Below, piece by piece: positions 1-64,000 of a stretch of 64,000 bases of DNA. Position numbers and translations under genes: made by a program. The stretch covers positions 868,001 through 932,000 of the forward strand of contig JPOM01000001.1 in NCBI GenBank assembly GCA_000733915.1, in the 5' to 3' direction. Source of the stretch: Caulobacteraceae bacterium PMMR1 (lineage in GTDB: Bacteria > Pseudomonadota > Alphaproteobacteria > Caulobacterales > Caulobacteraceae). The notes beneath the pieces were generated by a model, which worked only from the letters and a program-made list of their open reading frames with translations, was not told the DNA's origin and did not search any database. Within the stretch, counting starts at the first letter, position 1. Each line of letters begins with the position of its first letter.

Positions 1-1696
1 GGAGGCTGACCTCGATCTGGTCCTTGCGGAAGGTGGTCGGCTTGACCGTCAGGCGCACGCCGTTGGCGAAGCGCACGAAGGTGACGCCGAGGTCCGAGAC
101 CTCGCGTCGCTCGGCGACCTGGCCTGCCGGCCCGAAGCTGGCGTAGGGCCAGGTCACGGCGGCTTGCGCGGCGGGCGCCTGCACGGGCTTGGCTTCGATG
201 GAGGCGAAAGCGGTCTTCACGGCGGCCTCGCCGCCTTCGATGGGCTCGGGCGTGGCCACGAAGAGCAACGGGCCGTTCTCGCGGAAAGTCTGGCGGAGCG
301 CCGCATTGACCTTCTCAGCGGTCAGGCCCTTCACCGCCTGTTCGAAGACGCGAAGCTCTTCGGCCGGCGCGGTGGCCACGTTGTCCTCTTCCACAGCATT
401 GACGATCTCGTCCGCCAGCGCAGGCGTCCGGCGGGTCGCGGCGCCCGCGGCGGCGTTCTGGTAGGTCGTGCGCTGCTCGGCGATTTCGCGCTGCAGCTCG
501 CTGTCGGTCACCCCGAACTGCACCGCCTGGCGACGCACGGTCTCGGCGGCCTCCAGCGCGCTCTTCCAAGCCTTGGGCGGCGCTGTGACCTGCAGGCTTG
601 CGATCTTAGCGGAGTGCAGCGTGTTCTGGCTGCCGGTCCGCGCGGCCAGGAACGGCGGGTTCGGCCCGCGGGCCAGCCGGTCGAGGCGGCGGTTGATCAC
701 TTGCAGCCCGAGGTCCTGCACGATGTCGCGCGTGCGATGCGCGACAGTGTCGGCGCCGTCGTCGTAGGGCTGGGTCCAGGCGACCTGCACGGTCAGTTGC
801 GCGCCGGGCTGGATTAGATAGGCCGTCTCCGCGCCGCGCCTGATGGGCGGGCCGAGGCGCGGCTTGGGCGCCGCCGCGCCCTTGCCGGTCCAGCTGCTGA
901 ACCGCGACTTGATCTTGGCTTCGAGCTTGTCGACATCGACATCGCCCACCACGATCAGGGTCGCGTTCTCGGGCCGATAGTTCGCCTCGTAGAACTGGCG
1001 GATCAGCTCCGGCGTCGCCCCCTTGATGACCTCGACCTTGCCGATCGGGAATCGCTCGGAGGCGAGCTGGCCCTTGAGTTGGAACCGGATCGCGTGCTTG
1101 GCGACCTCGTAATTGGGCGTGTCGCGCTGGCGCTCCTCCGACAGGATCACGCCCCGCTCCCGGTCGATGGCGCGCGGCGTCAGGCTGAGTTCGCTGCCCG
1201 TCTCGCGCATCAGCATCAGGCCGGTGTCGAGGGTGTCATCGTCGGAGTTCGGCAGGTCGAGCTGGTAGACGGTCTCCGTCCAGCTGGTGAAGGCGTTGGT
1301 GTCGGGGCCGAAGGCCAGGCCCTTGCGCTCCAGGATGCGGAGCATCTCGTCCTCGGGGACGTGGGTGGAGCCCTTGAAGGCCAGGTGCTCCAGGAAGTGC
1401 GCCAGGCCCTGCTGGTCGGCGCGCTCCTCCACCGAGCCGGAGCCGATGCGCAGCCGGATCGCCGTCTGTTTCTGCGGCGTCGCGTTGTGCATCAGCACAT
1501 AGCGCATGCCGTTGGGCAGCCGTCCGAAGCGGAGCGCCGGGTCGGCCTTCAGGTCGCTGTGCGCCTGCGGCCACGCGACGGAGGCGGTGGGCGCCCTGGC
1601 CCTGACCTTGGCGGCGGGCGCGGCCTCGGCGGAGGCTGCGAGGGCGAGGGCGAGAACGGAACAGGCGGCCAGCGCCGCGGACGCAAAGCGAGTCAT
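1..1696 (-). CDS. M16 family zinc metallopeptidase (partial, C-terminus outside window)
   Basis: The reading frame starts at an ATG at 1696 and runs off the left edge, giving about 565 residues. Residues 1-25 look like a Sec signal peptide (Ala/Leu-rich core ending SAEAA), so the protein is probably periplasmic or envelope-bound. The inverted zinc motif HFLEH, typical of pitrilysin/insulinase (M16) peptidases, follows about 100 residues in, within GLAHFLEHLAFKG. A second, usually inactive M16 domain probably begins before the cut, as in the roughly 950-residue alphaproteobacterial members. Likely substrates are peptides or misfolded periplasmic proteins; this is inferred from the family. The next gene lies upstream on the same strand, 58 nt away. 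Confidence 0.85.
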   Translation of the reverse strand, partial: MTRFASAALAACSVLALALAASAEAAPAAKVRARAPTASVAWPQAHSDLKADPALRFGRLPNGMRYVLMHNATPQKQTAIRLRIGSGSVEERADQQGLAHFLEHLAFKGSTHVPEDEMLRILERKGLAFGPDTNAFTSWTETVYQLDLPNSDDDTLDTGLMLMRETGSELSLTPRAIDRERGVILSEERQRDTPNYEVAKHAIRFQLKGQLASERFPIGKVEVIKGATPELIRQFYEANYRPENATLIVVGDVDVDKLEAKIKSRFSSWTGKGAAAPKPRLGPPIRRGAETAYLIQPGAQLTVQVAWTQPYDDGADTVAHRTRDIVQDLGLQVINRRLDRLARGPNPPFLAARTGSQNTLHSAKIASLQVTAPPKAWKSALEAAETVRRQAVQFGVTDSELQREIAEQRTTYQNAAAGAATRRTPALADEIVNAVEEDNVATAPAEELRVFEQAVKGLTAEKVNAALRQTFRENGPLLFVATPEPIEGGEAAVKTAFASIEAKPVQAPAAQAAVTWPYASFGPAGQVAERREVSDLGVTFVRFANGVRLTVKPTTFRKDQIEVSL

Positions 1697-1754
1697 GCTC
1701 CGCTCATACCGCGTAGCGACGGCTCCGCAAGCGCGCGATTGCGCGCGGGCCGGG

Positions 1755-2087
1755 TCAGCCTTTCGGAGCCGTCTCTTCGAGGGGGGCGGGGACCGGCCAG
1801 CGGCCCTCCCAGTGGCGCTGCACCAGGGGCTCCATGCGCTGAACGCGCTCGGGCAGGTCCAGCGACAGGCGCAGCGCGATCTCGCGCACGCCCACCGGGA
1901 AGACGTCGCCCCCCGCGGCGATGATGCGGGCTTGCTGCGCCACGCTGAGAAGGCTTTCGCGGAACTCCTCCACGTGCTCCCGGGCGAGGATGCGGGCCTG
2001 CTCCTGGACGGTGCGGAGCCGGTCGCCCGGTCGCTCCGAGCCGGCCTCGCCCTCGGCGGCGTCGTCGACAAGTTTCAGACGGGACAT
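1755..2087 (-). CDS. Hypothetical protein, 110 aa
   Basis: I do not recognise this protein. It is charged, with a predicted helical middle section (about residues 20-60, rich in E, R, A and Q), and has no signal peptide or membrane segment. The codon usage has the strong GC3 of its neighbours, and the gene lies on the same strand between dnaJ and the M16 peptidase. No strong Shine-Dalgarno is visible before the ATG at 2087 (only AAAGCGAG about 8 nt upstream). It could be transcribed as the tail of the dnaK-dnaJ unit. Confidence 0.6.
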   Translation of the reverse strand: MSRLKLVDDAAEGEAGSERPGDRLRTVQEQARILAREHVEEFRESLLSVAQQARIIAAGGDVFPVGVREIALRLSLDLPERVQRMEPLVQRHWEGRWPVPAPLEETAPKG

Positions 2088-2227
2088 GGCACGCTCGCTT
2101 TACGGCTGGAAAGCGCCCGCCCCGCGCCTCACGCCATCGACCCTAGGGGCCAAGGCCCCGTTAATCCAGGAGTTTTGCCTGCGGCGCGATCACGCGCGCG
2201 CGAAACCTGGGGCGCGCGCGGGCGCGC

Positions 2228-3394
2228 TCATCCGACCCGCGTCTCCTCGCGCTTGGACGCCGACCAGAAGCGCTTGGCCTTGTCGAAGAACCCGGCGTGG
2301 CGGGGGTGGTGCTTGTCGGCGGTGCAGGTCGCGGCGAGCTCCCTCAGGAGCTCCTTCTGGCGCGCGTTCAGGTGCGTGGGCGTCTCGACGTAGAGCTCCA
2401 CGATCAGGTCGCCGCGCTCGCGCGCACTGCGCAGGGACGGCATGCCCCGCCCCTTCAGGCGGACGGTGTGGCCGGTCTGGGCGCCCTCGGGGACGCGCAC
2501 CTTGGCCTTGACCTCGCAGTCGGCCGTCTCGCCCAGGCACGGGGCGTCGATCTCGCCGCCGAGCGCAGCCACCGTCATGGGCACGGGCACGGTGCAGTGG
2601 AGATCCAGGTGGTCGCGCTCGAACAGCTCGTGCGGGCGCACCGAGACGAAGATGTAGAGGTCGCCCTTGGGGCCGCCGCGCGCGCCTGCGTCCCCCTCGC
2701 CCTGCAGCCGGATGCGCGCGCCGTCGTCGACGCCGGCGGGGATGCGCACCTGCAGCCGGCGCTCCTGGCGGACCTGGCCGGCGCCGTGGCAGGTGCGGCA
2801 GGGGTCGGCGATGACCCGCCCGGCGCCGCCGCAGCGGGGGCAGGTGCGCTCGATGGCGAAGAAGCCCTGGGTGGCGCGCACGCGGCCCACCCCGTGGCAG
2901 GTCTGGCATTGCACCGGCTGGCTGCCGGGCTTGGCGCCGGAGCCCGAGCAGGTTTCGCAGGTCTGGCTGGAGGGCACGGCGATCTCGACCATGTCGCCCG
3001 AGAAGGCCTGCTCCAGCGTGATCTCGAGGTCGAAACGCAGGTCCTGGCCCCGAGCCGGCCCGGCGTTCGCGCGCCGGCCGCCGCCGCCGAACATCTCGCC
3101 GAACACGTCGCCAAACACCTCGGAGAAGATGTCCTGGGCGCTCTGGAAGCCGGCCCCGCCGCCGTTCATGCCGGTCAGCCCGGCGTGGCCATAGCGGTCG
3201 TAGGCGGCGCGCTTTTGTCCGTCGGAGAGGACGGAATAGGCTTCGTTGACCTCCTTGAAGCGGATTTCCGCCTCCGGATCGCCGGGGTTGCGGTCGGGGT
3301 GGTGCTGCATCGCCGCCTTGCGGAAGGCGGCCTTAAGCTCAACGTCGCTGCAAGTGCGGGACACGCCCAGCACCTCGTAATAGTCGCGCGCCAT
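2228..3394 (-). CDS. dnaJ: Chaperone DnaJ (Hsp40)
   Basis: This is the co-chaperone that delivers unfolded clients to DnaK and stimulates its ATPase. The J domain occupies residues 1-70 with HPD at 32-34. A Gly/Phe-rich linker follows at about 75-110. The cysteine-rich zinc domain has all four CxxCxGxG-type repeats ([32 protein letters not shown]), and the C-terminal client-binding domains complete 388 residues, a normal length. It follows dnaK on the same strand after a 137-nt spacer that contains a long inverted repeat, so read-through from dnaK is likely. Its start codon is the ATG at 3394. Confidence 0.97.
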
Positions 3395-3421
3395 CTAGCG
3401 TGGACCCTCGTTTAAGCAAAC

Positions 3422-3523
3422 CCCGTCACCCTGGATGCGGCCCGGACCAGAGCCCGCGACCGCCGCGGGCCCTAAGCTCGCGGCGGTCCCGGATAGCCTC
3501 GAAGCGGGCGTCAGGGTGACGGG
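3422..3523 (-). repeat. 12-bp perfect inverted repeat bracketing the dnaK-dnaJ spacer
   Basis: Positions 3422-3433 (CCCGTCACCCTG) are the exact reverse complement of 3512-3523. The arms enclose 78 nt, and inside them is a separate 7-bp hairpin (GCCCGCG at 3452-3458 with CGCGGGC at 3464-3470, loop of 5). One arm starts 8 nt after the dnaK stop and the other ends 28 nt before the dnaJ start, so in the dnaK-dnaJ transcript the whole spacer could fold into a stem with an internal hairpin. There is no T-tract, so it is not a textbook intrinsic terminator. Partial termination or an RNA processing site is possible. Confidence 0.6.
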
Positions 3524-3531
3524 TCCTTTCG

Positions 3532-5436
<1,905 letters not shown>

Positions 5437-5772
5437 GTTCAGTCGAACTCCTTCCTGGCGGACGGGCCTTGAGCCTTCTTTGGAAGCGCCCGCTTCAGCC
5501 CGTCCCCTGCTTACGGTTCTGTCTCAGTTTTGCTCGCGCGCCGCGCGCCGGGACCGCGTCAAGGCCTCGGAGCGCGAAACAGACGCCGCCGTTCGACGGT
5601 TGGGCATCGACCGCGGCTGGGCTCCGATATGGGGGGCGGGGTGCGTCCCGCAAGCCCGCGCGGCCGTCGGGCGCGTCGCTGCAAGAGGTCGAAATCGCCG
5701 GGTGAGCGGTTATGGGAGCAATCTCGCGGCAGGATTTTGGGCCAGCCTTGCCGCACGTGGAGGAAGCTCGCC
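5437..5772. promoter_or_regulatory. Divergent intergenic region dnaK / VOC gene (336 bp)
   Basis: This gene-free stretch must carry the promoters of dnaK (minus) and the VOC gene (plus). On the minus strand a TTGACG element lies at 5562-5557, which fits the Caulobacter housekeeping -35 consensus, but I see no convincing -10 at the usual spacing. Closer to dnaK, 5460-5467 (GGACGGGC) and 5498-5505 form an 8-bp inverted repeat in the leader, with a small CTTC/GAAG dyad inside. No CIRCE element (TTAGCACTC dyad) is present. Nothing else is recognisable. Confidence 0.3.
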
Positions 5773-6132
5773 ATGACCGCCGCCGTCGCCTTCGTCTATG
5801 TCGCCGACATCGAGCGCGCCGTCGGCTTTTATCGAGATGCGCTGGGCCTGACGGTCGCGGAGACCGACGCTTACGGCGCGATGATGCAGGCGGCCTCGGG
5901 CCTCCTGCGCCTGACGAAGATGTCAGGCCATCCCTTGCACGAGCATCCCGTGTTCGGCCTGCACGTCGACGACTTGGGCGCGGCGTTCGACGCGCTTCGG
6001 GCCAAGGGTGTCCGCTTCACCGTCTACGAGGGCATGACCGACGAGCGCGGAGTCTGCCGAGGCGGCGACGGCAAGGCCATGGCCTGGTTCGCCGATCCCG
6101 ACGGCAATGTCCTTATGCTGTCCGAAGCTTGA
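5773..6132 (+). CDS. VOC (glyoxalase/bleomycin-resistance fold) family protein
   Basis: A 119-residue single-domain vicinal-oxygen-chelate protein. The N-terminal strand-helix unit (FVYVADIERAVGFYRDALGL) and the C-terminal AMAWFADPDGNVLMLSE strand are typical of the fold. The ATG at 5773 is preceded by GGAGGAAG at a good distance; longer in-frame extensions upstream are not family-like. The first half lacks an obvious metal-binding histidine, while HVDD and the terminal Glu could serve as ligands. Substrate unknown. The gene stands alone, divergent from dnaK and convergent with carA (15 nt apart). Confidence 0.8.
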   Translation: MTAAVAFVYVADIERAVGFYRDALGLTVAETDAYGAMMQAASGLLRLTKMSGHPLHEHPVFGLHVDDLGAAFDALRAKGVRFTVYEGMTDERGVCRGGDGKAMAWFADPDGNVLMLSEA

Positions 6133-6147
6133 TCGGTCTCGCGAACT

Positions 6148-7317
6148 CTATCCCGCCCCGCTCATCAGCGCAGCGAAACGGTCGAACAGATAAAGACTGT
6201 CCGTCGGGCCCGGGCTGGCCTCGGGGTGGTGCTGCACGCTGAACACCGGCCGGTCCTTCAGCGCCAGGCCGCAATTGGTGCCGTCGAAGAGGCTGACGTG
6301 GGTCTCGCGGACGGGCGCGGGCAGGCTGTCGCGATCCACCGTGAAGCCGTGGTTCATCGAGACGATCTCCACCTTGCCGGTGTCGAGGTCCTTCACCGGG
6401 TGGTTCGCGCCGTGGTGGCCCTGCTCCATCTTCACGGTCTTAGCGCCGAGCGCGAGCGCCAGCATCTGGTGACCGAGGCAGATGCCGAAGACCGGCTTGC
6501 CGCTCTCCACCAGCTTGGCGATCTCGGGCACGGCGTACGCCCCGGTCGCCGCCGGGTCCCCCGGGCCATTGGACAGCAGCACGCCGTCGGGGTTGCGCGC
6601 CAGCACCTCCTCGGCCGGCGTGGAGGCCGGGAGCACGGTCGCGCGGGCGCCGATGGAGGTCAGGGCGCGCAGGATGTTGCGCTTGACGCCGTAGTCCAGC
6701 ACCGCGACCTCGAAGCGGGGCTCAGGCTGCGGCGCCGCGTAACCCTCGGGCCAGCTCCACAGCCCCTCGTCGAAGGTGAACGCCTGCAGCGTGGATGCGT
6801 CCTTGGCGAGGTCCGCGCCGACCAGCCCCGACCAGGCGCGGGCCTGCGCGACCAGCGCGTCAAGGTCGAAGCGGCTCTGCGGGTCGTGCGCGATCACGCC
6901 GTGGGGCATGCCGCGCTCGCGGATGCGGCGGGTCAGCGCGCGGGTGTCTACGCCCGCCAGCCCCACCACGCCCCGCCGCTTCATCCACTGGTCCAGATCG
7001 CCATGCGCCCGCCAGTTGGCCGGTGCGGTCGGCACGTCGCGGAAGATCGCGCCCCGCGCCGCGGTTCTCGCGCCCTCGCCGAACTGCTCCACGTCCTCGA
7101 GCGTCACCCCGGTGTTGCCCACGTGCGGGAAGGTGAAGGTGACGATCTGGGCCATGTAGGAGGGGTCGGTCAGGATCTCCTGGTAGCCGGTCATGGCGGT
7201 GTTGAAGCAGACCTCGCCCAGCGCCTCGCCCTCGTAGCCGAGGCCGATCCCCTGCACCACCGTGCCGTCCGCCAGGGCCAGCACGCCGGTCGCGCCGGGC
7301 AGGAGTTGTGCGGCCAT
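6148..7317 (-). CDS. carA: Carbamoyl-phosphate synthase small subunit
   Basis: Glutaminase subunit that supplies ammonia to CarB for carbamoyl phosphate, feeding pyrimidine and arginine synthesis. The N-terminal CPSase domain contains [21 protein letters not shown]. The C-terminal class I amidotransferase domain carries the nucleophile Cys in [11 protein letters not shown] and the His/Glu pair in [12 protein letters not shown]. The start at 7317 (MAAQLLPG) gives 389 residues, the usual length, and has AGAAGGA about 9 nt upstream; an in-frame ATG at 7419 would add an atypical Arg/Pro-rich extension. carB is not in the window. It is divergent from pyrF, another pyrimidine gene. Confidence 0.96.
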
Positions 7318-7390
7318 GGCGGCGGTCCTTCTGAGAGCGGGGGGCGGGCGCAGGCGCACGCGCTGGCGAGCCGGCGCGCAAACGGCCGCG

Positions 7391-7419
7391 TAACTAGGGG
7401 TGCGCGCGGGGTGGGTCAA
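7391..7419 (-). promoter_or_regulatory. Candidate carA promoter (-35 TTGACC, -10 TAGTTA)
   Basis: On the minus strand TTGACC lies at 7419-7414 and TAGTTA at 7396-7391, separated by 17 nt, a sigma-70-type arrangement that would start transcription roughly 65-70 nt ahead of carA. The -35 lies in one arm of a 7-bp inverted repeat (GGGTCAA 7413-7419 / TTGACCC 7429-7435) whose other arm offers a TTGACC facing pyrF. The pyrF side has no clear -10 at standard spacing. Confidence 0.45.
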
Positions 7420-7537
7420 TGGCGACCCTTGACCCTCGCCAAGCTAGGGCGCACAGGTCGCGTCCTGCCCCAAGTCTAAGAGTCCCGCCGCCTCGCGCCC
7501 GCCTCCGGCGCGGAACGGCGCGCGAAGGAGCTCACCC

Positions 7538-8251
7538 ATGTCCCCTCACGCCGACCCCCGCTTGATCGTCGCTCTCGACCTGCCCACGCGGGCCAAGGCC
7601 GAGGCGCTGGTCGAGCGGCTCGGGGACGCGGTCTGCTTCTATAAGATCGGGCTGCAGCTGCTGGCGAGCGACGGCATGGGCCTGGCCCGCGAGCTGAAGG
7701 CCGGCGGAAAGCACGTGTTCCTGGATTGGAAGCTGCACGACATCGGGGCCACGGTCGAACGCGCCGCGGCGGCGATCGCTGAGACCGGCGTAGGCGACCT
7801 GCTGACCGTCCACGCCGAGCCGCAGGTGCTGGCGTCGGCGGTCAAGGGCGCGGGCGGGTCGGGGCTGAGGATCCTCGGCGTCACCGTGCTCACGAGCCTC
7901 AGCGCGGCGGACCTGCGCGAGATCGGCTACGAGCTCAGCCCCCGCGAACTGGTGGAGCGCCGCGTGCGCCAGGCCGCCGACGCTGGCGCCGCGGGGGTGG
8001 TCGCAAGCCCGCACGAGGCGAGCTTGGCGCGCCGGATCGGCGGGCCGGGGTTCTTGGCGGTTACGCCCGGCGTGCGTCCCGCGGGCAGCGCCCCTGACGA
8101 CCAGGCGCGGGTCGCCACGCCTGAGTTCGCGCTGGCGGAGGGGGCCACTCATCTGGTCGTCGGACGCCCGGTCACCGGCGCGCCCCATCCCCGCGCCGCC
8201 GCCGAGGCGATCGTGCGCGAGATGGCCTCCGCCGCCGCCCGCGCGGCTTAG
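7538..8251 (+). CDS. pyrF: Orotidine 5'-phosphate decarboxylase
   Basis: Final step of UMP synthesis, decarboxylating OMP to UMP. It is a 237-residue TIM barrel with LIVALDLPT at the first strand, CFYKIGLQLL, the catalytic segment FLDWKLHDIGATV containing the conserved Asp-x-Lys-x-x-Asp array, and the phosphate-binding TPGVRP and GATHLVVGRPVTGA motifs near the end. GAAGGAG lies 8-9 nt before the ATG. It is divergent from carA with a 220-nt shared upstream region. Its stop codon interlocks with the stop of the convergent DUF3429 gene (TTAG, 8248-8251). Confidence 0.97.
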   Translation: MSPHADPRLIVALDLPTRAKAEALVERLGDAVCFYKIGLQLLASDGMGLARELKAGGKHVFLDWKLHDIGATVERAAAAIAETGVGDLLTVHAEPQVLASAVKGAGGSGLRILGVTVLTSLSAADLREIGYELSPRELVERRVRQAADAGAAGVVASPHEASLARRIGGPGFLAVTPGVRPAGSAPDDQARVATPEFALAEGATHLVVGRPVTGAPHPRAAAEAIVREMASAAARAA

Positions 8252-8685
8252 ACCAGCGCGCCGACGGTCAGGGCCGAGACAGCGCCGAGGGTCAGCCACA
8301 GGCGCAGGCGCGGGTACCAGGCGGGCAAGCCGGGCGCGCGCCGGTCCCAGACGCCCTGCACGGCGAGACCGGCGGCCATCCCCAGGCCAAGGCCGGCCGA
8401 ATAGCCCAGCGCCGCCCCGGCTCCCGCCGCCGCCCAGGCGAGCACCGGGGGGACCATCGAGAGGCTGAGGGTGGTCGCCTCCACCGGCTGACGCTGGATC
8501 GCGGCGGCGAAGCGCGCGCCTGCCAGAAACGACAGGATCGCCGCGGCATAGACGAGTTGCGCCTGCAGCAACGCCTCGCGCGAGGGGGCGAAGACGGCGG
8601 CCGCGACCGCACAGGCCCAGAACGGGATCACGCCCGCGACGCCGTAGGCCGCGACCAACGCGGGGATGCGCGGCGTCTTAGGCAC
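8248..8685 (-). CDS. DUF3429 family integral membrane protein
   Basis: A 145-residue, very hydrophobic protein with about four to five transmembrane helices. The opening YGVAGVIPFWACA and the later LSFLAGARF match the DUF3429 family (inner-membrane proteins of unknown function in proteobacteria). It lies 16 nt downstream of the SDR gene on the same strand and may be cotranscribed with it. Family assignment is from motif memory; no function can be inferred. Confidence 0.7.
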   Translation of the reverse strand: MPKTPRIPALVAAYGVAGVIPFWACAVAAAVFAPSREALLQAQLVYAAAILSFLAGARFAAAIQRQPVEATTLSLSMVPPVLAWAAAGAGAALGYSAGLGLGMAAGLAVQGVWDRRAPGLPAWYPRLRLWLTLGAVSALTVGALV

Positions 8686-8701
8686 GCGCGAGGCCTCCGC
8701 C

Positions 8702-9610
8702 TCAGCCCCCGCTCATCTTGCGGAAGAACTTCTGCGTCTGCTCGCCGCCGTTGAAGTAGGCGGCCTGGCCCGCGGGGTCTGAGATCTTGTCCCAGTTGTC
8801 CCGCACCTCTTCGACCGATAGGCCGCCCTCGCCGAGATAGACGCCCTCGGTCTCGTAGATGCGGGCCACGGCGAACACGCCCGCGCCGGCCGTGAGCACC
8901 ACCCCGGTCGGCGCCTCGTCTGAGCAGAGATAGACCACGCCCGGCGTCACGTATTCCGGCTTCAGCCGTTCCAGGATGTTGGGCGGCATCAGGTTCTCGG
9001 TCATGCGGGTGGCCGCGACCGGCGAGATCGCATTGACGTGGATGTTGTTCTTCTGGCCCTCGAGCTTCAGGGTGTTCATGAAGCCCACCAGGCCCAGCTT
9101 GGCCGTACCGTAGTTCGTCTGGCCGAAGTTGCCGTAAAGACCTGTGGACGAAGTCGTGACCACGATGCGCCCGTAGTTCTGCGCGCGCATGATCTCCCAG
9201 ACGGCCTTGGTCGGCTTCACCGTGCCCATCACGTGCACCGCCATGACCGCCTCGAAGTCGGCGATCTCCATCTTGGAAAACGACTTGTCGCGCAGGATGC
9301 CGGCGTTGGCGACCAGGACGTCGATGCGGCCCCACTCGCCCATGGTCTGATCCACTAGCTGCTTCACGCCCGCATCGTCGGTCACGCTTGCGCCATTGGC
9401 GATGGCCTGGCCGCCGAAGGCCTTGATCTCCTCCACCACCTTCTGCGCCGCCTCGGAGGAGCCGCCCGTGCCGTCGACGGAGCCGCCGAGGTCGTTGATC
9501 ACCACCCGCGCGCCGCGCCGGGCGAGCTCCAGGGCGTGCTGGCGACCGAGGCCCCCGCCTGCGCCCGTCACGATCGCCACCTTGCCGTCGAACCGGATCT
9601 CGCCCGCCAT
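8702..9610 (-). CDS. SDR family oxidoreductase (hydroxyacyl/steroid dehydrogenase-like)
   Basis: A 302-residue short-chain dehydrogenase. The Rossmann motif VTGAGGGLGRQHALELARRG, followed by VVINDLGG, is characteristic of the MFE-2/peroxisomal (3R)-hydroxyacyl-CoA dehydrogenase-like branch. Further motifs are NAGI and the catalytic Ser-Tyr-Lys set (TTSSTG, YGTAKLG). The C-terminal 50 residues extend beyond the usual SDR core, with DPAGQAAYFNGG and QKFFRKMSGG. The likely substrate is a 3-hydroxyacyl-CoA or steroid-type alcohol, inferred only from the subfamily. The start at 9610 has GGGAGCGAG upstream. Confidence 0.85.
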   Translation of the reverse strand: MAGEIRFDGKVAIVTGAGGGLGRQHALELARRGARVVINDLGGSVDGTGGSSEAAQKVVEEIKAFGGQAIANGASVTDDAGVKQLVDQTMGEWGRIDVLVANAGILRDKSFSKMEIADFEAVMAVHVMGTVKPTKAVWEIMRAQNYGRIVVTTSSTGLYGNFGQTNYGTAKLGLVGFMNTLKLEGQKNNIHVNAISPVAATRMTENLMPPNILERLKPEYVTPGVVYLCSDEAPTGVVLTAGAGVFAVARIYETEGVYLGEGGLSVEEVRDNWDKISDPAGQAAYFNGGEQTQKFFRKMSGG

Positions 9611-9744
9611 CTCGCCGCTCGCTCCCGCTATCGCGCCTTGCCTTGGTCCCGCGGCCTAGGGGCGGCGAGCCTGGCGGTCAAGCAGCCTGGGGCTCAAGAC
9701 GCCTGGGGCTCACGCCGAAGGCGAGGCGAGGGCGCCGAGCCCGG

Positions 9745-9891
9745 TCAGAACTCCTCCCAACCGCCGTTGGCCACCTTGGCGGGTGCAGCGCGCCGGGCCG
9801 GGGCGGGCGTCTCGGTTCCGAAGGCCTCCAACTCCTGCAGCCGCTTGGCGTCGGCGGCCGCAACGGCGGATTTTCGGCGTGACGCGAACAT
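9745..9891 (-). CDS. Small hypothetical protein, 48 aa
   Basis: A short frame starting MFASRRKSAVAAADAKRLQE with an unusually good Shine-Dalgarno (GGGAGGAG, 5 nt before the ATG at 9891). It is basic at the N-terminus, rich in Ala and Pro in the middle, and ends GGWEEF. There is no membrane segment or signal peptide. An upstream in-frame ATG at 9942 lacks a ribosome-binding site and would add a Cys-rich leader unlike bacterial N-termini. Function unknown. The ribosome-binding site is the main evidence that it is real. Confidence 0.5.
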   Translation of the reverse strand: MFASRRKSAVAAADAKRLQELEAFGTETPAPARRAAPAKVANGGWEEF

Positions 9892-10033
9892 GGCGCTCCT
9901 CCCGGATTTGACGCAAGCGTCAGGGCAGCAGGGAAACGACACGTTGACGCTACCGGCCTTGTGGCTCCGAGGCGCCGCGACACCTTGTTCCCAGGCGGCT
10001 CAGGTCCGACCCGCAGGCCAGGCTGCAGCGTTT

Positions 10034-10729
10034 TCAGTGCGCGTCGCTGTGGAAGGGCGTGGTGGCCACCGACTTGACGAGCAGCCAAAGGTCCAGCCCG
10101 AAGCTCCAGCTGTCGATGTACTGATTGTCGTAGTCGATGCGGGCCCGCATCTTGTCGAGGGTCTCGGTCGGGCCCCGGGCGCCGTTCGTCTGGGCCAGCC
10201 CCGTGATGCCCGGGCGCACCCGGAAGCGCTGCTGGTAGGTCGGCAGCACCGTCATATAGTAAGCATCGTGCGCCAGGGCGTGCGGGCGGGGGCCGACCAG
10301 GGACATCTCGCCCCTGAGCACATTGATCAGCTGCGGCAGCTCGTCAAAGCTCAGGCGGCGCAGACAGCGGCCGACGCGGGTCACGCGATCGTCCTGCTTG
10401 GCGGCCTGGCGGATGACCGCGCCGTCCTCGATCACCGTCATGGTGCGAAACTTCAGGATCTTGAAGGTGCGCCCCTGGAAGCCTGCGCGGCGCTGGGCGA
10501 ACAGCACCGGACCCGGCGAGTCCAGCTTGACCAGCAGCGCGATGGCCAGCAGCAGCGGCGCCAGGAACGCCAGCAGCAGGCTCGCCACCGCGACGTCCAG
10601 AACGCGCTTCTCCAGGCTGTGCGCCGCCGGCCCCGCGGCCAAGGTCAGGTGCGCGTCAGCGCTGGGCGCGGACCAGTCCGCCGCCTTTGGCGCAGGCGCG
10701 TCCACACAGCCCTCAGCAAGCTGCACCAT
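10034..10729 (-). CDS. Bacterial sugar transferase (polyprenyl-phosphate glycosyl-1-phosphate transferase)
   Basis: A 231-residue protein of the WbaP/ExoY/PssY type, which moves a sugar-1-phosphate onto undecaprenyl phosphate to start polysaccharide repeat synthesis. One membrane helix (about residues 47-68) is followed by the family core: RRAGFQGRTFKILKFRTM, the LPQLINVLRGEMSLVGPRP segment, RFRVRPGITGLAQ and the C-terminal DNQYIDSWSFGLDLWLLVKS. It corresponds to the short catalytic-domain-only form. In Caulobacter such enzymes prime holdfast polysaccharide redundantly with HfsE. No polymerase or flippase genes are adjacent, so the polymer cannot be named. Confidence 0.9.
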   Translation of the reverse strand: MVQLAEGCVDAPAPKAADWSAPSADAHLTLAAGPAAHSLEKRVLDVAVASLLLAFLAPLLLAIALLVKLDSPGPVLFAQRRAGFQGRTFKILKFRTMTVIEDGAVIRQAAKQDDRVTRVGRCLRRLSFDELPQLINVLRGEMSLVGPRPHALAHDAYYMTVLPTYQQRFRVRPGITGLAQTNGARGPTETLDKMRARIDYDNQYIDSWSFGLDLWLLVKSVATTPFHSDAH

Positions 10730-10811
10730 CTATCGCCCCCGCACCCGATGCCTGCGGAACAGAGCCCGCTCCCACAAGCGGGCGCCCGCAAACCATGCGC
10801 CAGCGCCCGAG

Positions 10812-10940
10812 TTAAACCACCTTCACGCCAAATTTGCCAGCCCGCGTCAGGGAAGCGACCTCGCCTGCGACCTTACGCACGCCGCCGCAGCCTGAGCTTT
10901 CGATCTGATAGCGCTCGGCTTTTCCGCTGCAGAGGTCCAC
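10812..10940 (-). CDS. Possible small ORF, 42 aa
   Basis: A GTG-initiated frame in the spacer between the SleB-type gene and the sugar transferase. The translation (MDLCSGKAERYQIESSGCGG, then residues 21-42 ending GKFGVKVV) looks protein-like, but its third-position GC (about 70 percent) is lower than the neighbours and no Shine-Dalgarno is visible. An in-frame TGA lies just upstream. It may be a small gene, a gene remnant or chance. Confidence 0.25.
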   Translation of the reverse strand: MDLCSGKAERYQIESSGCGGVRKVAGEVASLTRAGKFGVKVV

Positions 10941-10995
10941 CGCCGCACCAAGAATTCACGATGAACCCGCCCTCGGCGAGGCGCTCAGCGCCTGT

Positions 10996-12258
10996 TCACC
11001 AGGCTTTGCACGAGAGGCCCGCCAGACACGGCGCGCCCACCTGCAGGGCCGCGGGCGGCGCGGTCACGACGGGACGCAGGCTCGGAAGCTGCGGCGCGGC
11101 GGCCAGCGCGACCTTGGTCTCGATCGGTGCGGAGGCGGGCGCCTGGACCAGCTCGGCGTTGGCGACTTCCACCACCCTGTCGCGGCGGGCGCGCGCGTCG
11201 TCCTCGGCGGCCTCCGCCAAGGTCGAGGCGCTCATGGCCGGCACGAGCAAGGTGCGCGCGCCGCGGGCCTGGGCGGCGTCGATCTGCTCGTGTCCCGCCA
11301 GATAGGCGTCGCTGAACGCTGCGGCATAGCCCGCCGGCCCCGCCCAGCGGTAGAAGATATGGGCGCCGATGCGGGTCAGCTTGGTCAGGGTCGGCGCCCA
11401 GTAGGGCACGACAAACTGCGTGTGATAGTGGGTCGCGTTCCCGACCTCCTTCACCACGTAGCCGTTCAGCGCCTTCTCGGCGATCTGCTGCGCCCGCGCC
11501 CAGGCGGCGGCGTTGATCGGGCCGCGGTCGCGAGAGCCGTCGCAGGTGAAGGTGAACTGACAGCCCGTGTCCTTCTGGGAGCCCTGGAACACCACGCCGC
11601 AGACGGTGCGCGGGAAAAGCGGGTGCCGCACCCGGTTCAGGACCACCTGCGCCACGGCCTGGGCGCCCTGAAGCGGCTCGAAGCCCGCCTCATAGTAGAC
11701 CGCCTCGGTCAGGCAGCGGATCGCCTGGGCGCGCTCCACCGGCTCCAGCGTCGCCGGGAGCAGAAAGGGCATGGCGGGCTGAATCCTGCCCGGCCAGAAC
11801 GGGATGGCGTCGTTGACGGCCTGCGCCTGCTCAGGCGTCAGCTTCTGGAACACCATGGCCGGCGGCTCCACCGCGGCCGGGGCCACGGTCGCGGGCGCGC
11901 CCGGCGCTGGGCCGGAATGCGGGTGGACGGGCGCGCTGCGGGCGGCCGACGCAGGGGGGCGGAGCAGCTGGTTCAGCAGGCTGTCGCGGTTCATCGCCTG
12001 GCCGAGCACGGTCAAGCCGATCAGGATCACAAAGCCCGCCGCGACCCAGGCCTCCCAACGGCGGGCGAGCTCGGCGGTTTCGGACCAGAGGGAGGGCGTA
12101 TCGACCTCGCCATAGCCGCTGGCCAGGGCGGGACGGGCCGAGAGCCCTCGGACCGCCTGCGCGACGGACCGCCGGGCGCGCTGCGCGGCCACGGCCGAGC
12201 GCATCGCCCAACGCTCCCACCGCGGCGCTGATCGCACCGCCTTCGCCGCCATGGTCAT
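10996..12258 (-). CDS. Cell wall hydrolase, SleB/CwlJ (Hydrolase_2) family
   Basis: About 420 residues. An N-terminal basic stretch precedes a transmembrane helix (about residues 60-85, WVAAGFVILIGLTVLG), a Pro/Ala-rich linker, then the Hydrolase_2 domain: TEAVYYEAGFEPLQGAQAVA with the catalytic Glu, VVLNRVRHPLFP, and the Cys-containing QFTFTCDGS, followed by ATHYHTQFVVPYW. Such enzymes cleave peptidoglycan glycan strands, here presumably from the periplasmic face of the inner membrane. Two nearby ATGs (12258, 12252) are possible starts; a frame from 12345 lacks support. It is divergent from the BTLCP peptidase gene. Confidence 0.85.
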   Translation of the reverse strand: MTMAAKAVRSAPRWERWAMRSAVAAQRARRSVAQAVRGLSARPALASGYGEVDTPSLWSETAELARRWEAWVAAGFVILIGLTVLGQAMNRDSLLNQLLRPPASAARSAPVHPHSGPAPGAPATVAPAAVEPPAMVFQKLTPEQAQAVNDAIPFWPGRIQPAMPFLLPATLEPVERAQAIRCLTEAVYYEAGFEPLQGAQAVAQVVLNRVRHPLFPRTVCGVVFQGSQKDTGCQFTFTCDGSRDRGPINAAAWARAQQIAEKALNGYVVKEVGNATHYHTQFVVPYWAPTLTKLTRIGAHIFYRWAGPAGYAAAFSDAYLAGHEQIDAAQARGARTLLVPAMSASTLAEAAEDDARARRDRVVEVANAELVQAPASAPIETKVALAAAPQLPSLRPVVTAPPAALQVGAPCLAGLSCKAW

Positions 12259-12592
12259 CACGCCCCTACGTCCATCCCCGGCCGCTCCCCGCCGAGGCGG
12301 CGCGGCTGTACCATAATGTCGCACTCTTGCGAAGCTTGGAAACACATTCTTAACGAGGCCGCGGCCGGCGGGCGCCGAGACGCCTCCCCGTGAAGCGCCG
12401 GTCCATGCGGCCGAACCGCTGCGCCACGCTGGAAAAGACGCAGGGCAAGGCGGCCCGCAGGTTAATACCCGTTAGTTCTGTTCGATTACGTCGAGTAAAG
12501 CCTAAGTGTTCAGGGCTTGTCATCCTTGTCTCTTAGCCCCGTTTTGAGACGGCCTTGGCATTGTGCGCCCAACAGATCGGGGCAGATGCCAG
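12259..12592. promoter_or_regulatory. Divergent intergenic region, SleB-type hydrolase / BTLCP peptidase (334 bp)
   Basis: The region has no credible gene. It contains two relatively AT-rich patches, around 12310-12350 (with CATTAT on the minus strand, a possible -10 for the hydrolase) and around 12460-12540 ahead of the peptidase gene. A TTAA half-site occurs at 12472-12475, but no full CtrA-type TTAA-N7-TTAA pair. No terminator or repeat is evident. Confidence 0.3.
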
Positions 12593-13531
12593 ATGCATGC
12601 CAATCGACTCACCCTTCGACGGAACGTCAGCTTGATGGCTGCGGCGGCGGCTTTGGCGCTGCTGACGAGCGCGGCGCACGCCAGCGAAATGCCCCTCGGC
12701 GCGCCCGTGATGGCGCCGAACGGCTTTTTGGACTTCTGCGTGCGGGACTCCGACCAGTGCGGGCTGCCGACGGCCACGACCGCTGCGGCGCGCGAGGCGC
12801 TCCGCACCGAGATCAACCGGAGTCAGTGGTCCAACATCTTCCGCCTGAGGCCCCTGGGTGTGCAGGCGGGCCCGAGCAGCGTTGCGAGCATCGCGGCGCC
12901 GGACCTGGACGCCACGCCGGCGGTGGCCCGCGTCGCCGCTTCGCCCACGACTGAGCTCAAGGCCGTCGCGGCCGTCGAGCCCGGGCTCGACGCGGACGTG
13001 GCCGAGGCCCTGATCGCGTTCCCGGACCTGACCCGGCTGAACTTTCAGCCGCTGAGCGTCTCGCCTCGCCTTGGCGAGCTGATCCGGGTCGAAGAGGCCG
13101 GCCCGGCCGACGACGATGCCCGCACCTTTGACCTCCTCAAGCGCGTGAACGCCGAGGTCAACGCCGCCATCGTCGCGGCGGAGGACAAGGACGCGTTCGG
13201 CCAGGACGATTACTGGACGCTGCCGCTTCGCGACGGCCTGGGCGTGAAGGGCAATTGCAAGCACTACGCGCTCGAGAAGCGCCGCATGTTGGTCGAGGCG
13301 GGCATCTCGCCCGCGGCCCTCTCCATCGCGGTGGTGCGCACGCCTTGGGGCGAAAGCCACGCCGTCCTGCTGGTCAGGACCACCTCCGGCGAGGTGGTGC
13401 TCGACAACCTGAACGCGGCCATCGTGCCCTGGTCGGACGCCAAGTACACCTGGATCAGCCGGCAAAAGCCTGGCGCCCCCCTGGCCTGGGTCGCCATCCC
13501 TGCGATCCCGGGCGCGGGCCGCAACGCTTGA
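12593..13531 (+). CDS. Transglutaminase-like cysteine peptidase (BTLCP), exported
   Basis: About 312 residues from the ATG at 12593, with a Sec signal peptide (basic N-terminus, then a Leu/Ala core ending in AAHAS); a GTG at 12563 would add ten residues. The C-terminal half carries the BTLCP catalytic set: Cys in GVKGNCKHYAL, His in WGESHAVLLV and Asp in VVLDNLN. BTLCP proteins (PF06035, LapG relatives) are periplasmic peptidases; LapG cleaves adhesins under c-di-GMP control, but no LapD-like partner is adjacent. Residues 35-60 contain a Cys pair (DFCVRDSDQCG) that may form a disulfide. Substrate unknown. Confidence 0.85.
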   Translation: MHANRLTLRRNVSLMAAAAALALLTSAAHASEMPLGAPVMAPNGFLDFCVRDSDQCGLPTATTAAAREALRTEINRSQWSNIFRLRPLGVQAGPSSVASIAAPDLDATPAVARVAASPTTELKAVAAVEPGLDADVAEALIAFPDLTRLNFQPLSVSPRLGELIRVEEAGPADDDARTFDLLKRVNAEVNAAIVAAEDKDAFGQDDYWTLPLRDGLGVKGNCKHYALEKRRMLVEAGISPAALSIAVVRTPWGESHAVLLVRTTSGEVVLDNLNAAIVPWSDAKYTWISRQKPGAPLAWVAIPAIPGAGRNA

Positions 13532-13628
13532 ACTCGGACCTGCCCACGCCCAGAAACAGGCTGGCGCCCAAGTCATCCAAGGGGCGACACACGCCGTAGC
13601 TCAAGCGCTACCCTGGGGAGGGCTCGAC

Positions 13629-13829
13629 CTGTTCAAATGGCTTCAGAAACGAAAGCCGGCGCCTTACAACTCGCGCGAATATTTCGCGCTGCGCGAGGCT
13701 CAGGCGCTCCGTATCCAGTTCGCGCGCGGGGCGGAGGATGAGGTCCGGCGCAAGATCGCCCATCCGGGCTCAAGCCCGCGCGACGTCCGGTTCCTGCGTC
13801 TCGTGCTAAAGGCGCTGCGCAAGGTATGA
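13629..13829 (+). CDS. Small basic protein with probable CTG start, 66 aa
   Basis: From 13632 to the TGA at 13827-13829 the frame reads FKWLQKRKPAPYNSREYFAL and continues with a basic, helical sequence ending VLKALRKV. No ATG, GTG or TTG occurs in frame near the N-terminus. CTG at 13629 is preceded by GGGGAGGG with about 6 nt spacing, an excellent Shine-Dalgarno, so CTG initiation is the simplest reading. High GC3 supports coding. It lies between the BTLCP gene and the phosphatase on the same strand, 42 nt before the latter. Function unknown; the fold is probably alpha-helical and net positive. Confidence 0.55.
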   Translation: MFKWLQKRKPAPYNSREYFALREAQALRIQFARGAEDEVRRKIAHPGSSPRDVRFLRLVLKALRKV

Positions 13830-13871
13830 GGCGCGCGTCCGCCAGGGTTCGCGGACGCATTTGGAGGGTGC

Positions 13872-14645
13872 ATGGCTTTCGGTCGCCTGTTCGGAGCGCG
13901 CCGCAAGGCTGACCCGGCGGATCCGCCGGCGCGCGCGCCGGAGGGCGAGATCCTCTACGCCATCGGCGACGTCCACGGCCGCGTGGAGCTTTTGCAGAAG
14001 ATGCTCTCCGCGATCACGGCGGACTGGCAGACCCGGCCGGGCGCGGCGGGGCGGATCATCCTGCTTGGCGACTACATCGACCGCGGGCGGCGCTCCAAGG
14101 AGACCGTGGAGCTGGTGATCCAGCTCATGACCTCCGGCGCGCGGGTGCATGCGCTCAAGGGCAACCACGAGGCTACGGCCGTCCAGTTCCTGAGCGACGC
14201 CGCCGTCGGACCGAGCTGGTCGGAGTACGGCGGCTCGGAGACCCTGCGCTCCTACGGCGTCGCCCCGCCCCGTCTGCGTCATGACCTGAAGGCCTGGGAA
14301 GGGGCGCGCCACGCCTTCGCCGAGGCCCTGCCGGCCGAGCACCTGCGCTTCTTCGAGCGGCTGGAGCTGGCGGTTCAGCTTGGCGACTACCTCTTCGTGC
14401 ATGCGGGCGTTCAGCCCGGCGTGGACTGGCGCGATCAGGGCGAAGAGGACCTGCTTTGGATCCGGGACAGCTTCCTGAACCACCCGCGGCCGTCAGAGCT
14501 TTGCGTCGTGCACGGGCATACCCCGGCGGCGGAGCCCTACCTGGGCCGCAACCGCATCGGCCTGGACACCGGGGCTTACGCGACCGGCGTGCTGAGCGCC
14601 GTGCGCCTTGAAGGCGAGGACCAGCGCATCATCCAGGTGCGGTGA
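13872..14645 (+). CDS. Metallophosphoesterase, PP1-like serine/threonine protein phosphatase family
   Basis: 257 residues with the dimetal phosphoesterase signature in order: YAIGDVHGR (about residue 33), ILLGDYIDRG, LKGNHE, then HAGV and CVVHGHTP. This matches bacterial PrpA/PrpE-type phosphatases or diadenosine-tetraphosphatase-like enzymes. Cytoplasmic, with no signal or membrane segment. GGAGGG precedes the ATG at 13872. It probably shares a transcript with the CTG-initiated small ORF just upstream. The true substrate (phosphoprotein or Ap4A) cannot be decided from the sequence. Confidence 0.85.
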   Translation: MAFGRLFGARRKADPADPPARAPEGEILYAIGDVHGRVELLQKMLSAITADWQTRPGAAGRIILLGDYIDRGRRSKETVELVIQLMTSGARVHALKGNHEATAVQFLSDAAVGPSWSEYGGSETLRSYGVAPPRLRHDLKAWEGARHAFAEALPAEHLRFFERLELAVQLGDYLFVHAGVQPGVDWRDQGEEDLLWIRDSFLNHPRPSELCVVHGHTPAAEPYLGRNRIGLDTGAYATGVLSAVRLEGEDQRIIQVR

Positions 14646-14661
14646 GCGGGGCGGAAATCGA

Positions 14662-14681
14662 GCGGGGCGGAGAAGCCCCGC
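14662..14681 (+). terminator. GC-rich hairpin after the phosphatase gene
   Basis: GCGGGGC at 14662-14668 pairs with 14675-14681 across a 6-nt loop, 16 nt after the phosphatase stop. There is no T-tract, so intrinsic termination is uncertain. The rest of the 250-nt convergent gap to hspQ holds an AT-rich patch near 14820-14840 and no gene. Confidence 0.3.
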
Positions 14682-14895
14682 CGACCGCGATGTGGGGGTG
14701 TGCGACGGCCGGCGGGGCGGGTCCGAGGACTGTGGGGGTCGTTCGGATAGCCTCGGCTAAAGGCTAAGCTGGGCAGGCGCTATGCGGCATCTTTGCATCC
14801 TGAAACACTTCCGGCCGTTACCAAAAAATGTTTTCTTGCAGATCCGCAACAAACGCGGCCCGGCCAGAGCTCATCGAGACGCCAGCCTCAGGCCC

Positions 14896-15225
14896 TCAGT
14901 GCGCCGTGCGGGGACGCAGTCGGTATTGCTGCCCGTCGAAGGTCTCGAACAGGGCGGCGGCCTGCGGGTGACCGACCGGTTCGCCGCTCTCGTCCGGGAG
15001 CAGGTTCTGCTCCGACACATAGGCGACGTAGCTCGCCTGCTCGTTCTCGGCGAGCAGGTGATAGAAGGGCTGGTCCTTGCGGGGCCTGATCTCCTCGGGG
15101 ATCGACAGCCACCACTGCTCAGTGTTGGCGAACTCGGGGTCGACGTCGAAAATGACGCCCCGGAAGGGGAAGACCCGGTGCTTCACCACCTGTCCGATTC
15201 GGAACTTTGCGGTGCGACTGTCCAT
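14896..15225 (-). CDS. hspQ: Heat-shock protein HspQ
   Basis: 109 residues matching the HspQ/YccV hemimethylated-DNA-binding-like beta fold: FRIGQVVKHRVFPFRGVIFD, then the EQWWLSIP motif, RPRKDQPFYHLLAE and YVAYVSEQNLLPD. In enterobacteria HspQ affects DnaA turnover and Lon specificity; that role is not shown here. The ATG at 15225 is family-consistent although no strong Shine-Dalgarno is seen. It lies downstream of the glycosyltransferase gene on the same strand, about 75 nt apart. Confidence 0.9.
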   Translation of the reverse strand: MDSRTAKFRIGQVVKHRVFPFRGVIFDVDPEFANTEQWWLSIPEEIRPRKDQPFYHLLAENEQASYVAYVSEQNLLPDESGEPVGHPQAAALFETFDGQQYRLRPRTAH

Positions 15226-15299
15226 GACGAGATGATGACTCAGCGCGTCTGACTGATCGATGAACAACGTCGTCGCACCCGCCGAGCTTGGGGCGCGCC

Positions 15300-16385
15300 T
15301 CAGGCCGCGGGCTTGGGGCGGCGCAGGCGCGCCAGACGCCGGAGGCGGCGCCAGAACCGGCTCTTCTCCGGGTCGGGATAGGGGTCGAGGTTGCGGACGA
15401 ACTCCTCCGCGCAGGCGCGCCAGGAGAACTGCTCGGCGAAGCGGCGCACGACGGCGCGGTCGAGCTTCAGGCAGGCCAGGCACGCCGCCCTGAGGTCCGC
15501 ATCGACCGCGCCGGCGTTGGAGCCCGGGATGAGGTCGATGGGGCCCGGCGCCGGATAGGCCGCCACTGGCGCGCCCGCGGCCATCGCTTCCAGGATCACC
15601 AGGCCGAAGGTGTCGGTGAGCGAGGGGAAGACGAAGACGTCCGCCGCGGCGAAATAGGCCGCCAGCTCCTCCCCGTACTTGGGTCCGGTAAAGACCGCCC
15701 TGGGGTACTTCTCGCGGAGCTGATCGAGCTGGGGCCCGCCGCCGACTACGACCTTGGAGCCCGGCAGGTCCTGCTCGAGAAACGCCTCGATGTTCTTCTC
15801 CACCGCCACGCGCCCCACGTTCAGGAACAGCGGCCGAGGCAGGTCCCGCACCTCGGCCGGCCACTCGGTCTGCGGTCGCGGGCGGAAGAGCTCGGTGTCC
15901 ACGCCCCGCGTCCAGGGCGACAGATTGCGAAAGCCGCGCCTTTCCAACTCCTCGCGCATGGTGGGGGTGGCCACCATCACCCGTCCGGACGGCGCGTGGA
16001 ACCAGCGCATGTAGGCATAGCCCGCCGCGCTGGGCACCGGCAGGCGGGCGGCGACGTACTCCGGGAAGCGCGTGTGGTAGCTGGTCGTGAAGGGCAGCCG
16101 CCACTCCAGGCAGATGCGCCGCGCGGCAAGCCCGATCGGGCCCTCGGTGGCGATGTGGATCGCCTCGGGCTCGAAGGCCTTGAACCGTTCCTGCAGCGGC
16201 TCGTAGGCGTTCAGCGCCAGCCGGATTTCCGAATAGGTCGGCAGCGGCACGGTCTTGAACTGGTCGGGGGTCACCACCTCGACCTCGTGGCCCATGGCGC
16301 GGACCTCGGCCACGGTGCGGGTGAGGGTGCGCACGACGCCGTTGATCTGGGGCTCCCAGGCGTCGGTGGCCAAGAGGATGCGCAT
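15300..16385 (-). CDS. GT4 glycosyltransferase, Agt-like glycolipid synthase
   Basis: 361 residues, GT-B fold. It opens MRILLATDAWEPQINGVVRT, then IHIATEGPIGLAARR, SYHTRFPEYV and, in the donor domain, FLNVGRVAVEKNI and FVFPSLTDTFGLVILEAMAAG (the E-x7-E region). This pattern closely resembles alphaproteobacterial Agt enzymes that glycosylate diacylglycerol during phosphate limitation. The start ATG shares one base with the stop of the upstream phosphoesterase gene (TGATG), so the two are translationally coupled. Substrate identity is inferred from the pairing with a PlcP-like phosphoesterase; a generic GT4 role in polysaccharide synthesis is the alternative. Confidence 0.8.
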   Translation of the reverse strand: MRILLATDAWEPQINGVVRTLTRTVAEVRAMGHEVEVVTPDQFKTVPLPTYSEIRLALNAYEPLQERFKAFEPEAIHIATEGPIGLAARRICLEWRLPFTTSYHTRFPEYVAARLPVPSAAGYAYMRWFHAPSGRVMVATPTMREELERRGFRNLSPWTRGVDTELFRPRPQTEWPAEVRDLPRPLFLNVGRVAVEKNIEAFLEQDLPGSKVVVGGGPQLDQLREKYPRAVFTGPKYGEELAAYFAAADVFVFPSLTDTFGLVILEAMAAGAPVAAYPAPGPIDLIPGSNAGAVDADLRAACLACLKLDRAVVRRFAEQFSWRACAEEFVRNLDPYPDPEKSRFWRRLRRLARLRRPKPAA

Positions 16386-17218
16386 CAGGCGGCGGCCGCC
16401 TCCGGCAGGGCGGGGCGGGCCAGGCGGGCCTTGCGCGAAGCCCTTCGGGGCACGGGGGACCAATCGCGGCGCTTGGCCCAGTCGATCAGCTCCAGCCGGC
16501 CGTCCTCGTGCTCGACCAGCGCGGTGCAGCTCTCCACCCAGTCGCCGTCGTTGACGTAGAAGATGCCGCCGATGTCGCGCATCTCCGCCTTGTGAATGTG
16601 ACCGCAGATCACGCCATCGACCCCGCGCCGGCGCGCCTCCTCGGCCACGGCCTCCTCGAAGTTCTCGATGAACTGAAGGGCGTTCTTCACCTTGACCTTC
16701 ACATAGGCCGAGAGGCTCCAGTAGCCGAAACCCATCCGCCGACGGAGCAGGTTCCAATGCGTGTTCAGGGCCAGCAGCGCCCTATAGGACCAGTCCCCCA
16801 GGAAGGCCAGCCACTTGGCGTGGTTGACGACGCCGTCGAACTCGTCGCCGTGGGTGACGAGGAAGCGCCGGCCGTCGGCGGTCTCGTGGATCGCGTCGCG
16901 CGCCACCAGCACCCCGCCGAAATGCGCGCCGCAGAAGTCCCGCACCCGGTCATCATGGTTTCCGGGGATGTAGATGACCTGGACGCCCTTGCGGGCGAGA
17001 CGCAGCAGCTTTTGCACCACGTCGTTGTGCGCCTGGGGCCAGTGCCAGCCGCTTTTCAGCTTCCAGCCGTCGACGATGTCGCCGACCAGGTAGAGCCGCT
17101 CGCACTCGATACTGCGGATGAAGTCCAGCAGCAGCTCGGCCTGGCACCCGCGCGTGCCCAGGTGGATGTCGGAGATGAAGACGCTGCGGACCTTCAGCGT
17201 GTCGTCGGCCATGTCCAT
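16385..17218 (-). CDS. Calcineurin-like phosphoesterase, PlcP-like (COG2908)
   Basis: 277 residues with all dimetal motifs: ISDIHLG (Asp17, His19), LVGDIVDGW, IPGNHDD, THGDEFD and CGHIHKAE. COG2908 members are often labelled UDP-2,3-diacylglucosamine diphosphatase (LpxH), but Caulobacter uses LpxI for that step, and the alphaproteobacterial phospholipase C PlcP belongs to the same family. PlcP cleaves phospholipids to diacylglycerol when phosphate is scarce, and the coupled Agt-like gene would glycosylate that product. GGAGG lies 8 nt before the ATG at 17218. A Pho-box-like site lies 59 nt upstream. An LpxH-type role cannot be excluded by sequence alone. Confidence 0.75.
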   Translation of the reverse strand: MDMADDTLKVRSVFISDIHLGTRGCQAELLLDFIRSIECERLYLVGDIVDGWKLKSGWHWPQAHNDVVQKLLRLARKGVQVIYIPGNHDDRVRDFCGAHFGGVLVARDAIHETADGRRFLVTHGDEFDGVVNHAKWLAFLGDWSYRALLALNTHWNLLRRRMGFGYWSLSAYVKVKVKNALQFIENFEEAVAEEARRRGVDGVICGHIHKAEMRDIGGIFYVNDGDWVESCTALVEHEDGRLELIDWAKRRDWSPVPRRASRKARLARPALPEAAAA

Positions 17219-17276
17219 GCCGCAGGCCTCCGGATGTGACGCCGCCAGATCAAGCCCTTCTCGCTAGGGCGAGTCG

Positions 17277-17294
17277 GTGACGGCGCCATGACTG
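17277..17294 (-). promoter_or_regulatory. Pho-box-like site upstream of the PlcP/Agt pair
   Basis: Read on the minus strand, CAGTCAT-GGCG-CCGTCAC gives two 7-mers with the 11-nt period of PhoB sites (consensus CTGTCAT-N4-CTGTCAY); each 7-mer has one mismatch. The spacer is GC- rather than AT-rich. The site ends 59 nt before the phosphoesterase ATG, and CTAGCG about 9 nt further on could act as a -10. The site also overlaps the region upstream of the divergent aminopeptidase gene. Confidence 0.5.
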
Positions 17295-17362
17295 CTGCGC
17301 CGCGACCGATTGGCGGGGGGCGCGAATTGCGCGGGCGCGCCGGCAGGCCTAAACCGCCGCTC

Positions 17363-19173
17363 ATGCGCCAGACCTTCGACGAGCAGGCCGACCCCTCTTT
17401 CGGCCGCCAGCACCTGCCCCTGATCCGCGCGGAGATGCAGCGCCAGGGTCTGGACGCCCTGGTCATCCCGCACGAGGACGAGCATCAGAACGAGTACCTG
17501 CCGGCGGCCAACGAGCGCCTGGCCTGGGCGACCGGCTTCACCGGCTCGGCCGGGGCGGCGGTGATCCTGAAGGACGCCGCGGCGGTGTTCGTGGATGGGC
17601 GCTACACGTTGCAGGTCAAGAAGCAGGTCGATCCTACGCTGTTCGAGGCCTGGGACCTCGTCGAGGGCGGCGTGCCGAAGTTCATCGAGGAGCGGACGGC
17701 GGCCGGCCAGGTGATCGGCTACGACCCGCGCCTGCACAGCGCCGACGCCCTGGGGCACCTGCGCAACGCCGCGGCCCGCACCGGCGCGGTGCTGAAGCCC
17801 GTCGAGCAGAACCCGGTCGACCGCGCCTGGGACGGCCGTCCCGACCAGCCCCGCGCCGCCGTCTTGCCGCATGGGCTCGACTATGCGGGCGAGGCCAGTG
17901 CGGACAAGCGCGCCCGCGTTGGTCAGGCCATCGGCGCGGCCGGCGCCGATGTGGCGGTTCTGACCGCGCCGGCGTCGATCGCCTGGCTGTTCAACATCCG
18001 CGGCGGCGACGTGATCCGCTCGCCCCTGCCGCTCGGCCAGGCGATCCTGCGCCGGGACGGGACGGCGCGCCTGTTCCTGGATCCCGCCAAGGTGGGCGAG
18101 GATCTGCCGGCCTGGCTTGGCGATGAGGTGAGCCTGGAGCCGCCCGAAGCGCTGCAAGGGGCCCTGGCCGAGACCCGGGGCGTGCGCGTGCTGGTCGACC
18201 CGGCGGTGACGTCCGCCTGGTACTTCGACCGCCTCGCCGAGGCCGGGGCGACGGTGGTGCGGGCCCAGACCCCGCCGCGCTCCCCCGCGCCTGCAAGAAC
18301 CCGACGGAGATCGAGGGCGCGCGCCGGGCGCACCGCCGCGACGGGGCCGCGCTGGCGCGGTTCCTGCACTGGGTGGCGAGCGAGGCGCAGACGACCCTGC
18401 CCGACGAGGTGGAGATCGTGGCCAGGCTGGAGGCGTTCCGGGAGGCGACGGGGGCGCTGAAGGACCTCAGCTTCGACACCATCGCCGGGTCAGGCCCGAA
18501 CGGCGCGGTGGTGCATTACCGGCCCACGCACGCCACCAACCGGCGGATCGCCCCTGGCGAGCTCCTGCTGGTGGACTCCGGCGCCCAGTACCTGGACGGC
18601 ACCACCGACGTGACCCGCACCCTGGCCATCGGCGCGCCAAGCGAGGAAATGCGCCAGCGCTTCACCCTGGTGCTGAAGGGCCATATCGCCATCGCCCGCC
18701 TGCGCTTTCCCGCGGGCACGACGGGGTCGGCCATCGACGCGTTCGCGCGGCAGGCGCTCTGGGCGCACGGCCTTGACTATGAGCACGGCACCGGACACGG
18801 GGTGGGCAGCTATCTCGGGGTGCACGAGGGGCCGCAGCGCATCGCCAAGGCCCCGAACACGGTCGCCCTCCGGCCCGGCATGATCGTTTCCAACGAGCCC
18901 GGCTACTACAAGGACGGCCAGTACGGCATCCGGATCGAGAACCTGGTCGCCGTCACCGAGCCCGCCGACATCCCCGGGGGCGACAAGCCGATGATGGCGT
19001 TCGAGACGCTCACGCTGGCGCCGCTCGACCGCGCCCTGATCGAGACCGGCATGCTGACGGCGGAGGAGCGCGCCTGGGTGGACGCCTACCACGCCCGCGT
19101 CGCGGCGCTGATCGGGCCCGAGCTCGAGGCGCCCGTCGCGGCGTGGCTGGACGAGGCCTGCCGGGAGCTCTAG
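17363..19173 (+). pseudogene. pepP: Xaa-Pro aminopeptidase (M24B), interrupted by a single-base frameshift
   Basis: Two frames together encode a full-length (about 603 aa) aminopeptidase P. The N-terminal creatinase-like domains run from the ATG at 17363 to about 18267, ending RLAEAGATVVRAQ. The catalytic M24 domain resumes one frame over with DPAALPRACKNPTEIEGARR and carries the expected ligands: LLLVDSGAQY and GTTDVTR (Asp), GHGVG (His), SNEPGYY (Glu) and GIRIENLV (Glu). One base, most simply a G in CAGGAC, is missing near 18268. All else is intact, so this is either a sequencing error or a very recent inactivation. An ATG at 17288 would add an atypical extension. Confidence 0.85.
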
Positions 19174-19181
19174 CGGCTCGC

Positions 19182-20138
19182 TCACACCCCTCGCTCGGCC
19201 AAGAAGCCGTCGAACGCAGCCCAGAAGCTCGCGCGCAGGTCGTCGGTTTCCTGCAGCAGTTCGTGGCGGGCGCCGGCGATCACCTGCGAGCGGCCCATCG
19301 GGGCGCGGGCGGCGAAGGCCTCGGCCGCCGCATTGTCGACCAGCGCCTCCTCGCCCGCGAGGACCGCAAGGAAGGGCGTGGCGATCGCCTCCGCCGCGCC
19401 GGGGCGGCTCAGGCGCGCGTTGAGCTCCAGCGCAAACGCGACCCAGCTCCAGGTCACGCGGCTGACGATCAGGTCCGGTTCGGCGCGCAGCTGATCGCGG
19501 AACCGCCGGAAGCGGACCGGATCGTGGGTCAGGTGGTTGCCCTCGAAGGTCTCGTCCAGGATGTCCACCCCGCGGGAGAGGTAGCTCGGGCCCAGGCCCG
19601 CCAGCCGCATGAGGCTCGCCAGCGCGCGCGCCTGCGCCGGGGTGCGCCCGCCGAGGTTGATCCCGACCATGGGCGCGGACATCACCGCCGCCGCCAGCCG
19701 CCTCTCGCCGCGCGCCAGCGCTCCGCAGAGCAAGCCGCCCCCCATGGAGTGACCGAGGCCGATCCAGGGCCGCGGCAGGTCGAGGGGAAGATCGAGCAGG
19801 CGCCGATAGTCGTCCAGGAACGGGTCGAGCCCCCGCGCATAGCCCTTCCAGCGGTCGCGCAGCAGCCGGTCGGAGAGTCCCTGGCCGCGCCAGTCGTGGG
19901 TCAGGACGGCGAAGCTGCGCGCCCTGAGCTCGCCCATGACCTCGAAATATTTCTCAATCGGCTCGGTGCGCCCGGGGCTCAGGACCACCGTGCCGCGCGC
20001 GCTTTGCGGGCCAGGCAGGAGCGCGGCGCGCAGCCTGAGGCCGTCCGCGCCGCGGTACCAGTACGCCTGGGCGCCGTCCGGCGCCGGCGCCTCCGGAATG
20101 CCGACCAGAGGCGCCGTTTCCAGGGCCGTCGGGCTCAG
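19182..20138 (-). CDS. Alpha/beta hydrolase, lysophospholipase/monoacylglycerol lipase-like
   Basis: A serine hydrolase with the oxyanion region SPGRTEPIEKYFEV, the nucleophile elbow GLGHSMGGG, a late acid region GEEALVDN and the catalytic His in GARHELL. The first GTG in frame (19988) would truncate the first beta-strands. Coding similarity continues upstream (for example AYWYRGADGLRLRAALLPG) as far as a CTG at 20138 that overlaps the SCP2 stop as CTGA. There is no ATG, GTG or TTG in between, so a CTG start with coupling to the SCP2 gene is proposed, giving 318 residues, a normal family length. Lipid substrates are suggested by family and neighbour. Confidence 0.75.
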   Translation of the reverse strand: MSPTALETAPLVGIPEAPAPDGAQAYWYRGADGLRLRAALLPGPQSARGTVVLSPGRTEPIEKYFEVMGELRARSFAVLTHDWRGQGLSDRLLRDRWKGYARGLDPFLDDYRRLLDLPLDLPRPWIGLGHSMGGGLLCGALARGERRLAAAVMSAPMVGINLGGRTPAQARALASLMRLAGLGPSYLSRGVDILDETFEGNHLTHDPVRFRRFRDQLRAEPDLIVSRVTWSWVAFALELNARLSRPGAAEAIATPFLAVLAGEEALVDNAAAEAFAARAPMGRSQVIAGARHELLQETDDLRASFWAAFDGFLAERGV

Positions 20139-20449
20139 CCGCGGGCCTTGGCCAGCAGGGGCTGCAGCTTCATGGCCGTGCTCATGTCGCCGTTGATCTT
20201 CAGCTTGCCCTGCATGAAGGCCATGGTGCCGTCGAGCTTGCCCGTGGCCATGTCTTCGAAGTCGGACTTGGAGACGACGATGGTGGTGTCGGCCGGCTTG
20301 TCGTCGTTGGAAACCGTGTTCGGCTTGGACACGCCGTCGATGTAGACGCAGCCGTCACCGCCGAAGTCGAACTTCAGCGTCTTGCCAAGGCCGGAGTCGT
20401 CTCCGACCGCCTTGCGCATCTGTTCGGTGATTTCCTGAAGCGTGGCCAT
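20135..20449 (-). CDS. SCP2 sterol-binding domain protein
   Basis: A 104-residue single SCP2 domain starting MATLQEITEQMRKAVGD. It contains VYIDGV, DTTIVVSKSDFEDMATGKLD and AFMQGKLKINGDMSTAMKLQ, the hallmark of SCP2-like lipid carriers. GGGAGA lies 6 nt before the ATG at 20449; longer in-frame extensions to 20578 lack support. It precedes and overlaps the alpha/beta hydrolase gene, suggesting a joint role in lipid or acyl-CoA handling (inference). Confidence 0.9.
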   Translation of the reverse strand: MATLQEITEQMRKAVGDDSGLGKTLKFDFGGDGCVYIDGVSKPNTVSNDDKPADTTIVVSKSDFEDMATGKLDGTMAFMQGKLKINGDMSTAMKLQPLLAKARG

Positions 20450-20562
20450 GGCGCGGTCTCCCTGCTGCGCGTGCCCACGCCGATTAGCCTGCAAGGCGTT
20501 CACGGGCAAGTGAACGGCGTTCAGAACGGGCGGATCGGCGGCGGGGGGCGGGCGCCTAGGCG

Positions 20563-21489
20563 TCAGCGCGCGCGCCACTCCCCGCGGCGGGCGACGGCGG
20601 CCCTAATCGCGTCGGCTTCAAGCTCAGCGGGATCGGCGCGCCGCGCGCCCTCCGACACGCGGCCGGCCAGGTCGAGCGCCAGCGGGCCCACCAGGCCCCA
20701 GGGCTCCAGGCAGTAGCGATGGAACAGGCGGCGCGGGTCCTGCGCCAGGCGAAAGGCCCACTCCAGGCCGACTCGGCCCATCCAGCGGGGCGCTGGACGC
20801 TGCACCCCCGCCTCGTAGTCGAAGGCGCCGCCGACCGGCAGGATCGGGCAGCTCGGCAGGCGGGCGCGGTTGCGGGCGATCCAGAGCTCCTGGCGCGGCA
20901 TGCCCATGCCGACCAGCAGCACGTCGGGCTCGAAAGCCTCCAGCTCCGCCAGCACCGCGGCGTTCTCGCGCGAGCCCGGCGCGGCGTCGAAGAAGCCGTT
21001 CCGCCCGCCGATCCGCGCGCGCGGATAGTCCTGGCGAATGTTCCAGGCGGCCTGCTCGACCACGCCCGGCGCCCCGCCAAGATAGAAGACGCGCCAGCCC
21101 TGGCTCTGCGCCAGGGTCCAGAAGTCGTCCCGCCAGTCGAGGTAGGTCGAGCGGTGGAACCGGCGGCTGCGGCGGCCGAGCAGCATGCTCCAGAGAATGA
21201 GCGGCTGGCTGTCGATCTGAACGAGGTCGGCGGCTTCGAAAAAGGCCGCGAACTCCGGGTCGCCTCGCATGAGACGAAGCGAGTGGGCGTTGTGGTTGGC
21301 GATCACCGCCTGATGACGCGCCTCCACCGCCCGGCGCAAGGCTAGCATCACCTCCTGCGGCCGGACGAAGTCCAGCACCGTGCCCAGCGCCCGCACCCGC
21401 TCCTCGGGCCGCCGCTGGCGGCGGAACGGCGCGGCCGACGGCTGCTGCCGGCGGTCCAGGACCATCTCGGGGAGGGAGTCGAAGGCCAT
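20563..21489 (-). CDS. WecG/TagA/CpsF family glycosyltransferase (GT26)
   Basis: 308 residues. Family landmarks are VIANHNAHSLRLMRGDPEF, the LVQIDSQPLILW segment, RVFYLGGAPGVVEQAA, DVLLVGMGMPRQELWI and LPVGGAFDYEAG, with the C-terminal WMGRVGLEWAFRLAQDPRRL and Arg/Tyr-rich tail used for membrane association. These enzymes add N-acetylmannosamine or similar sugars to polyprenyl-linked intermediates; the Caulobacter holdfast enzyme HfsJ is in this family. The ATG at 21489 is preferred over the GTG at 21498. The gene is isolated from other polysaccharide genes, so the polymer is unknown. Confidence 0.88.
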   Translation of the reverse strand: MAFDSLPEMVLDRRQQPSAAPFRRQRRPEERVRALGTVLDFVRPQEVMLALRRAVEARHQAVIANHNAHSLRLMRGDPEFAAFFEAADLVQIDSQPLILWSMLLGRRSRRFHRSTYLDWRDDFWTLAQSQGWRVFYLGGAPGVVEQAAWNIRQDYPRARIGGRNGFFDAAPGSRENAAVLAELEAFEPDVLLVGMGMPRQELWIARNRARLPSCPILPVGGAFDYEAGVQRPAPRWMGRVGLEWAFRLAQDPRRLFHRYCLEPWGLVGPLALDLAGRVSEGARRADPAELEADAIRAAVARRGEWRAR

Positions 21490-21577
21490 GGCCCGCACCC
21501 TGGCCTCGGCGCAGTCAAAGCCGCGCTAAGAGAACCGGTTAAGGGGCGGTGAACGCCGCTGAGGGCGGCGCTCCGGC

Positions 21578-23257
21578 TCAAGCCGCGCGGGCGGGGGGCG
21601 CGTCCTCCTGGACGGAGACGTCCTCGCGGGGCAGGGGCTGGCGGCCGCGGATCAGGTCCGACGCCTTTTCCGCCAGCATGATGGTCGGCGCGTTGGTGTT
21701 GCCCCCGACCAGGGTCGGCATGGCGGACGCGTCGATGACGCGCAGGCCCTGCAGGCCCTGCACCCGCAGCTGGTCGTCGACGACAGCCTGCGGGTCGCCC
21801 TCGACCCCCATGCGGCAGGTGCCGACCGGATGGTAGATCGTCTCGCCGTTGGCGCGGATCCAGGCGTCGATCTCCGCGTCCGTCCTCACGTCCGCGCCGG
21901 GGGCGTACTCGCTGGCGGTGTAGGGGCGGAGCGCGGGCTGGCCCGCCACTTCGCGCACGATGCGCACGCCCTCGCGAAGCGCCCGCCGGTCCTCGTCCGC
22001 CGCCAGGTAGTTGGCGAAGATCGCCGGATCGTCGAACGGGTCGACAGAGCGCAGGCCGATCCGCCCGCGGCTCTCAGGGCGGAGCTGGCAGACGTGCGCC
22101 GTCCAGCCGTCCATCTCGATCCGCTCTTTGGCGTGGTCCTTCATCATGGCGATGACGGTGTGGATCTGGAGGTCCGGGCGGTCGAGGTCCGGTCGGCTCT
22201 TCAGGAAGGCGCCGGTCTCCAGCCCCTGCTGCCGCCCCAGGCCCTGGCCGGTCAGCATGTATTGCAGTCCTACTCCCAGCTGCCTCAGTCCCTTGGTCAT
22301 GGAATAGAGCGTGATCGGCTCGGGGCAGACATAGTTCAGGGTGACGTCCAGGTGGTCCTGGAGGTTCTTGCCCACGCCGGGCAGGGCATGGACCGTCGCG
22401 ATGCCGTGCGGCGCCAGGTCCTCGGGATCGCCGATCCCGGAGAGCTGCAGGATATGGGGCGACTGGACCGCACCGGCGGCCAGCAGCACCTCGGCCTCGG
22501 CGTGGAAGAGCTTGCGGACGCCGCCTTTGCCGAGGGCGACCTCCACGCCCTTGGCGCGGCCGTTTTCGATCACGATCCGGGTCGTGCGGGCTTCGGTCAG
22601 ACAGGTCAGGTTCGGCCGTCGGCCCAGGATCGGGACGAGGTAGGCCTCCGCCGCGCTCCAGCGCCGGCCGTTCTTCACCGTCAGCTGGTAGGGGCCGAAG
22701 CCCTCCTGCTGAGCCCCGTTGAAGTCCCGCGTGAGCTTGTGGCCGGCTTCCGCCCCCGCCTTCAGGAAAGCAGCGTTGATCGGATGGTCCGCCGCGGCGG
22801 GCGTGACGTGCAGCGGCCCCTCGCCGCCGTGATAGGCGTCCGCTCCGCTCTCCAGCGTCTCGGCGCGCTTGAAGTAGGGCAGGACCTCCGCATAGGACCA
22901 GCCGCTCAGGCCCATCTGGCGCCACTGGTCGTAGTCGCGGGCGTGGCCGCGGATGTAGATCATGCCGTTGATGGCGCTGGAGCCCCCCAGGCCCCGGCCC
23001 CGCGGCCACCAGAGCCGGCGGTCGTTCAGATGCGGCTCGGGCTCGGTCCAGAAGCCCCAGTTCGACGGCCCCTTGGCCTTGATCAGCTGACCCACGCCCG
23101 CGGGCATGCGCACCATGACGCTGGTGTTGCGCCCGCCGGCCTCCAGCAGCAGCACCCGGCAGCCCGGGTCCTCGCTCAGGCGGTTGGCGAGCACGCAGCC
23201 GGCGCTGCCCGCTCCGATGATGATGTAGTCGAAAGCCTGTCCGTCCGACGCTGGCAC
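21578..23257 (-). CDS. GMC family oxidoreductase (choline dehydrogenase-like)
   Basis: 559 residues, FAD-dependent. The dinucleotide-binding motif is FDYIIIGAGSAGCVLANRL, followed by the GMC signature GRGLGGSSAINGMIYIRG, the second GMC signature AAGAVQSPHILQLSGIG and the C-terminal catalytic region YHPVGTCRMG with NTNAPTIMLAEKASD. It most resembles choline dehydrogenase and related alcohol dehydrogenases, but no betaine aldehyde dehydrogenase or transporter is adjacent, so choline is not assured. The gene begins 76 nt after the tatC stop on the same strand. Confidence 0.88.
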   Translation of the reverse strand: MPASDGQAFDYIIIGAGSAGCVLANRLSEDPGCRVLLLEAGGRNTSVMVRMPAGVGQLIKAKGPSNWGFWTEPEPHLNDRRLWWPRGRGLGGSSAINGMIYIRGHARDYDQWRQMGLSGWSYAEVLPYFKRAETLESGADAYHGGEGPLHVTPAAADHPINAAFLKAGAEAGHKLTRDFNGAQQEGFGPYQLTVKNGRRWSAAEAYLVPILGRRPNLTCLTEARTTRIVIENGRAKGVEVALGKGGVRKLFHAEAEVLLAAGAVQSPHILQLSGIGDPEDLAPHGIATVHALPGVGKNLQDHLDVTLNYVCPEPITLYSMTKGLRQLGVGLQYMLTGQGLGRQQGLETGAFLKSRPDLDRPDLQIHTVIAMMKDHAKERIEMDGWTAHVCQLRPESRGRIGLRSVDPFDDPAIFANYLAADEDRRALREGVRIVREVAGQPALRPYTASEYAPGADVRTDAEIDAWIRANGETIYHPVGTCRMGVEGDPQAVVDDQLRVQGLQGLRVIDASAMPTLVGGNTNAPTIMLAEKASDLIRGRQPLPREDVSVQEDAPPARAA

Positions 23258-23333
23258 GTGTCCGCCCTCTGGTCCGCTGTTTCTTGGTTACCGGCGGTCA
23301 GTCTGCCTCGCCCGGGCGCGGCGGGGAAGGGGC

Positions 23334-24218
23334 TCAGGTCGCGGTGAGCGCGCGGCTTTCCTCGCGGCGGCGGCTGCGCTCTATCAGCTTCACCGACAGG
23401 ATCGAGGCCTCGTAGAGGGCGTAGATCGGGATCGCGAGCAGGCACTGGCTGATCGGGTCGGGCGGGGTGATCAGGGCGGCCACGAAGACGATGCCCACCA
23501 CCGCGTAGCGGCGGAATCGGCCGAGCTGCTTGGAATCGACCAGCCCCGCCAGCCCCATCAGCGACAGCACCACCGGCAGCTGGAAGCAGAGCCCGAAGCC
23601 CAGCATCAGCTTGGTCACCAGGTCGAGGTAATCCGAAACCCGGGGCAGCAGCTGCACCTGCACGTCGGGGCTGACGATCTGCTGGCTCAAGGAGAACCAC
23701 AGCACGAAGGGCAGCATGACATAGTAGACCAGCGCGCCTCCCAGGCAGAACAGCACGGGCGCGGCGATCAGGAACGGCAGGAAGGCCCGCCGCTCGCGGC
23801 GGTAAAGACCCGGCGCGACGAAGCGATAGAGCTGCCAGGCGATGACCGGGAAGGCGACGATCACGCCCGCCCAGCCGGCCAGCTTCATCTTGGTGAAGAA
23901 GAACTCCAGCGGCGCGGTGTAGACCAGGTTCACCTTCTGGCCGCCGTGCGCGCCGGGATGGCCGCTCAGCATGGCGAGCAGCAGATCGAACGGGCCGTGC
24001 TTGCCGCCGGCCTTCTGCTCCGCGACCATGCCGGCCGCCATCTGGAAGGGCCGGAGCAGGAAGCGGTAGATCGGGTCGGCCAGGAAGAAGCAGACCACGA
24101 ACGCGATCCCCACCGCCGCCACAGACACGATCAGGCGGGCGCGGAGCTCCACCAGATGCGTCAGCAGCGGCGCGCGGGAGGCCTCGATCTCGGACTCGTC
24201 GTCGGTCACCGCGCTCAC
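23334..24218 (-). CDS. tatC: Twin-arginine translocase subunit TatC
   Basis: 294 residues with six predicted transmembrane helices. It contains PLLTHLVELRARL at the N-terminus (the cytoplasmic TatC signature), the EFFFTKMKLAGWAG loop, FRYAVVGIVFVAALITPPDP and the terminal YALYEASIL. It recognises twin-arginine signal peptides together with TatB and exports folded proteins. Its ATG overlaps the tatB stop by 4 nt (ATGA), so tatB and tatC are coupled. Confidence 0.97.
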   Translation of the reverse strand: MSAVTDDESEIEASRAPLLTHLVELRARLIVSVAAVGIAFVVCFFLADPIYRFLLRPFQMAAGMVAEQKAGGKHGPFDLLLAMLSGHPGAHGGQKVNLVYTAPLEFFFTKMKLAGWAGVIVAFPVIAWQLYRFVAPGLYRRERRAFLPFLIAAPVLFCLGGALVYYVMLPFVLWFSLSQQIVSPDVQVQLLPRVSDYLDLVTKLMLGFGLCFQLPVVLSLMGLAGLVDSKQLGRFRRYAVVGIVFVAALITPPDPISQCLLAIPIYALYEASILSVKLIERSRRREESRALTAT

Positions 24219-24640
24219 GCCTTGGCCTCGCGGGTCTCAGGGGCAGCCTCAACGAGCGCCGGCGCCTTGGCGAGGTCGGGCAGGGCGTGCGGCGAGGCGG
24301 CGTCCTCGGTGTCGGGCACGACGGGCGGGGGCGGGGGCGAGGGCGTGCCGTTGATCGCGCCCTTCAGGTCCACGAAGTGGCTTTCCAGGTCGTGCTGGAT
24401 CGGCTGCAGCGAGGCCAGCTGGCCCTGGCGGAGCGCCTCCACCTCGCGGCGGAGCTCGTCGAGCTCGGACTGGCGGGCCAGCTCGTCGAAGCTGGCGCGG
24501 AACTCCGCCGCAAGGCCGCGCAGCTTGGCCGTCGCCTGGCCCACCTTGCGCATGAGCACGGGCAGGTCCTTGGGCCCGACAACGATCAGGGCGACCGCGG
24601 CCAGGAAGATCAGTTCTAAAGCGCCGGTTTCCGGCAGCAT
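24215..24640 (-). CDS. tatB: Sec-independent translocase protein TatB
   Basis: 141 residues. One N-terminal transmembrane helix with the conserved Glu and Gly (LELIFLAAVALIVVGPKDLP), then an amphipathic helix (LMRKVGQATAKLRGLAAEFR), a coiled acidic region and a Pro-rich tail (SPPPPPVVPDTEDAA). TatB forms the substrate receptor with TatC. It lies between tatA (105 nt upstream) and tatC. Confidence 0.95.
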   Translation of the reverse strand: MLPETGALELIFLAAVALIVVGPKDLPVLMRKVGQATAKLRGLAAEFRASFDELARQSELDELRREVEALRQGQLASLQPIQHDLESHFVDLKGAINGTPSPPPPPVVPDTEDAASPHALPDLAKAPALVEAAPETREAKA

Positions 24641-24745
24641 CAGGCGAGGTCCATCAGGCGCGCTGGATCGACGAGGACGGGCTTATGCGCGCCGGGTCCC
24701 CGCCTGGCCAGAGCCCGCGCTCGGCCCGGGTTCACGGCCGGCAGC

Positions 24746-24973
24746 TCAGCGACGCACGTCCTCGCGCTCCGGTTCCGTGCGGGGCAGGGCCGCAGGATCG
24801 CGCGCGGGCGTGACCTGGCCGGGCTCCTCGTCGCCCTTCAGGCCCTCGCGAAAGGCGCGGATGCCCTTGGCGGCGTCGCCCATAAGGCCGGACAGCTTGC
24901 CGCGCCCGCCGAACAGCAGCGCGACCACGGCCAGCAAGATCAGCCAGTGCCAGATGCTGAAGCTGCCCATCAT
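24746..24973 (-). CDS. tatA: Twin-arginine translocase TatA
   Basis: 75 residues starting at the first of two adjacent ATGs (24973), with GGGAG about 10 nt upstream. It has the short transmembrane helix [20 protein letters not shown], the amphipathic helix [16 protein letters not shown] and a charged tail. TatA multimers form the export pore. It is first in the tatABC unit. An in-frame ATG at 25060 would add a non-homologous leader. Confidence 0.95.
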
Positions 24974-25078
24974 GACGTTAGAACTCCCGGGACCGCGCGC
25001 CTCGCCGACGCGAAGCGCACTCAAGTGCATAATATAGGCGGTCGCAGGGCGCTGCGCCAAGCGCGAGCCGCTCGCGCC

Positions 25079-25327
25079 TCAGGCCATGTGCGCGGGGACG
25101 TGGGCGACGACTTGCAGGGCGCGCTTGCCGTAGTGGGCGACGCGGTGCAGCGGGTGGCGGAGGAGGTGCGAACCGGGCAGCTCCGGCGCGACCACGCTGG
25201 CCGCGCCCATCCACACCGCGCCGCTGAACAGGAACGCCAGCGCTAAGCCCCAGTTGGGCCGCAAGCCGTGATCTTCGAAGCGGGGGTCGCCGCCGTCGCT
25301 CTCAGGGTCGTCCTGGCGGTGTCCCAC
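25079..25327 (-). CDS. Small membrane protein, GTG start, 82 aa
   Basis: From a GTG at 25327, with AAGGA about 8 nt upstream, the frame encodes a charged N-terminus (GHRQDDPESDGGDPRFEDHG), one transmembrane helix (WGLALAFLFSGAVWMGAASVV) and a basic His-rich tail ending VVAHVPAHMA. GC3 is high. It lies 105 nt upstream of tatA on the same strand. I do not recognise a family. A longer frame from 25468 has no ribosome-binding site. Confidence 0.6.
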   Translation of the reverse strand: MGHRQDDPESDGGDPRFEDHGLRPNWGLALAFLFSGAVWMGAASVVAPELPGSHLLRHPLHRVAHYGKRALQVVAHVPAHMA

Positions 25328-25482
25328 GAGACAAGTCCTTCTACGCAAAAGGCAAACGGCGCGGGCGGGGCGGGGTTCCGGGCCTTCGGACGCGCGGCGC
25401 CGCGCCCGAATGTCGCGCCCGCCGGCGTTTGCGGCTATCGTGCGCCAGAGATCGGCGAAGACCGGCATGAAGGAGGAAGGCG

Positions 25483-26016
25483 ATGCGCACGACGGGCATT
25501 CATCATCTGGCGTTGGTCTGCCGCGACATGGCGGAGACGGTGACGTTCTACACCGAGGTTCTCGGCATGCCGCTGATCAAGACGGTGGCCCTGCCGGACG
25601 GCGGGCAGCACTTCTTCTTCGACTGCGGCGGCGGGTCGAGCCTCGCCTTCTTCTGGTGGCCGGACGTCACCGAGAGCGCGCCGGGCGTCGCCTCCGTGCG
25701 CCAGTTCCCTCAGGACGCCAAAACCGTGGTGGGCTCCATGAACCACGTCGCCTTCGACGTGCCCGAGGACGAGCTCCAGACGTGCCTGGAGCGGCTGAAG
25801 GCTGCGGGCGTGCCGTGCTTCCCCAGCGTGGTGAACCACGACGACAGCCCGATGGGCGTCTCTGCAGAGCGGCACGCGGGCGTCTTCATCCGCTCGGTCT
25901 ATTTCACCGACCCCAACGGGGTGATGCTGGAGCTGGCCGCCTCCACGCGCCCCCTGGGGCCGGAGGACGTGCGCCACGCGCCCGCCCGGGCCAGGGCCGA
26001 GCCGGCGCTCGCCTGA
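25483..26016 (+). CDS. VOC family protein (dioxygenase/glyoxalase fold)
   Basis: 177 residues. It opens GIHHLALVCRDMAETVTFYTEVLGM, with the metal-ligand His in HHLAL, then MNHVAFDVPEDEL with a second His and the terminal SVYFTDPNGVMLELAAS with the Glu ligand, so the metal site typical of VOC enzymes looks intact. GAAGGAGGAA precedes the ATG. The next gene starts 1 nt after its stop, so it is probably cotranscribed with a carboxymuconolactone-decarboxylase-like gene, hinting at aromatic or lactone catabolism (inference). Confidence 0.85.
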   Translation: MRTTGIHHLALVCRDMAETVTFYTEVLGMPLIKTVALPDGGQHFFFDCGGGSSLAFFWWPDVTESAPGVASVRQFPQDAKTVVGSMNHVAFDVPEDELQTCLERLKAAGVPCFPSVVNHDDSPMGVSAERHAGVFIRSVYFTDPNGVMLELAASTRPLGPEDVRHAPARARAEPALA

Positions 26017-26017
26017 C

Positions 26018-26686
26018 ATGCCGCGCCTGCGCCAGATCCCCCGCTCAGAGGTCACGGACAAGACCATCCTGGCGACCTACGACCTCCTGTTCGGCGACCG
26101 CGATCCGGTGGCCGAGCCCGGCACGGACACGGGCACCCGAGGCGATTGGTGGACGGTCTTCGCCGCTTCGCCGGACGTGTTCCGCCATGCGGTCATGGGC
26201 TTTGCGCTCTATCGCGATCCCAAACGCAAGCTCGACCCGGTGCTGCGCGAGCTCGGCCAGACCCGGGCGGGCTTCAACAAGGCCAGCCAGTTCGTCTTCT
26301 CCCAGCACTGCAAGTCCTTGCGGGGGCTGGGCGTGGACGAGGCCAAGATCGCCGCGATCCCCTTTTGGCCCGTGAGCGACCTGTTCGACGCGCGGGAGCG
26401 GGCGGTGCTGGCCTATGCCGACTGCCTGACGCTGCAGGCCGGGCGCACGCCGGACGCGTTGTTTCAGGCGCTGAGGGCGCACCTCTCGGAGGAGGAAATC
26501 CTGGAGCTGACCTACATCACCATGCTCTACGACATGCATGCGGTGATGAGCCGGGCGCTCAGGACCGAGTTCGACGACCGCGACGATCCGATCGTGGAGG
26601 TCGCCGCGCCCGAGGGGTTCAGCGCGCGAGACTTCCTGGACACCGGGCGCGGCCCGCGGGGCGACGGTCAGCCCTCTCCCAGGTAG
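26018..26686 (+). CDS. Carboxymuconolactone decarboxylase family protein
   Basis: 222 residues, all-helical. RAGFNKASQFVFSQHCKSLRGLGVDEAKI and AVLAYADCLTL match the CMD/AhpD core, with a single Cys in HCKSL instead of the CxxC redox pair of AhpD, so a peroxidase role is unlikely. It follows the VOC gene after 1 nt. Its 3' end overlaps the convergent scpB gene by 19 nt. Substrate unknown. Confidence 0.8.
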   Translation: MPRLRQIPRSEVTDKTILATYDLLFGDRDPVAEPGTDTGTRGDWWTVFAASPDVFRHAVMGFALYRDPKRKLDPVLRELGQTRAGFNKASQFVFSQHCKSLRGLGVDEAKIAAIPFWPVSDLFDARERAVLAYADCLTLQAGRTPDALFQALRAHLSEEEILELTYITMLYDMHAVMSRALRTEFDDRDDPIVEVAAPEGFSARDFLDTGRGPRGDGQPSPR

Positions 26687-27315
26687 TCCTGGTGGAACTC
26701 GGGGACGTCGCCGTCGGCCAGCGGGTCTTCGTCGGCGGCGGGCGCGCCCTCGGGACGCGGCACGACGAAGCCGTGGGGCATGTCGCGGTCGAGCAGGCCC
26801 GCGGCCTTCATCTCCTGGGCGCCCGGAAGGTCGGCGAGGGAGGGCAGGCCGAAGTGCTCCAGGAACGCGTCCGTCGTCCCGAAGGTCGCCGGCCGCCCGG
26901 GGGAGCGGCGGCGGCCGCGGATGCGGACCCAGCCGATCTCGAGCAGCAGGTCCAGCGTGCCGCGGCTGAGGCCCACGCCCCGCACCGCCTCGATCTCCGC
27001 CCGGGTCACCGGCTGGTGATAGGCGATGATGGCCAGGGTCTCCATGGCGGCCTTGGAGAGGCGGCGCGTGTCCTGCCGCTCCTCGGTCATCAGGTGGGCG
27101 AGATCCGGGGCCGTGCGGAACTGCCAGCGATCGGCCACGCAGACCAGCTCGACCCCCCGCCCGGCGTAGCGCGCGCGCAGACCTGCGATGGCGCGGCCCA
27201 CGTCCCAGCCTTCCGGCAGGCGCGCGGCGAGGTCGCCCACGCTCAGCGGCTCGGCGGCGGCGAACAGCAGCGCCTCCACGCTGCGCTCGACCTCGGCGGA
27301 CGCGTCCTCGCTCAT
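26668..27315 (-). CDS. scpB: Segregation and condensation protein ScpB
   Basis: 215 residues with two winged-helix domains: VEALLFAAAEPLSVGDLAARLP, then the signature LSKAAMETLAIIAYHQPVTRAEIE and RGVGLSRGTLDLLLEIGWVRIRGRR. ScpB dimers bind ScpA in the SMC-ScpAB condensin. The ATG at 27315 overlaps the scpA stop (ATGA). The Pro/acidic C-terminal tail (about 30 residues) is typical of alphaproteobacterial forms. Confidence 0.95.
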   Translation of the reverse strand: MSEDASAEVERSVEALLFAAAEPLSVGDLAARLPEGWDVGRAIAGLRARYAGRGVELVCVADRWQFRTAPDLAHLMTEERQDTRRLSKAAMETLAIIAYHQPVTRAEIEAVRGVGLSRGTLDLLLEIGWVRIRGRRRSPGRPATFGTTDAFLEHFGLPSLADLPGAQEMKAAGLLDRDMPHGFVVPRPEGAPAADEDPLADGDVPEFHQDYLGEG

Positions 27316-28151
27316 TCGGCGGCGAGCAGCTGAGGCCGCGTCTGGGCGCGGCGTATCCAGATCTCCGCGAAGGCCTGCAGCTGGCGGGCCTCGAGCCGGC
27401 CATCCTTCACCATCTCCAGCCCCGCCGACAGGGTCGAGGCGAGGTAGGAGGCGCGCGACGGCCCGCGTTGCTTGGCGTCGGTCGCGGCGGCGGAGGGCGC
27501 CGGCGCGATGCCGCCCAGCGAAGTCCAGCTCTCCAGGTCCGGCAGCAGCTGGCTCAGCCGTTCCCGCGCGGCCTCCAGCGGATAGGCCTCCACCCGCGCG
27601 GCCGGGGCGTAGCGGCGGGCCTCGGCGCGCCGGCGTTGCGAGACAAAGGCCGTCATCAGCTCGTACAGGCTGCCCTCCAGCCGCGAGGTGGCGTGCACGA
27701 CGACCTGCTCGGCGTCGCCGCGGGCGAAGACGTCGCGTCCGAGCTGAGCGCGGGCGTGCAGGGCGTCGCACGCCTTGCGCACCGCCTCCAGCCGGACAAG
27801 CCGGAACGCGAGCGCCTCGGCCAGCTCCTGGGCTGGCGGCTCCTCGCCCTTTCGCTCCGGCTTGGGCAGGAGCAGGCGCGACTTCAGGTACGTCAGCCAG
27901 GCGGCCATCACGAGGTAGTCGGCGGCCACGGCGAAGCGCCGTTTGCGCGCCTCCTGCACGAAGGCGAGGTACTGGTCGGCGAGCCGCGCGATGGAGAGCC
28001 TGAGCAGATCGACCTTCTGGCTGCGGGCGAGCGCCAGCAGCACATGCAGCGGCCCCTCGAAGCCGTCGAGGTCCACGACCAGCGCCTCGCCGGCCTCGGC
28101 GGCGGCCTCGACCGCCTCGAAGTCGAGGGTGGGCTGGAAGCTCTCGGCCAT
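27312..28151 (-). CDS. scpA: Segregation and condensation protein ScpA (kleisin)
   Basis: 279 residues. The N-terminal SMC-binding domain contains LDGFEGPLHVLLALARSQKV and YLVMAAWLTYLKSRLLLPKP; the C-terminal winged helix contains RLEARQLQAFAEIWIRR. It bridges SMC heads in chromosome condensation. Its ATG overlaps the nagZ stop by one base and its stop overlaps scpB, giving a tight nagZ-scpA-scpB unit. Confidence 0.95.
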   Translation of the reverse strand: MAESFQPTLDFEAVEAAAEAGEALVVDLDGFEGPLHVLLALARSQKVDLLRLSIARLADQYLAFVQEARKRRFAVAADYLVMAAWLTYLKSRLLLPKPERKGEEPPAQELAEALAFRLVRLEAVRKACDALHARAQLGRDVFARGDAEQVVVHATSRLEGSLYELMTAFVSQRRRAEARRYAPAARVEAYPLEAARERLSQLLPDLESWTSLGGIAPAPSAAATDAKQRGPSRASYLASTLSAGLEMVKDGRLEARQLQAFAEIWIRRAQTRPQLLAAE

Positions 28152-29209
28152 CAGGCGTGCGCCGTCTGCAGCGCTTCGGTCGGATCGGCCCCGACCTCGC
28201 CCATGCCCGTGAACGCGTCGGCAAAGCGGGCGCGGGCTTCGATCTCGTCGAGGGGTTCGGGCCGGCGCGCGATGCGGGCGAGCGCGGCCTCCGCACGGCG
28301 CGCGGCTGCGCCCTTCAGCTGGGCCACCCCCTCCGCGGCCTCGCGCATGTCGTCCAGCCGGCCGGAGCAGTGCAGCACGACGTCGCAGCCGGCCCTCAGC
28401 GAGGCGTGCGCGCGCGCGGCCAGCGAGCCGGACAGGGCCCGCATCTCGATGGCGTCGGTCATGAGCAGGCCGCCGAAGCCCAGCCGGTCGCGGATCGTGC
28501 GCACGACCTGCTTCGACGTCGTCGCAGGCCGGCGAGGATCGATCGCGCGATAGACCACGTGGGCGGTCATCGCCATGGGCATGTCCGACAGCGCCTCGAA
28601 GGGCTGGAAGTCGACCGCCTCCAGCGCGGCCAGGGGGGCGTCCACCTGCGGCAGGGCGAGGTGGCTGTCGCTAAGGGCGCGTCCGTGGCCGGGGATGTGC
28701 TTGACGACGGGCAGGACGCCGCCGGCGAGCAGGCCCTCCGCCATCGCGCGGCCAAGGCGGATGACGCCGTCGACCGTCGCGCCGTAGGCGCGGTCGCCAA
28801 TCACGTCGTGGGAGCCGGGCTGGGGCACATCGACCACCGGGACGCAGTCGACGCTGACGCCCACCGCCTTCAGGTCCGCCGCCATCAGCCGCCCGCCGAG
28901 CCGCGCCAGGGCCTGGCCGGTCAGGAGATCGTTGGCCGCGTGCTCGGCATAGGCGCGGCCGGGCGGATACTTCGGCCAATGCGGGGGCGCGAGCCGCTGC
29001 ACCCGCCCGCCTTCCTGGTCGATCAGCACCGGCGCGTCGGGCCGGTCCACCGTGGCGCGGAGCTGGTGGGTTAGCGCCCTAACCTGGTCGGGGCTTTCGA
29101 TGTTGCGCCGAAACAGGATGAAGCCCCAGGGCTTAAGCTCGCGGAAGAACGCCTGCTCTTCGGTCGAGAGCGTCAGTCCCGAACAGCCCAGGATGCAGGC
29201 GGCGGTCAC
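28151..29209 (-). CDS. nagZ: Beta-N-acetylhexosaminidase NagZ (GH3)
   Basis: 352 residues, cytoplasmic, removing GlcNAc from anhydro-muropeptides during peptidoglycan recycling. It has the GH3 features GFILFRRNIESPDQ, VLIDQEGGRVQRL, the catalytic loop KHIPGHGRALSDSH (Asp/His dyad) and LLMTDAIEM with the nucleophile Asp. It lies 8 nt downstream of the SPOR-domain gene and overlaps scpA. Confidence 0.95.
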   Translation of the reverse strand: MTAACILGCSGLTLSTEEQAFFRELKPWGFILFRRNIESPDQVRALTHQLRATVDRPDAPVLIDQEGGRVQRLAPPHWPKYPPGRAYAEHAANDLLTGQALARLGGRLMAADLKAVGVSVDCVPVVDVPQPGSHDVIGDRAYGATVDGVIRLGRAMAEGLLAGGVLPVVKHIPGHGRALSDSHLALPQVDAPLAALEAVDFQPFEALSDMPMAMTAHVVYRAIDPRRPATTSKQVVRTIRDRLGFGGLLMTDAIEMRALSGSLAARAHASLRAGCDVVLHCSGRLDDMREAAEGVAQLKGAAARRAEAALARIARRPEPLDEIEARARFADAFTGMGEVGADPTEALQTAHA

Positions 29210-29217
29210 GACCCGGG

Positions 29218-30201
29218 TCAGCCCTTCACCAGGCAGGACTTGCCCTTGGACTTCAGCGCTGCGCAGAAGCTCGCCGCGTCGGTGCGCGACGCAAAGCCGG
29301 TGACGGCGGTGCGATAAAGCGTGGCCCCGTTCTTCTCGACGGGCTCCACGTGCTTGTGCTTGCCGCTCATCTGGCCGGACATCAGGGCGGCGACCTCCTT
29401 GTAGACCGCGTCCGCCAGGGTGGTGGAGGACACCGCGCCGATCTGGACCAGCGCCCCGCCGACCTTGGCGGAGGCGGCCCCGCCTGCCGCAGAGGCGGTC
29501 TGGACCGGCTTGGCCTTGCGCTTGCCGACGCCGGCGTCGGCGCGGTTCACGCGAGCGATGGCGGCGGCGATGCCGTCCGTTTCAGCGGGCTGGGCGGGCT
29601 TGGTAGGCTGGGCCTGGGCTAGGGCCGCCTGGCTGGCGGCGGACTGGCCGGCCGCGGACTGGCCGGCGGCGGACGGGCGGGCGCGGGCGGCGGCGAGTTC
29701 GCGGTTGCGGACCGCCTTCTCGTCGGTGGTCACCGGCGCATAGCCGCTGTCGTCGGGCTTGGCCTCGGAGGCGTTTGAGCTCGCAGGCGCAGGCGCAGGC
29801 GCCTTGGGCGTCACGACGGCGTTGTCGTCGAGCTGCACGCGCAGGCCCGAGGCGGTGCGGGGCGCCGGCTGCTCCGGCCCGGCGGTGAAGTTCGGCGCCG
29901 CCGTGGTGTTGGCCGAGGGCAGGTTCTGGACGACGTCGGGGTTCTTGGCCGCCTCCTGCGCTTGCTGGGCCGGGGTGGGCGGGGTCTTGATGACAGTGAC
30001 CGGCTGGCCGACCGGCTGGGGCGGCTCCCCCTCGCCGCGCACGCCGGCGCGGTAGTAGAGCAACACCGCGGCGACCAGCGCCAGCAGCACGACCGCGCTT
30101 CCGATCAGGGCCCAGGGGGCGGAGCGGCGGCCGCGGGGCGCGCGGGCGTCGAAGGCGAGCTGGGCGTCGGGCGTATAGGCGCCGCGGTCGTGATCGGACA
30201 T
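29218..30201 (-). CDS. SPOR domain-containing membrane protein
   Basis: 327 residues from the ATG at 30201. A basic cytoplasmic N-terminus and a single transmembrane helix (about residues 34-55, WALIGSAVVLLALVAAVLLYY) precede a long Pro/Ala/Gln-rich linker with a short tandem repeat (AAGQSAAGQSAASQ, coded near 29635-29680). The C-terminal SPOR domain (about residues 245-327: VQIGAVSSTTLADAVYKEV, FASRTDAASFCAALKS) should bind denuded septal peptidoglycan. It lies upstream of nagZ and is probably cotranscribed with it. Confidence 0.9.
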   Translation of the reverse strand: MSDHDRGAYTPDAQLAFDARAPRGRRSAPWALIGSAVVLLALVAAVLLYYRAGVRGEGEPPQPVGQPVTVIKTPPTPAQQAQEAAKNPDVVQNLPSANTTAAPNFTAGPEQPAPRTASGLRVQLDDNAVVTPKAPAPAPASSNASEAKPDDSGYAPVTTDEKAVRNRELAAARARPSAAGQSAAGQSAASQAALAQAQPTKPAQPAETDGIAAAIARVNRADAGVGKRKAKPVQTASAAGGAASAKVGGALVQIGAVSSTTLADAVYKEVAALMSGQMSGKHKHVEPVEKNGATLYRTAVTGFASRTDAASFCAALKSKGKSCLVKG

Positions 30202-30336
30202 GGGTCGAACCCTGGGTCTCGGAGAAGCTGGGCCGGGAGGCTGCACCGGCGAATCGGCATGGATCGCCTGAAACTTTATCGGATCGCAGGCCGCGCGTCA
30301 GAGCCGTCCGCGAGGGCTGGCCCCTGACCTTTCGTC

Positions 30337-31542
30337 TCAGCGCAGGTCCAGGGTGAAGAGCCGCCGGTGCTCCTCGATGGCGAAGCGGTCCGTCATGGCT
30401 GCGAGGTAGTCGCAGATCGCCCGCGCGCGCCCGCGCTCGTCCTCGCCGGCGGAGCGCTCGGCCACCTCCGGCGGCAGGGTGTCGGGATCGCCCAGGAACA
30501 GGTGGAACATGTCGCGCAAAAGCCGCCGCGCCTGGCTGCGGGTGCGGTTCACGCGATAGTGCCGGTACATGCGCTCGTGCAGGAAGGCGCGAAGCCGCGA
30601 CAGGTCCTCCGCCATGTCCTGCGAAAAGCCGACCAGAGGCCGTCCAAGGAGGCGCACCGCCTCGGGGCTGTCGACGCCATGCGCCAGTGCGCGCCGGGCC
30701 GTTTCCGCCAGCACGTCTTCGACCATGACGCCGATCATGCGGCGCACGGCCTCGAGCCGCACCATGCCCTCGTCCACCTCGGGGAAGTCGGCGCGGGCCG
30801 CTGCGATCTGGGGCCCGATCAGGGGCACGGCGGCAAGGTCGTCCAGGCTGAAGAGCCCCGCCTGCACCCCGTCGTCCACGTCGTGGTTGTTGTAGGCGAT
30901 GTCGTCCGACAGCGCGGCGACCTGCGCCTCCGCGGACGCATAGGTGTCGAGCCTGAGGTCCCAGCCGGCGTTGTAGGCCGCCACGGGGGCGTAGGCCGGC
31001 GCTGAGAGCTTCGCCGTGATCGGGCCGTTGTGCTTGATCACGCCCTCCACCGTCTCCCAGGTGAGGTTCAGCCCCAGGAAGCGCGGGTAGCGGCGCTCCA
31101 GCTCGGTCACGACGCGGAACGTCTGCACATTGTGATCGAAGCCGCCGTAGGGCCTCATCAGGGCGTCGAGCTCGTCTTCGCCGGCGTGGCCGAACGGCGG
31201 ATGGCCGAGGTCGTGGGCCAGAGCCACGCCTTCCGCGAGGTCCGCGTCCAGCCCCAGCGCCTGGGCGATGGAGCGTGCGATCTGGGCCACCTCCAGGCTG
31301 TGGGTCAGGCGCGTGCGATAGTAGTCCCCCTCGTGCGCGACGAAGACCTGCGTCTTCTCCTTGAGCCTGCGGAACGCCTGGGAGTGGATCACGCGGTCGC
31401 GGTCCCGGGCGAAGGCGGTGCGGGTGCGGCTGTCCGCCTCGGGCACGCGCCGGCCTTTGGAGCGGGCCGGGTTCTCCGCATAGGGCGCGCGGCCGGTCGC
31501 GGGCGGAGGCGGGACGGCGGACGGCGAAGGGCTGAGGCTCAC
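30337..31542 (-). CDS. dgt: dGTP triphosphohydrolase-like protein (HD domain)
   Basis: 401 residues from a GTG at 31542. After [18 protein letters not shown] come the dGTPase motifs [24 protein letters not shown] and the HD-domain metal residues in [31 protein letters not shown] and [14 protein letters not shown]. It hydrolyses dNTPs to deoxynucleoside and tripolyphosphate. Earlier in-frame codons extend the frame through the divergent erpA region and are not credible. It is divergent from erpA, a common alphaproteobacterial arrangement. Confidence 0.92.
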
Positions 31543-31570
31543 GCGGCGGGCGCTCCCATGTCGCCTCCCT

Positions 31571-31600
31571 TTGCCGGCGGCGCGATTACCTCCATATAAA
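31571..31600 (+). promoter_or_regulatory. Candidate erpA promoter
   Basis: TTGCCG at 31571-31576 and TATAAA at 31595-31600 are 18 nt apart on the plus strand, in the 79-nt gap between the divergent dgt and erpA starts. Transcription would begin about 15 nt before the erpA ATG. Confidence 0.4.
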
Positions 31601-31621
31601 CGGCTCGAGAGAGACGCCAGG

Positions 31622-31960
31622 ATGAGCTCCGATCCCACCCCCATCGCCCTGACCCCGGCCGCGGCCCGCCGCATCCGCGAGATCGCGACCGCCGAGGGCC
31701 GCCCGCTGATGCTGCGCGTGGCGGTGGAGGGCGGCGGCTGCTCGGGGTTCCAGTACCGCTTCGACCTGGTGGAGCAGGGCCTGCCCGACGACCTGCGCAT
31801 CGAGGGCGAGGGGGCGGCCGCCCTCGTGGACGACGTCAGCGTGCCGTTCCTGAAAGGATCGGAGATTGATTTCGTCGAGGAGCTGGCGGGCGCGGAATTC
31901 CGCGTGCGCAATCCTAACGCCCGGTCGAGCTGCGGCTGCGGGGTCAGCTTCTCGGTCTGA
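31622..31960 (+). CDS. erpA: Iron-sulfur cluster insertion protein ErpA/IscA-like
   Basis: 112 residues, A-type iron-sulfur carrier. It starts [20 protein letters not shown] and has the three conserved cysteines: one in [13 protein letters not shown] and two in [11 protein letters not shown]. It delivers Fe-S clusters to target apoproteins. The ATG at 31622 is preferred; the TTG at 31571 would add residues overlapping the candidate promoter. Its last 17 nt overlap the convergent DUF1810 remnant. Confidence 0.92.
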
Positions 31961-32267
31961 TCCGCGCCAGCGTCCGCGCGTCGCGCTCGCCGTCGCAAAG
32001 GGCTTCAAGCGCCGCGGCGAAGACCGGCTGATCGGGAGCCGCGGCCTCGAACAGGGTCAGGCACGAGCGGAGCTTCAGGTCGTCGGGCGCGCCGAACACC
32101 TCGCGCGCCGTCAGGCCTTGCAGCGCGGCGCAGGATTGAGCCATCTCCGCCAGGCGCGGCCCCAGCACCGGATGGGCCAAATAGGCGCGCGCCTCGTCCA
32201 GGCCAGAAAGCCCGTAGAATTGCGCCGTGGCGCCGGAGGCCGTGCTGGACGAGATCGCGCGGCGCAC
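31944..32267 (-). pseudogene. N-terminally truncated DUF1810 family gene
   Basis: The frame encodes the C-terminal two thirds of DUF1810: TAQFYGLSGLDEARAYLAHP, VLGPRL, then DDLKLRSCLTLFEAA and [11 protein letters not shown]. Full-length members (about 140 aa) carry an N-terminal segment with an HWMWFIFPQ-type motif. In all three minus-strand frames between here and the ddl start no such sequence appears, so about 45-50 residues are missing. The GTG at 32267 is the only plausible start, and residues 1-14 do not look like the family. Probably a decaying remnant. Confidence 0.6.
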
Positions 32268-32396
32268 GCCCCGGAAGTGATCCGGCCCGCCGGGGCCGGC
32301 CCGGCTTCAAGGTCGCGGGCGTTGGGGGCGCGGTGGCGTCGCGCCCGCCAGCGGCTATGAGGGACGCGACAGCCTCTCGCCCCAGGACCTCGCGTC

Positions 32397-33341
32397 ATGC
32401 CCTCCGCCTCGCCCCTCTCCGGTCGCCACATCGCCGTGCTGCTGGGAGGCCTCTCCGGCGAGCGGCCGGTCTCGCTCACCACCGGGCGGCTCTGTGCCGA
32501 CGCGGTGGAGCGGCTGGGCGCGCGGGTCACGCGGATCGACGCGGGGCGGGACCTGCCCCAGGTGCTCTTGCGCGAGCGGCCCGATGCGGTCGTCAACTGC
32601 CTGCACGGGGTCTGGGGCGAGGACGGCACAGTCCAGGGCGTGCTCGAGACGCTGCAAATTCCCTATACTCATTCCGGCGTGCTGGCCTCGGCCCTGGCCA
32701 TGGACAAGACCAAGTCCAAGGCGGTGCTGAAGGCGGCGGGCGTGCGCGTGCCCGGCGGCGGGCTCTTCGACCGGCATGTGGTGGCGCGCGAACACGTCCT
32801 GACGCCGCCCTATGTCGTGAAGCCCAACGCGGAGGGCTCCTCCCTGGGCGTCTTCCGCGTCTTCGAGGGCGCGAACGGGCCGCCCGTCGAGGTCGGCCGC
32901 GACGACTGGGCTTATGGCGAGCAGGTGGTGGTCGAGCCCTACATCCCCGGGCGGGAGCTCGCCGTGGCGGTGCTGGGCGAGCCCGCCGGCCCCCGCGCCC
33001 TGGCGGTCACCGACATCATCGCGGCCACGGGCTTCTACGACTTCGAGGCCAAATACGGGGAGGGCGGCTCCCGCCACGTCCTGCCCGCGGACCTTCCCGC
33101 CCACGTGACCGAGGCGGCGATGCGCATGGCCGAGCTCGCCCACGTCGCGCTTGGTTGCCGAGGCGTGACCCGAAGCGACTTCCGTTATGACGATCTTAAG
33201 GACGATCTCGTTCTGCTGGAGCTCAACAACCAACCCGGGATGACGCCGACCTCGCTCGTGCCCGAGCAGGCCGCCTTCGTGGGGATGGACTACGACCAGT
33301 TGGTGCTCTGGATGGTGGAGGACGCCTCTTGCCCGCGGTAG
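32397..33341 (+). CDS. ddl: D-alanine--D-alanine ligase
   Basis: 314 residues, ATP-grasp ligase forming D-Ala-D-Ala for peptidoglycan. Motifs are [32 protein letters not shown], the [14 protein letters not shown] nucleotide-binding stretch, [26 protein letters not shown] and the metal-binding [20 protein letters not shown]. It overlaps ftsQ, which starts inside its 3' end, so ddl-ftsQ-ftsA form a dcw-type unit. Confidence 0.97.
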
Positions 33342-34231
33342 CGCGCGACCCGGCGAGATCACGCGGGGGCAAGGGCGCGGGCGCGCCGAAGTCGCGGGCC
33401 AGGCCGCGCGCCGTCCAGGCCGCCTATGCTCCCGTGAAGCTGAACGGCGCGGCGGCGGCCGACATCGATCCGCACCTGGCCCTCGGCGCAGCGGGCGCGG
33501 TGCTGGCGGCGGGGCTGGTGCTGGCGCTGGCGACGGGCGGGCGCGGGCATCGGCTGGCCGCCGGGATCGCCCACGCCGCGGACAGTCAGGCGGCCGCGCT
33601 CGGCTTCAAGGTGACGCGGGTGGAGCTGATCGGCGCCAGCGCGGACAGCCGCGGCGACCTGATCGCCCAAGCCGGCGTGAGCGCCGGAACGCCGATCCTG
33701 GGGCTGGATCTGACCGAAGTGCGTCGCAAGGTGGAGCAGGCGGGCTGGGTCAAGCGCGTCCGGGTCATGCGCCTTCTGCCCGACACCCTGGCCATTGCGG
33801 TGGAGGAGCGGCCTCGCTTGGCGGTATGGCAGCTGCACGGGCGCCTGGCGGTGGTGGACGCCGAGGGCCATCCGATCCCGGAGGCCGATCCGGGCCGCTT
33901 CCCCGATCTGCCGCTTATCGTGGGCGAGGGCGCGCCGGAGGCGGCGGGCAAGGTGCTGCCGCTCGTGCGACAGCGCCCCGCGCTCGCCTCGCGGCTGGAG
34001 GCGCTGGTGCGCGTGGACGGCCGGCGCTGGGATCTGCGGCTCAAGGACGGGGGGCTGATCGCCCTGCCGGCCGAGGGGGAGGAGGCGGCCCTGATCCGCT
34101 TCGACCAGCTGGAGGCGCGTGACCGCGTGCTGGAGCTGGGGTTCGCGCGGCTCGACCTGCGCGATCCGCAGACCGCGGCGCTTCGGCCCAGGACCTCCGG
34201 TCCGCCGCCGGCCGCCGCACAGGGACAGTAG
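33329..34231 (+). CDS. ftsQ: Cell division protein FtsQ
   Basis: 300 residues. A basic cytoplasmic N-terminus, one transmembrane helix (about residues 50-68, [18 protein letters not shown]), then the POTRA domain ([40 protein letters not shown]) and the beta domain ([20 protein letters not shown]). It links early and late divisome proteins. The start is a TTG at 33329, 13 nt inside ddl, with GGAGG about 8 nt upstream; this ribosome-binding site decides the start. Confidence 0.93.
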
Positions 34232-34245
34232 AGGCGTAGGCGTTC

Positions 34246-34279
34246 AGGGGCTTGCCCCCTCGGACCCGGCAGAAGCCGG
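34246..34279 (+). other. Two small hairpins in the ftsQ-ftsA gap
   Basis: AGGGG (34246-34250) pairs with CCCCT (34256-34260), and CCGGC (34266-34270) pairs with GCCGG (34275-34279) across a 4-nt loop. They lie in the 82-nt spacer before ftsA. No T-tract follows. They may be chance GC structure or a leader element. Confidence 0.25.
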
Positions 34280-34313
34280 CCCGGGGCGGGATGTAGAGTG
34301 AAGGGGCGAAGAA

Positions 34314-35647
34314 ATGCCGAAGATGCGACCTGAGGTGCGCGAGGCGCGCGAGGGCTTCAAGGTGCTGACGGGCGGGCGGCTGCCGCTGACCGCGGCGGTG
34401 GACCTCGGCGCCTCCAAGGTGGGGTGCTTCATCCTGAAGCCGGACGGGTCGCGGCGCGAGGACCGGGCGTTGCACATCGCGGGCGTCGCCCACGTACGCT
34501 CCCGGGGGATCAAGGGCGGCGCCATTGTCGACATGGAGCAGGCCGCCCACGCCATCGCCCAGGCCGTCGAGCGCGCCGAGGCGGTGGCCGGGGTCTCGGT
34601 CTCCAGCGTCACCGTCACCTCCGCGGGGGGGCAGCTGGCGAGCGCGCGGGTGCAGTCCGCCGTGGCCTTGACGCCCCGCCCGGTCTGCGACGCCGACCTC
34701 CTGCGCTGCATCCAGTCTGCGGTCGCCCAGGCGCGCGTCGCCGGCCGCCGCCCGATCCACCTCCTGCCCATCGCCTGGTCCGTGGACGCCCAGCGCGGCG
34801 TGCGCGACCCTCGCGGCATGTTCGGCCAGCAGCTCGGTCTGGACCTTCTGGTCGTCAGCACCGACGAGGCCGCCTTCCAGACGCTGGCACACTGCGTGGA
34901 GAGCGTGCACCTGCAGTTCGACGGCCTCGTCGCTGCGCCCTTCGCATCGGCGCTCGCCGCACTCGACGACGACGAGATCGACCTCGGCGCCGTCTGCATC
35001 GACATGGGCGGCGGCTCGACCTCCACCGCCGTCTTCGGCCAGGGCAGCCTGCTGCACGTGGACAGCGTCGCCGTCGGAGGGGCGCACGTGACCCAGGACA
35101 TCGCGCGGGGGCTTTCCACCACCCTTGCGGGGGCGGAGCGGATCAAGACCCTGCACGGCTCGGCCATCGCCTCGGCCAATGAAGACCGCGAGATGATCGA
35201 GGCACCCCCGCGCGGCGACGACCCCGGCGCCGGTCCCGTAATCGCGCCGCGTTCGCTGCTGAAGGGCGTGATCGCGCCCCGGGTCGAGGAGACCCTGGAG
35301 CTGGTGCGCGACAACCTGCGCCGCTCGGGCGTGGCGCTGGACCCGGCCGCGGGCGTGGTGCTGACCGGCGGCGCAAGCCAGCTGACCGGCGTGCGCGAAG
35401 TCGCCGTGCGCGTGTTCGACCGCCCCGTGCGCCTCGGCCGTCCCAAGCGCGCGCCGCACCTGGCCGAAGCCGCGTCGGGCCCGGCGTTCTGCGCCGCCGC
35501 GGGCGTGCTGCATCGCGCCGCCTACGGCCCGCGGGAAGCGGTGTCGCAGAAGGCGCTGGCCGCGCCCCTCCGCGCCGACCCGCGCCAGGCCGTCGACCCC
35601 AACGCCGGCGTGCTCGCCCGTGCGGCCGGCTGGCTCAGGGCCAACCT

Positions 35648-35651
<4 letters not shown>
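34314..35651 (+). CDS. ftsA: Cell division protein FtsA
   Basis: 445 residues, actin-like ATPase that tethers FtsZ to the membrane. [14 protein letters not shown] and [15 protein letters not shown] are the phosphate loops; [22 protein letters not shown] is the adenosine motif; the 1C subdomain lies between. The C-terminus ([15 protein letters not shown]) is the amphipathic membrane-targeting helix. AAGGGGCGAAG lies close before the ATG. ftsZ does not follow; the stop interlocks with the convergent purL stop. Confidence 0.96.
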
Positions 35652-37873
<2,222 letters not shown>

Positions 37874-38040
37874 GGGCCGGCTGCTAGCCGATTTGGCCGC
37901 GCGTGTCAGGGTGCGCGTCTCAAGGGTGCGTTTCAGGGACGCCTTTCAGGGGCGAGGGGCGAGGGGCGGGGAAGGGGTCTGACGTGGAGAACGGTCGCGG
38001 GGTCCGAGAGCTTTTTGAGCCTCTTCATAGGACGCCCGCC

Positions 38041-38238
38041 ATGGCCGACGACGCTCAGCGACAGGATCCCGAGACCCTCCAGGACGCCGAAGTCTATCGC
38101 GGGGGCCAGCCGCCCTCCGCCGGGCGCGCCAACCCGCCCGACGACGCCGACGACACCCTCGGCGGAGCCGACGCCTATGTCGCCGGCCAGCGCCTCAAGG
38201 CGCCGGTCGCGATCGCCGCCGTGCGCCGGATCGCCTGA
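38041..38238 (+). CDS. Small acidic hypothetical protein, 65 aa
   Basis: The frame starts at an ATG at 38041 with TAGGACG about 6 nt upstream. It encodes a hydrophilic, Asp/Pro/Gly-rich protein (QRQDPETLQDAEVYRGGQPP, then NPPDDADDTLGGADAYVAGQ) without membrane segments, ending LKAPVAIAAVRRIA. GC3 is high. It lies between the divergent purL and the codirectional parC (about 100 nt). Probably intrinsically disordered; function unknown. Confidence 0.55.
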   Translation: MADDAQRQDPETLQDAEVYRGGQPPSAGRANPPDDADDTLGGADAYVAGQRLKAPVAIAAVRRIA

Positions 38239-38339
38239 GCGCACCCAGAGAGCGGCGCCGGGGACGGGCCGGCTTGCGGCCATCGGCCCGCGCCCGCCGC
38301 GGTGGACACGGCCGCGAGACTCTGCTCAGCCGCTAGCGG

Positions 38340-40577
38340 ATGACCATCAACGTCCCTCCGCCCCCCGAGGACGGCGGCCGCATCGTCGACGAGCCGCTGA
38401 CTCAGGCCCTGAGCCGCCGCTACCTCGCCTACGCGCTCTCCACCATCACCAACCGGGCGCTGCCGGACCTGCGCGACGGCATGAAGCCGGTGCACCGGCG
38501 CATCCTCTATGGCATGCGCCAGATGCGGCTGGATCCCGGCACGACGGCGAAGAAGTCCGCCCGCGTGGTCGGCGACGTGATGGGCCGCTTCCACCCGCAC
38601 GGGGACCAGTCGATCTACGACGCCCTGGTCCGCCTGGCGCAGGACTTCGCCCAGCGCTATCCGCTCGTCGACGGCCAGGGCAACTTCGGCAACATCGACG
38701 GCGATAACCCCGCCGCCATGCGCTACACCGAATGCCGGCTGACGCTGGCGGCGCAGCTTCTGCTCGACGGCATCGACGAGGACGCGGTCGACTTCCGCGC
38801 CACCTACGACGGCGAGGGCGAAGAGCCGGTGGTGCTGCCCGCCGCCTTTCCCAACCTGCTGGCCAACGGCTCGGCCGGCATCGCGGTGGGCATGGCGACC
38901 TCGATCCCGCCGCACAACGTAGGCGAGCTGATCGACGCGTGCCTGCTCCTGCTGCAGCGGCCCGACGCCACCAACGCCGACCTGATGGAGCGCGTCCCCG
39001 GCCCCGACTTCCCCACCGGCGGCGTCATCGTGGAGTCGCGCGCCAGCCTGCTAGAGACCTTCGAGACCGGCCGCGGCGGCGTGCGCCACCGGGCGCGTTG
39101 GACCCGCGAGGACGCCGGGCGGGGGACCTGGCGGATCGTGGTCACCGAGGTGCCCTATCAGGTTCAGAAGTCCAAGCTCGTCGAGCAGCTGGCGAGCCTG
39201 CTCGAGCAGAAGAAGGCGCCGCTGCTCGCCGACGTGCGCGACGAGTCCGCCGAGGACATCCGCCTGGTGCTCGAGCCCCGCGCCCGCTCGGTGGAGCCCG
39301 AGGTGCTGATGGAGAGCCTGTTCAAGCTCTGCGACCTGGAGGTGCGCTTCCCCGTCAATATGAACGTGCTCGACCGGACGAACACGCCGGGCGTCATGGG
39401 CCTGAAGGGCTGCTTGCAGGGGTTCCTCGACCACCGCCGCGAGGTCGTGGTGCGCCGCGCCCGCCACCGGCTTGGAAAGATCGAGGCCCGGCTGCACATC
39501 CTCGACGGCCTGGTCACCGCCTATCTGAACCTGGACGAGGTGATCCGCATCGTCCGCTACGAGGACGAGCCGAAGGCCGCGCTGATCGCCGCGTTCGCGC
39601 TGTCCGACATCCAGGCCGACGCCATACTGAACACGCGCCTGCGCCAGCTCGCGCGGCTGGAGGAGATGGAGCTCCGCCGCGAGCACGCCGAGCTGGCGGA
39701 GGAGCGGAATGGGCTGAACGCGCTGCTGGCCTCGGAGCCCAAGCAGTGGGCGCTGGTGGGCGTCGGTCTGCGCGACGTGCGCGAGCAGCTGGCCAAGGAC
39801 GCGGGCCTGGCGCGCCGCCGCACGACCTTCGCAGAGGCGCCCGCGCTGGACAGCCTGCCCGCGCCCGAAAGCTTCGCGCCGCGCGAGCCGATCACGGTGA
39901 TCCTGTCGGAGCGGGGCTGGATCCGCGCCGCCAAGGGCCGGGTGGAGGACGCCTCGGAGCTGAAGTTCAAGGAGGGCGACAGCCTCGGCTTTCTCGTACC
40001 GGCCGAGACCACCGACCGGCTGCTGCTGTTCGCCTCCGACGGCCGATGCTTCACGCTGGACTGCGCCAAGCTGCCGTCCGCGCGCGGGCAGGGGGAGCCG
40101 CTCAGGCTCATGCTCGACCTGGATGACCGGGTGAAGCTGACCGCGGTGTTTGCGCATCGGCCGGGCGCGAAGCGGCTGGTCGCGTCCTCGGGCGGCTACG
40201 GCTTCCTCGTGCCGGAGGACGAGCTGGTCGCCAACCGCCGGGCGGGCAAGTCGGTGCTGAACGTCGACGGCGGCCAGACGCGGCTCTGCCTGCCGGCGGA
40301 CGGCGACCACGTCGCGGTGCTGGGCGAAAACGGCAAGGCGCTGGTGTTCGCCCTGGCCGAGCTTCCCGAGATGCCCCGGGGCAAGGGCGTGAAGCTACAG
40401 AGCTACCGCGAGGGCGGGCTGAAGGACGGCTTGGTGTTCGCGGCGGATGCGGGCCCGACCTGGACGGACGGCTCGGGCCGCACGCGCCAGTGGTCCGACT
40501 GGCGCGACTGGCTGGGCAAGCGCGCCGGCGCCGGACGGCTAGCGCCCCGCGGCCTGAAGCGCTTTCACCCGCGGTAA
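38340..40577 (+). CDS. parC: DNA topoisomerase IV subunit A
   Basis: 745 residues, decatenating type II topoisomerase subunit. It has the breakage-reunion domain with [55 protein letters not shown] and the active-site Tyr129 in [10 protein letters not shown], followed by the coiled tower and a shortened beta-propeller C-terminal domain, consistent with ParC rather than GyrA (no GyrA box seen). parE is not in the window. Its last 13 nt overlap the convergent amidase gene. Confidence 0.95.
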
Positions 40578-41926
40578 GCCGGCGGCGCCCCGACGGGGTC
40601 GGCCAGCAGCCGCGCCAGGCCGAGGCTCGTCTCGTCGTCCCAGGCCAGCGCCTGCGCCGAGGCCGGCAAGCCGTCGGACCCCTCGCCGGCGGGGAAGGCG
40701 GTCGCGGGCAGGCCCAGGATGTCGCCCAGCGCGGTGAAGTGCGCCTGGTTCAGCGGCATCTTCGCCTCGAACGGGAAGGCGTGCTGGGGCGCGGTCGGCA
40801 TCAATATGGCCGCATACGGCGAGAGCTGCAGCTTGACCGCGTCGGCCACGTCGGCCAGCTCGCGATAGGCGCTGGCGAGCTTCACGGCAGGCTGGTTGGC
40901 GCCCCACTCGAGCAGCGCCCGGAACCCGTCGGAGAAGCCTTTGCCCCCGGCGGCCAGGGCCGCCTTGTGCTCGGCCGACGCCTCGGCCTCGGAGATGAGC
41001 AGGCCCAGCCGCAGCATGTCGCCGTACTCGTAGCTCAGGGTCACGGGCTCAAGCTCCAGGCCCGCCGCGCGGGCGCGCTCGATGGTGGCCTGGAAGCGGT
41101 CCGCCGCCACGGGGTCGACCTCGACCTTGTCGCCCCATTGCAGCACCGCGACGGGCGAGGATGTCAGGCTCGCGGGGTCGGCTGGGCGGGCAAGCTCCTC
41201 GGCGAGGTCGCGGTCGGCGCTGCAGGCTGCGGCCATGACCAGCGCGCAGTCCAGCGCCGAGCGGGCCAGCACGCCCACATGGTCCAGCGTCCAGCTGAGC
41301 GGGATCACCCCCGCGGTCGAGATCAAACCCTGCGTCGGCTTGTGCCCGAACACGCCGCAGTAGGCGGCGGGGATGCGCACCGAGCCCAGGGTATCGGTGC
41401 CCAGCGCCGCAGCGCAGAGGCCCGCCGCCGTGGCCGTGCCCGACCCGCCGGACGAGCCGCCCGCCGTATATCCGGGCCGCCAAGGATTGTGCGACCGGCC
41501 GAACCAGGGGTTGTCGGTGACCGCGCCTAGCGCCCCCTCGTGCATATTGACCAGGCCCAGGATCACCGCGCCGGCCTCGCGCAGGCGCGCGATGCAGGCG
41601 GCGTCGGCCTCGGCGATCCGGTCGCGATAGGCGCCGATGCCGGCGTGCCAGGGCAGGCCCTTAACGGCGATGTTGCACTTCACCGCGAGGGGAGCCCCGT
41701 CGATGGGCGATAAGGGCGCGCCGCTAGCCCAGCGCTCGGCGCTCGCATCCGCCGCCGCCCTCGCCCCGGCCGCGTCCAGGGCGACATAGGCGCCCAGCGC
41801 CCCGTCCAGGCCCGAGATGCGCGACAGGTACGCCTCCGTCGCCTCCAGCGGCGTGACGGCGCGCTCGGAATAGAGCTCGTGCAGGCCGGAGACGCCGGCC
41901 TCTACAATCGGATTGGCGAAGGTCAT
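40565..41926 (-). CDS. Amidase signature family protein
   Basis: 453 residues with the Ser-cis-Ser-Lys triad: Lys in LAVKCNIAVKG, the Gly/Ser-rich YTAGGSSGGSGTATAAGL and the nucleophile region GTDTLGSVRIPAAYCGVFGHKPT. It resembles AtzF/allophanate-hydrolase-type and GatA-like amidases, but without gatB/gatC or urea carboxylase neighbours the substrate is open. It starts at 41926, 65 nt from the divergent SPFH gene. Confidence 0.88.
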   Translation of the reverse strand: MTFANPIVEAGVSGLHELYSERAVTPLEATEAYLSRISGLDGALGAYVALDAAGARAAADASAERWASGAPLSPIDGAPLAVKCNIAVKGLPWHAGIGAYRDRIAEADAACIARLREAGAVILGLVNMHEGALGAVTDNPWFGRSHNPWRPGYTAGGSSGGSGTATAAGLCAAALGTDTLGSVRIPAAYCGVFGHKPTQGLISTAGVIPLSWTLDHVGVLARSALDCALVMAAACSADRDLAEELARPADPASLTSSPVAVLQWGDKVEVDPVAADRFQATIERARAAGLELEPVTLSYEYGDMLRLGLLISEAEASAEHKAALAAGGKGFSDGFRALLEWGANQPAVKLASAYRELADVADAVKLQLSPYAAILMPTAPQHAFPFEAKMPLNQAHFTALGDILGLPATAFPAGEGSDGLPASAQALAWDDETSLGLARLLADPVGAPPAYRG

Positions 41927-41991
41927 GACCGCGGAAGCCTAGAGTGTGCTCTGAAGCCGCGCTAGCCTTCTTCGGTCCAAGGGAGTCGTCC

Positions 41992-42939
41992 ATGACCCTG
42001 ATCGTACCGACCGTGCTGGTGATCCTGGCCCTGATGGTGGTGATGAACAGCATCCGCATCGTGCCCCAGGGCCAAGAGTTCACCGTCGAGCGTTTCGGCC
42101 GCTACACGCGCACGCTGAAGCCCGGCATCACCATCCTGACGCCCTTCGTGGAGCGGGTCGGCCGGCGCGTGAACATGATGGAGCAGGTGCTCCAGGTGCC
42201 GCAGCAGGAGGTGATCACCAAGGACAACGTCTCCGTCACGGTGGACGCCATCGTCTTCATCCAGGTGATCAACGCGGCCGCCTCGGCCTATCGCGTGGCG
42301 AACCTCGACCTCGCCATCTCGCAGCTCTCCATGACCAACCTGCGCACGGTGGTGGGATCGATGGAGCTGGACGAGGTGCTGTCGCAGCGCGACGTCATCA
42401 ACACGCGCCTGCTCAGCGCGATCGATTCCGCCACCGAGCCCTGGGGCGTGAAGGTGGCCCGCATCGAGATCAAGGACCTGCAGCCGCCTCCCGACATCTC
42501 CAACGCCATGGCGCGCCAGATGAAGGCTGAGCGCGAGCGGCGCGCCGTCATCACCGAAGCGGACGGCGAGCGTCAGGCGCAGATCGCCCGCGCCGAGGGC
42601 TCCAAGCAGGCCGCGATCCTTGAGGCGGAGGGCCGCAAGGAGGCCGCCTTCCGCGACGCCGAGGCCCGCGAACGCTCCGCCCAGGCCGAAGCGAACGCGA
42701 CCAAGGTGGTGTCGGACTCCATCGAGCAGGGCAGCGTGGAGGCGCTGAACTACTTCATCGCCCAACGCTATGTGGAGGCGTTCGGCAAGCTGGCGTCCTC
42801 GCCGCAGCAGCGCACGGTGATCGTGCCCGCCGACCTCGCTGCTCTGGCCGGCACGCTCGCGGGCGTGTCCGAGCTTGTGCGCTCGGGCGCGTCTCAGGCC
42901 GGGGCGATACCGGTCCCGCCCGCGCCGCGAGGCCGGTGA
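41992..42939 (+). CDS. SPFH/band 7 domain membrane protein (stomatin/QmcA-like)
   Basis: 315 residues from the ATG at 41992, with AAGGGAG about 6 nt upstream. An N-terminal membrane helix (LIVPTVLVILALMVVM) is followed by the SPFH domain (IRIVPQGQEFTVERFGRYTR, MEQVLQVPQQEVITKDNVSV) and a long coiled coil rich in Ala, Glu and Arg (ERRAVITEADGERQAQIARA). Such proteins form membrane-associated cages with NfeD partners; here the nfeD-like gene follows with a TGATG overlap. Confidence 0.93.
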   Translation: MTLIVPTVLVILALMVVMNSIRIVPQGQEFTVERFGRYTRTLKPGITILTPFVERVGRRVNMMEQVLQVPQQEVITKDNVSVTVDAIVFIQVINAAASAYRVANLDLAISQLSMTNLRTVVGSMELDEVLSQRDVINTRLLSAIDSATEPWGVKVARIEIKDLQPPPDISNAMARQMKAERERRAVITEADGERQAQIARAEGSKQAAILEAEGRKEAAFRDAEARERSAQAEANATKVVSDSIEQGSVEALNYFIAQRYVEAFGKLASSPQQRTVIVPADLAALAGTLAGVSELVRSGASQAGAIPVPPAPRGR

Positions 42940-43400
42940 TGGACGCCGTCTTCGCCCATCCCTTCTGGGTCTGGCTCGTCGTCGGCGCGGCGCTGCTGGC
43001 GCTCGAGGTCGCGACGGGCTCGGGCTATCTGCTCTGGCCCGCGGCCGCAGCGGGCGTGGTGGGCCTGCTCGACCTCGCCTGGCCGGGGCTCGGCTGGCCG
43101 GCGCAGGCGGTCGCCTTCGCCGCCGTCACCCTGGTGGGCACGGTGGCCTCGCGCAGCGCGCTCAGGCGCAGGCTGGCGGCTCTGCACGCCGCGCCGGACC
43201 TGAACGACCCGGCGCGGGCGCTGCTCGGTCGCGAGGGAGAGGCGGTGGGCGCCTTCGCCGGGTCCGGCGGGCGCGTGTTCGTCGACGGCAAGGAGTGGGC
43301 GGCCACGCTGGAGCCCGGCGCGCCCGCGCCCGCCCCCGGCGCCCGGGTGGTGGTCACCGCCGTGATCGGCGGCGCCCGGCTGAAGGTCCGGCCCCGCTGA
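42939..43400 (+). CDS. NfeD family membrane protein
   Basis: 153 residues. Three to four transmembrane helices fill residues 8-75, followed by the soluble C-terminal OB-fold domain (LLGREGEAVGAFAGSGGRVF, VDGKEWAAT, GARVVVTAVIGGARLKVRP). It is the short NfeD form without the protease domain and partners the SPFH protein encoded just upstream (1-nt overlap). Confidence 0.9.
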   Translation: MDAVFAHPFWVWLVVGAALLALEVATGSGYLLWPAAAAGVVGLLDLAWPGLGWPAQAVAFAAVTLVGTVASRSALRRRLAALHAAPDLNDPARALLGREGEAVGAFAGSGGRVFVDGKEWAATLEPGAPAPAPGARVVVTAVIGGARLKVRPR

Positions 43401-43437
43401 ACGCGGCCCTCGCGGCGAAGTAGGCGCCCGGGGGGGG

Positions 43438-43479
43438 GCGGGGGTCGGCTCAGGCCCCCGCCGCGCTTGCTCCCAAGCG
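43438..43479 (+). other. Two hairpins and a G9 run in the nfeD-lepB gap
   Basis: GCGGGGG (43438-43444) pairs with CCCCCGC (43455-43461), and CGCTTG (43464-43469) pairs with CAAGCG (43474-43479) across a 4-nt loop. A run of nine G precedes them (43430-43438). This may mark the end of the SPFH/NfeD transcript, although no T-tract follows. The G-run is an error-prone spot for sequencing. Confidence 0.3.
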
Positions 43480-43559
43480 GGGCAGGCATTAGGCAGGTCT
43501 GACCGGTCCGGCGCCCGCTGGCCCCAAAGTTGCTGCAAAGCTTGCCGAAGCCTCGCGCC

Positions 43560-44462
43560 ATGACCACGACCGCCTCCGACACGCCCGCGGGCGACCCGCC
43601 CGAGACCGCCGGCAAGGCGGCCAAGGCGGAGCTGTTCGAGCTCGCCAAGACGATCCTCTACGCCCTGCTGATCGCGGTCGTGCTGCGGGTGGTCTTGTTC
43701 CAGCCCTTCACCATCCCGTCCGCCTCGATGGAGCCGAACCTCTACGAGGGCGACTACATCATCGTGTCCAAGTGGCCCTACGGCTGGAGCAAGCACTCCT
43801 TCCCGTTCAGCCCGCCCCTCTTCTCCGGGCGGGTGCTGGGCGGCCAGCCCAAGCGCGGCGACGTCATCGTCTTCAAGCTGCCGCGGGACAACAAGACGGA
43901 CTACATCAAGCGCCTGATCGGCCTGCCCGGCGACCGGGTGCAGGTGAAGGCGGGCCAGGTCTTCCTGAACGGCGTCGCCGTCCCGCGCACGCCGGCGGGG
44001 CGCGGGCCCGCGACTTGCCCCTTCGGGGGCTATCTCGCGACCGAGACGGCCCAGTTCAAGGAGACCCTGCCGGGCGGCAAGGTCGTGAAGGTGAACGACT
44101 GCATCCCGCGGACCGGGGCGGCGGACAACACCGCGGAGTACGTGGTCCCCCAGGGCTGCTACTTCATGATGGGCGACAACCGCGACAACTCCATGGACAG
44201 CCGCTTCCCGCCCGGGCCGCAAGGGTCGCCGGCGGAGGCGCGCTGCGGCTGGAACCACGCGACGGACAGCCGCGTGGGCCTGGACCCGACGCAGGAGGCG
44301 TTCGTCGATCCCGCCCAGTTCGGCGTCGGCTTCGTGCCGGCCGAGAACCTGGAGGGCCGGGCGGACTTCATCCTGTTCAGCTGGCGACCGGGGGCGTCTC
44401 TGTTCAAGCCCTGGACGTGGCTGCTCAACGCGCGCTGGAACCGCTTCTTCCACCTGCTGTGA
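43560..44462 (+). CDS. lepB: Signal peptidase I
   Basis: 300 residues from the ATG at 43560. One transmembrane helix (about residues 29-47) anchors it; the catalytic Ser56 lies in IPSASMEPN and the general base Lys117 in DYIKRLIGLPGDRV; GCYFMMGDNRDNSMDSR is the C-terminal signature. It cleaves Sec and Tat signal peptides. Between the last two boxes is an extended insert with two Cys (PATCPFGG, VNDCIPR). It heads lepB-rnc-era-recO. Confidence 0.96.
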   Translation: MTTTASDTPAGDPPETAGKAAKAELFELAKTILYALLIAVVLRVVLFQPFTIPSASMEPNLYEGDYIIVSKWPYGWSKHSFPFSPPLFSGRVLGGQPKRGDVIVFKLPRDNKTDYIKRLIGLPGDRVQVKAGQVFLNGVAVPRTPAGRGPATCPFGGYLATETAQFKETLPGGKVVKVNDCIPRTGAADNTAEYVVPQGCYFMMGDNRDNSMDSRFPPGPQGSPAEARCGWNHATDSRVGLDPTQEAFVDPAQFGVGFVPAENLEGRADFILFSWRPGASLFKPWTWLLNARWNRFFHLL

Positions 44463-44493
44463 TGCCCGCCGCCCGCCTGCTGCCGTCCCGCCC

Positions 44494-45186
44494 GTGAACG
44501 CCCGCGACGCCGCCAAGGCGGAGCTGCAGGCGCGGCTTGGTCACAGCTTCCGCGACCCCGCCTTGCTCGAACAGGCGCTGACGCACGCCAGCGTCAGCCT
44601 CAAGGGCCGGCCCGCCGCGAACAACGAGCGCCTGGAATTCCTCGGCGATCGGGTCCTGGGTCTGCTCGCCGCCGAGGCGCTGGGCGAGCGCCTGCCCGCC
44701 GCCAGCGAGGGCGAGCTCAGCCGCGCCCTGCACCTGATCTCGGACGGCCGCGCCTGTGCGGAGGCGGCGCGTCGCCTCGGCGTCCCGCCCGCGCTCCGGC
44801 TCGACGGCGGCGAGAGCAAGAGCGGAGGGCGCGACAAGGATTCGGTGCTGGGCGACGCCATGGAGGCGGTGCTGGCGGCGGTGTTCCTGGACGGCGGGCT
44901 CGACGCGGCGCGGGCGGTGTTCCGGGCCGGCTGGCCGCTCGAGGCGCTCCTCGCCAGAGAGCCCGACGCCAACCCCAAGTCGGCGCTTCAGGAGTGGGCG
45001 GCCGCCCGGGGTCTGGGCCTGCCCCGCTACGAGGTGGTCGGCCGCTCCGGCCCCGACCATGCGCCGACCTTCACGGTGGAGGCGACGCTGCCCGGCCTGG
45101 ACCCGCTGCGGGCCGAGGGCCGCTCGCGCCAGGAGGCGGAGAAGGCGGCCGCGCGCGGCCTCCTCGCGCGGGAGCAGAGCCCATGA
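44494..45186 (+). CDS. rnc: Ribonuclease III
   Basis: 230 residues from a GTG at 44494. The RNase III signature NNERLEFLGDRVLGLLAAEAL contains the catalytic acidic residues, with the second acidic cluster in KDSVLGDAMEAVLAAVFLDGG. A C-terminal dsRNA-binding domain follows (PKSALQEWAAARGLGLPRYE, FTVEATLPG, EAEKAAARGLL). It processes rRNA precursors and mRNAs. The stop overlaps the era start by 4 nt. Confidence 0.96.
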   Translation: MNARDAAKAELQARLGHSFRDPALLEQALTHASVSLKGRPAANNERLEFLGDRVLGLLAAEALGERLPAASEGELSRALHLISDGRACAEAARRLGVPPALRLDGGESKSGGRDKDSVLGDAMEAVLAAVFLDGGLDAARAVFRAGWPLEALLAREPDANPKSALQEWAAARGLGLPRYEVVGRSGPDHAPTFTVEATLPGLDPLRAEGRSRQEAEKAAARGLLAREQSP

Positions 45187-46136
45187 GCGAGCCTTCCGAG
45201 ACGCCCACCCGCGCCGGCTTCGCCGCCGTGATCGGCGCGCCCAACGCCGGCAAATCGACCCTGGTCAACCGGCTGGTCGGAGCCAAGGTCTCCATCGTCA
45301 CCAAGAAGGTCCAGACCACCCGCTTCCCCGTGCGCGGCGTGGCCATGGAGGGCCGCAGCCAGATCGTCCTGGTGGACACCCCCGGCGTCTTCCAGCCGCG
45401 CCGGCGGCTCGACCGCGCCATGGTGCACGCCGCCTGGGCGGGGGCGGAGGACGCGGACGCGGTGGTGCACCTGGTCGACGCGGAGACCGAGCTCGCCGTG
45501 GAAGGCGGCGAGACCACAGCCGCGCAGCGCCGCGCGGCGGAGGACGTGCGCACCATCGTAGAGCGGCTGCAGCGCGCCTCCCGCCCGGCGATCCTGGCGC
45601 TCAACAAGATCGACCTCGTCAAGCGTGACCGCCTGCTGGCGCTCAGCGCCCGTCTGTTCGAGAGCGGCGCCTATGCGGAGGTCTTCATGGTCTCCGCCGA
45701 GACCGGCTCGGGCGTGGACGATCTGAAGCGGCGCCTGGCTGGCCTGATGCCGGAGGGGCCGTGGCTCTATCCCCAGGACCAGACCGCCGACCTGCCGGTG
45801 CGCCTGCTGGCCGCCGAGATCACCCGCGAGAAGGTCTACCTTCGCGTCCACGACGAACTTCCCTACGCCGCGACCGTGGAGACCACCGCTTTCGACGAGC
45901 GCGCCGACGGCGCGGTGCGTATCGAGCAGACCATCTATGTCGAGCGCGACAGCCAGCGCATGATCGTCATCGGCAAGGGCGGCCAGACGCTGAAGTGGAT
46001 CGGCCAGAAGTCGCGCGAGGAGCTCGGCGGGCTGCTCGACCGCCCCGTGCACCTTTTCCTGCATGTGAGGGTGCAGGAAGACTGGCAGAACTCCCGGGGC
46101 TTCTACCGGGACCTCGGCCTGGAGTTCGACATCTGA
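45183..46136 (+). CDS. era: GTPase Era
   Basis: 317 residues. G1 GAPNAGKS (18-25), G2 within KVQTTRFPVRG, G3 DTPG, G4 NKID and the C-terminal KH domain with IVIGKGGQTLKWIGQKSREE. It assists 30S maturation by binding the 3' end of 16S rRNA. The ATG overlaps the rnc stop (ATGA). Confidence 0.97.
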   Translation: MSEPSETPTRAGFAAVIGAPNAGKSTLVNRLVGAKVSIVTKKVQTTRFPVRGVAMEGRSQIVLVDTPGVFQPRRRLDRAMVHAAWAGAEDADAVVHLVDAETELAVEGGETTAAQRRAAEDVRTIVERLQRASRPAILALNKIDLVKRDRLLALSARLFESGAYAEVFMVSAETGSGVDDLKRRLAGLMPEGPWLYPQDQTADLPVRLLAAEITREKVYLRVHDELPYAATVETTAFDERADGAVRIEQTIYVERDSQRMIVIGKGGQTLKWIGQKSREELGGLLDRPVHLFLHVRVQEDWQNSRGFYRDLGLEFDI

Positions 46137-46150
46137 AGAAAGGCGAGACG

Positions 46151-46642
46151 ATGCGCGGTCTGATCCTGGCGGCCATGGCGGGGCTGATGGCCCAGGCGAG
46201 CTCGGCTCTGGCCGCGGAGCCTTGCACGGCGCCCGACGCCGGCGCAGCCGAGACGCTGGACGCGCTCTTCCGCGCCGCGGCCAGGGCGGACGGGCCGGCC
46301 TATTTCGCCCTGTTCACGCCAGACGCCCGCTTCGTCGGCACCGATCCCCACGAGGACTGGGACATGACGGCGTTCCACGCCTTCGCCGACCCGCGCTTCG
46401 CCAAGGGCCGAGGCTGGACCTTTACGCCGGTCGCGCGGCGGATCGCCTTTACAGGCGAGGGCTGCGGCCGCTACGCGATCTTCTTCGAGCGGCTGGACAA
46501 CGCCGGCTATGGCGACACGCGCGGGTCGGGCGTGCTGGTGCGCACCCCCGCGGGCTGGCGCGTGCGCGAGTACGTGCTGAGCTTCGCGGTGCCCAACGCC
46601 CGGGCCGAGGCGGTGGTGTCCGCCATCCGAGCCAAGCCCTGA
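46151..46642 (+). CDS. Exported NTF2/SnoaL-like protein
   Basis: 163 residues. A signal peptide (MRGLILAAMAGLMAQASSALA, cleavage after ALA or AEP) is followed by a cone-shaped NTF2-like fold: LDALFRAAARADGPAYFALF, DARFVGTDPHEDWDM, FHAFADPRFAKGRGW and GVLVRTPAGWRVREYVLSF. Many such proteins bind small ligands; no catalytic assignment is possible. AAAGGCGAG precedes the ATG. It is inserted between era and recO, 14 nt after era, so it is part of the operon. Confidence 0.75.
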   Translation: MRGLILAAMAGLMAQASSALAAEPCTAPDAGAAETLDALFRAAARADGPAYFALFTPDARFVGTDPHEDWDMTAFHAFADPRFAKGRGWTFTPVARRIAFTGEGCGRYAIFFERLDNAGYGDTRGSGVLVRTPAGWRVREYVLSFAVPNARAEAVVSAIRAKP

Positions 46643-46658
46643 GGCCTGCTGGCGCGAC

Positions 46659-49575
<2,917 letters not shown>

Positions 49576-49689
49576 GGGGACGCGCCTGTAGCACACCTTG
49601 TCCGGGCGTCGGCAGCTGACAGCGGCCGCGCGGGCCTCGGTCTCCGACGTCCTGGACGGGCTCTTAGGCGGACGCGGCTAGCACGCCGC

Positions 49690-52113
49690 TCACGCCGCGC
49701 GCTTGCGGCGGGGGCGAGGGGCGGGGGCGGCCCCGGTCACGACCACGGGCATGGCGGCGAACAGAGCCCGGTTCTGGTCGGCGGGGGCGGGCTTGCCGAT
49801 CAGATAGCCTTGCACCTCGGCGCACTGCTCGGCGCGCAGGAAGGCGAGCTGCGCCTCGGTCTCCACCCCCTCGGCCACGACGGGGATGTTAAGGCCGCGC
49901 CCGATCCCCAGCACGGCGCGCACGATGACGGTGGAGCGCTCCAGCGTGCCGATACCCTCGACGAAGCTCTTGTCGATCTTGATCTTGTCGAAGGGGAAGG
50001 AGTGCAGCGTCGACAGCGACGAGAACCCCGTCCCGAAGTCGTCCATGGCGATCTTCACGCCCAGCGCCTTCAGCCGGCGCAGGGTGTCGAGCGCGCGCTG
50101 CTCGTCGTGGAACAGGGCGCTCTCGGTGATCTCGAGCTCCAGCCTGCCGGGGCTGAGCCCGGTCTCAATCAGCACCTCGTGCACGAGCGTGGGCAGGTTC
50201 GACAGGCACACCTGGTGCGGCGACAGGTTCACGGCGATGGTGACGGGCTTGGGCCAGGACGCGGCCTCGGCGCAAGCTTGGCGCAGCACCCACTCGCCGA
50301 GCTGGGCGATCAGGCCGCTCTCTTCGGCGAGCGGGATGAACACCGCGGGCGACATCAACCCCCGCTCCGGGTGCGTCCAGCGGACCAGAGCCTCGAAGCC
50401 GGCCAGCTCGCCGTCCGCCGTGCGCGCCTGGGGCTGGTAGAAGACGCTGAGCCCCGCGCTGGTGTCGATGGCGGCCTTGAGCGCGCGCACCAGGTCGCGC
50501 TGCTCGCGGATCAGCTTCTGGCTCTCTTCCTTGTAGTAGACGATGCGGTCGCCGGTGCTCTCGGCCCGTGCCTGCTGCAGCGCGGCGTCGGCGTGCAGCA
50601 GCAGCTGCTCGGCGCTGTCGGCGTCCATCGGATGGCCGGAGACGCCGAAGCTGACCACTGGCTCTACGGTCACGCCGTCGACCTGGAAAGGCCGGCGCAG
50701 GCTCGCGCAGAACTGGACCAGGAACGCCTCGGCCGCGGCCACGCCCGTGCCCACCTCTCCGAAGGCGGCGTAGGCGAAGTTGTTGCCGCCCAGGCGTCCG
50801 GCCAGGTTCGGCTCCACCGCATAGCGCTTCATGCGCTCGGCGATCTTGCAGAGCAGGGCGTCGCCGACCGCCTGACCGTAGAGCTCGTTGATCTCCTTGG
50901 AATTGTCGACGTTCAGCGTGCACAGCATGACGGCGCGCTCGCCGGCGGCGGCCTCGACCATGCGCTGGACGGCGACCATCAGGGCGTCGCGGTTCATGAG
51001 CCCGGTCAGCTTGTCGTGATCGGCCAGGAAGCGGATGCGGTCCTCAGCCAGGCGCTGCTCGCGCAGGTCTCGGACGGTCACGACGGTCAGACCTGAGGCC
51101 AGCTCATAGGCCTCGGCGAGCACGCGGGCGAAGATCTCGACCGGGGCCTGCTCGCCGGACGCGGTGCGCACCCAGCCCTGCATGGGCACTTCGAGCGGTA
51201 TGTCGCCGCCGCCGGCCTCGAGCGTCATCAGCTCGCCCAGGAGCCGGCCGTTCAGCAGCTCGGGCAGGGCCCGGCCCGCCAGCTCCGTGAAGGCGGTGTT
51301 GGCGTCCACGATCGCTCCGCTGGAGACCACCACGATGCCCTCGCGGGCGGCGTCGGCGAGGCGGCGGATGCGCCTGACGGCCGAGGCGCTGGCCTCGTCG
51401 TCGATGTAGGCGGCGCCGAGCCCGCCCAGGATGATCAGGAACGCGATGGTCAGGACGGCGAAGCCCACGACCGTGTCGCTCAGCACCGCGGAGGGCAGGG
51501 CGACCGTCGGGTCCGGCGCGATGTGCGCAGCGCTCATGCCCAGGAAGTGCAGGCCCAGGATGCCGACGGAGAGCGACACCGCGCCGGCCATCTGCTGGCT
51601 GAGATGCTTGGCGTTGCGGCTCACGAAGAGGGCGACCGTCCCGGCCACGAAGGCCAGGACGACGGAGGCCCAGACGCGGATCGGGTCGATCTCGACGTGG
51701 CCGCGCAGCTTGAAGGCGGCGAAGCCCATGTAATGGGTGCAGGCGATGGCGAGGGCGAGGAGCAGGGCCGCGGCGACCTTGCGCAGGTCGTCCCGCCCGG
51801 TCCAGGCGGTCGCCAGCGCGCCCGTGCTGGCCAGGACCGAAAACAGCAGGCTCCCCATGGTCAGCACCGGGTCGTAACCGCTGTCCACGCCAGGCTTGAA
51901 CGCCAGGGTGGCGATGAACACCGCGGCCCAGATGCCTGCGCCCGCTTCCAGCCCCGCCAGGAAGATCCAGGCCCCGCGCACGCCGCCGCGGGTCTGGCGC
52001 ATGCGCCCGCGCACCCGGAACACGCACAGGGCGGCGGACAGGCACACGCCGACCGCGGTCAGGACCAGCCGCAGATCGTGCTGGACTGCAAAAGACGCCA
52101 GGATGTTGAGCAA
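49690..52113 (-). CDS. MHYT-PAS-GGDEF-EAL cyclic-di-GMP signalling protein
   Basis: 807 residues. About seven transmembrane helices (residues 1-235) form an MHYT sensor: motif 2 is THYMG (126-130), motif 3 LHFLGM (188-193), while the first repeat has lost its His/Met (AAVFIAT, 64-70). A PAS-like domain follows (about 250-350). The GGDEF domain reads GGNNF (442-446), so diguanylate cyclase activity is unlikely. The EAL domain keeps FEALVRW (573-579), EITES, MDDFGTG, IKIDKSF and VAEGVET, so phosphodiesterase activity is expected. Net role: hydrolysis of c-di-GMP under membrane-sensed redox or gas signals (family inference). Confidence 0.92.
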   Translation of the reverse strand: MLNILASFAVQHDLRLVLTAVGVCLSAALCVFRVRGRMRQTRGGVRGAWIFLAGLEAGAGIWAAVFIATLAFKPGVDSGYDPVLTMGSLLFSVLASTGALATAWTGRDDLRKVAAALLLALAIACTHYMGFAAFKLRGHVEIDPIRVWASVVLAFVAGTVALFVSRNAKHLSQQMAGAVSLSVGILGLHFLGMSAAHIAPDPTVALPSAVLSDTVVGFAVLTIAFLIILGGLGAAYIDDEASASAVRRIRRLADAAREGIVVVSSGAIVDANTAFTELAGRALPELLNGRLLGELMTLEAGGGDIPLEVPMQGWVRTASGEQAPVEIFARVLAEAYELASGLTVVTVRDLREQRLAEDRIRFLADHDKLTGLMNRDALMVAVQRMVEAAAGERAVMLCTLNVDNSKEINELYGQAVGDALLCKIAERMKRYAVEPNLAGRLGGNNFAYAAFGEVGTGVAAAEAFLVQFCASLRRPFQVDGVTVEPVVSFGVSGHPMDADSAEQLLLHADAALQQARAESTGDRIVYYKEESQKLIREQRDLVRALKAAIDTSAGLSVFYQPQARTADGELAGFEALVRWTHPERGLMSPAVFIPLAEESGLIAQLGEWVLRQACAEAASWPKPVTIAVNLSPHQVCLSNLPTLVHEVLIETGLSPGRLELEITESALFHDEQRALDTLRRLKALGVKIAMDDFGTGFSSLSTLHSFPFDKIKIDKSFVEGIGTLERSTVIVRAVLGIGRGLNIPVVAEGVETEAQLAFLRAEQCAEVQGYLIGKPAPADQNRALFAAMPVVVTGAAPAPRPRRKRAA

Positions 52114-52212
52114 CTCACCCGCTCCCTAACCCGGGAACAGGTCTAACGGGCCAAGTTTAAAGAGCCCTCAATGTGGCGTCGCGAGTTGACGGTCGCGTCG
52201 AATCCCGAGGCC

Positions 52213-52416
52213 TCAGCCGCCCTGCAGGCCGACATAGGCCCCCGCGCCGCCGCCGAGCAGCGCCATGGCGAGCCCGCCGGCGAAGACCAGCGCGGCCTCA
52301 TAGGCGGGGTGCTCGCGCAGCTGCAGAAGCCAGGGCAGCCGACGCTCGGCGGCGCGGTCTTGCTGCTCGCGGAAGCGCTGGGTCAGGACCGTGGGGCTGG
52401 CCATGAGGGAGGTCAC
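52213..52416 (-). CDS. Small membrane protein, GTG start, 67 aa
   Basis: The frame begins GTG at 52416 with GGCGGAG about 6 nt upstream; an ATG at 52404 is too far from that ribosome-binding site. It has a charged N-terminal half (TQRFREQQDRAAERRLPWLL) and one C-terminal Gly/Ala-rich transmembrane segment (AALVFAGGLAMALLGGGAGA). No family is recognised. It lies 42 nt from the GH13 gene on the same strand. Confidence 0.5.
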   Translation of the reverse strand: MTSLMASPTVLTQRFREQQDRAAERRLPWLLQLREHPAYEAALVFAGGLAMALLGGGAGAYVGLQGG

Positions 52417-52458
52417 CGCGTTCTCCGCCCCTAAACACGCCTCTGTGATTTGGGTTCC

Positions 52459-54063
52459 TCAGGCCGCGACGGCGACGAACCCGCTGTTCGCGCCAAGCTC
52501 CAACATCGCGCCGGCCCGCTTCCCGCCGAGCTCAGGGCCTTCGCGCCAGTCGCCTGCGGGCAGACCGATCGCCTGCGCCGTCTCGCCGAGGTTGAAGGCG
52601 CAGAGCGCCGCCTGGCCCCTCGTCCGCCGCGTGAAGGCCAGCACGCCCAGGGGCGCGTCGAGGAAGGCGATGTCGCCCTTCACCAGCGCGGGCTGCGCCC
52701 TGCGCCAGGCCAGCCAGGCGCGCACGAACCTCAGCATGGAGCCCGGGTCGTTCTCCTGGCGGTCGACGGCAAGCGGCAGGTGGCGCGGATCGACCGGCAG
52801 CCAGTGCTCGCCGCCCTGCGGCGGACCGAAGCCGGCGTGCGGCGCCTCGGCCCGCCACGGCAGGGGCGTGCGCGCCCCGTCCCGCCCCTTGTAGGCCGGC
52901 CAGAAGGCGACGCCGTCCGGATCGCGCAGCCGCTCCCGCGGCACCTCCGCCTCGGGTAGGCCCAGCTCCTCGCCCTGATAAACGAAGGCCGTGCCCCGCA
53001 GCGACGTGAGCAGCGCGAAGACCAGCTTGGCGAATTGCGGCTGCGGCCGGCCCGCGCCCCAGCGCGTCGCTACCCGGGTCACGTCGTGGTTGCTGAACGC
53101 CCAGGACGGCCAAGCCTCGGGGGCCGCCTGCAACAGGCGCTCCACGCCCTTGCGGATCCAGTCCGCGCCGAACCGCTCGCCGAGGAACATGAAGCTGTAG
53201 GCCGTGTGGAAGCCGTCAGGGCCCGAGGTGTACTCCGCGGTGATCTCCACCGGGCGGTCGGTCGCGAGCTCGGCCAGCAGGAAGCGCCCGGGCCGCTCGT
53301 CCACCAGCGCGCGCAGCCGGCGCGCGAACTGAAGGCTCTCCGGGCGGTCGCGGTCGTAGAGGTGCGTCTGCAGGAAGTAGGGCTTCACCGCGTCCGTGCG
53401 CCCGGAGGGCGGATTGTCCCGCAGCGCCCGGTCGTGGGTGTAGCAGTTGGCGACGTCGAGCCTGAACCCGTCCACGCCGCGGTCCAGCCAGACGCGCGCC
53501 ACGCCGAGGATGGCGTCCTGCACCTCAGGATTATGCAGGTTCAGGTCCGGCTGCTCGATCAGATAGTTGTGCAGGTAGTACTGCCGCCGGCGGCTGTCCC
53601 AGGTCCAGGCCGCGCCGCCGAAGGTCGCCTGCCAGTTGGTCGGGGGCGAGCCGTCGGCCTTGGGGTCCGCCCAGACGTACCAGTCGGCCTTGGGGTTGGC
53701 GCGGTCCGCGCGGCTCTCGGCGAACCAGGGATGCAGGTCCGACGTGTGCGAATAGACCTGGTCGACGATGATCTTGAGGCCTCGTGCGTGTGCGCCGTCC
53801 ACGACCGCGTCGAAGTCGGCGAGCGTCCCGAACTGCGGGTCGATCGCGCAGTAGTCGGAGATGTCATAGCCGTAGTCCCGCTGCGGCGAGGCGAAGACGG
53901 GGCTCAGCCAGACGCCGTCCACGCCCAGGCTCGCGATGTAGTCCAACCCCGAGAGCAGGCCCGGCAGGTCGCCGATCCCGTCCCCGTTCGCGTCCCGGAA
54001 GCTGCGCGGATAGACTTGGTAGAGGACGGCCCCGCGCCACCAGTCGGGATCGGCTCCGCTCAA
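52459..54063 (-). CDS. GH13 alpha-glucosidase
   Basis: 534 residues, oligo-1,6-glucosidase/alpha-glucosidase type. Conserved regions are [36 protein letters not shown], the nucleophile Asp in [11 protein letters not shown], the acid/base Glu in FLLAELATD and the stabiliser Asp in SNHDVTRVA. There is no signal peptide, so it acts on imported maltose or isomaltose-like oligosaccharides. Its ATG overlaps the hmgA stop by 4 nt, an unusual partner. Confidence 0.93.
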
Positions 54064-55397
54064 ATCTTGGCCCTCGGGAAGCCGTCCCAGCAGGCGTCGT
54101 AGTCGGCCTGCAGCGCGGGCGTCTGAAGCGCGAAACGGGTGGGGCGAAACACCCAGCGGCTCTCGAACATGAAGGCCAGGGTGTTCTCGATCTTGTGCGG
54201 TGTCAGCTCGGCCTCAGTCGCCGCGCGCCAGCTCGCCGCATCCGGGCCATGACCCGACATGCAGTTGTGCAGGCTCATGCCCCCCGGTGCAAAGCCCCCC
54301 GCCTTGGCGTCATAGGCGCCGGTCACCAGCCCCATGAACTCGCTCATCACGTTGCGATGGAACCAGGGGGGGCGGAAGGTGTGCTCCGCCACCATCCAGC
54401 GGGGCGGGAAGATCACGAAATCGCAGTTGGCCGTGCCGGGCGTGTCGCTGGGCGAGGTCAGGACGGTGAAGATCGACGGGTCCGGATGGTCGAAGCTGAC
54501 CGTGCCGATCGCGTTGAAACGGCTGAGGTCGTAGCGATAGGGCGCGAGGTTGCCATGCCAGGCGACGACGTCGAGGGGCGAGGCGGGCAGGGTGGTCTCA
54601 TAGAGCCGCCCTTGGAATTTCTGGACCACGCGGGTCGGGCGCTGCACGTCCTCGAAGGCCGCGAGCGGGGTCTCGAAGTCGCGGGGGTTGGCCAGGCCGT
54701 TGGAGCCGATCGGCCCGAGCTCGGGCAGGCGGAACAGAGCGCCGTAGTTCTCGCAGACATAGCCGCGCGCCGGGCCGCCCGCGAGCTCCAAGCGGAAGCG
54801 CACTCCGCGGGGGATCGTCGCGCACCAGCCCGGCCCGACGTCCAGCCGCCCGAACTCGGTGACCAGGCGCAAGCCGCCCTGCTCGGGCACGATCAGCAAC
54901 TCGCCGTCGGCGTCGAAGAAGACCTCGTCCACCATGGAGGCGGTCGCGAGGTAGACGTGGGCCGCCACGCCCTCGCCCTGCGCCGGATCGCCGTTCCCGG
55001 CGATGGTGGTCAGGCCCTCGACGAAGGTCCGGGGTTCCGACGGCAGGGGCAGCGGATCCCACCGCAGGCGGTTGGGCGAGGGCTCGGCCTCGGTGAAGGG
55101 GCCCGAGCGCACAAGGCCCGGGTCGCAGGGGCGGAACGGCGGGTGGCTCGCCGTCGGGCGCAGGCGATAGAGCCAGGACCGGCGGTTCTCGTGCCGCGGC
55201 GCGGTGAAGGCGGTCGCCGAGAGCTGCTCGGCATAAAGGCCGAAGCGAACCTTCTGAGGCGAGTTCTGGCCCTGGGGCAGGGCGCCGGGCACGGCCTCCG
55301 TCGCGACATAGGCGCCGAACCCGGGCGCATAGGCCGGCGCGTCCGCCTTGGCGTCCGTCTTCGGCGCAACGATCGGCGACATGTCGTTCACGGTCAT
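54060..55397 (-). CDS. hmgA: Homogentisate 1,2-dioxygenase
   Basis: 445 residues, ring-cleaving iron enzyme of tyrosine and phenylalanine catabolism, making maleylacetoacetate. Family landmarks are [34 protein letters not shown] and the iron ligands in [20 protein letters not shown] and [18 protein letters not shown] directly abuts the ATG at 55397, too close for that codon; the GTG two codons on (55391) has ideal 6-nt spacing and may be the true start. maiA and fahA are not adjacent. Coupled to a GH13 glucosidase gene downstream. Confidence 0.95.
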
Positions 55398-55530
55398 ACC
55401 TCCAGCGCGGTCCCGCCCTGAGCGGCAGAATAGTGCGCGCGAGCGGCCCTGTCGCGCACGGTTCGCCCTCTCCGCGCGGCCTTTGGGCCCCCTCTGGCGC
55501 AAGTTTGCAAAACTGCGTAGCAGGGCGGCC

Positions 55531-56781
55531 ATGCCCCTGTCCCAAACGGAAACCGCCGTGATGGACGCCATCGCGGCCCGCGAGGCGGAGCTGATCGACC
55601 GCGCCGTAGGCTGGTGCGCGATCTCTTCGGGCAGCCGCAACCTGCAGGGCCTGAAGACCCAGTGCGCCCTGCTGGCCGATGCGCTGGCGGGCCTTCCGGG
55701 CGAGGTGTCTCGGATCGCGCTGCCCCCCACCCAGGAGGTCGGGGCCGACGGCGCGCTTCGAGACCAGCCCCACACGGATGCGCTGCGCCTGGTGGTGCGC
55801 CCTGAGGCTCCGATCCAGGTCGCCCTCACCGGCCACTACGACACCGTCTATCCCGAGGGGACACGCTTTTTGGCGGTGCGCCGGCGTGAGGACGGCGCCC
55901 TGCAGGGGCCGGGCGTCGCCGACATGAAGGGCGGGATCAGCGTCATGCTGGGGGCGCTGGAAGCCTTCGAGCGGGCGCCGGAGGCCGAGCGCCTGGGCTA
56001 CACCGTGCTGCTTTCCCCCGATGAGGAGATCGGCTCGCCGGCGTCTGCGCCGCTCCTGGCCGAGCTCGGCGCTGGCGCGCACCTGGGCATGACCTACGAG
56101 CCGGCGCTGGCGGACGGCGGGCTGGCCGCGGCGCGCAAAGGATCGGCCAACTGGCATGCGGTGGTGCGGGGGCGCGCCGCCCATGCGGGCCGCGACTTCG
56201 CGAGCGGGCGCAACGCCCTCGCGGCGGCGGCGCGGCTGGCGGCGCGGCTGGACAGCCTCAACGGCCTCAGGGACGGAGTGACCCTGAACGTGGCGCGCAT
56301 CGACGGCGGCGGCGCCCTGAACGTGGTGCCCGACCTCGCGGTGGTGCGCTTCAACGCCCGCGCGCCCGACGCCGAGTCCGCCCGCTGGATCGAGGCGGAG
56401 GTCCGGGCCGCCTGCGCGGTCGCTCAGGAGCCGGACGTCGCCCTTGTCCTGCATGGCGGCTTCACCCGCCCGCCCAAGCCCTTCAACGCCGCCCAAGCCG
56501 CCCTGTTCGCCGCCGCGCAGGCGAGCGCCGCCGACCTTGGCCAGACCCTGAGATGGCAGCCCTCCGGAGGAGTCTGCGAGGGCAACAATCTGTTCGCCGC
56601 AGGCCTGCCCAACATCGACACCCTGGGCGTGCGCGGGGGGGAGATCCACTCCGAGCGGGAGCACGCCTGGCCGGAGAGCTTCGTGGAGCGCGGCCAGCTC
56701 TCGGCCCTGATCCTGCTCCGCGCCGCCCGCGGGGAGATCGACGCCCCGGCGATCAGGGCGCAGATGGGGCGGGCGGCCTGA
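55531..56781 (+). CDS. M20 family metallohydrolase of the arginine-succinylation operon
   Basis: 416 residues with the complete M20 dizinc set: His in TGHYDTVYP, bridging Asp in [10 protein letters not shown], catalytic Glu pair in SPDEEIGS, Glu in [11 protein letters not shown] and the distal His in GGEIHSERE. The dimerisation domain lies between. It resembles glutamate carboxypeptidase/ArgE/DapE enzymes. Its stop shares one base with the astA start, so it is the first gene of the ast operon. I infer that it could remove succinate from N-succinylglutamate in place of AstE; other N-acyl amino acids are possible. Confidence 0.85.
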
Positions 56782-57788
56782 TGCTTGTCGTCCGCCCCGC
56801 CGGCCCCGCCGACTTCGACTCGGTCATGGAGCTTGCGGTCCTCTCGGGCCGCGGCTTCACCAGCCTGCCCACCGACGAGCCGACCATCCGCATGCGTCTC
56901 GGCGCCTCGGCCCAGAGCTTTGCAGGGGCCATCGCTCCGGTCGAGGCCTGGTATACCCTGGTGCTGGAGGACCTCGCCACGGGGCGTATCGAGGGCGTCG
57001 CAGGCGTGAAGGCGGCGGTGGGCGTCAAGCGCCCGCATTTCTCGTTCCGGGTCGTGACGCTGGCCCAGTCCTCGCCCATCCTCGGCCTGCGCTTCGACCA
57101 CTCCGCCCTGGTGCTGGTGAACGAGTGCGCGGGCTGGACGGAGGTCGGCTCGCTCTTCCTGCGGCCCGAGCGGCGGGCGGGCGGCGCGGGGCGGCTGCTG
57201 GCCCAGTCGCGCTACCTATTGATCGCGTCCGCACCGCAGAACTTCGCCGAGACGGTGCTGGCCGAGCTGCGGGGGTGGTTCGACGAAGCCGGGGAGTGCC
57301 CCTTCTGGGAGACCGTCGGCTGCAAGTTCTTCCGCCTGCCCTTCGATCAGGCCGACCTGATGAGCGTCTCCACCGACGGCCAGTTCATCCTGGACCTCGC
57401 GCCGCGCCATCCGATCTACGTCGAGCTCTTGCCGGACGCCGCTCGCGCGGTGATCGGCAAGGTGCACCGCGAGGGCGAGCCGGCCCGGGCGATGCTGGAG
57501 CGCGAGGGGTTCCGCTTCCAGGGCCTGGTCGACATCTTCGACGCCGGCCCGACGGTCGCCTGCCCGCGGGACGACATCCGCACCGTGCGCGACAGCGTGC
57601 GCGGCCGCGCCCGCCTCGTGGATTGGGTCGAGACGCCCCCCGCCCTGATCGGACGCGACGACCTCGCGACCTTCCGGGCGGTGCGCGCGCCTGCGGTGGT
57701 GGAGTTCGACCACATCGTGATCAGCCGGGAGGCGGCGGCGGCGCTCAGGGTGGAGGAGGGCGACGTGATCCGGGTGAAGACGCCGTGA
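56781..57788 (+). CDS. astA: Arginine N-succinyltransferase
   Basis: 335 residues. It opens [19 protein letters not shown], then SLPTDEPTIRMRL, the GCN5-fold LGLRFDHSALVLVNECAGWT and GSLFLRPERRAGGAGRLLAQ, and ECPFWETVGCKFFRLPFDQA, all AstA hallmarks. It catalyses the first step of the AST pathway, succinyl-CoA plus arginine to N2-succinylarginine. TGATG overlap with the M20 gene upstream and GTGA overlap with astD downstream. Confidence 0.95.
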   Translation: MLVVRPAGPADFDSVMELAVLSGRGFTSLPTDEPTIRMRLGASAQSFAGAIAPVEAWYTLVLEDLATGRIEGVAGVKAAVGVKRPHFSFRVVTLAQSSPILGLRFDHSALVLVNECAGWTEVGSLFLRPERRAGGAGRLLAQSRYLLIASAPQNFAETVLAELRGWFDEAGECPFWETVGCKFFRLPFDQADLMSVSTDGQFILDLAPRHPIYVELLPDAARAVIGKVHREGEPARAMLEREGFRFQGLVDIFDAGPTVACPRDDIRTVRDSVRGRARLVDWVETPPALIGRDDLATFRAVRAPAVVEFDHIVISREAAAALRVEEGDVIRVKTP

Positions 57789-59257
57789 GGGGCGAGCTCT
57801 ATATCGACGGGGCCTGGCGCGCCGGCCAGGGCGAGCCGTTCCGCTCGCTGGACCCGGCGACCGGCGATGTGGCGTGGGAGGGCCGGGCAGGAACCCCCGC
57901 CGACGCCGCTTCCGCGGTTCAGGCGGCGCGCCGCGCCTTCCCAGTCTGGGCCGATACGCCGCTTCCCGAGCGCATCGACGCGGTGCGCCGCTTCAGGGCT
58001 GCGCTGGAGGGTCGCGCTCAGGCCTTCGCCGAGGCGCTGAGCCGGGAGACGGGCAAGCCGCTCTGGGAGACCAGGGCTGAGCTCGCGTCCATGGTCGGAA
58101 AGGTCGAGATCTCCATCGCCGCCCAGGCGGAGCGCGCGGGCGAGCGCGAAGCGGCCATGGCGTTCGGCCGCGCCGTGCTGCGCCATCGTCCCCACGGCGT
58201 GATGGCGGTGCTGGGTCCGTTCAACTTCCCCGGCCACCTGCCCAACGGCCATATCGTGCCCGCGCTGCTCGCCGGCGACACGGTGGTGTTCAAGCCCTCG
58301 GAGGAGACCCCGCTTGCGGGCGAACTCGCTGCGGAGGCCTGGTCCGAGGCCGGCCTGCCGCCGGGCGTCTTCAACCTGGTCCAGGGCGGGCGCGAGACCG
58401 GCGCGGCCCTGCTCGACGCGCCCATCGACGGCCTGCTGTTCACCGGCTCTGCGGAGGCCGGGGCGCATTTCCGGCGCGCGTTCGTGGACCGCCCCGAGGT
58501 GATCTTGGCCCTGGAGCTCGGGGGCAACAACCCGCTGATCGTCTGGGACGCCGACCCCGCCGCAGCCGCCGCCCTCATCGTCCAGAGCGCCTTCATCACG
58601 ACCGGCCAGCGCTGCTCGTGCGCGCGCCGGCTGATCGTGCGGGCGGACCAGGCCGACGCCGTGGCCGAGGCGGTGATCGCGCTGGCCCGGCGGCTTCGGG
58701 CGGGGCCCTGGAACGGACCGGAGGAGCCCTTCATGGGGCCGCTCATCTCCGCGCGGGCCGCGAGCGCCGCCCGCGACCGGGTGCGCGCGCTGGAGGCCGC
58801 GGGCGCGCGAACCCTGCTGCCGCTCGAAGGCGTGCAGGGCCTGAGCGCGGCCTTTGTCACGCCCGCACTGTTGGACGTCACGGGCGCGAGCGTCCCCGAT
58901 CGCGAGATCTTCGCCCCCGTTCTGCAGATGACCCGCGTGGCGACCTTCGGGGACGCGATCGCGGCGGCGAACGCCACCCGCTTCGGCCTCTCCGCCGGGC
59001 TGGTCAGCTCCGACCCCGCGCTCTGGGCGCGCTTCATGGCCCGCAGCCGAGCGGGCATCGTGAACTGGAACCGGCCGACGACAGGCGCGGCCTCCAACAT
59101 GCCCTTCGGCGGCCTCGGCGAGAGCGGCAACCACCGCCCGAGCGCCTACTACGCCGCGGACTACTGCGCCTACCCGGCCGCAAGCTTCGAGGCCCCCGCC
59201 CTCGCCGACACGACCGCCGAGATCAGGGGCCTTGCGATCAGGGGTCCTGAGGCGTGA
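57785..59257 (+). CDS. astD: Succinylglutamate-semialdehyde dehydrogenase
   Basis: 490 residues, aldehyde dehydrogenase superfamily. NAD site VLGPFNFPGHLPNGHIVPAL, FTGSAEAG, general base Glu in ALELGGNN and the catalytic Cys in TTGQRCSCARR, ending with PFGGLGESGNHRPSAYYAAD, which is diagnostic for AstD. It oxidises N-succinylglutamate semialdehyde, the fourth AST step. Starts at the GTG 57785 overlapping the astA stop. Confidence 0.95.
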   Translation: MRGELYIDGAWRAGQGEPFRSLDPATGDVAWEGRAGTPADAASAVQAARRAFPVWADTPLPERIDAVRRFRAALEGRAQAFAEALSRETGKPLWETRAELASMVGKVEISIAAQAERAGEREAAMAFGRAVLRHRPHGVMAVLGPFNFPGHLPNGHIVPALLAGDTVVFKPSEETPLAGELAAEAWSEAGLPPGVFNLVQGGRETGAALLDAPIDGLLFTGSAEAGAHFRRAFVDRPEVILALELGGNNPLIVWDADPAAAAALIVQSAFITTGQRCSCARRLIVRADQADAVAEAVIALARRLRAGPWNGPEEPFMGPLISARAASAARDRVRALEAAGARTLLPLEGVQGLSAAFVTPALLDVTGASVPDREIFAPVLQMTRVATFGDAIAAANATRFGLSAGLVSSDPALWARFMARSRAGIVNWNRPTTGAASNMPFGGLGESGNHRPSAYYAADYCAYPAASFEAPALADTTAEIRGLAIRGPEA

Positions 59258-60591
59258 ACCACGCGGTGGAGGCCAACGCCGACGGCCTGATCGGGCCGAC
59301 GCACAACTATGCGGGTCTGTCGCCCGGCAACCTGGCCAGCGAGCGCAACCGGGGCGCGGTCGCCGATCCCCGCGCCGCGGCGCTGCAGGGGCTGCGCAAG
59401 ATGGCGCGGGTCGCCGACCTCGGCCTGCCGCAGTTCGTCCTGCCGCCCCACGACCGGCCGGATCTCGCCTTCCTGCGGGAGATCGGCTTTAGCGGCGACG
59501 ACGCCGCCGTGGTTGCGCGCGCCTGGCGGGAGACGCCGGTGCTGGCGTCGGCCGCCTTCAGCGCCTCGTCCATGTGGGCCGCGAACGCCGCCACGGTCAC
59601 GCCCTCGGCCGACAGCCCCGACGGGCGGCTGCATCTGACGCCCGCCAACCTGGTCTCCAACCTACACCGCAGCTTGGAGCCCGAGCAGACCACCCGCGCG
59701 CTGAGGCGCATGCTGCCCGATCCTGAGCGCTTCGCCGTGCACGCGCCCTTGCCGGCGCGGCCGCACTTCGCCGACGAGGGCGCGGCCAATCACGTGCGGC
59801 TCTGCGCCGAGCATGGCGCGCCGGGGGTGAACCTTTTCGTCTGGGGCCGCGAGGCCTATGCGCCCTGGACGGGCCGCTTCCCTGCGCGCCAGACCCGGGA
59901 AGCCTTCCAGGCCGTAGCGCGCCGCCACGGGACCGGACGCGCGATCTTCCCGCGCCAGTGCGCCCGGGCCATCGAGGCGGGCGCCTTCCACAACGACGTA
60001 GTGTGCGTGGGCGTCCGCACGGCCCTGCTCTTCCACGAGGCCGCCTTCGAGGACACGGCGGGGCTGAAGGCGGCGGTCCGCACGGCGGCGCATGGCCTGT
60101 TCGAGCCTGTCTTCATCGAGGTTTCCGAGGCGGAGCTGCCGCTGGACGAGGCGATCCGCAGCTATCTGTTCAATTCGCAGCTGCTGCAGGTCCCGGGGCG
60201 AGACCGCCTTGTGCTGCTGGCGCCGGTCGAGGTGCAGGAAAGCCCGCAAGCCCGCGCCGCCGCCGAGCGGATCGCCTCCGGCAACGGGCCGATCGGCGAG
60301 GTCGCCTATGTCGACGTCCGCCAGAGCATGCGCAACGGCGGCGGGCCCGCCTGCCTGCGCCTGCGCTTGGTCATGACCGACGCCGAGCTCGCCGCGGCCA
60401 ACCCTGCGCAGCGCTTCACGCCGGAGCTGCACGCCACGCTTCGCGCTTGGGTCCAGAGGCGCTACCGGGATAGGCTCGCCGAAACCGAGCTCGCCGATCC
60501 GGCGCTGATCGCAGAGGGCCGCGAGGCGCTGGACGAGCTGACCACCATCCTGGGCCTTGGCGGGGACTTCTATCCCTTCCAGCGGGCCTGA
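59254..60591 (+). CDS. astB: N-succinylarginine dihydrolase
   Basis: 445 residues, amidinotransferase-fold enzyme releasing CO2 and two ammonia from succinylarginine. Motifs are VEANADGLIGPTHNYAGLSP, FSASSMWAANAATVTPS, LVSNLHRSLEPEQTTR, FHNDVVCVG and the catalytic Cys near GNGPIGEVAYVDVRQSMRNG and GGPACLRLRL. It starts at a GTG overlapping the astD stop (GTGA). Confidence 0.96.
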   Translation: MNHAVEANADGLIGPTHNYAGLSPGNLASERNRGAVADPRAAALQGLRKMARVADLGLPQFVLPPHDRPDLAFLREIGFSGDDAAVVARAWRETPVLASAAFSASSMWAANAATVTPSADSPDGRLHLTPANLVSNLHRSLEPEQTTRALRRMLPDPERFAVHAPLPARPHFADEGAANHVRLCAEHGAPGVNLFVWGREAYAPWTGRFPARQTREAFQAVARRHGTGRAIFPRQCARAIEAGAFHNDVVCVGVRTALLFHEAAFEDTAGLKAAVRTAAHGLFEPVFIEVSEAELPLDEAIRSYLFNSQLLQVPGRDRLVLLAPVEVQESPQARAAAERIASGNGPIGEVAYVDVRQSMRNGGGPACLRLRLVMTDAELAAANPAQRFTPELHATLRAWVQRRYRDRLAETELADPALIAEGREALDELTTILGLGGDFYPFQRA

Positions 60592-60620
60592 GGCCTGACA
60601 AGAAGGGGAGGGGAGAACCC

Positions 60621-62663
60621 ATGACCGACGCCGCCGTCCGCCCGGGCAAGCCGCCCACAGAACTGACCGTCCGAGGCCTGCTGCTTGGCGCGGTCATCAC
60701 GGTGATCTTCACCGCCGCCAATGTCTTCTTCGGCCTGAAGGCCGGCCTGACCTTCGCGTCTTCGATCCCGGCCGCCGTGATCTCCATGGCGCTGCTGCGC
60801 GGCTTCAAGAACTCTACGATTCAGGAGAACAACATCGTCCAGACGGTGGCGAGCGCGGCGGGCACGCTCAGCTCCGTCATCTTCATCCTGCCGGGCCTGG
60901 TGATCGTGGGCGTCTGGCTGAAGTTTCCGTTCTGGGCCTCCTTCGGCGTCTGCGCGCTGGGGGGCGTGCTGGGCGTGATGTACTCGATCCCGCTGCGCCG
61001 GGCGCTCGTGACCGACAGCGACCTGCCCTATCCGGAGGGCGTGGCCTGCGCCGAGGTGCTGAAGGTCGGCTCCGGCGCCGGATCCGATCCCGAGGGCGAG
61101 GCCGCCGCGGAAGGCAAGGCGGGGCTGCTGACCGTGCTCGTCGGCTCCATCGCCTCGGGCCTGTTCGCCATCGTGGTCGCGACCAAGGTCTTCGCCGGCA
61201 ACCTCGCCAAGTACTTCCCCTTCGCGGGCGGAGGCACAGGCTACAACATCGGCCTGTCGCTCGCCCTGTTCGGCGTCGGGCACCTGGTCGGGCTGTGGGT
61301 CGGCGTCGCCATGCTGGTCGGCGTCCTGATCAGCTGGCTCGGGACCGTGCCCTACCTGTCGGCGCATCACTATGCGGCGGGCGATGCGGCGGCCTTCATG
61401 GTCGCCAACCACGTCAAGCCGGACGACTTCGCGGGCTACATCAAGGCGATCTTCAAGGTCGAGGGTCGCCTGGTCGGCGCCGGCATCATCGGGGTCGCCG
61501 CGATCTGGACGCTGGTCAAGCTGGTGGCGCCGATCATCGGCGGCCTGCGCTCGGCCTTCGCCGCCCAGGCCGCGCGCAAGGCCGGCGGCGGGGCGGAGCT
61601 GCCCCTGACCGAGCGCGACATGCCCATCGGGATCGTGGGCCTCATCGGCCTGATCTGCCTCGTGCCCATGGCCTGGCAGCTCTACGACTTCGCGATGCAG
61701 GGCGGAGGCGGCCTCGCGCCTGCCGCCGTGACGCTGGCCATATTCGGCGTCGCCTTCACCGTGGTCATGGGCTTTTTGGTGTCGGCGGTCTGCGGCTACA
61801 TGGCCGGGCTCGTCGGCTCGTCCAACAGCCCGCTGTCGGGGGTGGGCATCCTGGCCACGGTCGCGGCCTCGGTGCTGCTGGTGATCCTGGTGCGCTCCAC
61901 CGTCGGCTCGGACGGCGGCAAGGCGCTGATCGCCTTCACCCTCTTCCTGGTCAGCTTCACCTTCAACGTGGCGTCCATCGCCAATAACAACCTGCAGGAC
62001 CTGAAGACGGGCCAGCTGGTCGAGGCCACCCCCTGGAAGCAGCAGGTGGCGCTGGTGGCCGGCACGCTGGTCGGCGCCGCGGTCATCCCGCCGGTGCTGA
62101 ACGTTCTGGCCCAGGCCTACGGCTTCGCCGGCGCTCCCGGGGCGGGCGAGAACGCCCTGGCCGCGCCCCAGGCCAGCCTGATGTCCTTCCTCGCCCAGGG
62201 CGTGATCACCGGCAACCTCCGCTGGGACCTGATCGGCGCCGGGGCGGCCATCGGCGTGGGCGTCATCGTCCTGGACGAGATCCTGGGCCGGCTGAAGCTG
62301 CCCCGGCTGGCGCCGCTCGCGGTCGGCCTGGGCGTCTACCTGCCGCAGGATGTCACCCTGATGATCATCGTGGGCGCCATCCTCGGCCACATCTTCGAGC
62401 GCATGGTCGAAAAGCGTCCTGGCGGCGAGGCGACCAAGCGGCTGGGCGTGCTGCTCGCCTCCGGCCTCATCGTGGGCGAGAGCCTGGTGGGCGTCGTCAT
62501 CGCGGGCATCGTGGCCGGCACCGGCAAGGAGACGCCGCTGGCCCTGGTGGGAGACGACTTTGGTCGCTGGGCGGAGATCGCGGGCGCCGTCGCCTTCGCG
62601 GTCGTGGTGCTGGGTCTCTACCGTTGGACCGCGGGCCTGATCCGGACGCGAGCGACGGCGTGA
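60621..62663 (+). CDS. OPT family oligopeptide transporter
   Basis: 680 residues with about 14-16 transmembrane helices. Early motifs are ELTVRGLLLGAVITVIFTAA and NVFFGLKAGLTFASSIPAAV, then NIVQTVASAAGTLSSVIF and PEGVACAEVLK, typical of the OPT/YSL superfamily. Substrates of the family are oligopeptides or metal-chelate peptides; the neighbours (Arg and Trp catabolism) favour peptide uptake here. GGGGAGGGGAG precedes the ATG, only 29 nt after astB. Confidence 0.92.
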   Translation: MTDAAVRPGKPPTELTVRGLLLGAVITVIFTAANVFFGLKAGLTFASSIPAAVISMALLRGFKNSTIQENNIVQTVASAAGTLSSVIFILPGLVIVGVWLKFPFWASFGVCALGGVLGVMYSIPLRRALVTDSDLPYPEGVACAEVLKVGSGAGSDPEGEAAAEGKAGLLTVLVGSIASGLFAIVVATKVFAGNLAKYFPFAGGGTGYNIGLSLALFGVGHLVGLWVGVAMLVGVLISWLGTVPYLSAHHYAAGDAAAFMVANHVKPDDFAGYIKAIFKVEGRLVGAGIIGVAAIWTLVKLVAPIIGGLRSAFAAQAARKAGGGAELPLTERDMPIGIVGLIGLICLVPMAWQLYDFAMQGGGGLAPAAVTLAIFGVAFTVVMGFLVSAVCGYMAGLVGSSNSPLSGVGILATVAASVLLVILVRSTVGSDGGKALIAFTLFLVSFTFNVASIANNNLQDLKTGQLVEATPWKQQVALVAGTLVGAAVIPPVLNVLAQAYGFAGAPGAGENALAAPQASLMSFLAQGVITGNLRWDLIGAGAAIGVGVIVLDEILGRLKLPRLAPLAVGLGVYLPQDVTLMIIVGAILGHIFERMVEKRPGGEATKRLGVLLASGLIVGESLVGVVIAGIVAGTGKETPLALVGDDFGRWAEIAGAVAFAVVVLGLYRWTAGLIRTRATA

Positions 62664-62665
62664 GG

Positions 62666-63895
62666 ATGACGCGGGCGCAGGCCGCCGCGCTCGACGCCCG
62701 CGATCCGCTCGCCCCGTGCCGCGCGCGCTTCGCCCTGCCGGAGGGCGGGGCGATCTACCTGGATGGCAACTCCCTGGGCATGCTGCCGCGGGCGACGCCC
62801 GAGCGCCTCCGCACCGTGGTCGAGGGCGAGTGGGGCCAGGGTCTGATCGGCAGCTGGACCAGCGCGGGCTGGATGGACCTGCCGGTGCGGGTGGCCGCCC
62901 GGATCGCCCCTCTGATCGGCGCTGAGCCGCACGAGGTGATGGTCGCGGACTCCACGTCGGTGAACCTGTTCAAGCTGGCCGCGGCGGCGGTTAAGGCGCG
63001 CCGGCCTCGCCGGGTGATCCTGAGCGAGCCCGGCAACTTCCCGACCGACCTTTATGTGCTGCAGGAGCTGGCCGCCTTGATCCCGGGCCTCGAGCTTCGC
63101 ACCGTCGCGGCCGACGAGATCGAGGGGGCGCTGGGCGAGGAGGTCGCGCTGCTGCTCCTGACGCATGTGCACTACCGCACCGGCGCGGTGCACGACATGG
63201 CGCGGCTCAGCGCGGCGGCGAGGCGCGCGGGCGCGATCAGCCTTTGGGACCTCAGCCATTCGGCGGGCGCGCTCGACCTCGACCTCAGGGGCGCGGGCGC
63301 GGACCTCGCCGTCGGCTGCGGCTACAAGTACCTGAACGGCGGCCCCGGCGCGCCGAGCTTCCTCTACGTCGCCGAGCGGCTGCAGGCCGAGCTCTCCAAC
63401 CCCGTGGCCGGCTGGATGGGGCACGCCGCGCCCTTCGCCTTCGAAGACGGCTACCGGCCCTGCGGCTCGATGCGGCGCTGGCTGGCCGGCACGCCGCCGA
63501 TCCTGGGGCTCGCCGCCCTGGAGGAGGGCGTGCGCACCTTCGAGGGCGTGTCCATGGCCGAGGTCCGGGCGAAGTCGATGCGCCTCAGCGAGCTGTTCCT
63601 GGACGAGGTCGAGGCGCGCCTGCCGGGCGTCTTCGCGCGCGCCTGTCCCCGTGACCCCGCCCGCCGCGGCAGCCAGGTCAGCCTCGCCCATCCGGACGGC
63701 TACGCCATCGTGCAGGCCCTGATCGCCGAGGGCGTGACGGGCGATTTCCGTGAGCCCGACGTGCTCCGGTTCGGCTTCGCGCCGCTCTATACGCGCTATG
63801 TCGACGTCATCGACGCGGTCGACCGCTTGGCCGAGGTCATGGCGCAGGGGCGCTGGCGCGAGCCCGCCTTCGCCCTGCGCAAGGTGGTGACGTGA
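62666..63895 (+). CDS. kynU: Kynureninase
   Basis: 409 residues, PLP enzyme splitting kynurenine to anthranilate and alanine. Motifs are [50 protein letters not shown] (PLP-binding Asp) and the Schiff-base Lys in [15 protein letters not shown]. The ATG at 62666 matches the family N-terminus; a GTG at 62660 overlapping the OPT stop (GTGA) is the alternative. It overlaps kynA downstream. Confidence 0.96.
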
Positions 63896-64000
63896 CCCGC
63901 GCGCGCAACGAGATCTCCTACGGCGACTACCTGCAGCTCGACCGCATCCTGTCGGCCCAGGCCCCGCTTTCGGGCGAGCACGACGAGCTGCTCTTCATCA
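63892..64000 (+). CDS. kynA: Tryptophan 2,3-dioxygenase (partial, 5' end only)
   Basis: The GTG at 63892 overlaps the kynU stop (GTGA). The 36 visible residues include [20 protein letters not shown] and HDELLFI, the N-terminal signature of haem tryptophan 2,3-dioxygenase, which makes N-formylkynurenine. The rest is outside the window. Together with kynU it forms a tryptophan-to-anthranilate branch. Confidence 0.88.

Follow-up and report, generated by a model that had tools for sequence, protein, structure and literature searches.

Gene arrangement and predicted products

The stretch of DNA analysed here (the window) covers 64 kb of the Caulobacteraceae bacterium PMMR1 genome and carries a pair of genes on its minus strand. 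The first, plcP (16385-17218, including the stop codon), encodes a predicted COG2908/calcineurin-type phospholipase C of 277 aa with Pfam Metallophos and Metallophos_2 matches, and the second, agt (15300-16385), encodes a predicted GT4 diacylglycerol glycosyltransferase of 361 aa with Pfam GT4 domains. The TGA of plcP and the ATG of agt have one base in common at 16385, in agreement with the one-base overlap of a COG2908 phosphoesterase and a GT4 reading frame described in a first-pass annotation of this DNA. Upstream of plcP, also on the minus strand, lies a Pho-box-like direct repeat, CAGTCAT-GGCG-CCGTCAC (17277-17294), whose half-sites recur at an 11-nt step and which agrees with CTGTCAY-N4-CTGTCAY in 12 of 14 positions. 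The same match had been reported in the first-pass annotation, although the distance to the plcP start codon is 58 nt and not 59 nt.

The metallophosphoesterase ligands (DxH, GD, GNHD, HGD and GHxH) are all present in the plcP product, as the intact metal motifs DIH17, GD46, GNHD86, HGD123 and GHIH206. The protein could be read as a lipid A enzyme, an LpxH-type UDP-diacylglucosamine pyrophosphohydrolase, encoded beside an envelope-polysaccharide glycosyltransferase and preceded by a Pho box through coincidence. A fold search with the predicted structure, which is of moderate confidence (pLDDT 75), returned LpxH as the best solved structures (Z 18.8, 3.8 A over 188 residues, 24% identity), and six of eight PDB sequence matches are LpxH; fold comparison cannot tell PlcP from LpxH, because the fold is common to both. 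LpxH is also the name in use in PLSDB, where the phosphoesterase matched 32 plasmid records, eight without a named feature and 24 with one, all 24 being 'UDP-2,3-diacylglucosamine diphosphatase', of which six are distant (35-43% identity) and may not be PlcP.

Sequence relationships argue against this identity. A tree was built by a quick search from 72 sequences out of 149 collected, with long LpxH branches flagged, and in it the phosphoesterase sits with PlcP of S. meliloti and P. aeruginosa, apart from 20 LpxH sequences. A single branch (SH-aLRT 100) splits 52 PlcP-like sequences from these 20, and the PlcP and LpxH labels change once on the tree, compared with a mean of 17.7 changes after shuffling. 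The phosphoesterase scores 53.6 and 53.5 bits with the NCBIfam LpxH models, below their cut-offs of 134 and 190.35, and no gene passes in an LpxH-model search of the genome, the sole match being the plcP product (53.7 bits, cut-off 190). LpxI, by contrast, is encoded in the genome (149.5 bits). In the phylum sample, six genomes (G345, G351, G364, G385, G389 and G393) have a true LpxH together with a second match below the cut-off; among these second matches, only that of G351 was included in the tree, where it fell among PlcP. The phosphoesterase is thus assigned by its sequence to the PlcP clade, not to LpxH, and two of the checks named in the first-pass annotation, the phylogeny and the search for lpxI, point the same way. 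With the Agt motifs of its partner and the pairing with agt itself also weighing against it, the LpxH identity with a coincidental Pho box was rejected as extremely improbable.

The glycosyltransferase contains GRVAVEKN (residues 191-198), FPSLTDTFG (253-261), His104 and Asp258. These correspond to the motifs of the Agt/GTcp clade, namely GRVAxEKN, FPSxTDTFG with its Asp, and a catalytic His (PMC8231724); Thr159-Arg160, Glu266 and Trp322 were assigned by position alone. The sugar-binding motifs of this clade are described as common in GT4 (PMC8231724), and the 49% identity between the protein and the enzyme encoded next to PlcP in P. aeruginosa was therefore also counted as support. On motifs and identity taken together, the enzyme most likely fits the Agt/GTcp clade of GT4; its sugar donor (glucose, galactose or glucuronate) cannot be predicted from sequence. 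Among the best 20 of 79 PLSDB records matching the glycosyltransferase, 18 are named 'glycosyltransferase family 1 protein' and two have no feature. The suspicion that such pairs are mis-annotated as LpxH plus a generic glycosyltransferase therefore holds within PLSDB records (24/24 of those named and 18/20 of the matches listed, respectively).

The upstream site and its conservation

The score of the Pho-box-like repeat is near chance for a window of 64 kb, but its position ahead of plcP is not. Both strands of the window together hold nine sites of at least 11, one of which, the plcP site, reaches at least 12, and 40 dinucleotide shuffles of the window gave means of 7.95 and 0.55, respectively, so that a match at some place in these 64 kb is nothing unusual. 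Shuffles of just the 210 nt upstream of plcP, however, reached a score of 12 in 2 of 4000 cases, and shuffles of the 144-nt intergenic stretch before the gene in 0 of 4000. Genome-wide, searched by pattern matching, the strict form CNGTCAY-N4-CNGTCAY has one match in 2.67 Mb, which is the plcP site, and a reversed control pattern also has one.

A profile of relatives places the repeat within a longer conserved promoter element (17263-17294, minus strand), comprising the Pho box, an 8-nt spacer and a YYTA -10-like piece (CCTA, 17265-17268). When the profile was built from 89 relatives with the site itself excluded, the plcP site ranked first in the window at 21.8 bits, the next scoring 12.6. 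Mean information per position across 15 genera is 0.99 bit in the element compared with 0.20 and 0.22 bit in the flanks. A TA pair lies 10 nt past the last half-site at plcP, and also in 38 of 44 relatives, these being the members of the 89 whose best plcP site, picked regardless of TA, scores at least 10; the test was run without a bonus for YYTA, because earlier positions of the element had been picked with one.

Upstream regions of 88 relatives, leaving out the site itself, have matches of at least 11 on the coding strand in 28 and on the opposite strand in 2, and of at least 12 in 9 and 0; when the threshold is relaxed to 10, the counts are 45 and 19, the opposite strand often scoring too. 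L015, with too short an upstream region, was dropped from these counts and from the genus means (89 to 88), the PlcP orthologs G019 and G032 lie outside the promoter counts, and G086 (E 2e-4) was excluded as an ortholog. Genus mean best scores range from 8.0 to 12.7 and are below 9.5 in g3, g5, g6, g18, g20 and g21, and the site described here is nearer to the Pho consensus than those of most relatives. Conservation of the site in relatives, on which, together with a phosphate response, the first-pass annotation had made its proposal depend, is therefore seen both for the repeat and for the promoter geometry.

PhoB is encoded in the genome (361 bits, cut-off 296), and a 13/14 Pho box, without TA at offset 10, lies upstream of the phoU-like reading frame adjoining phoB. 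When 31 pst/pho loci were searched whole and on both strands, 16 of them yielded Pho-box runs, 17 in total. All but one of these runs lie on the same strand as the pst or pho gene, and 11 have TA at offset 10; the runs were not linked one by one to start codons, and some of the loci are close kin (L178/L179). In the 600 nt upstream of pstC, a score of 13 was found in 2 of 30 loci and of 10 or less in the others, the low score in PMMR1 itself arising because pstS precedes pstC. The names phoR, phoU, pstS, pstA and pstB, like those of a phospholipase-D-like and a second aminopeptidase reading frame, were given by reading translations.

Conservation of the spacer as well as the repeat raises the speculation that a different regulator acts here through a promoter specific to plcP, the element only resembling a Pho box. 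The pattern TCAY-N6-GWCAY-GCAATCA occurs once apiece in 27 of 99 genomes, always 49-138 nt ahead of plcP, with no match for the reversed control, and CAATCAGCYTA is absent from the 30 pstC loci, as would suit such a promoter. Nevertheless, the window copy is without GCAATCAG (CGACTCGC) and still retains the repeat and spacing, CAATCAG is absent upstream of plcP in 34 of 89 relatives, and the Pho boxes of pst loci have both the TA offset and half-sites (CCGTCAC, for instance) in common with the plcP element. Another regulator is considered very unlikely, and control by PhoB remains the preferred reading of the element.

Distribution of plcP and agt in relatives

Agt is present in 147 of 149 Caulobacteraceae genomes and PlcP in 92, with Agt found without PlcP in 55. 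In other families of the class, agt follows plcP within 210 nt in 27 of 29 loci. Among 90 loci of the family itself, the gap is 30 nt or less in 53, of which 51 have the identical 1-nt overlap, and 31-499 nt in 20, and agt does not lie within the retrieved stretch in 17. Eighteen loci with agt apart from plcP include two with a site of 12 and none with a site of 11, the other 16 scoring no higher than 10 within 700 nt. Occurrence without PlcP and the scarcity of sites at separate agt loci imply that Agt itself need not be phosphate-dependent. By extension, the pair could make mainly constitutive glycolipids from a basal promoter, with phosphate control weak or lost in PMMR1; however, the 12/14 site of the window stands above those of most relatives and the spacing of pst loci is retained at plcP, so that phosphate control of the pair is preferred and its weakening or loss is judged unlikely.

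Phenylobacterium, to which g7 was assigned since its fused protein is 97% identical to that of the named contig L212, has Agt fused to a TetR-type DNA-binding domain, and the fusion also occurs in another genus. The structure model of the fusion is poor (mean pLDDT 47), with residues 11-70 at 62-86. A palindrome, GACAGTGNNRCTGTC, is found at 28 places in the 149 genomes, 11 directly before the fused agt and 17 elsewhere; its reversed control is found at 15, and no wider regulon is therefore claimed. A limited literature search for TetR-glycosyltransferase fusions returned nothing relevant by title or abstract.

Comparison with known systems

The P. aeruginosa comparison was made through a plasmid-borne copy, L319, which is taken to be the plcP-agt1 block by its cyclase neighbour, and S. 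meliloti is represented by locus L318, presumably SMc00171. The L319 proteins are 53% (PlcP) and 49% (Agt) identical to those of the window. Gene order, the short stop-start overlap and upstream Pho boxes are alike in P. aeruginosa plcP-agt1 (PA3219-PA3218), for which Pho boxes are published (PMC8528852). L319 has three overlapping 12/14 matches at -61 to -83 where the window has one, and an overlap of 4 nt instead of 1 nt; P. aeruginosa also possesses a second enzyme, Agt2, the maker of its glucuronate lipid. S. meliloti PlcP belongs to the same family (54-57% identity) and has a Pho-box-like site upstream (11/14), but there is no adjoining agt, and the diacylglycerol set free in S. meliloti goes into betaine lipids; control of this PlcP by PhoB is stated in PMC10315480.

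Compared by published motifs, the window protein resembles the diacylglycerol-glycosyltransferase clade of the Agt of SAR11 (GTcp, PMC8231724) and Agrobacterium (atu2297, PMC3972451): it has the two sugar-binding motifs of that clade and its pair of His and Asp, the Asp standing where GT4 enzymes usually have Glu. Another alphaproteobacterium, Methylosinus trichosporium OB3b, shares the operon arrangement and proposed pathway (PMC9239053), the two points compared, but belongs to another family. Marine bacteria likewise have published Pho boxes in front of plcP gene clusters (PMC4796936), and a limited literature search on plcP with a Pho box or in Caulobacteraceae gave nothing further of relevance by title or abstract. 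Two-gene units of this kind have already been described in other bacteria, and the arrangement as such is not novel.

According to the available sections of PMC6445935, C. crescentus makes glycosyl-diacylglycerols under phosphate starvation, with glycosyltransferases identified only for the ceramide branch. Of its 11 GT4 genes, only ccna_00792 and ccna_00793 are reported there to combine phosphate induction, dispensability and lack of an E. coli homolog, and an agt ortholog in C. crescentus must therefore, on that account, have failed at least one of the three.

Predicted membrane remodelling under phosphate starvation

Site placement, the conserved promoter, membership of the PlcP clade, the presence of LpxI and the Agt motifs together make it highly probable that the pair is a PhoB-activated plcP-agt membrane-remodelling operon, and so lend support to the proposal of the first-pass annotation. 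PhoB binding, co-transcription, the phosphate response, the enzyme activities and the lipid products are predictions from sequence. When phosphate is scarce, PhoR would phosphorylate PhoB, which would bind the Pho box and recruit RNA polymerase to the -10 element approximately 10 nt downstream. PlcP would then cleave membrane phospholipids into diacylglycerol and a head group that carries the phosphate. Stop-start coupling would let Agt be translated from the plcP message, and Agt would glycosylate the diacylglycerol with UDP-glucose and/or UDP-glucuronate, and the resulting glycolipids would take the place of phospholipids.

A wider reading, rather doubtful when its three parts are taken jointly, is that Caulobacteraceae Agt may be a core glycolipid synthase with PlcP as an optional, PhoB-gated supplier of diacylglycerol, that PlcP and Agt may form the diacylglycerol branch of Caulobacter phosphate-starvation glycolipids, and that the TetR domain of the fused Agt may read the palindrome touching its start codon, making the synthase its own regulator. 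If the last part were true, expression of the fused agt would be set by its own product, an enzyme of membrane-lipid synthesis, in response to substrate or membrane state.

The predicted operon would turn a pair named in PLSDB for lipid A synthesis and a generic glycosyltransferase into a testable phosphate-saving pathway, and would provide a candidate pair for the glycosyl-diacylglycerols of phosphate-starved C. crescentus. The family-wide geometry, a Pho box with TA 10 nt on, may also be usable to predict other PhoB targets.

Identity of the phosphoesterase and glycosyltransferase

The genome (2.67 Mb, one contig, 99.91% complete) carries plcP, encoding a metallophosphoesterase of 277 aa (16385-17218, minus strand), and agt, encoding a GT4 glycosyltransferase of 361 aa (15300-16385, minus strand). 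The last base of the plcP TGA is the first base of the agt ATG, which is the one-base overlap described in the first-pass annotation. An aminopeptidase-like gene with creatinase N-terminal domains is divergent from plcP and, given its likely start at 17363, leaves an intergenic stretch of 144 nt. This gene seems divided over two overlapping plus-strand frames (17288-18460 and 18373-19173), suggesting a frameshift or sequencing error.

The phosphoesterase has the fold of the lipid A enzyme LpxH, as expected for COG2908, but scores only 53.6 and 53.5 bits with the two LpxH models, whose cut-offs are 134 and 190. In a quick-search tree of 72 rows picked out of 149 collected, with long LpxH branches flagged, 52 PlcP-like proteins were separated from 20 LpxH proteins with SH-aLRT support of 100, which agrees with the original assignment to PlcP rather than LpxH. 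The PlcP-like side includes a protein of S. meliloti, whose gene adjoins LuxR-type and homoserine-lactone synthase genes and which we take to be SMc00171, and a plasmid-borne copy from P. aeruginosa, beside a cyclase gene and presumably PA3219. A genome search for lpxI, as had been proposed, found LpxI, and lipid A synthesis therefore does not need the phosphoesterase gene. The control Caulobacter vibrioides behaved in the same way in both tests, with LpxI found and an LpxH-model match under the cut-off.

Two sugar-binding motifs and a His-Asp pair have been described in SAR11 GTcp and its clade, Agrobacterium Agt among them (PMC8231724), and the glycosyltransferase has all of these. Thr-Arg, Glu and Trp residues also match SAR11 GTcp, by position only. 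The protein is 49% identical to the PlcP neighbour in P. aeruginosa, which has been identified as a glucosyl-diacylglycerol synthase by expression and assay (PMC8528852).

The Pho-box-like site and its conservation

Within the 144-nt stretch lies CAGTCAT-GGCG-CCGTCAC (17277-17294, minus strand), matching the Pho box consensus CTGTCAY-N4-CTGTCAY at 12 of 14 positions. The match itself is as first described; the distance to the plcP start measures 58 nt and not 59 nt. One such match was observed in the window and 0.55 are expected per shuffled window, so that mere presence proves little. Placement, unlike presence alone, carries weight against chance: when the 210 nt upstream of plcP were shuffled 4000 times, a score of 12 was attained twice, and 4000 shuffles of the intergenic stretch never gave it. 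A strict pattern gave a single match in the genome, at the plcP site, and its reversed control also gave one.

A PlcP search of 149 Caulobacteraceae genomes returned 92 orthologs and one weak match, and promoter tests covered 90 plcP loci, including that of the window. It had been put forward that the lack of a phosphate response, together with non-conservation of the site in relatives, would speak against the proposal. Among 88 relatives, with the window site left out and one locus (L015) dropped for too little upstream sequence, scores of at least 10, 11 and 12 were reached on the coding strand in 45, 28 and 9 cases, against 19, 2 and 0 on the opposite strand. With the window site included (n=89), mean best scores were 9.9 versus 9.0, and 8.6 in shuffles. 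The excess is uneven, with means of at least 11 in genera g1, g4, g10, g12, g14, g17 and g19, and below 9.5 in g3, g5, g6, g18, g20 and g21; in the latter group TTTCAY or a similar sequence often takes the place of the first half-site. When 89 relatives from 15 genera were aligned on the element, a block of 34 positions averaged 0.99 bit, with flanks of 0.20 and 0.22; element positions were picked on the Pho score, with extra weight given to a -10-like YYTA, and the spacer, which played no part in this choice, is conserved too. A profile built from these 89 relatives, without the window site, ranked that site first in the 64 kb (21.8 bits; next 12.6).

Promoter geometry

Across 31 pst/pho loci of the family, 16 contain Pho-box runs of at least 12/14, 17 runs in all. 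Some of these loci are close kin, and not every run is assigned to a start codon. In 11 of the 17 runs TA lies exactly 10 nt past the last half-site; other offsets occur at most twice each. Chosen by Pho score alone, the best plcP site reaches at least 10 in 44 of 89 relatives, and TA stands at offset 10 in 38 of these 44 and at the window site. The half-sites CCGTCAC and CCGTCAT are also used by Pho boxes at pst loci. This shared TA spacing is the best evidence for a predicted working PhoB promoter over a chance match, although the genome's own phoU-phoB site (13/14) lacks TA at offset 10.

An extension appears at plcP. The pattern TCAY-N6-GWCAY-GCAATCA has one match each in 27 of 99 genomes (control, 0), every one 49-138 nt upstream of plcP and on its strand. 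Of 89 relatives within the family, 55 have CAATCAG upstream of plcP, whereas none of 29 plcP loci from other families does, and CAATCAGCYTA is absent from all 30 pstC loci. Because the window copy carries CGACTCGC where many relatives have CAATCAG, the extension is predicted to be dispensable for the basic promoter. In relatives, for example at loci L007, L047 and L072, the CAATCAG spacer sits between the Pho box and the -10.

Regulator and proposed mechanism

PhoB is encoded in the genome (361 bits against a curated cut-off of 296), its gene adjoining a phoR-like and a phoU-like ORF, both named by reading; the 13/14 Pho box is upstream of the phoU-like one. A pst cluster is also present, with pstC recognised by family search and pstS, pstA and pstB by reading. 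A phospholipase-D-like gene, likewise by reading (851-2377 of locus L188 in this genome, minus strand), and the pstS-like ORF are divergently oriented and may share a promoter region.

Sequence analysis shows the DNA elements, the identity of the two genes and the layout of the promoter, while PhoB binding, induction and lipid products are inferred from characterised relatives. Low phosphate would activate PhoB, which at the Pho box would start the plcP-agt message; PlcP would set diacylglycerol free from phospholipids, and Agt would add glucose or glucuronate to it. Pho boxes have been published before plcP clusters in marine bacteria (PMC4796936) and before plcP-agt1 in P. aeruginosa (PMC8528852), and a plcP-agt operon in Methylosinus (PMC9239053); the pair is thus a further example of an arrangement already known in other bacteria. 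Glycosyl-diacylglycerols are among the lipids of C. crescentus grown in low phosphate, and the glycosyltransferases identified for it in the available text of the same paper are ceramide-specific only (PMC6445935). A phospholipase C of unspecified type belongs to the C. crescentus PhoB regulon (PMC11208175). A limited literature search found no paper joining plcP, the Pho box and Caulobacteraceae.

Agt and PlcP across the family

At 32 of 178 Agt loci the protein is extended in frame at its N terminus by a TetR-type helix-turn-helix, which the other 146 lack. The fusions comprise 26 of 27 in g7 (Phenylobacterium, via a 97% identical named relative), 3 of 3 in g14 and three public contigs (L212, L213, L215); they include L059:2346-3746, L212:4865-6265, L329:895-2292, L327:889-2295 and L089:35-1432, with 27 further loci. 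All five fusions that were tested scored above the cut-off of Pfam TetR_N. Of the 32 fused agt genes, 26 have a palindrome, GACAG-N5-CTGTC, immediately ahead of the start codon, pairing at 4 or 5 of its 5 arm positions; L059 and L212 also have it, displaced by the choice of start, and in four more it is weak. The fusion is possibly a self-regulating lipid synthase. In one g7 genome (L086) the TetR-like extension is out of frame, possibly a natural loss of the fusion. The window agt overlaps plcP, leaving no room for such a domain.

Agt was found in 147 of 149 family genomes (E <= 1e-40), and PlcP is patchy (92 of 149); Agt occurs alone in 55 genomes, and neither protein is present in two. Of the 18 retrieved loci with agt apart from plcP, two (L198, L204) have a 12/14 site within 700 nt, the remainder scoring 8-10 and none 11. 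Brevundimonas diminuta belongs to Caulobacteraceae. In low phosphate, its phosphatidylglycerol is replaced by glucuronate lipids, as cited in PMC4796936. In this family Agt is likely to be the core component and PlcP an optional one under phosphate control.
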